Shown here piece by piece: positions 1 through 11,550 of a stretch of DNA of 11,550 nt (positions within the stretch are counted from its first letter, which is position 1; each line of letters opens with the position of its first letter). This stretch comes from Anaerolineaceae bacterium UBA700 (GTDB lineage: Bacteria; Chloroflexota; Anaerolineae; Anaerolineales; Anaerolineaceae): contig DBMK01000064.1 in NCBI GenBank assembly GCA_002298885.1, positions 1 to 11,550 of the forward strand, read 5' to 3'. A program made the position numbers and the translations under genes. The notes under the pieces were generated by a model. It was not told the DNA's origin. It worked only from the letters and a program-made list of their open reading frames with translations, and ran no database searches.

Positions 1-32
1 CAACCAGACCTCGATTTATTATGACCTCAAAT

Positions 33-3000
33 TCAACAGGCGAACGGAACTTCGGTGAGTGGCGAGGTACGCAGGATGCGGTGCTGGCCCAGCTCATTGC
101 TGAGCGGGTCGCCCTCGGGTTGGAAATCGCGGCTGAGGTTCAACTGCGCCAACTGCTGCCGCGCCGCGCCGGCTTCAGGCAGCGTGGCCATTTGGACGTT
201 ATTGCGCAGGCCGGCGTTTACGGCGGCATTGCCCAGGCCGGGCACGGCCTCGAAGATATTGGTGATCGTCGGCAGAATTTCAACCACCAGCACGCTGAGC
301 GGCGAATCGGGCGGCAGCCCATACAGCGCCAGCAGTTGTTCTACCTCGTCGTTGCTCCACGCCGTGGTGCCGTACCTGGTGGCATCCCGGGCGATGCTGG
401 AATAATCGACCAGTTTGAACACATGCTGGAACTTGCCGTAGCTTATCTCATCCTTCCAGGTCTTGATGGTGATGCTCTTCAGCAACTGGCGCTGTTGGTC
501 GTCATAGCGCAGCAACCAGTTTACCTGGCGGTCAGTCTCCACCTGCACCCGCCAGTCCATGCGCTTGTCGTCCAGCAGAATGTTGCGGAAATCCTGGTTG
601 TCGGCCTGTTTCACCTGGGCGTACAGCAGGGCCCACAGCTCGGTGCGCGGCGGGTCGGACGTCACGTTCTTGCCGTTGAACACGGCCACGGCATAAGGCG
701 CCGAGACGTACAGGATGTCTGTATCCCGGTTGACGCTGCAGGTCAGCGCAGGCGCCGGGTGCTGCACGCCTGTGGCGCGCAGCGGCCGGCCGAACCTGCC
801 CTGGGCGGTGCACCAGGCCATCTCCTGGGTATCCTTGTTGCGGTAATGCCCCACCCTGAACTCGTAAGTAAAGAATCCGAACATCTCGGCGGAACTCGAA
901 TTCAAGCCGGGGGGAATGGGAAGCAGATAATGCCGGTCGGAGTCCGCGGCCTTCTGCATTGGCTGCATTGCGTTGAGGCCCGCCAGGTCGTTGGTGGCGC
1001 CGGGCGGAATGACCCGGATCAACTCGGGATCGATCGGCAGCGCCGGCTCCTGGGGCGCAATCAACAGGTCAGGCTCGTTGTTGCTGAGCAACTGGTCGGG
1101 CATATTGGCCAGCACCCGGGCGAAATAGGCGTCGTCCGGGTCCAGCGCTGGCTGGGTAAACTCGATCCACAGGTAGCGCTGGCGGGGCTGGGTGGCGGAA
1201 TACTTTGTATTACGCTGGTATGGTGAAAGGGCGATCCCTGCTGAGGCGATCTGCGGGATCTGGGCCGGGGGCGTGGTGATCGGCAGGCTGGTGGTGAGCG
1301 ATTTCTTGCCATCGTTTTGGGCGGCATAGCCCGGCTTGAAGTTCGTCACGATCGAATAGCTCAATTCGATCGTGTCCGGGAAGCGCGGTTGGGTGCTGTT
1401 CGGCGGCGGCTGCATGAGCTGGTTCTTGGGCTCCACCGCGTCGATGAAGATCATGCGGGTGTAATCGCGCTGTGGGTCCTGCAGCGCTTCGAACGAAGCC
1501 GTGTGCCGGATTTCCAGCGTCCCCACCTCCTCGGTAAACGTTTCAGTGGCGGGGTCATCGTGGGTGAAGCGCATGCTGCGCGTGATCACGAAGCTGCGGT
1601 CGGCTAGGGCGTCCCAGGTCCAATCCCGGTTCAGGTCCAGCTCGATGCAGCACAGCCAGTGGTTCACCAGGTCGCCCTTTGTAGAGAAGGTCAGCGAGCT
1701 GCCTTCCGGGGACAGCGAGTGCCGGATGCGGTTCGAGCAGCCGAAAAGCAGGCGCTCGCCGGCTTGCGCGGTCAGGGTTAGCCCGTTATTCACCACCTTG
1801 AGCTGGATCGCCAGCCGCTGGACGATGTCCGGGACGAACTCCGCCTGCTGGCCGATCAACAAGGTCATGACGTTCCCGTTGAACACGCTGGGCGGGTCGG
1901 GCTGCAAATAGATGCCCTGCAGCTCGTCTGCTGCGGCGGCGCCGATGAACAGCCCGGTCTCGTCCTGAGAGGGGCTGAGACACTGCACCTGGACAATCTG
2001 CCCAAATCGCACGTCCAGGTTCTGATCCGCATTCAATTCGCCGTAATAATCGGTGTTGCTCGCCTTATCCTCGCACACCGCCCGGACCGTCAACCGGATG
2101 GTGCGCGCCGAAGGCACATAGATCTCGGCCAGCTTATCGATGTCGTCCGGCAGGTTCAGGTCGTTCTTCAGGTCCATCTCGGCTCCAACGTGCAACACGG
2201 GACAATCGCGGTAGATGATGGGCAAATTGAGTGTAGCGTCGTAATCGCCCTCATTGTTAACCGCCGGGAAGGAGCGGAAGGTGGTGTATAGCAGCACGTA
2301 ATTTTCCGTTCCGGATGCGCTCAGCAGGTTGTCCATGCGCAGTGTCTGTACCTCGACAGTGACCTGCACCCGGTTGACGTCCGGATCGGAAATGCCGAAT
2401 GCCTCTTTACCCACCATCGCCTGCGAGGCGTTCTTCAAGAGGGTAATCGGGTCGGCATATTTATCTGTGTAAACCACCGCCGGGTATCCCAGCAGCGGCC
2501 TTTGGATGGATAGCGAATTGAGGGTCGAAACGGCGTCGGTATTGACCGGCAGGTTGGCAATGCGCACCTGGTTCGGCGCCACGTAGCGTTCAAAGCGCAC
2601 CCTTGCCACGTCTGCCGGCGAGTCGTTGATCGGCTTGACCGTCGGGCTCAGCATCGGGCCGCCGCCGCTCATATCCTGCAGGCGTATCCTGAACTGGTAT
2701 TCTCCGCCGTAGCGCAGTACGGTATTGAGATGTCCGGCGGCGTACACCTTGTTCATCTGGTTTTGGGCCGGGCCACTGGCTCCGGTTCCGGTCATCTTGT
2801 TGGGATACTCCGGGTCGGCCGGGTCCTGCTGGGAAACGGGGATCAGCGTTTCGGGGTCAGCTTTGACGTTGGCATTGGTGGTCTGGTAGATTTCGGCCGC
2901 ATCGTTGTCCGGCAGCACCACGTTGTGGCCGTTCCAATTGGCGAAGTACATCGGCAGCCAATAATTCTTGCTCTGGTCGCCGTCCAACTGGGCCGGGTAC

Positions 3001-4265
3001 ACCTGGTAGGGCAGCTCCAGGGCGCTGTCCCTGGGCGCAAAAACAATCGGCTGTCCGGGAGGGTTGGCTACCGCCAGGTCCTGTTTGGCGCTCACCTCGT
3101 TGGACGATTCCCACGGGTTAGCGGCGTTGGCCGCATCGCGCACGTCCACGGCATAACCGAACACGCCGAGAGGCGCATCCAGGCGCTTGTCCGGGTTGGT
3201 CACGGTCGGGTCGATGGACATCTGGCGCATGTACCAGATCAGGATCTGCTCGTCGTCCCATCCCAGGCGCACGCCGACGTCCCTCAACGGGTGGGCGCCG
3301 TCATTCTCTTCGGAGAGCAAATTTTGGCTGGGCGGCTGCTGGGCGTGCACGATCTTGGCAAAGCCGTCGTCGTATTCGGCTGTCTCGATGAAGACCTGGT
3401 CGTAATTTCCATCTGGCGCCGGGTCGGGGTCAGAGGCCTTGGCCTTGAACAGCACCGGGAAGAGCAGTGGCGCAAAAACCTGGCGAGGCTGGGTGAGCGC
3501 CGGGATGCGCGCTGCATATTTCTTGATAAAGGTATCATCGGCCTGCTCCTGGGCGGCGTAATCGCTGCCCTCAGCCAGGTCAACGTACAGCCAGCCTCCC
3601 AGGGGGTAATCCGCCGGGTTGATCGTTACGGTGGTCTGGTAGAGCATGCCCAATTGGGCCGCCAGCAGCGGCTGGCGCAGGGCGTAAGCAAAGACCTTGC
3701 CCCAACTGATGGCGTTGGGGCTGCGCTTGAACCCCGGCACCTTGCCTGCATCGCGCACGGCGCATTGATAGCTGTCGTCGGTGGTGGCATTCGGCGTGCG
3801 CGGCGCGGTGAAATTGAAGGCGCTGCGATAGCTGACCGGCAGGTATTTCTTGACCGAGAGGTTAACCGCTACGGCCGGGTTCTTCTGGGCAGTATCCAGG
3901 TTATTGTCCAGGTCCTCATTTGTCTGGTTCAAATTACTGATGCTGAAATTCTTGGCCAGGGCTGTGAACAGGTTGCGCGCCTGCGCCGGCTGGCTTGTGG
4001 TCAGCGAGCGGCTGGCGTTCGCTAGCAGGGTGTTCGGGTAGCGGCTCAGCCCGGTGATAATCTTGGCCTCAAATGCAAGCTTGGCGTCGGCAAAGGCCGG
4101 AGCGTCCGGGATGACCGGCGGCGGAAAAGTGACCCCGTCATGCAGGATGATAGCGCCCTGCAGCGGGTTCTGGTTGCGCGGCAGGACCAGGATGTTTAGG
4201 GTCAGCTTATTGCCGTCAAAGTACTGCGGAAAAGTAAGCAGCGAAAATCTGCGGTTTGTTTCCAT
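33..4265 (-). CDS. Giant beta-rich protein of unknown function, 1410 aa (second gene of operon)
   Basis: I do not recognise a named family. The frame is open for 1410 codons, from an ATG preceded by GAGG at a 6-nt spacing to a TGA. There is no signal peptide and no clear membrane helix. Visible in order: an N-terminal segment with the motif RFSLLTFPQYFDG followed by hydrophobic strands (about 6-45); a Pro-rich linker (about 45-56); a helical, Ala-rich stretch (55-105); a segment with MYFANWNGHNVVLPDND (439-455); a fibronectin-III-like segment with YQFRIRLQDMSGGGP (523-537); a long beta-rich middle; Pro-rich linkers (951-965, 995-1004); and a C-terminal block (about 1006-1260) dense in aromatic and charged residues, with YLWIEF (1031-1036), FGFFTYEFRVGH (1129-1140), QGRFGRPLRATGVQHPAP (1155-1172) and DFRNILLDDKR (1225-1235). 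The C-terminus has RILRTSPLTEVP (1397-1408). No catalytic motif or P-loop was seen. It sits 10 bases behind the 1791-aa gene, so the products probably act together. The C-terminal block looks strongly constrained and resembles hypothetical proteins I have seen in other phyla; this is memory, not a search. A structural or binding role is inference. Confidence 0.93.
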   Translation of the reverse strand: METNRRFSLLTFPQYFDGNKLTLNILVLPRNQNPLQGAIILHDGVTFPPPVIPDAPAFADAKLAFEAKIITGLSRYPNTLLANASRSLTTSQPAQARNLFTALAKNFSISNLNQTNEDLDNNLDTAQKNPAVAVNLSVKKYLPVSYRSAFNFTAPRTPNATTDDSYQCAVRDAGKVPGFKRSPNAISWGKVFAYALRQPLLAAQLGMLYQTTVTINPADYPLGGWLYVDLAEGSDYAAQEQADDTFIKKYAARIPALTQPRQVFAPLLFPVLFKAKASDPDPAPDGNYDQVFIETAEYDDGFAKIVHAQQPPSQNLLSEENDGAHPLRDVGVRLGWDDEQILIWYMRQMSIDPTVTNPDKRLDAPLGVFGYAVDVRDAANAANPWESSNEVSAKQDLAVANPPGQPIVFAPRDSALELPYQVYPAQLDGDQSKNYWLPMYFANWNGHNVVLPDNDAAEIYQTTNANVKADPETLIPVSQQDPADPEYPNKMTGTGASGPAQNQMNKVYAAGHLNTVLRYGGEYQFRIRLQDMSGGGPMLSPTVKPINDSPADVARVRFERYVAPNQVRIANLPVNTDAVSTLNSLSIQRPLLGYPAVVYTDKYADPITLLKNASQAMVGKEAFGISDPDVNRVQVTVEVQTLRMDNLLSASGTENYVLLYTTFRSFPAVNNEGDYDATLNLPIIYRDCPVLHVGAEMDLKNDLNLPDDIDKLAEIYVPSARTIRLTVRAVCEDKASNTDYYGELNADQNLDVRFGQIVQVQCLSPSQDETGLFIGAAAADELQGIYLQPDPPSVFNGNVMTLLIGQQAEFVPDIVQRLAIQLKVVNNGLTLTAQAGERLLFGCSNRIRHSLSPEGSSLTFSTKGDLVNHWLCCIELDLNRDWTWDALADRSFVITRSMRFTHDDPATETFTEEVGTLEIRHTASFEALQDPQRDYTRMIFIDAVEPKNQLMQPPPNSTQPRFPDTIELSYSIVTNFKPGYAAQNDGKKSLTTSLPITTPPAQIPQIASAGIALSPYQRNTKYSATQPRQRYLWIEFTQPALDPDDAYFARVLANMPDQLLSNNEPDLLIAPQEPALPIDPELIRVIPPGATNDLAGLNAMQPMQKAADSDRHYLLPIPPGLNSSSAEMFGFFTYEFRVGHYRNKDTQEMAWCTAQGRFGRPLRATGVQHPAPALTCSVNRDTDILYVSAPYAVAVFNGKNVTSDPPRTELWALLYAQVKQADNQDFRNILLDDKRMDWRVQVETDRQVNWLLRYDDQQRQLLKSITIKTWKDEISYGKFQHVFKLVDYSSIARDATRYGTTAWSNDEVEQLLALYGLPPDSPLSVLVVEILPTITNIFEAVPGLGNAAVNAGLRNNVQMATLPEAGAARQQLAQLNLSRDFQPEGDPLSNELGQHRILRTSPLTEVPFAC

Positions 4266-4271
4266 GGATAG

Positions 4272-4277
4272 CCTCTT
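4272..4277 (-). promoter_or_regulatory. Shine-Dalgarno of the 1410-aa gene, overlapping upstream stop codon
   Basis: On the minus strand the sequence reads TAAGAGGCTATCCATG. AAGAGG begins within the TAA stop of the 1791-aa gene and lies six bases from the ATG. A ribosome finishing the first gene sits on the second gene's binding site, which argues for translational coupling and near-stoichiometric production of the two proteins. It also supports this ATG as the start. Confidence 0.75.
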
Positions 4278-7200
4278 ACGCGATCTGTCTCGATTCTTCC
4301 CAGGATGTGCTGAAACTGATATCGATCACCAGGAAGATGCTGATGTCGAGCCCAAACGTCACCTGGGCCGCCAGGTCGGTGCGGTCGTTCTGGCGTGAAA
4401 TCGTTCCCTTGGCCTCGATCGTAATCGTCACGCCCACCAGGCCGCCCAAAAGCTCGGCCTGCCCCTGGAACAGCATGAATCCGGACACGGTCAGCGTGTT
4501 GGTAGCGATGAAGATCTCAACCCCAACCATGTACAGCACACTGACGTTGCCGACGACCGGCAGGCCGACCACGATCTGGGCGCCAAAGCCGAATTTCATC
4601 TTCAAGGAGGGCCCAATCTTGGTATCGGCGGCAATATCCAGGTTCACCTGGCCCACGGCGTATATCGTGGCAATCGAGAGCGACACGCACATGACTGAAA
4701 GCCGGCCATAAAAGCCGAGGTAGCCTCCGGCCGAGGGCAGCAACTGGCTGGGATCGGTGGTGATCTTGAGGGCAGCATTGAAATAAGCCCCCAGCTTGAG
4801 CCCGGCTTCGAGCTTGAGCGGCGCATTCGGATCGTTGTACAGGAAATCAGGGGTGGGGAACTTGACCACCGGGATTTCCTTGGAGGCTTCAAACTTGTAT
4901 TCCCAGGAATTGTCCTGGTTGCTCATCGCCAGCTTGAGGCCGCTGGCAAAGGCGTCCTTATAGTCTCCAGTCTGCAAGTCCTGCAGGATTTGCAGGATCT
5001 CGATCACCGGTTTCAATTCCGACGCGAATTCGATCTGCGGAGAGGGGAATTCTGGATCGCTGTCGCTACCGGCATACGCCGTTTCAGATCCATTTTGAGC
5101 ATTCCAATTGCCCTTGATCGTCATCAGGCGCTGGATGGGTCCCAGGTCGACCACCAGGGCCACGTCATTCATAATGCTCTTCCAGCGGTCTGCCACGTTA
5201 TTAGCGAACGAATCTACGTCGAAATCGAGGAGTCCTTTCACTGTCTCCGTGCCGCCGTTCACCTTCTGGATGTTCGAAGCAATGTATTCAATATAGATCT
5301 TGAATGCGCCGCCAACTTCGATCAACGTCCAGGAAGTGTTGGGCAGGCTGAACCCCGGAGGTCCCTGCTTGAGCAGCTTGTATCCTTCCTGGACGACGTT
5401 GCTGACCGTCTTGTTAATCTGCATCAGCTCGAGCACCTGTTTGCCCCCGTCGGTGAGCGCATTTTGATTGAACTCGTTGCCGTTGGCGTACAGGCTGATG
5501 GCATCGCCGATGTTGCTCTCCGCATCGCCGATATTGGGAAAGATCGCCTTGGAATTGACGATACGGAAGGCGTCCACGAACAAGGGCGGTGTCTTGCTCA
5601 TCAGCTTGGGGATTTCGTTGGGCGGCGCTCCAGCCATCAATTTGTAAGCCGGGGTCAGGAACAAAGCTTTTTGGGTATCTGTGCTGTGCAAATAGCCGTA
5701 ATTCAACGTGTCCGGTACGGGCGGGCGCAGCAGTTCGGTCGGATTGGCAATGCGTAACAGGTTCTTAGCCACGTTGGGGTCCGGCACCAGGTCCACTTTC
5801 TGGGTGGTGGGGTTCAATTGCACCACCTTGTAACTCAGCGCCCCGCTGCGGATGAGCGGCACAGGGAGCTGTTCCGGCAGGGGGACTACCTCGCCCGTGT
5901 CGCGCCGGTGTTGCACCATACTCCACGAGCCATCCTTAGGCAGGATAACGTTGCCCCGGGCAGCGGCGGCAAAGACAATGTCCGTCCCATTTGCCCCAAA
6001 GGAGTTGCTGATATCGAAGCGGCTGACGCGCATCTGCTGCCCGTTCTGGCCGATGTCGACGATACAGTTGACCGGACCACCGATCGGGTCGGGCTGGTAG
6101 TTGAGCAGCGCCTGGTAGGCCTCCTTGGATAGAGGTATGCCGCGCGGCGCAAGCTGGACGAAACCCATCACTCCTTTGGAGGGCACGCGTCCGTTGACCT
6201 GGCCCTGCACCACGCCTTCGATCTCCACATCGGCGTCGAAGAACACCATTTGCAGCAGTGCATCAACGGTCATATCAGGACCGGTATTTAGAATGGTGAA
6301 ATTATTGTCGTCCAGGTAATATTCGCCGGTATGGATGATCGATTTGGCGGCAAACTGGTTGTTTGCCTCGACGATGTTCTGGACGTTGAACAATCCATTG
6401 ATCACGCCAGGGTGGACCTGGTAATCAGGGAACAGGCCGATCGTATTGGGATTGCTGGTTGGATATTTGACGTAATAAGAAAAATCGAACTTGCCGTCGC
6501 TCTCGGCCTTCCAGCCCGTATCTACACGGTATTCGTACCCGCTCAAAGCGCGGTAGAGGATGATGGTGCGCACCACATGGATGCCCCAGGGATAGATGAT
6601 GCTCTTAACCTGGATCACCTCGTGCGCCGTGCGCCCGACCCACACATCGAACTTGGCCTGGCTCGTCTGGGCCATCTGGGCCAGCGGGTTGAACCAGTTG
6701 CTGAAGATACTGGCGCCGTACCCGGAGAAATCGACCCGGGTGAGGGGCACGCCCCGGCTGGTCAGCGGGTCTGGCTTGAGCTTAAACTCGTCGTTGAAGA
6801 TGATGGTGACACTTTGTCCCAGCGTGCTGGCGCCGGTGGGGTTGCCAAACAGGTCCAACACATTATTGATCTGGGATGTAGCACCGGTGAACATGGGGTA
6901 ATCGTCGGTGGGCAGCTTGCCAGCGTTGAACTGAAGCTGCAAGCCGCCTTTCAGGTTGTTATCGAACGCCGGCTGGTTGAATTGGATGGTCGGCGGCTGC
7001 TGCGGGTATATGAACTTGGTCAGGGTCGCCAGGGCGCGCATCCCGAACGGTAGGGTAAACAGCGACGAAGTGATATTCAGCGGCTGGTTCTTGTATTCCT
7101 CGAGGATGAACTTGCTCAACGGGATAGGTGCCAGGGGCACAAACTTGATGCTGTTGTTGAAGATGCGGGTCGGGCCGCCGTCGTCCGGGTAATAATTGGG

Positions 7201-9651
7201 GGTCAGGGCGGGAAGCTGGCCGGGTAAAAAGCCCGGCGGATCACCCGGCAGGAAGTGCGGCGCAGTGTTGATCACCGGCTCCCAGGAGATTTCCGGCACG
7301 GTGAAGGCCCTGACGTTTGCGCCGCTGCTGACCACATCCATGCCTTGGACCTGCAGCGGGAAAGTAGTCGGCGTATTGGCAACCCCAAACGTGCGCACCA
7401 AAGCCAGGCGTTCGGCGCCGAACACGTTGAAACTAATCCCCAGCAGGTCAGCATTGGTGGAGACGTCCAACAGGGCAAACAGGTCCTGCTGCAAGCATTG
7501 GGTCTGCTCGTCCCAAACACCCTGGTAATCCGGCAGGCCGCCATTGCCAATGCCCGACTCGGAAATAAAGGCCGCTTCAGGGGTCATCGCCGGTTGGGCA
7601 ACCGTTCCGGCAGCCTCCTTCGGCGGACTGTAATTGTTGAGGGGGTTCAGCAACGCGTCGCACACCGGCGGCTGCACCACGGCTGCATCCGTTGTCCCCA
7701 CTGCAGCCGACATTTGGGAGCCCGCCGCCGGCGCCTGCAATAACTGGAACGGGTTCTGAAGTGGCGCAAAATAGAAGGCTACGGCTACTTTATCATTGCC
7801 CTCTGTGCCCGGCGCCCAGCGCAACTCACACACCAGCCACATCCAGACGAATTGCCCGCCGAAAGCAGTTGTGCTGGTCAGGTTGTTCCGGTCGCCGCGG
7901 AACTGGAACCTGAGGAAACCCAGGTCGGCAGCGTACGGGTCCGGCAGGGTGGGCAGATAGGCGAACAGCCCAAAGATCAGGAACAAAAATCCACGTTCCA
8001 CCTTCACAAAGTCGTCGGCTAGGCGGCCGAACAGCAGGCAGCCGTTTACCGGGGTAACCTTGAACAGCGCATTATCCAGCGCCAGGGCGATCGGCTGCGG
8101 GATGACCGGCGGCTTCACGTTCAGGTTGGTGTTGTCGAAAAGGATGTTGTCGTCGAACAGGTAGATCAGCTTTAAAGTCTTGCTGACCGCCAGAATGAGG
8201 ACCGAGTTCTTCGACTGCACCGCCACCGGCTGCCCGGAAACCGTTACCGGGCGGTCGATTTGGGCGCTGGCGTTGGCCAGGGTCATCAAGGCCTCAAAGC
8301 CGCTGGCAAGTGTCTCGAAGAGAAAGAAGGTCGCTGCCGGGTATTGGAGCTGGATGCTGCTGACAAAGGGGTTGGATGCATCTTTCCACAGGTCGAATTT
8401 CTGCTGGCAGAAAATATTACCGGCTGCGGCGTCGATTATGAAGATACTGCCGGGCTCTACGATCAGCCAGGGCCGGAGCAAATTGAAGGTACCGCCTTTC
8501 AAACCGCTCCAGGCGGCGGTCAATCCTGGGTCGCAGTTCACCGCCATGCCCCCGATCCCGGCTGCCGGCGTTGGATGGAGCACATCGATGGCAGCCACCG
8601 GCAGTTCCCAGGCGCTTGCAGTCACCGGAGCTTTTCCTTGAAGCATGTTGAAAGGAGACTGGCTATCCGTTACTTCAAAACTGGCCGGGGAGCAGCCGAA
8701 GATGACCAATATCTTCTGCAGGGCCGCATTGTAGACCGGTTGGGCTTGCTTGTGCCACTGGAACGACGACTGTTGGCCATATACCTTCCACTGGGCGTCC
8801 GAAACCAGGTCCAGCGTCGTGCCACCTTGCCCGGAAAATTGGAAGTTGAACTGCTGCGGAAGCTGCAGTTGGGCGTTGCGGGCATCGATCCCGTACGGGC
8901 TGGACGGGTCCACCCCCTGTACGGCGGGCTGCTGTAACTGGAGCCGCACGCTGACGGTGGTGGTGGGTGAGATGGTGAGCTTGCCGCCGACCAGTTGCGG
9001 CGTGGCGCTCAGGGTGATTGTGCCGCCCTTGATTGTTAACCCGGTGAAGGTGGAGGCCGGCGCAGCGGAAGCTAACAGCCGGGAATTGATCCAGATGCTG
9101 CCCGCCGGAAGCTGGTAGACCGGGAGCAGGTCGGTCACCGGCGGCAGGGTGAGTTCGGTAAAGATGAAACGTGTACGCACGTTGAATAGCAGCACCGGGT
9201 CCGGGCTGCCCTGCACGTAAAGCGCCACCAGCTTTTCGATGCGAAAGAAATCGAACCAGAACTGGCGGCCGTCCTTGTTGGTGAACGGGCCGATGGTGTG
9301 GTCCAGCGCCGCTCCGCTGGCCCACTGGGGCACCGAGGCATGCAGCAGCGGATTGCGCACCGGCACCTCGCGCACAAATACGCGCAACTCCGGCTCGCTG
9401 GCCGCCGCTGATTGCATCTCGGCAACCGACTGGAGCGCAGCCAGCCTTTCCGGCGCAACCCGCTCGCTGGAAAAGAGGTCCGAAGCTTCAAACACGAAAT
9501 TGCTGCTTTTAAGCTGTCGAAGATCCTCGGGCAGCAAGGAACGGGATAAGGATTGGTTTAGCTGTTGAATTTCTGCTTCTTGTTGGGGGGTACCGGTTAC
9601 GAGATGGCCTGAAAGCCTGCTGAGTACAGCGTGCAACTGTTTTGCATCCAT
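4276..9651 (-). CDS. Giant beta-rich protein of unknown function, 1791 aa (first gene of operon)
   Basis: No named family is recognised. The open frame runs 1791 codons from ATG, with AGGAG four bases upstream, to TAA. No signal peptide: residues 1-95 look like amphipathic helices rich in Gln, Leu and Ser. From about 100 it is beta-rich, with RQFWFDFFRIEKLVALYV (129-146) and LPAGSIWINSRLL (181-193) followed by short Thr/Ser/Gly strands (200-240). A hydrophobic stretch GFLFLIFGLFAYLPTL (554-569) is the only internal candidate for membrane contact. A Pro/Ala linker lies around 640-700. A dense aromatic block spans about 970-1100 (FSGYGASIFSNWFNP 975-989; VGRTAHEVIQVKSIIYPWGI 1005-1024; VHPGVI 1079-1084). 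A seven-residue tandem duplication NIGDAES/NIGDAIS is at 1373-1386. A helical part (about 1403-1590) precedes a C-terminal region (1610-1791) of alternating hydrophobic strands rich in Gly and Val. No enzyme signature was seen. It heads a two-gene unit with the 1410-aa protein. A large structural, surface or assembly protein is the simplest inference. Confidence 0.93.
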   Translation of the reverse strand: MDAKQLHAVLSRLSGHLVTGTPQQEAEIQQLNQSLSRSLLPEDLRQLKSSNFVFEASDLFSSERVAPERLAALQSVAEMQSAAASEPELRVFVREVPVRNPLLHASVPQWASGAALDHTIGPFTNKDGRQFWFDFFRIEKLVALYVQGSPDPVLLFNVRTRFIFTELTLPPVTDLLPVYQLPAGSIWINSRLLASAAPASTFTGLTIKGGTITLSATPQLVGGKLTISPTTTVSVRLQLQQPAVQGVDPSSPYGIDARNAQLQLPQQFNFQFSGQGGTTLDLVSDAQWKVYGQQSSFQWHKQAQPVYNAALQKILVIFGCSPASFEVTDSQSPFNMLQGKAPVTASAWELPVAAIDVLHPTPAAGIGGMAVNCDPGLTAAWSGLKGGTFNLLRPWLIVEPGSIFIIDAAAGNIFCQQKFDLWKDASNPFVSSIQLQYPAATFFLFETLASGFEALMTLANASAQIDRPVTVSGQPVAVQSKNSVLILAVSKTLKLIYLFDDNILFDNTNLNVKPPVIPQPIALALDNALFKVTPVNGCLLFGRLADDFVKVERGFLFLIFGLFAYLPTLPDPYAADLGFLRFQFRGDRNNLTSTTAFGGQFVWMWLVCELRWAPGTEGNDKVAVAFYFAPLQNPFQLLQAPAAGSQMSAAVGTTDAAVVQPPVCDALLNPLNNYSPPKEAAGTVAQPAMTPEAAFISESGIGNGGLPDYQGVWDEQTQCLQQDLFALLDVSTNADLLGISFNVFGAERLALVRTFGVANTPTTFPLQVQGMDVVSSGANVRAFTVPEISWEPVINTAPHFLPGDPPGFLPGQLPALTPNYYPDDGGPTRIFNNSIKFVPLAPIPLSKFILEEYKNQPLNITSSLFTLPFGMRALATLTKFIYPQQPPTIQFNQPAFDNNLKGGLQLQFNAGKLPTDDYPMFTGATSQINNVLDLFGNPTGASTLGQSVTIIFNDEFKLKPDPLTSRGVPLTRVDFSGYGASIFSNWFNPLAQMAQTSQAKFDVWVGRTAHEVIQVKSIIYPWGIHVVRTIILYRALSGYEYRVDTGWKAESDGKFDFSYYVKYPTSNPNTIGLFPDYQVHPGVINGLFNVQNIVEANNQFAAKSIIHTGEYYLDDNNFTILNTGPDMTVDALLQMVFFDADVEIEGVVQGQVNGRVPSKGVMGFVQLAPRGIPLSKEAYQALLNYQPDPIGGPVNCIVDIGQNGQQMRVSRFDISNSFGANGTDIVFAAAARGNVILPKDGSWSMVQHRRDTGEVVPLPEQLPVPLIRSGALSYKVVQLNPTTQKVDLVPDPNVAKNLLRIANPTELLRPPVPDTLNYGYLHSTDTQKALFLTPAYKLMAGAPPNEIPKLMSKTPPLFVDAFRIVNSKAIFPNIGDAESNIGDAISLYANGNEFNQNALTDGGKQVLELMQINKTVSNVVQEGYKLLKQGPPGFSLPNTSWTLIEVGGAFKIYIEYIASNIQKVNGGTETVKGLLDFDVDSFANNVADRWKSIMNDVALVVDLGPIQRLMTIKGNWNAQNGSETAYAGSDSDPEFPSPQIEFASELKPVIEILQILQDLQTGDYKDAFASGLKLAMSNQDNSWEYKFEASKEIPVVKFPTPDFLYNDPNAPLKLEAGLKLGAYFNAALKITTDPSQLLPSAGGYLGFYGRLSVMCVSLSIATIYAVGQVNLDIAADTKIGPSLKMKFGFGAQIVVGLPVVGNVSVLYMVGVEIFIATNTLTVSGFMLFQGQAELLGGLVGVTITIEAKGTISRQNDRTDLAAQVTFGLDISIFLVIDISFSTSWEESRQIA

Positions 9652-9655
9652 AAAG

Positions 9656-9660
9656 CTCCT
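9656..9660 (-). promoter_or_regulatory. Shine-Dalgarno of the 1791-aa gene
   Basis: The minus strand reads TCAGGAGCTTTATG: a good AGGAG, but with only four bases before the ATG, shorter than usual. No in-frame start with a better site was seen upstream in the AT-rich leader, so this ATG is preferred. Confidence 0.65.
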
Positions 9661-9720
9661 GATAATTTACCAATAAGCTGATAGGAATGTCGGTGCCGGT
9701 GTATGGAAAGTTTTAATGTT

Positions 9721-9732
9721 ATATCTAGATAT
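9721..9732. promoter_or_regulatory. 12-bp perfect palindrome, candidate operator
   Basis: ATATCTAGATAT is a perfect inverted repeat. It lies in the spacer of the candidate plus-strand promoter and just downstream of the predicted minus-strand start, a position where a dimeric regulator could affect both. The assignment rests on symmetry and location only, and AT-rich DNA makes short palindromes common. Confidence 0.3.
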
Positions 9733-9733
9733 T

Positions 9734-9739
9734 TATAAT
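9734..9739 (+). promoter_or_regulatory. Candidate -10 box for the beta-helix gene
   Basis: The plus strand has a perfect TATAAT. The hexamer 17 bases upstream is TTTTAA (9711-9716), which matches TTGACA at only three of six positions. It would give a leader of about 190 bases. A weaker alternative TAAAAT at 9855-9860 lies closer to the gene but has no -35 at proper spacing. Confidence 0.3.
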
Positions 9740-9741
9740 CC

Positions 9742-9747
9742 ATTATA
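9742..9747 (-). promoter_or_regulatory. Candidate -10 box for the giant-protein operon
   Basis: The minus strand has a perfect TATAAT here, about 90 bases before the ATG of the 1791-aa gene, predicting a leader of roughly 80-85 bases. No good TTGACA-like -35 is present at 16-18 bases (the 17-base position reads TCATCG) and there is no extended TGn, so it may need an activator or be a chance match in AT-rich DNA. Confidence 0.35.
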
Positions 9748-9868
9748 TCCATATTATTAAGAATCGATGATTAGAAAATGGGAAAGAATTCTAAAAAGGC
9801 CGGAAAAATTGTGAAATCCAACTGAATTGGAAGTTATGCGAGAGTGTCAGCTACTAAAATAAGTAAAT

Positions 9869-9892
9869 GCTGAGGATTCCACTGATCTCAGC
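9869..9892 (+). other. Possible leader hairpin before the beta-helix gene
   Basis: GCTGAG (9869-9874) and CTCAGC (9887-9892) can pair as a six-bp stem with a 12-base loop in the presumed untranslated leader. Only a short TTTT follows after some spacing (9901-9904), so it is not a convincing terminator. It may be incidental. Confidence 0.2.
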
Positions 9893-9924
9893 CGCATCCC
9901 TTTTGAACAGTGATCGCGCACCCT

Positions 9925-9928
9925 GGAG
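9925..9928 (+). promoter_or_regulatory. Shine-Dalgarno of the beta-helix protein gene
   Basis: GGAG lies six bases before the ATG at 9935. The following residues form a normal signal peptide, which fixes this start; an out-of-frame ATG further upstream gives no such peptide. Confidence 0.7.
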
Positions 9929-9934
9929 ACGGAT

Positions 9935-11413
9935 ATGAACGCAAAACAACGCCTGCCGCACCTGATATTGTACGTGGCATTCTTTGCCCTGGCCTGTGGA
10001 ATGCTGCCCCCGGCGGTCGTGAACGCCGCCGACCCGCTGACCGTGAACACCCTGGCAGACGAAAGCGACGGCAGTTGCAGCGACGGCGACTGCTCGCTGC
10101 GCGACGCGATTGCCCTGGCGCCAGCCGGCAGCGCCATCCAATTCGCCGTCAGCGGAGTCATGACGGTCAATTCCACTCTGACTATCAATAAGAGCCTCAC
10201 CCTCAGCGGCCCCGGCGCCGACAAGCTGACGCTGGACGGCCATAACGCCATCCAGATCGTGCGGGTGAGCGCCGAAACATCGGGGACGGTCAACATATCC
10301 GGATTGACTTTTATCAATGCCAACTCCGGAGGCTGGGCGGGAGGCGCCATTTGGAACTTCAATATCCTCGAAGGCGGACCAACCTTAAACGTGAGCAACT
10401 GCGCCTTTCGCAACAACCATTCCTCGAACGTCGGCGGCGGCATTTCTTCGGGGGGTGTGTTGAACGTGAGCGGCAGCACCTTCGAGGGCAACACGGCTGG
10501 CGATGGGGGCGCAATCGAAGTCACTTTCCATCCCTTGAGTGTGATTGACTCGCGGTTTACGAACAACCAGGCCAACGAGGATGGCGGCGCGATCTATGCG
10601 GACGGCAACGGCACCCAAATCAAGGTCATGATCGATGAATCAGCCTTCACCTCAAACAGCGCCGTGCGCGAAGGCGGGGCAATCCGCCTCTACTATGACC
10701 TTACGGCTGCAATCTCGCATTCGGCCTTTTTCAATAACACGGCCAACAACGCCGTAACCAGCACAGAAGGAAGCGGCGGCGCTATCAACAGCGAAGCGCC
10801 GTTCACGCTCGATTCCAGCGTGTTCGCCGGTAATACCGCCGGCAGCGCAACAACAGCCAACAATACCGGCGGCGCGGTTCGCACTGACGCGGTGCTTAAC
10901 GTCACCAATACAACCTTCTACAATAACCGGGCACGCGCCGGGGGCGGAGCGCTGCATTTCGACAGCGGGGCGGCGGGCAGCACGATCACGAATTCGACCA
11001 TCTACGGAAATTTCCTCTTCGGGCCGGGTGCAGGAGGCGGATTATACAACAACCCGGCGGTGACGGTGACGAACAGTATCATCGCCGGCAACACGCCTTA
11101 CATCGACTGCAGCGGCGCGGCGCTCAGCAGCGCCAGCAAGAACAACCTGACCACGGACGCCGACTGCCAGCCGGGTTTCAGCGTGACCACAACGGGTGCA
11201 TTAAACCTGCAATGGATGCGCGCCTACCTGCTGCCGAGAACAGGCAGCCCGGCCATCGATAGCGGTGATAATGCAGCCTGCCCTGCGCTCGACCAGCGCG
11301 GCTGGACCCGCCCGCTGGACGGGGACAAGAACGGCGTGGCGACGTGCGACATTGGGGCTATTGAAGCAACCGCGTTTTTCGGAGAGATTTTTGTTCCGAC
11401 CGTCGTACGGTAG
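9935..11413 (+). CDS. Secreted parallel beta-helix protein with CSLREA-like motif and choice-of-anchor Q C-terminus
   Basis: Predicted extracellular or surface protein of 492 aa. The ATG has GGAG six bases upstream. A signal peptide covers about residues 1-31 (basic KQR, hydrophobic LILYVAFFALACGM, cleavage after VNA). C21 in ALAC is a poor lipobox, so a lipoprotein is less likely. Residues 35-60 match the CSLREA-type motif of secreted proteins (LTVNTLADESDG, then C48 and CSLRDAI at 53-59). From about 100 to 400 come roughly ten beta-helix coils with GGA[IV] and FxxN signatures, for example GGAIWNF, FEGNTAGDGGAIEV, FTNNQANEDGGAIYA and FYNNRARAGGGALHF, as in polymorphic outer membrane protein (Pmp)-like and pectate-lyase-fold proteins. 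The C-terminus (about 380-477) has the 'choice-of-anchor Q' pattern: NSIIAGN, SPAIDSGD (438-445), DQRG (453-456), CDIGAIE (471-477). It ends in FVPTVVR. No catalytic Asp/Arg cluster of a polysaccharide lyase is evident, so an adhesin or cell-wall role is as likely as an enzyme. It is divergent from the giant-protein operon. Family architecture is known; exact function is not. Confidence 0.95.
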   Translation: MNAKQRLPHLILYVAFFALACGMLPPAVVNAADPLTVNTLADESDGSCSDGDCSLRDAIALAPAGSAIQFAVSGVMTVNSTLTINKSLTLSGPGADKLTLDGHNAIQIVRVSAETSGTVNISGLTFINANSGGWAGGAIWNFNILEGGPTLNVSNCAFRNNHSSNVGGGISSGGVLNVSGSTFEGNTAGDGGAIEVTFHPLSVIDSRFTNNQANEDGGAIYADGNGTQIKVMIDESAFTSNSAVREGGAIRLYYDLTAAISHSAFFNNTANNAVTSTEGSGGAINSEAPFTLDSSVFAGNTAGSATTANNTGGAVRTDAVLNVTNTTFYNNRARAGGGALHFDSGAAGSTITNSTIYGNFLFGPGAGGGLYNNPAVTVTNSIIAGNTPYIDCSGAALSSASKNNLTTDADCQPGFSVTTTGALNLQWMRAYLLPRTGSPAIDSGDNAACPALDQRGWTRPLDGDKNGVATCDIGAIEATAFFGEIFVPTVVR

Positions 11414-11475
11414 AAATTTGCCATATTTATGATATCGAATCGTAGTGACGACTTATGGTTTTTTACACTTAAACG

Positions 11476-11490
11476 GGTAATGTCATTACC
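11476..11490. repeat. 15-base palindrome downstream of the beta-helix gene
   Basis: GGTAATGTCATTACC is symmetric around a central T (seven-base arms), 63 bases past the stop codon. No T-run follows on the plus strand, so a standard intrinsic terminator is not supported. It could be a protein site or a weak RNA hairpin. A separate TTTTTT run at about 11459-11464 has only a 4-bp potential stem before it. Confidence 0.3.
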
Positions 11491-11506
11491 TTGCGATCCA
11501 CCAGAG

Positions 11507-11550
11507 CCTCACCCCCGACCCCTCTCCTGAGAATAAAAAACCATTCTCAG
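11507..11550. repeat. C-rich interspersed repeat with hairpin, cut by window edge
   Basis: A C-rich segment (CCTCACCCCC at 11507-11516, then GACCCCTCTCC to 11527) runs into CTGAGAAT (11527-11534), an eight-base loop AAAAAACC, and ATTCTCAG (11543-11550), the exact reverse complement of the first arm. The hairpin stops at the last base of the window, so the stem may continue into a G-rich mirror copy beyond it. C-rich arms of this type are familiar as dispersed palindromic or MITE-like elements in Chloroflexi and some other phyla (recollection, not searched). It may also act as a transcription barrier for the gene at 9935-11413. Confidence 0.55.

Follow-up and report, generated by a model that had tools for sequence, protein, structure and literature searches.

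A conserved two-gene unit encoding the giant proteins P1 and P2 in Anaerolineaceae bacterium UBA700 and other bacteria

Two adjacent genes from Anaerolineaceae bacterium UBA700 encode giant proteins, designated as P1 and P2, which belong to none of the described families tested. They were found in the window, that is, the whole analyzed stretch of 11,550 nucleotides (contig DBMK01000064.1). Both are under strong purifying selection. The novelty concerns the protein family and the gene unit, while the functional role discussed below is a proposal based on sequence.

The P1-P2 unit and its relatives

Both open reading frames are intact, start with ATG and lie on the minus strand: P1 at 4276-9651 (1791 aa) and P2, downstream of it, at 33-4265 (1410 aa), together about 3,200 residues. 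The gap between them is 10 bases (4266-4275), and the sequence at the P1 stop includes GCGTAAGAGGCTATCCATGG. AGGAG is located 4 bases 5' of the P1 ATG, and the AAGAGG of P2 has two bases in common with the P1 TAA stop, both read directly. The two intact giant frames, the 10-base spacing and the Shine-Dalgarno over the stop codon, all described in the first-pass annotation, were found on re-reading as stated there. The features of the unit are as follows.

9656-9660, minus strand: Shine-Dalgarno of P1, AGGAG (read directly)
4276-9651, minus strand: P1, 1791 aa, first gene of the unit (open reading frame, homologues, and 61 near-complete open homologues in genome loci)
7732-9651, minus strand: P1 N-terminal part, about residues 1-640 (conservation profile and alignment)
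7552-7731, minus strand: P1 variable linker, about residues 641-700 (conservation 0.13-0.19)
4909-7551, minus strand: P1 middle part, about residues 701-1581, predicted to be beta-rich, with the motif HEVIQVKSIIYPWGIHVVRTI (AlphaFold and conservation)
4285-4908, minus strand: P1 C-terminal antiparallel beta-barrel-like domain, residues 1582-1789, predicted
4272-4277, minus strand: Shine-Dalgarno of P2, AAGAGG, overlapping the P1 TAA stop (read directly)
33-4265, minus strand: P2, 1410 aa, second gene of the unit (open reading frame, homologues, and location immediately after P1 in 71 of the 74 loci)
762-4265, minus strand: P2 residues 1-1168, predicted to be beta-rich, with Ig/FnIII-like sandwich modules (AlphaFold and fold searches)
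93-257, minus strand: P2 variable linker, about residues 1337-1391 (conservation 0.16-0.22)
36-92, minus strand: P2 C-terminal tail LGQHRILRTSPLTEVPFAC (motif present in all 62 locus tails examined and, as a regular expression, in 236 of the 240 P2 proteins listed)

The AlphaFold models covered P1 from residue 700 onwards and residues 1-1168 of P2. P1 and P2 have computed pI values of 4.96 and 4.88, respectively. Signal peptides were judged from the positions of hydrophobic windows and from alignments of N termini. No N-terminal signal stretch was found in either protein, as had been noted earlier: the five most hydrophobic windows of P1 and those of P2 are all far from the N terminus, and no hydrophobic core was found at the N termini in the P1 or P2 homologue alignments.

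Pfam and NCBIfam contained no family matching P1 or P2 at E ≤ 1, enzyme families included, in agreement with the earlier statement that named domains are lacking. No match was obtained at E ≤ 0.1 in PHROGs for six proteins of the pair, or in PADLOC-DB 2.0.0 for three P1 and three P2 proteins. A PDB sequence search returned nothing for P2 and one chance-level line for P1 (E 0.58), and PDB profile searches with both were empty at E ≤ 5. When every member of the two alignments was compared with Pfam, the matches remained at chance level, in at most 2 of 15 members for P1 (best E 0.11) and with eight families, each in 1 of 16 members, for P2 (best E 0.028). A relationship between P1 and P2 themselves was rejected (hhalign probability 0.2%). 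Among open-licence PubMed Central papers, judged by title, no described system like P1-P2 was found. The first-pass annotation had proposed the pair as an undescribed system, and this proposal stands: P1 and P2 lie outside every family library searched, with no match to a characterised family in Pfam, NCBIfam, PDB, PHROGs or PADLOC.

Relatives were abundant. Among about 5.8 billion proteins searched, 748 relatives of P1 and 1515 of P2 were found at E ≤ 0.001 (from 7990 and 7994 scored candidates, with a listing of the 120 best for each protein). Query coverage was 99-100% in the best 120 of each, with the exception of one P2 at 88%, and all of these are either named hypothetical protein or unnamed. 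A search from a second, diverged P2 of Paraflavitalea revealed 658 relatives, and one of the 120 listed is named Ig-like domain-containing in UniRef. These numbers, the near-full coverage of the listed relatives and the low dN/dS described below exclude chance open reading frames.

Window positions 9935-11413 on the plus strand encode a divergent 492-aa protein with a CSLREA N-terminal region, Chlamydia-type POMP repeats and a choice-of-anchor Q domain. It is probably secreted and is outside the P1-P2 pair.

Distribution, selection and neighbouring genes

Genomes were scanned with two conserved P1 peptides, and the resulting count of at least 74 loci, 39-67% identical in the best segment, is therefore not exhaustive. 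P2 is the next same-strand gene after P1 in 71 of the 74 (69 by open frames; L030 and L073 by tblastn), while in L034, L050 and L069 the contig ends within or just past P1, leaving the order untestable. The order P1-P2 is the same in every locus long enough to tell. Homologues that are usually unlinked, which the first-pass annotation had named as a counter-sign, did not occur.

Both genes are near-complete in 56 loci, whose record titles indicate seven phyla: Bacteroidota (44), Chlorobiota (5), Ignavibacteriota (2), Pseudomonadota (2), and Acidobacteriota, Chloroflexota and Planctomycetota (one each). One partial locus is titled Desulfobulbaceae. The spacing between the genes in the 56 complete open pairs, counted to the start of the tblastn match and thus slightly overstated, is 9-94 bases in 52 pairs, and 182, 212, 277 and 764 bases in the others. 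Both genes also occur on three large plasmids, at about 30-38% identity, and a partial match to P2 was found on a fourth.

The pair is patchy, being present in 1-7% of the surveyed genomes. P1 and P2 were each found in 3 of 301 genomes from the phylum of G001, in 7 and 8 of 147 from the family of G008, and each in 13 of 196 from the family of G463; each group takes in its seed genome, and first-look candidates were incompletely scored in some genomes. Twenty-five genomes have either gene and 22 of them have both, some on separate contig pieces. The three exceptions are G554, in which a contig edge cuts P1, G385, with a match of 69 residues, and G622, with one frame that matches parts of both. 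The G622 frame (L094:8313-10232; 639 aa) matches the first 41 residues of P1 and the last approximately 600 of P2, with a PAS-LuxR gene still upstream, and is apparently a deletion derivative of the pair.

Several loci depart from the usual arrangement. A Paraflavitalea genome carries, besides the usual pair, a second pair about 30% identical to it (L093:59-8505), in which the genes overlap by 4 bases; thus, two subfamilies coexist within one cell. In the complete genome of Maribacter halichondriae (L061:10001-19829), P1 and P2 are each split into two open frames, and the pair appears to be decaying or to contain record errors. In the Tistrella mobilis plasmid pTM1 (L077:10198-18570), the annotated P1 is 1230 aa and the similarity is lost near its end, about 1 kb before P2, so the P1 frame is probably broken.

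The dN/dS values (Nei-Gojobori) were 0.046-0.109 for P1 in seven pairs and 0.035-0.129 for P2 in six; dS was saturated in two further P1 and three further P2 pairs, and one of the ten named pairs was outside the set. The selection that had been deduced from the intact frames alone is thus confirmed by values of 0.035-0.129 wherever dS is unsaturated. The P1 and P2 trees mirror each other across 57 rows (r 0.955; permutation maximum 0.16), which is partly due to linkage, as linkage alone would give mirroring too. Phylum labels change 8 times on the tree, against a least possible number of 6, on a quick tree with long branches in which several loci are metagenome bins; this mixing fits some transfer of the pair.

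Neighbouring genes were collected as 152 frames of 100-1300 aa, at most two per side of 45 named loci, and 127 were scanned after 25 were dropped. Clustering of the flanking frames revealed no family recurring across phyla, and only local synteny, mostly in related genera. The commonest Pfam family among the 127 neighbours was the LuxR helix-turn-helix, with eight (25 of 173 families listed). In ten loci (L004, L005, L009, L014, L019, L035, L044, L056, L058 and L060), a regulator of about 230 aa is encoded on the same strand, 20-184 bases upstream of the longest P1 frame, and seven of the 127 neighbours are copies of it. Eight of the ten were scanned together at E ≤ 0.01, and each had a LuxR domain as well as some match to PAS, which exceeded the curated cut-off in six of the eight; the L056 regulator, scanned at E ≤ 1e-4, showed LuxR only. 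Nine of the ten loci belong to an 11-row Bacteroidota group near the branch of the window. The position of the PAS-LuxR gene just upstream suggests that the complex is probably made on demand in that group. PAS-containing kinases or PAS proteins were also found near the pair in L017, L030, L074 and a Microvirga plasmid.

PADLOC families matched at most 2 of the 127 neighbours each and were scattered, and thus no defence-island signal was seen; a defence role gained little or no support. Tail-type genes (sheath, tube or baseplate) were not recurrent among the 127, including all families matched by at least three of them, and no recurrent export gene beside the pair was seen in the neighbour scans. 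No neighbour hints at a ligand. Two unrelated plasmids carry katG and a catalase gene only a few kb from the pair (L075:9324-11498 and L077:20341-22461). A link to catalases found no support: none was seen among the neighbours scanned at other loci, where those of similar size were FeoB, a TonB receptor, polysaccharide lyase 8, methionyl-tRNA synthetase and further proteins, and the proximity is perhaps a coincidence. In a Kiloniellales bin, an 882-aa open frame with no Pfam match lies just downstream of the pair (L030:19384-22032).

The modules and the C-terminal tail of P2

The sandwich modules of P2 are predictions: the FnIII/Ig-like similarity came from fold searches of the predicted model, and no Pfam FnIII or Ig match was found in P2. 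The lack of such a match and of a visible export signal, the full-length architecture fixed across the listed relatives and the unique tail at the C terminus distinguish P2 from tandem FnIII/Ig-module proteins such as fibronectin, receptor ectodomains and phage tail-tip proteins.

The fold searches also touch on a role as a phage-tail-like or injection-related component, the latter having been suggested in the first-pass annotation. The P2 modules gave weak, generic matches to the tail-tip proteins of T5, DT57C and lambda, and P1 gave matches to tail proteins in BFVD that are likewise generic and of low probability. However, no relative of P2 was found among 50,697 phage records, the P1 profile has none in viral contigs, PHROGs gave no match, and no sheath, tube or baseplate gene recurs beside the pair. 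Such a role is very improbable.

The RILRTS...C tail is a hallmark of P2. The pattern RILRTSxLxxV...C is kept even between subfamilies that are about 32% identical. Of the 120 listed window-type P2 proteins, 119 carry the motif R-[ILMVF]-x-R-[TASN]-S-x-L, as do 117 of 120 from the second search, and Cys follows it in all 236 motif-bearing proteins. The single exception in the first set is shorter and seems to be truncated, and the three in the second are one-letter variants by eye. A similar expression fits all 62 locus tails, these being the ones that match past residue 1390. In many homologues the tail Cys is followed by an extension forming CxxC (CCPTC, CCTDC), while the window P2 ends at the first Cys (36-38); the extension suggests a putative metal or thiol role.

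A profile of the tail recognized P2 in 31 of 31 pair-bearing genomes (E 9.4e-8 or better). No other protein of these genomes carried it: the single extra match below 0.01 was to the diverged P2 of the second pair, and weaker lines, at E 0.057-1, were attributed to chance. Convincing tail matches are limited to P2s in all 31 genomes, and thus the tail is not a sorting signal common to other proteins. Encapsulin cargo peptides are conserved C-terminal targeting or docking peptides, and P2 resembles them in having a short, strongly kept tail behind a variable linker, but differs in the restriction of this tail to P2s.

The C-terminal domain of P1 and the proposed complex

The C-terminal domain of P1 is modelled with the up-and-down arrangement of an antiparallel barrel. 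The porin-like matches of this model are moderate (rmsd about 7), and the pLDDT of its ten-residue blocks is 54-87. The predicted domain resembles CymA and OmpG as an antiparallel up-and-down amphipathic barrel of similar size. It differs from them in that P1 has no signal stretch and no terminal aromatic residue, has tight turns at most strand ends, has a conserved rather than variable hydrophobic face, and has about 1550 further residues attached. The top Foldseek line for P1 was SlpA (8agd; E 1.4e-5, prob 0.54), another long beta-rich protein that carries a barrel. The TM-score is only 0.08 with 8% identity, and SlpA is an outer-membrane protein by title (8ae1). SlpA is exported.

The conservation of the barrel is the reverse of that of an outer-membrane receptor barrel. 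In the nine strands counted, the mean entropy is 0.59 bits on the hydrophobic face and 1.25 on the polar face (Mann-Whitney p 6e-7), with the hydrophobic face less variable in 8 of 9; strand 1701-1715 runs against the trend. A tenth strand, 1582-1598, outside this count, is weakly amphipathic in the same direction. In fourteen strands of the middle part of P1, the trend is faint (10 of 14; 1.26 vs 1.33 bits). The yardstick was one family, TonB receptors from 16 of the same loci, analyzed from residue 231 to the end with a structure-free test. Their hydrophobic face was less variable in 7 of 18 windows (1.15 vs 1.00 bits), or in 8 of 25 at a looser threshold, while P1 in the same test gave 9 of 10 for 15 such loci (0.31 vs 0.59) and 8 of 10 for all 67 rows. 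In membrane barrels, according to a published survey (PMC3206045), lipid-facing residues are less conserved than those of the interior. By this rule, and by comparison with the TonB receptors, the P1 barrel does not behave as a lipid-embedded one would.

Outer-membrane proteins typically have a terminal aromatic residue on the last strand. At least 111 of the 120 P1 homologues listed share the ending W-x-E-x-RQIA, which has no terminal aromatic. The reversed faces, the lack of a signal stretch and the lack of a terminal aromatic are together taken to indicate that the domain is soluble and that its hydrophobic core or cavity is conserved. The conserved hydrophobic face fits an inward orientation, deduced from conservation alone. 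The barrel was found in no other protein of the 31 genomes; one line at E 0.08, with stops, was taken as chance.

The same observations bear on an envelope or surface system, in which P1 would be an outer-membrane-anchored giant and P2 a surface fibre of FnIII/Ig modules, both of them exported non-classically. The porin-like model, the weak similarity to SlpA, the Ig/FnIII-like modules and the titles of most loci, which name phyla possessing an outer membrane, are consistent with it. Against it stand the RQIA end, the reversed face conservation, the lack of an N-terminal hydrophobic stretch in the window proteins, the lack of a recurrent export gene beside the pair, and the occurrence in Chloroflexota, which are expected to lack a typical outer membrane. 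This system is improbable, and the large surface role considered in the first-pass annotation is disfavoured by the missing signal stretch and the reversed barrel.

A latent pore would make use of the same strands differently. P1 would be stored in soluble form with P2 as a partner or cap, and upon a trigger the amphipathic C-terminal strands would form a membrane channel, directed against the own cell or, when released by lysis, against neighbours. The strongly amphipathic strands (hydrophobic face KD 2.1-3.1 in 8 of 9), the porin-like model, the absence of an N-terminal signal stretch in both proteins, the patchy distribution and the regulator upstream in one group all fit this explanation; however, the more conserved hydrophobic face is the reverse of the membrane-barrel pattern, no PADLOC model matched at E ≤ 0.1, and neighbours matching PADLOC models are dispersed, no family accounting for more than 2 of the 127. 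It is considered rather unlikely. Similarly doubtful is a stand-alone intracellular scaffold, in which the pair would assemble into a large particle or filament and the hydrophobic face would be a packing core between sheets with nothing bound. This is compatible with the great size and full-length conservation among the listed relatives, with the confinement of barrel and tail to the pair in the 31 genomes, and with the lack of an enzyme family, whereas the C-terminal sheet curves as in a porin, which points to a closed barrel and away from flat packing.

The reading preferred here, as a tentative one, is an intracellular P1-P2 complex with a hydrophobic-cored barrel and an engaged tail. The two genes, which are close together and probably coupled, would yield P1 and P2 in the same cell, and the two proteins would form one soluble intracellular complex. 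The C-terminal tail of P2 would dock on P1, and the hydrophobic interior of the P1 barrel would hold either this tail or an oily ligand. We infer the binding of P1 to P2, the docking role of the tail, the inward hydrophobic face and the binding of a hydrophobic ligand from sequence features, and the barrel fold and the sandwich modules are predicted from models. The last residues of P1 are not kept in diverged pairs and thus point to no partner site for the tail. As correlated steps, it is nearly certain that P1 and P2 are a functional pair, quite probable that they form a physical complex, and likely that they are intracellular. Of the two-component assemblies suggested in the first-pass annotation, the intracellular one fits best, while the surface one is disfavoured and the injection-related one has generic fold matches only, no PHROGs match and no recurrent tail-type neighbours. 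A bolder version is unlikely as a whole: the two-gene module of at least seven phyla would be a soluble megacomplex whose inside-out, porin-sized barrel carries lipid or oily cargo in the cytosol, with the RILRTS...C tail as a plug or release latch.

A pair under strong selection in distant phyla, yet outside the searched libraries, exposes a clear gap in what is described of bacterial cells. Its tail motif and its barrel are two handles that make two hypothetical proteins testable, through binding via the tail and through the content of the barrel.
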